This document shows, piece by piece, positions 1-7,655 of a stretch of DNA of 7,655 nucleotides; within the stretch, counting starts at the first letter, position 1, and the number at the start of each line of letters is the position of its first letter. The notes beneath the pieces are model-generated. The model was not told where the DNA came from, ran no database searches, and saw nothing but the letters and a program-made list of their open reading frames with translations. The DNA comes from an uncultured Flavobacteriales bacterium (GTDB lineage: Bacteria > Bacteroidota > Bacteroidia > Flavobacteriales > Vicingaceae), in assembly GCA_946886085.1 (NCBI GenBank), contig CAMPHX010000048.1:1-7655 (forward strand). The letters are read 5' to 3'. Both the position numbers and the translations under genes were made by a program.

Positions 1-803
1 TTGTTTACCATTTTAGAGATAAAAATACTGAATTCATACAACAAAAGTAGCGGAATTGTAAGTAAAATTTGGCTGGTAACATCCGGAGGTGTAATTACAG
101 CTGATAAAATTAAGGTAACTACAATGGCTATTTTTCTGTATTTACGCATTACTTCGGGAGTTAAAATACCCATTTTAGATAGGAAATATACCAATAAAGG
201 TAATTCAAAAACCAACCCGCAAGCTAAGGTTAAAGTGGTTACTGTTGAGATAAAAGATTGAATACTAATTTGATTTTCAACTAACTCACTTACTTGGTAA
301 TTGCCTAAAAACTGTACAGAAAGCGGTGAAATAAAATAGTAGCCAAACAAAATTCCCATCATAAATAAGGCAGAACCTGAAAGAATTAGAGCCGTAGCAT
401 ATTTCCTTTCTTTTTTGTGAAGAGCCGGACGGATAAAACGCCAAATCTCAAATAGTAAGTAAGGAAAAGCTAATACTATTCCGGCAATGATAGAAGTAAT
501 AATGTGGATGGTAAATTGTCCACTCATGGTAAGATTGATTAAACTAAATTTAATATCGCCTAAACACAACATATCACCTTTGCCTATCCATTCCGAGAAT
601 TTGCAAAAAAGTCGGTAAGTAAAAAAGTCGGAATTTTTTTGAGCCAAAATAATCTCATCAAAAACAATATTTTTAAAAACAAAAGCTAACGATGCAAATA
701 CTAAAATAGCAATACTAGAACGAACTAAGTGCCAACGCAACACTTCAAGATGATCTAAAAAAGACATTTCTTTTTTTTCTGTATTTTCGTTTTGGTTACT
801 CAT
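1..803 (-). CDS. tatC: Sec-independent protein translocase TatC (3' end cut by window edge)
   Basis: TatC is the multi-spanning inner-membrane receptor of the twin-arginine translocase, which recognises RR signal peptides and exports folded proteins. The frame opens with ATG at 803-801 and stays open for 267 codons to the left edge with no stop. Six hydrophobic segments are visible (about residues 27-44, 101-120, 138-158, 184-209, 225-238 and 246-262). Family hallmarks are the N-terminal SFLDHLEVLRWHL (14-26), the segment FPYLLFEIWRFIRPALHKKER around E119 (113-133), GLVFELPL (196-203), ITPPD (237-241) and PLLLLYE (251-257). TatC proteins are usually about 250-280 residues, so only a short hydrophilic tail should be missing. 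The start lies 18 bp after the manC stop in an A/T-rich leader without a Shine-Dalgarno sequence, so co-transcription with manC is likely. No tatA or tatB is in view. Identification is from motifs and is very secure. Confidence 0.95.
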   Translation of the reverse strand, partial: MSNQNENTEKKEMSFLDHLEVLRWHLVRSSIAILVFASLAFVFKNIVFDEIILAQKNSDFFTYRLFCKFSEWIGKGDMLCLGDIKFSLINLTMSGQFTIHIITSIIAGIVLAFPYLLFEIWRFIRPALHKKERKYATALILSGSALFMMGILFGYYFISPLSVQFLGNYQVSELVENQISIQSFISTVTTLTLACGLVFELPLLVYFLSKMGILTPEVMRKYRKIAIVVTLILSAVITPPDVTSQILLTIPLLLLYEFSIFISKMVN

Positions 804-821
804 TAATTAAAGAGGTATTTT

Positions 822-1901
822 TTAGTAAAATTTTTCGTCTTTTTTAAGTTTGATGTCATTAACAAACTGTTTAATTTGTTGTTCGTCTTCTTTTTTACAC
901 ACCAACAGAATATTATCTGCTTCAACCACTATGTAGTCTTTTAATCCTTGCAGTACCACTAGTTTGTCTTTAGGAACATTAATAATGTTTCCTTCAGATT
1001 CGTATAACATTACATTTTTTCCAACAACAGCATTTTCACGTTCATCATGTGGTAAATGTGTATAAATAGAACCCCAAGTTCCTAAGTCTGACCAGCCGAT
1101 ATCAGCACTCATTACATATACATTTTTAGATTTCTCCATAATGCCGTAATCTATAGAAATGTTTTTGCATTGAGCATAAATAGACGTGATGGCTTTCACC
1201 TCTTCGGAAGTATTAAAAGCTGCTTTTTGTTCTTCAAAAAGTTGAGTTATGGTAGGTAAATGGCTTTCAAATGCTTTTTGAATACTTTTTAAATTCCAAA
1301 CAAACATGCCTGAATTCCATGTAAAATCGCCACTTTGAATAAATTCTTTGGCTAATTCTAAGTTTGGTTTTTCGGTAAATGTTTTTACTTTTTTTATTTC
1401 ATTGCCTTCTTCTTCAATAAACTGAATATAGCCATAACCGGTATCAGGTCGGGTAGGAGTAATACCCAAGGTTACTAAACAGTCGTTGTTTTCGGCATAG
1501 TTCAGAGCAATATTAGCCACTCTTAAAAACTCTTCTTCTTTAAGAATAAGATGATCGGCAGGAGCGACTAAAATAGTTGCATTTGGGTTTTGGGTAGCAA
1601 TTTTATAATTTGCATAAGCAATACAAGGAGCCGTATTTTTTCTGGAAGGTTCGCATAGTACTTGACTTTTGCTAATGCCTTTTAGTTGTTCTAATACTAA
1701 TGCTTCATAACTATCGTTGGTTACAATGTAAATGTTTTTTTCAGGACAAAGTTTTTTTAATCGGTTAAAGGTTTGTTGTAAAAGCGTTTCTCCGGTACCT
1801 AATATGTCTAAAAATTGTTTCGGACGAGCAGTTCTGCTCATAGGCCAAAATCGGCTTCCAATGCCGCCAGCCATAATTACACAATAGTTGTTTTTGTTCA
1901 T
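822..1901 (-). CDS. manC: Mannose-1-phosphate guanylyltransferase (GDP-mannose pyrophosphorylase), short form
   Basis: The enzyme makes GDP-mannose from mannose 1-phosphate and GTP in the cytoplasm, the activated sugar for mannose- and fucose-containing surface glycans. The nucleotidyltransferase signature is complete: AGGIGSRFWPMSR with PKQF (11-23, 27-30), EPSRKNTAP (84-92), the metal-site APADH (113-117), TGYGYI (154-159), FTEKP (175-179), WNSGMF (195-200), ISIDYGIMEK (248-257) and GWSDLGTW (269-276). At 359 residues it is the single-domain form: the C-terminal phosphomannose-isomerase cupin of the roughly 470-residue bifunctional enzymes is absent, which is common in Bacteroidota. The ATG at 1901-1899 is chosen because the conserved nucleotide-binding loop begins at residue 8-11, leaving no room for a later start. 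tatC follows after 18 bp. No promoter is recognisable upstream. Other sugar-nucleotide transferases are less likely given the WPMSR-PKQF pair. Confidence 0.96.
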   Translation of the reverse strand: MNKNNYCVIMAGGIGSRFWPMSRTARPKQFLDILGTGETLLQQTFNRLKKLCPEKNIYIVTNDSYEALVLEQLKGISKSQVLCEPSRKNTAPCIAYANYKIATQNPNATILVAPADHLILKEEEFLRVANIALNYAENNDCLVTLGITPTRPDTGYGYIQFIEEEGNEIKKVKTFTEKPNLELAKEFIQSGDFTWNSGMFVWNLKSIQKAFESHLPTITQLFEEQKAAFNTSEEVKAITSIYAQCKNISIDYGIMEKSKNVYVMSADIGWSDLGTWGSIYTHLPHDERENAVVGKNVMLYESEGNIINVPKDKLVVLQGLKDYIVVEADNILLVCKKEDEQQIKQFVNDIKLKKDEKFY

Positions 1902-2185
1902 TGAAAAATGAATTTAAGATGATTTTTAAAGGTGCTAAATTAGTAATTATTTGGATGCAATAGTTAGGTGCTTGAATGCAACTTGAATTAGAAGTAAATG
2001 GTGATGTTGTTAAAAACAATTACAATATTACTTGCTTGGTAAATTTGGGCGATTGAAGGAGGTATTATAAGTTTAATTCAAACTAACCACTAATTAGTTT
2101 TATTCTTTTTTATTAAATAGTGTGTTTACTCGATTTAAGGAACTTACTTACAGTCCCTCCATAAAACTTTGCGGGAGACAGGTAT
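1902..2185. other. Intergenic stretch upstream of manC, no gene seen
   Basis: About 280 bp of A/T-rich sequence separates manC from the lolD-derived fragment. No convincing coding frame, tRNA or exact TAnnTTTG promoter box was found on the minus strand, although manC transcription must start here or further upstream. An imperfect minus-strand hairpin pairs 2153-2159 with 2173-2179 (one mismatch, one G-U). It lies just past the stop codon of the lolD fragment and could be a decayed lolD terminator, but it has no T-tract. On this model the stretch is the original downstream flank of lolD. Confidence 0.5.
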
Positions 2186-2254
2186 TTACAAAGAGATTTT
2201 ACCGTCTTTCATTACTAACTTTCTATCCGCCATATTGGCTAATTCTTCGTTGTG
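2186..2254 (-). pseudogene. lolD: Orphan 3' fragment of lolD (last 22 codons plus stop)
   Basis: These 69 bases match the end of the intact lolD gene (5252-5320) in the same orientation with 65 of 69 identities. In the lolD frame they encode exactly the same 22 residues, from HNEELANM to KDGKISL, followed by TAA. The four differences are 2195/5261, 2204/5270, 2216/5282 and 2234/5300; each falls at a third codon position and is silent. Clear similarity stops at the His codon corresponding to residue 196 of LolD. Just upstream the fragment has an in-frame TAA (2260-2258), so it cannot be read from any longer frame, and it has no start context of its own. It is too short to be a functional ATPase and is best seen as the displaced or duplicated end of lolD. 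The match is read directly from the sequence; the origin is an inference. Confidence 0.9.
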
Positions 2255-2265
2255 TTGTTAACCTT

Positions 2266-2311
2266 ATTAAAATTTATATCCAACAACACTATGAAATATA
2301 GCGATTGTTGG
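2266..2311 (-). terminator. Hairpin terminator of the FG-GAP gene
   Basis: Reading the minus strand, CCAACAA (2311-2305) pairs with TTGTTGG (2286-2280), and an inner CGCTAT (2303-2298) pairs with ATAGTG (2292-2287) with one G-U pair. This gives a 13-bp stem with one bulged base (2304) and a 5-nt loop. It starts 11 bp past the FG-GAP stop codon and is followed by ATATAAATTTTAAT, which is A/T-rich but not a pure T-run. Position and stem support termination; the weak tail lowers confidence. Confidence 0.6.
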
Positions 2312-2322
2312 CAAATCGTTGT

Positions 2323-5109
2323 TTATCGCACGATTAATTTCTCTATAAATATTTTTTCACCAGTTTGATTATTCACTAAAAAGGTTAGAAATAAGCCTTT
2401 CCCAGTATCTCTTTTATCAATTATTACTTTGTTACCTGTAATTTTTCTTGCCCTTTTTACTTCTTTTCCAACTATATCATAAACCAATAAATCATACTCA
2501 CCAATTAAGCTTTTATCAAATAAAATGGTGGTGAACTCACTAAATGGATTAGGAAACACTACAGATTTTAATTGACTTATTTCTTCAATACCAACTGAAT
2601 TGTAAGTATAAGGTAATGAATGTTTTGGGCAATTATTTGTATCTAAGACTGTGACAGTATAATCACCATTAACCAAAGGAGTGTATGTAGCTGATGTTGC
2701 TCCAGCAATTAAAGTATCATTTAAATACCATTGATATGAATAATTGCCAGAGACACCTGATTCTAAATAAGGAAAGTTATAATTAATTATTGGCTGTGGT
2801 GTACCATAACATTCTATTGTATTTAAAACTATATTCGTAATTACGGCAGGGTTGTAATCAAAGTAAATATGACCTGCGTTATAAATTGGTGTATTTGGTG
2901 ATAAATTAGCTTTCGGTTTTATTGTAAACTTTACAAAACCTTGACTGCCTAAAAAATCCGTAGCACTATCAGGTAAGAAAATGTTCTCAAATTTAAAAAC
3001 AACCTCTCCGTTTTGTGCAATATGAACTTGAAAAGTATGACTACTTGCAATAGGGAATAAAGTATTCCAGTCCAAGTCAGCATCTAACTGATCTCTTACA
3101 GTAACTGTTATAGCAGTGTCATTACCTGTATTTTGGAAACGAATTAAATATTCTAATTCTTGGTTTTGAGCTATGTAACCCTCATTACCAATCCCTTTTG
3201 GCGTTACGCTTTTGTCATTGGGATCGTAAGCACAAACTAAAATTTGGTCTAAAGTATCTGTGTTTGAGTAAATAATGTTGCTACTACCTAAAGAATCTAA
3301 CTCATGCACCGTTAAAATTGAGGTTAAGGTGTCTCCCATACTAGTAAATGGAGGCATTTGTACCTGCAGGTTAATCATTTCTGAAGAGTAGAAAAACAAA
3401 CTGTCATAATGCCAATAGATGTTTTGATTAATAATAGAATCTGGGGTTACAGCAGCACTTATGTAGCTAATACTATCATCTAATTGTAAATGAATAACTC
3501 CATTTGGGGTTGTTGTTCCTATATTTTGAATATTGACCCAATAATTTGTGAATTGGTTACATCTTGGGAAACCTCCTGTTAGAGTAGGTCGAATTACTGT
3601 AATTAGAGTATCGGGATAGAATCCAAAATTTAAACTATCAATTAGATTATTAGTACTAGATAAAGTTCTTGTGTAAGAGGATGAATCTGTAGTTAAATTC
3701 CAATATTGAAGAGGATTGTGGGTAAGATTGTATGTCCCGCTATCAACGGCAAAAAAATATGATCCATCAATATAAGAATAGCTAGTTATCCCGCTTGGTA
3801 TAAGGTTTAGAAGAGTGTTTGAAAATCCAAATTCGATGCTATCTTTAATTTTATTTTGATTACTATCGAAAAACACATTACCTTTCATTGTATATCCTCC
3901 TTGATTGTGGATGAAATTTTCAAGAATACCGAGATGATTGTACCCCGAAAAAGTTGATATTCTTCTCCAAATTAGATCTTGATCACCATCAAGATCAAAG
4001 TCTTTAGCGTCTAAATCAAATCCACCATCAAATCCAGAAGGAGCAGTATATAAAGTGCTTTTAGGTAAAAATCCACCAGAACCATTATTTTGATAAAAAG
4101 AGATGTTAGCCCTGTTGCCATCAATGGTTAAAATATCGATATCTCCATCTATATCTATATCGAGACATATTAAGTTTCTTGTTGGGTAAACATGGTTAAA
4201 GGTGATACTGTCAATATTATTGTAAGTAAAGTTTCCTCCTCCGTTTCCAATAAATGTACAAATACTCGCCCAAGAAGTAGTATTAGGAATAGTCCATCCT
4301 GATTCAATAAAAAACGTAATATCCTTTTTTCCATCATTATTTAAATCGGAAAAAGTTAAATCATATGCCTTATTGTCAATAAATGTGGCTAACAGAACAC
4401 CAGCAGAAAAATTGAGATTACCTAAATTTTCATAAAAATAAATTTCAGTATTACTGGATCTAAACAGAACCACAAAAATATCTACATCACCATCATTATC
4501 AATATCGTTCGGGTAAGGTGTTTTTGGTAATCCATTACCAAGTGCAATCATACTAATCAATAAGTTTGGACCTGAAAACACTCCGCCAGATGTATTTTCA
4601 TACCAATTTATTCCTTGGTTTGAAGCAAATCCCAAACCATTCACAATATCCATATCACCATCTCCATCTATATCAAACATTTCTATTGGGTCAGAATCAA
4701 AATCAATAACTACATTGCTAATAACCTGTGCTGTATCAAAATCATTAAGTGTATTATTTCTGTACCAAAAAACATTTTTTTTCCCACGAACCAATAAATC
4801 ATCCCATCCATCGGAGTCAACATCAACCCCAAATGATTGTACTGCTCTGTCAACAGTAGATAGGGATAAATAGAATGTTGGAATGGAAAATGAAGAGTCA
4901 ATCTCTCCAATTCCATTATTAATGTATATTTCTGCCGAATAAGTACCAATCCATGCAACGTCTAAATCTCCATCATGATCATAATCGAGAGTGGTATAAG
5001 ATACAATTGCTGGTGAATTGCTATACAAAACTGGATTACCAAATTGGGCTTTAATAGTAGTTGTAAAGAATAAAAATATAAGAGGTAAAACGAGTATCAG
5101 TTTTTTCAT
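2323..5109 (-). CDS. T9SS-exported FG-GAP/VCBS propeller protein with DUF7619-like and Ig-like domains
   Basis: This 928-residue secreted protein has an unknown ligand or substrate. A Sec signal peptide (about 1-21, ending IKAQ) leads into seven calcium-type DxDxDG motifs at residues 42, 96, 146, 202, 255, 317 and 370. Their spacing of 50-62 residues fits a seven-bladed integrin-like propeller. A CnaB/SdrD-like segment follows (about 408-497, GNVFFDSNQNKIKD). Residues 626-765 (from CAYDPNDKSVTP to FDYNPAVITN) resemble the DUF7619 module common in Bacteroidota secreted proteins. An Ig-like stretch (about 770-835, YSYQWYLNDT) precedes a T9SS type A tail (about 845-928: FPNPF, LLVYDIVGKEV, final KLIVR). 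The tail should direct outer-membrane passage through T9SS and surface attachment or release. The ATG at 5109-5107 is followed at once by MKKLILVLP. The gene stands alone between two copies of the lolD end. Adhesion or extracellular-polymer binding is a family-level guess; no catalytic domain is evident. Confidence 0.9.
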   Translation of the reverse strand: MKKLILVLPLIFLFFTTTIKAQFGNPVLYSNSPAIVSYTTLDYDHDGDLDVAWIGTYSAEIYINNGIGEIDSSFSIPTFYLSLSTVDRAVQSFGVDVDSDGWDDLLVRGKKNVFWYRNNTLNDFDTAQVISNVVIDFDSDPIEMFDIDGDGDMDIVNGLGFASNQGINWYENTSGGVFSGPNLLISMIALGNGLPKTPYPNDIDNDGDVDIFVVLFRSSNTEIYFYENLGNLNFSAGVLLATFIDNKAYDLTFSDLNNDGKKDITFFIESGWTIPNTTSWASICTFIGNGGGNFTYNNIDSITFNHVYPTRNLICLDIDIDGDIDILTIDGNRANISFYQNNGSGGFLPKSTLYTAPSGFDGGFDLDAKDFDLDGDQDLIWRRISTFSGYNHLGILENFIHNQGGYTMKGNVFFDSNQNKIKDSIEFGFSNTLLNLIPSGITSYSYIDGSYFFAVDSGTYNLTHNPLQYWNLTTDSSSYTRTLSSTNNLIDSLNFGFYPDTLITVIRPTLTGGFPRCNQFTNYWVNIQNIGTTTPNGVIHLQLDDSISYISAAVTPDSIINQNIYWHYDSLFFYSSEMINLQVQMPPFTSMGDTLTSILTVHELDSLGSSNIIYSNTDTLDQILVCAYDPNDKSVTPKGIGNEGYIAQNQELEYLIRFQNTGNDTAITVTVRDQLDADLDWNTLFPIASSHTFQVHIAQNGEVVFKFENIFLPDSATDFLGSQGFVKFTIKPKANLSPNTPIYNAGHIYFDYNPAVITNIVLNTIECYGTPQPIINYNFPYLESGVSGNYSYQWYLNDTLIAGATSATYTPLVNGDYTVTVLDTNNCPKHSLPYTYNSVGIEEISQLKSVVFPNPFSEFTTILFDKSLIGEYDLLVYDIVGKEVKRARKITGNKVIIDKRDTGKGLFLTFLVNNQTGEKIFIEKLIVR

Positions 5110-5148
5110 GATGTTTAATTATTACTGTTTTTATATCTGCTATGTTTG

Positions 5149-5156
5149 CAAACTTA
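5149..5156 (-). promoter_or_regulatory. Promoter-like -7 box (TAAGTTTG) upstream of the FG-GAP gene
   Basis: The minus strand reads TAAGTTTG, an exact fit to the Bacteroidota primary-sigma -7 consensus TAnnTTTG, 39 bp before the ATG at 5109. No TTG or TTTG stands at the expected -33 distance (about 17-19 bp upstream), so only half the promoter is supported. The palindrome at 5158-5193 occupies the place where the -33 contact should be. Confidence 0.4.
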
Positions 5157-5157
5157 T

Positions 5158-5193
5158 ATAGGTCTGATAAAATAAAAAACCTGTCAGACTTAT
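5158..5193. repeat. Inverted repeat next to the -7 box, possible operator
   Basis: GTCTGA (5162-5167) pairs with TCAGAC (5184-5189), and the arms extend outward through a G-T and three A-T pairs to 5158 and 5193, around a 16-nt loop. It lies immediately upstream of the putative FG-GAP -7 box on the minus strand. Only on the plus strand does a T-rich run follow the stem, and no plus-strand gene ends here, so a terminator role is unlikely. A regulator-binding site is possible but unproven. Confidence 0.4.
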
Positions 5194-5217
5194 TTTTTAT
5201 CAAATGTATAAAAAATA
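5191..5217. repeat. Perfect A/T inverted repeat downstream of lolD
   Basis: TATTTTTTAT (5191-5200) and ATAAAAAATA (5208-5217) form a perfect 10-bp inverted repeat around the 7-nt loop CAAATGT. It starts 34 bp beyond the lolD stop, so it could serve as a weak lolD terminator. All-A/T stems are poor hairpins and can arise by chance in this composition. It overlaps the neighbouring GTCTGA/TCAGAC palindrome by three bases. Confidence 0.35.
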
Positions 5218-5251
5218 GCTTACAAAATCAGTAAAATAGGTTTTAAGTTGC

Positions 5252-5905
5252 TTACAAAGAAATTTTACCATCTTTCATTACCAACTTTCTATCCGCCATG
5301 TTGGCTAATTCTTCGTTGTGGGTAACAATTACAAACGTTTGGTTGGTTTTATCTCTTAAATCAAAAAATAATTGATGTAAATCTTTAGCAGAAACAGAGT
5401 CTAAATTCCCTGAAGGTTCGTCTGCTAATACCACAGCAGGGCTATTAATTAACGCTCTGCAAACGGCTACTCGTTGCTGTTCTCCCCCAGAAAGTTCTGA
5501 AGGTTTGTGATGCATTCTTGCGGTAAGCCCTAATAAATCGAGTAACTCAATGGCTTTTTTTTCTGCTTCAGCTTTGGGAGTGCGGTTAATAAATGCTGGA
5601 ATACAAACATTTTCTAAGGCTGTAAATTCAGGTAGTAAATGGTGAAATTGAAAAACAAAACCGATGTGTTTATTTCTAAAAGTAGAAAGTTTTTTATCTG
5701 AAAGTACGGCTACATTCTCATCATTGATAATTATTTTTCCTTCATCGGCTCTATCTAAGGTTCCCATAAGGTGTAATAAAGTGGACTTTCCTGCTCCGGA
5801 AGAACCCACAATAGAAACTATTTCTCCTTTTTTTATGGATAAATCTACGCCTTTAAGTACTTTAAGGTCGCCATAACTTTTGTGAAGGTTTTCAATAACT
5901 ATCAT
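5252..5905 (-). CDS. lolD: LolD-type ABC transporter ATP-binding protein
   Basis: This is the cytoplasmic ATPase of the MacB/LolD (lipoprotein-release) ABC class. In the Lol system it powers extraction of lipoproteins from the inner membrane by LolC/LolE-type permeases. All nucleotide-binding elements are intact: Walker A GSSGAGKS (34-41), Q-loop Q86, signature LSGGEQ (138-143), Walker B VVLADE (158-163) with catalytic E163, the D-loop after SGNLD (165-169), and switch H196 in VTHNEE. The segment [16 protein letters not shown] (85-100) is typical of LolD. The length of 217 residues is normal for the family. The ATG at 5905-5903 lies 9 bp after the stop of the upstream outer-membrane-type gene, so the two are probably co-transcribed. 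No permease gene is in view. Its last 69 bases are repeated at 2186-2254 beyond the next gene. A related MacB or FtsE assignment is possible, but LolD fits best. Confidence 0.92.
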
Positions 5906-5914
5906 CGTTTGTTT

Positions 5915-6679
5915 TTAGTAATAGTAAAATTCTTCTTGTGTTCTCTTGTTTAGTCTGATAATCCAACCCACTCTAAATCCGTAAAGAAAATCGGAGTTAA
6001 CTTTATTATCAGGCATGCCTGTATCATAGTTAAATTTCCTTAGACTCTTTGTCCACCCTTGAGTAAGATCCACTCCTCCAAAAAAGTTGATAAGTCTGTT
6101 TTTACTAAGGTACATATAACCCGCAAAAGCATTTACAGCATATCCAAAAGAAAAACGGTCGTAGCCTTTTTTATGTTCGTCAGTTAAGCTATTAATTTTA
6201 CCCTGAAATTTGATACTTATTTTATGCTGAAGTGTTCCAACTCCTCCGTAAACAAGAAAACCCGAATTTTTATTAGGAGCTAATACATTAAACAATCTTC
6301 CGCCCACCAGAAAAAAAGAAGAACCACGTTGGTCAAAAAAAACCTCTGTTGGTTTTCCTTCTGAATTGATTACCATTCCATCGCTATCTTTAAGTTGGTC
6401 GAGAATATTATTTTCTCTAACAGTGGCTCCCCATAAGAAATTACCTTTAATGCCGTAATACCAATTCTTTTTAGTTTTAACAGCAAAACTTCCGCCTACA
6501 TTGTTGTTGGTACCAAAACGGTTTGCCATATCGGCACCAGTTAACTGAACAGCATAAGAAGCTTTAAACAAAGGAATGGTATAAGCAGAGTCTGAAACTA
6601 CGGGTTTTTCGAAAGCCTGCGACCAAAGTAAATTGGATATAAAAAAAACAAGACTGAGGATAAATAGTTTTAGTTTCAT
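5915..6679 (-). CDS. Exported protein, probable outer-membrane beta-barrel, function unknown
   Basis: I do not recognise a named family. The 254-residue product starts with a clear Sec signal peptide (about 1-21, hydrophobic core LFILSLVFFISNLL, then WSQA). The rest has no further long hydrophobic helix and shows alternating polar/aromatic and glycine-rich strands typical of outer-membrane barrels, for example WYYGIKGNFLWGATV (73-87), SFFLVGGRLFNVLA (121-134), FLVYGGVGTL (141-150), FSFGYAVNAFAGYMY (176-190) and FLYGFRVGWIIRLN (231-244). The C-terminus is aromatic-rich (EEFYYY). The ATG at 6679-6677 begins the signal peptide directly. lolD follows after 9 bp, suggesting a two-gene operon with envelope biogenesis as a shared theme. 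The barrel topology is an inference from sequence pattern only; an assembly, transport or structural role cannot be distinguished. Confidence 0.8.
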   Translation of the reverse strand: MKLKLFILSLVFFISNLLWSQAFEKPVVSDSAYTIPLFKASYAVQLTGADMANRFGTNNNVGGSFAVKTKKNWYYGIKGNFLWGATVRENNILDQLKDSDGMVINSEGKPTEVFFDQRGSSFFLVGGRLFNVLAPNKNSGFLVYGGVGTLQHKISIKFQGKINSLTDEHKKGYDRFSFGYAVNAFAGYMYLSKNRLINFFGGVDLTQGWTKSLRKFNYDTGMPDNKVNSDFLYGFRVGWIIRLNKRTQEEFYYY

Positions 6680-6721
6680 TAATACAGAATTTGGTAGTGC
6701 AAATTAAAGCAATTTAAAACA

Positions 6722-6760
6722 AATTAAAATAAAAAGAGGTTGCCCTATGGACAACCTCTT
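6722..6760 (-). terminator. Intrinsic terminator of the PKD-repeat gene
   Basis: On the minus strand AAGAGGTTG (6760-6752) pairs perfectly with CAACCTCTT (6742-6734). After a C-A mismatch two more G-C pairs close a 3-nt loop. The stem is followed directly by TTTTTATTTTAATTT. It starts 23 bp past the stop codon at 6784. This is a textbook rho-independent terminator and it isolates the gene to the right from the outer-membrane protein/lolD pair. Confidence 0.9.
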
Positions 6761-6783
6761 CCTATAACGAATTTTAACGAATT

Positions 6784-7655
6784 TTATTTTAAGAACTTGC
6801 TGTTGAATTTCGCATCATTGTTATAGATATTGATGAAATAAATTCCTTTAGCATTTTCATTAAAAGGAACTGTAATAATTCCTTCATTGTTACTGATATT
6901 TAATTTAGTTGAAATTACTAACTGACCTAAAGAATTTAAAATATTTAAATTATAAGTCCCTTGATCAATGTTTGCATAGCTAATGTTAATGTTGTTATTG
7001 ATGTTATCAAAATAAGTAACTATTGATTTTCCATTGTTTAAATCATCAATGCTATTACAAATATCTATTACAATAGAGCCATTATGGGTATCTGTTCCAC
7101 ATGAGTTAGAAATTACTACTGCAAAATTGTGTGTTCCGGCAACACCAAAACTTACTAATGGGTTAGCTATTGTTGACGAACTCATTGAAGGACTTCCTTG
7201 AGGGAATGACCAGTTGTAAGAAGTAGCACCTACTGAACTTGAAGCATCAAACTGAACATTCATGTTTTCACAAATATTACTGTTTGGTGTATAAGTAACT
7301 ACAGCAGATGGTGCTTGGTTTACAGTAATGGTTATTTGGTCAGTATTAGAACAACTTCCGGTAGTACCTGTAACGGTATAAGTTGTGGTAGTTGAAGGAG
7401 TAAAAGCAACTCCATCAGTTACACCATTATCCCAAGTGTAAGAAGAAGCATTGCCACTTCCGGTTAAGGTAACAGGATCGCCAGCACAAATAGTTGTTGC
7501 TGTAGCATTTGCTGTTACAGTTGGGGCAGGAGTTACAGTAATGGTTATTTGATCTGTGTTAGAACAACTTCCGGTAGTACCCGTAACGGTATAAGTAGTA
7601 GTAGTTGAAGGAGTAAAAGCAACTCCATCAGTTACACCATTATCCCAAGTGTAAG
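6784..7655 (-). CDS. T9SS-exported protein with tandem Ig/PKD-like repeats (5' end cut by window edge)
   Basis: The frame is open from the right edge to the stop at 6786-6784, giving 289 visible residues. The ATG at 7263 is internal, because the coding frame continues upstream of it without a stop. Visible residues 1-112 hold Thr-rich beta-sandwich repeats of 71 residues, each with YTWDNGVTDG and YTVTGTTGSCSNTDQITI, and an ICAGDPVTLTGSG stretch between them. A PKD-type domain follows (about 113-205: VQFDASSS, SYNWSFPQGSP, GTHNFAVVISNSCG). The end is a T9SS type A sorting domain (about 206-289: GTYNLNILNSLGQLV, GIYFINIYNN, final KFLK), without the usual PNP motif. The family consists of large cell-surface or secreted proteins, often adhesins or carriers of N-terminal enzymes. 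The N-terminal function lies outside the window. Paired cysteines in the repeats could form disulfides. Confidence 0.9.
   Translation of the reverse strand, partial: YTWDNGVTDGVAFTPSTTTTYTVTGTTGSCSNTDQITITVTPAPTVTANATATTICAGDPVTLTGSGNASSYTWDNGVTDGVAFTPSTTTTYTVTGTTGSCSNTDQITITVNQAPSAVVTYTPNSNICENMNVQFDASSSVGATSYNWSFPQGSPSMSSSTIANPLVSFGVAGTHNFAVVISNSCGTDTHNGSIVIDICNSIDDLNNGKSIVTYFDNINNNINISYANIDQGTYNLNILNSLGQLVISTKLNISNNEGIITVPFNENAKGIYFINIYNNDAKFNSKFLK
7320..7655 (-). repeat. Tandem 213-bp coding repeat (71 residues), second copy cut by window edge
   Basis: The 123 bases 7320-7442 recur at 7533-7655, an offset of 213 bp or exactly 71 codons, with six mismatches. The repeat stays in frame inside the T9SS-exported protein gene. 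The high nucleotide identity points to recent duplication or continued homogenisation. More copies may lie beyond the right edge. Confidence 0.9.

Follow-up and report, generated by a model that had tools for sequence, protein, structure and literature searches.

In the sections of the cited papers available to us, integron cassettes without an integrase are termed CALIN and single attC sites SALIN (PMC12690207), and CALIN cassettes are described as still movable by integrases acting in trans (PMC9668308). Single cassettes at chromosomal places outside an integron are known as attG insertions (Loot et al. 2024, via PMC12901181). Integrons are most prevalent in Proteobacteria; Bacteroidota are among the phyla that have them, and 10–30% of cassettes carry signal peptides (PMC8618304). 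As far as its available sections go, the IntegronFinder 2.0 paper names one complete integron in Bacteroidetes proper, that of Salinibacter ruber (PMC9024848). Searches on integrons or attC sites together with type IX secretion (T9SS) or Vicingaceae, which took in titles and abstract openings from few subscription journals and no preprints, returned no T9SS cassettes.

We analysed a stretch of 7,655 nucleotides (the window) from an uncultured member of the Vicingaceae, together with the 46 genomes grouped around G002 and G012, here called the family; the order-level set comprises the same 46 genomes. As in CALIN and SALIN, an ORF is followed by an attC-like site, the junction is probably G|TT and arrays lie on the same strand, and no integrase gene stands beside the arrays examined, except for an unrelated-looking recombinase in G020 (C139). 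Unlike in CALIN and SALIN, there is no IntI over the cut-off in the family, the cargo is large (up to 1398 aa) and often has T9SS tails, and the AT-rich site family was found, among a class-wide sample, in this family only. The single cassettes at chromosomal places outside an integron resemble attG insertions; unlike those in the available sections of PMC12901181, one locus has here been used with different cargo, in G012, G013 and the window.

By ORFs and Pfam matches the window holds tatC, manC, the gene of an FG-GAP/DUF7619 protein, lolD, a 254-aa gene and a PKD protein. The 254-aa gene has no Pfam match, and the T9SS-tail match of the PKD protein is slightly below the cut-off. The coding region of the latter (6784–7655) contains 159-nt tandem-type direct repeats, 213 apart and 86% identical, which continue in the copies of relatives. 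A sequence-only reading of this DNA had annotated lolD, the FG-GAP gene, manC and tatC in agreement with the present assignments (Table 1) and had described a duplicated 69-bp lolD end. The duplication is real: 2186–2254 repeats 5252–5320 directly over 69 nt with 94% identity and a spacing of 3066, ending at the lolD stop and bracketing one gene. The copies differ at four sites, each synonymous in the lolD frame. The length needs correction, in that 60 nt of the far copy are lolD alone, because the adjoining nine fit an attC arm equally well. The absence of a recombinase between the repeats was also correctly seen, the FG-GAP/T9SS gene being the sole gene there. We consider it likely that this gene is an integron-type cassette inserted beside lolD, and that a later or concurrent illegitimate recombination left the lolD duplicate.

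Table 1. Features of the cassette locus in the window.
Feature	Position	Strand	Evidence
Intact lolD	5252–5905	-	ORF and Pfam ABC_tran
lolD 3′ flank, resident, common to G013 up to the cassette junction	5153–5251		blastn match to G013 beginning at 5155
Cassette 5′ core G|TTTGCAAACAT, with the crossover at 5153|5152	5142–5153	-	One base off GTTGGCAAACAT
Cargo gene; its 928-aa product has FG-GAP repeats, DUF7619 and a T9SS sorting tail	2323–5109	-	ORF, Pfam
Truncated attC-like site, R″ TTTGCCAAC at 2307–2315, R′ box missing	2246–2320	-	R1 match 2223–2320
CACAACGAA, common to attC arm and lolD (the join)	2246–2254	-	Sequence comparison
lolD 3′ end fragment past the shared stretch	2186–2245	-	Repeat comparison
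177 bp between lolD fragment and manC-side flank	2009–2185		Only short matches (23–41 nt), in 4 of 46 family genomes
manC-side flank, resident	1902–2008		Homologous in G012 and G013 as far as 2008
manC, far neighbour of the insertion site	822–1901	-	ORF, Pfam

A lolD scan of genome contigs gave 570 confirmed loci, 80 of which were listed, and two of these led to the family. The 80 listed loci had almost no neighbours in common in a first synteny check, because they are distant. Within the family lolD is 96–97% identical in G012, G013 and G017, which by this value and a DNA identity of 86–94% are defined as close relatives. As in the window, manC and tatC lie beyond lolD in G012 and G013, with a DNA identity of 94% up to window position 2008 and of 92% from 5155 (G013) or 5189 (G012) on. 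The FG-GAP gene and the second lolD end are missing from both genomes. Their lolD–manC interval holds other ORFs: one of 146 aa in G012 and, in G013, one of 218 aa that begins with GTG and has an N-terminus like that of a signal peptide. Downstream of lolD in G017 are two cassettes (ORFs of 183 and then 103 + 156 aa), with no manC within 19 kb; the only match of this genome to the FG-GAP protein spans 127 residues of the C-terminal part at 27% identity. A search of six genomes with window 2009–2330 found lolD in G012, G013 and G017 and no other match that took in more than 38 nt of the lolD part.

The earlier reading had suggested looking in relatives for an empty site, or for other cargo with a second lolD end. 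Other cargo is indeed present between lolD and manC in G012 and G013, without a second lolD end, and no empty site was found, the G017 test being no better than shuffles. The finding that would have spoken against its proposal, namely gene and fragment in all relatives, was not obtained: 0 of 3 close relatives (G012, G013, G017) carry either of the two. Other genes occupy the place, in keeping with the single-gene acquisition that had been proposed.

The inserted unit starts at G|TT (5153|5152), and so does the different cassette of G013; the lolD-side breakpoint is the same in both. The cassette 5′ end, GTTTGCAAACAT, sits where the homology to G013 stops. On the manC side the half-site CCG|TTGAA[AG]G is common to G012 and G013, and the lolD-side junction of G013 reads ATAAG|TTGG. 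An identical crossover is shown only pairwise, because the lolD-side flank of G012 diverges before the junction. The box at 5149–5156 that had been noticed as promoter-like reads TAAGTTTG on the minus strand, in line with the −7 consensus of Bacteroidetes promoters. The G|TT junction falls within it, TAAG being resident and TTTG belonging to the cassette. The promoter of the cargo may have been built by the insertion itself.

At the era locus, a 796/797-aa T9SS-type cassette with an attC-like site is present in G013 and G017 (L197, L166), and in G012 (L213) the place is taken by different ORFs, one that by eye looks like a DNA methyltransferase and a further one. The locus adjoins what by eye looks like a tRNA gene. 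It was rejected as a second clean case, the 5′ boundary showing no clear G|TT.

An attC-like site, truncated in its 3′ arm, follows the FG-GAP gene 2 nt past the stop. It is matched at 2223–2320 on the minus strand (56.7 bits, E 6.7e-9) by R1, a covariance model built here from 15 G020 sites and the G013 site and not a published attC model; the window site was outside the training set. The hairpin at 2266–2311, previously regarded as terminator-like, is present and belongs to this site. The search with window 2009–2330 matched many repeats in G020, which in cassette orientation open with R″, in many cases TTTGCCAAC, followed by an inverted repeat with imperfections and, in most of them, by CG|TT, past which the sequence varies. 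No Rfam match at gathering score was obtained in the window, L115, L116 or L117.

At E 0.01 or lower, R1 matches were found in 16 of the 46 family genomes: 46 in G020, 12 in G001, 10 in G002 and one to four in each of the other 13. Class-wide sampling gave matches in 2 of 295 genomes, both from the family, in a search that was less sensitive because 14 candidates per genome were taken vs 91 in the family search. In G012 no R1 match was obtained, and the attC-like site at the end of its cassette is of another, longer type. Among 15 loci viewed in ten non-G020 genomes, 13 have a single R1 site and two have two sites. On the bottom strand, good folding was obtained for the intact site L150:9629–9729 (z −4.6) and weaker folding for the window site (z −2.7), and the G013 site did not surpass shuffled sequences (z −0.5). 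The sites of G012 and the first of the two in G017 also fold well; the second one in G017 does not surpass its shuffles. Covariation in the R1 alignment is slight: of the 10 pairs that it supports, 3 vary at both positions. In G030, an ORF resembling by eye a REP-associated tyrosine transposase (L188:5690–6304) lies about 0.7 kb from an attC-like site.

The 52 R1 matches on the loci retrieved, a subset of the family matches, were used to relate sites to genes, five being left out for short upstream sequence. A same-strand ORF stop lies −15 to 75 nt upstream of 39 of the 47 sites, against 6.8% of random positions, and a convergent ORF at the other side of six of 47. The core test took 36 of the 39 sites with an ORF. 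The 120 nt preceding the ORF contained the cassette's own core (the 9-mer predicted from its R″) in 13 of 36 cassettes, compared with 2 of 406 trials in which clearly different cores of other cassettes were sought at the same place; no exact own core was found in 23 of 36, the window included. The window core GTTTGCAAA is one base off the GTTGGCAAA predicted from its own R″ and was therefore not counted as exact; GTTTGCAAACAT is likewise one base off GTTGGCAAACAT, which was counted 17 times in 16 G020 loci. As nine of the 13 positives have the common core GTTGGCAAA, the cassette-specific evidence rests on the other four (GTTGGCAAC, GTTAGCCAA, GTTGTAGGT and GTTGGCTAT). A looser, earlier core score, from which 4 of 50 attC matches without a readable R″ were left out, gave little separation (own 4.3 vs control 3.8 of 9).

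Same-strand arrays occur at the G020 loci and as the two-cassette array of G017; the window has one cassette. The ORFs between the G020 sites mostly lie on one strand and reach 1398 aa, and many of them begin in the manner of a signal peptide. Some gaps in these arrays have no site and some ORFs lie on the opposite strand. A cassette pool is present family-wide.

The T9SS tail PF18962 was found in 17 of 39 cassette proteins, the window's included (10 of 10 in an earlier hand-picked subset of the 39). FG-GAP_3 is present in three and DUF7619 in two of the 39, with the window protein counted in each, and a crude script called signal peptides in 28. The same set contains one ParE match and one match to PF00144 (Beta-lactamase in Pfam). 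Homologues of the FG-GAP protein at E 1e-60 or lower occur at nine loci in 7 of the 46 family genomes, none of them in G012, G013 or G017. The nine loci have no R1 match below E 0.1, and no attC was seen after the genes. The FG-GAP gene was therefore rejected as a cassette gene family-wide; judged from these homologues, it would be a gene captured once by a pool in which secreted proteins abound, and not always cassette-borne. The cargo protein (P0001) has one metagenome source with 5 member sequences, the longest contig being 3099 bases, close to the 3066-base repeat period.

We tentatively propose, as a possibility less likely than not, an integron-like system peculiar to this lineage: within one Bacteroidota family it would shuffle large surface proteins exported by the T9SS, each as a single-gene cassette, in arrays and at scattered places on the chromosome, by a recombinase that is not a recognisable IntI. 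If true, a cassette pool rich in large T9SS-secreted proteins would allow a Bacteroidota lineage to swap cell-surface parts in single steps, and standard models may miss the attC family of this pool.

Homology-facilitated illegitimate recombination joins non-homologous sequences at a short shared stretch beside homologous DNA. The far end of the cassette likewise shows a join at a short shared stretch, the anchor and the donor being putative. The attC arm is identical between the window and L150 over 14 nt up to the join (AACAACACAACGAA), past which L150 continues with AACATAGCG and the window with GAATTAGCC, which is lolD. A 9-nt match between attC and lolD is expected by chance (193 of 500 shuffled lolD sequences); it is its position at the join that counts. 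Because the attC 3′ arm reaches CACAACGAA and then continues as lolD, the duplicated lolD end is probably a microhomology scar at a damaged attC and no attachment duplicate. The lolD part stops at the stop codon, the 177 bp come next and the resident manC flank resumes at AACATCACC, about 40 bp of it being lost. No source of the 177 bp was found in the 46 family genomes or in the separate six-genome search. A phage collection searched with 2186–2311 and a plasmid collection searched with 1902–2330 gave no match. Polarised against G012 and G013, the four differences divide evenly into two changes in the fragment and two in lolD. A Leu codon is common to fragment and intact lolD and absent from the three relatives. 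This would fit recombination with one homologous and one microhomologous end that brought in a lolD end of the same species or of a closely related sister.

According to this model, the FG-GAP/T9SS cassette would have entered downstream of lolD by G|TT site-specific recombination of its attC with a chromosomal attG-like site, through an integrase acting in trans or since lost. With the insertion or afterwards, illegitimate recombination at the shared 9 nt would have fused the 3′ arm of the attC with the 3′ end of a lolD. The R′ box would thereby have been deleted, together with about 40 bp of flank on the manC side, and the lolD duplicate left behind; the donor would be a diverged allele of the same species or a sister lineage. 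Having lost this box, the cassette is probably locked in place. Of the earlier suggestions, exchange by recombination at lolD is kept as the likely origin of the scar and not as the attachment mechanism.

The same cassette could have received its lolD end by local duplication or slippage within one genome, not from another allele. The same 9-nt join would arise, and the Leu codon common to both copies speaks for it; we nevertheless hold it to be the lesser possibility, as all four differences are synonymous and two are derived in the fragment, which suggests a recently coding allele (two changes being weak), and the 3′ flank of lolD does not follow the fragment. An assembly chimera at 2186–2254 would account for the 177 bp beside the fragment matching no source (46 family genomes, short matches only), but the fragment is a 94% allele and not a copy of the window's lolD, which makes a chimera highly improbable.

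The attC-like sites themselves might be terminator or REP-like hairpin repeats placed after genes, the gene having been acquired by ordinary recombination. Their position directly after ORFs (39 of 47), the want of an integron integrase over the cut-off in 46 genomes and the one site near the transposase-like ORF of L188, identified by eye, agree with this. It is nonetheless unlikely given the cassette-specific 5′ cores (13/36 vs 2/406, four of them other than the common core), the CG|TT end past which the sequence varies and the breakpoints of the relatives at the G|TT position. Least credible, along with the chimera, is an integrative element that targets the lolD 3′ end and has the 69-bp repeat as its attachment sites, as the sequence-only reading had it. 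In its favour are the direct orientation of the repeat, the one gene between the copies and the coincidence of its end with the lolD stop, but the lolD-side breakpoint lies 99 nt beyond that stop, and the far boundary is the attC-like site adjoining the FG-GAP stop, not the lolD fragment. Instead of identical att repeats there are copies of 94% identity with four differences, and instead of a recombinase the single FG-GAP/T9SS gene. No repeat exists at G012 or G013, and G013 has a cassette between G|TT and attC, with the same lolD-side breakpoint, without a lolD duplicate.

IntI was found over the TIGR02249 cut-off in 0 of the 46 family genomes, the window's own genome being outside the 46, and none of these thus showed a complete integron (intI with attI). 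Matches below the cut-off occurred in all 46 genomes and in all 14 controls, which hold no positive case because none of the 14 is over the cut-off. The strongest matches are mostly proteins of about 360–416 aa that skip profile positions ~180–240, presumably the location of the IntI-specific domain, and five recombinases of this strongest type, viewed closely, were on contigs without an R1 match. The best-scoring tyrosine recombinases were rejected as the integrase: with E 1e-27 or lower in 10 of 16 attC-positive and 20 of 30 attC-negative genomes, they show no association with attC. A 291-aa tyrosine recombinase on C139 of G020, about 3.3 kb from an R1 site and adjoining an ORF that by eye resembles an IS transposase, is a candidate integrase.
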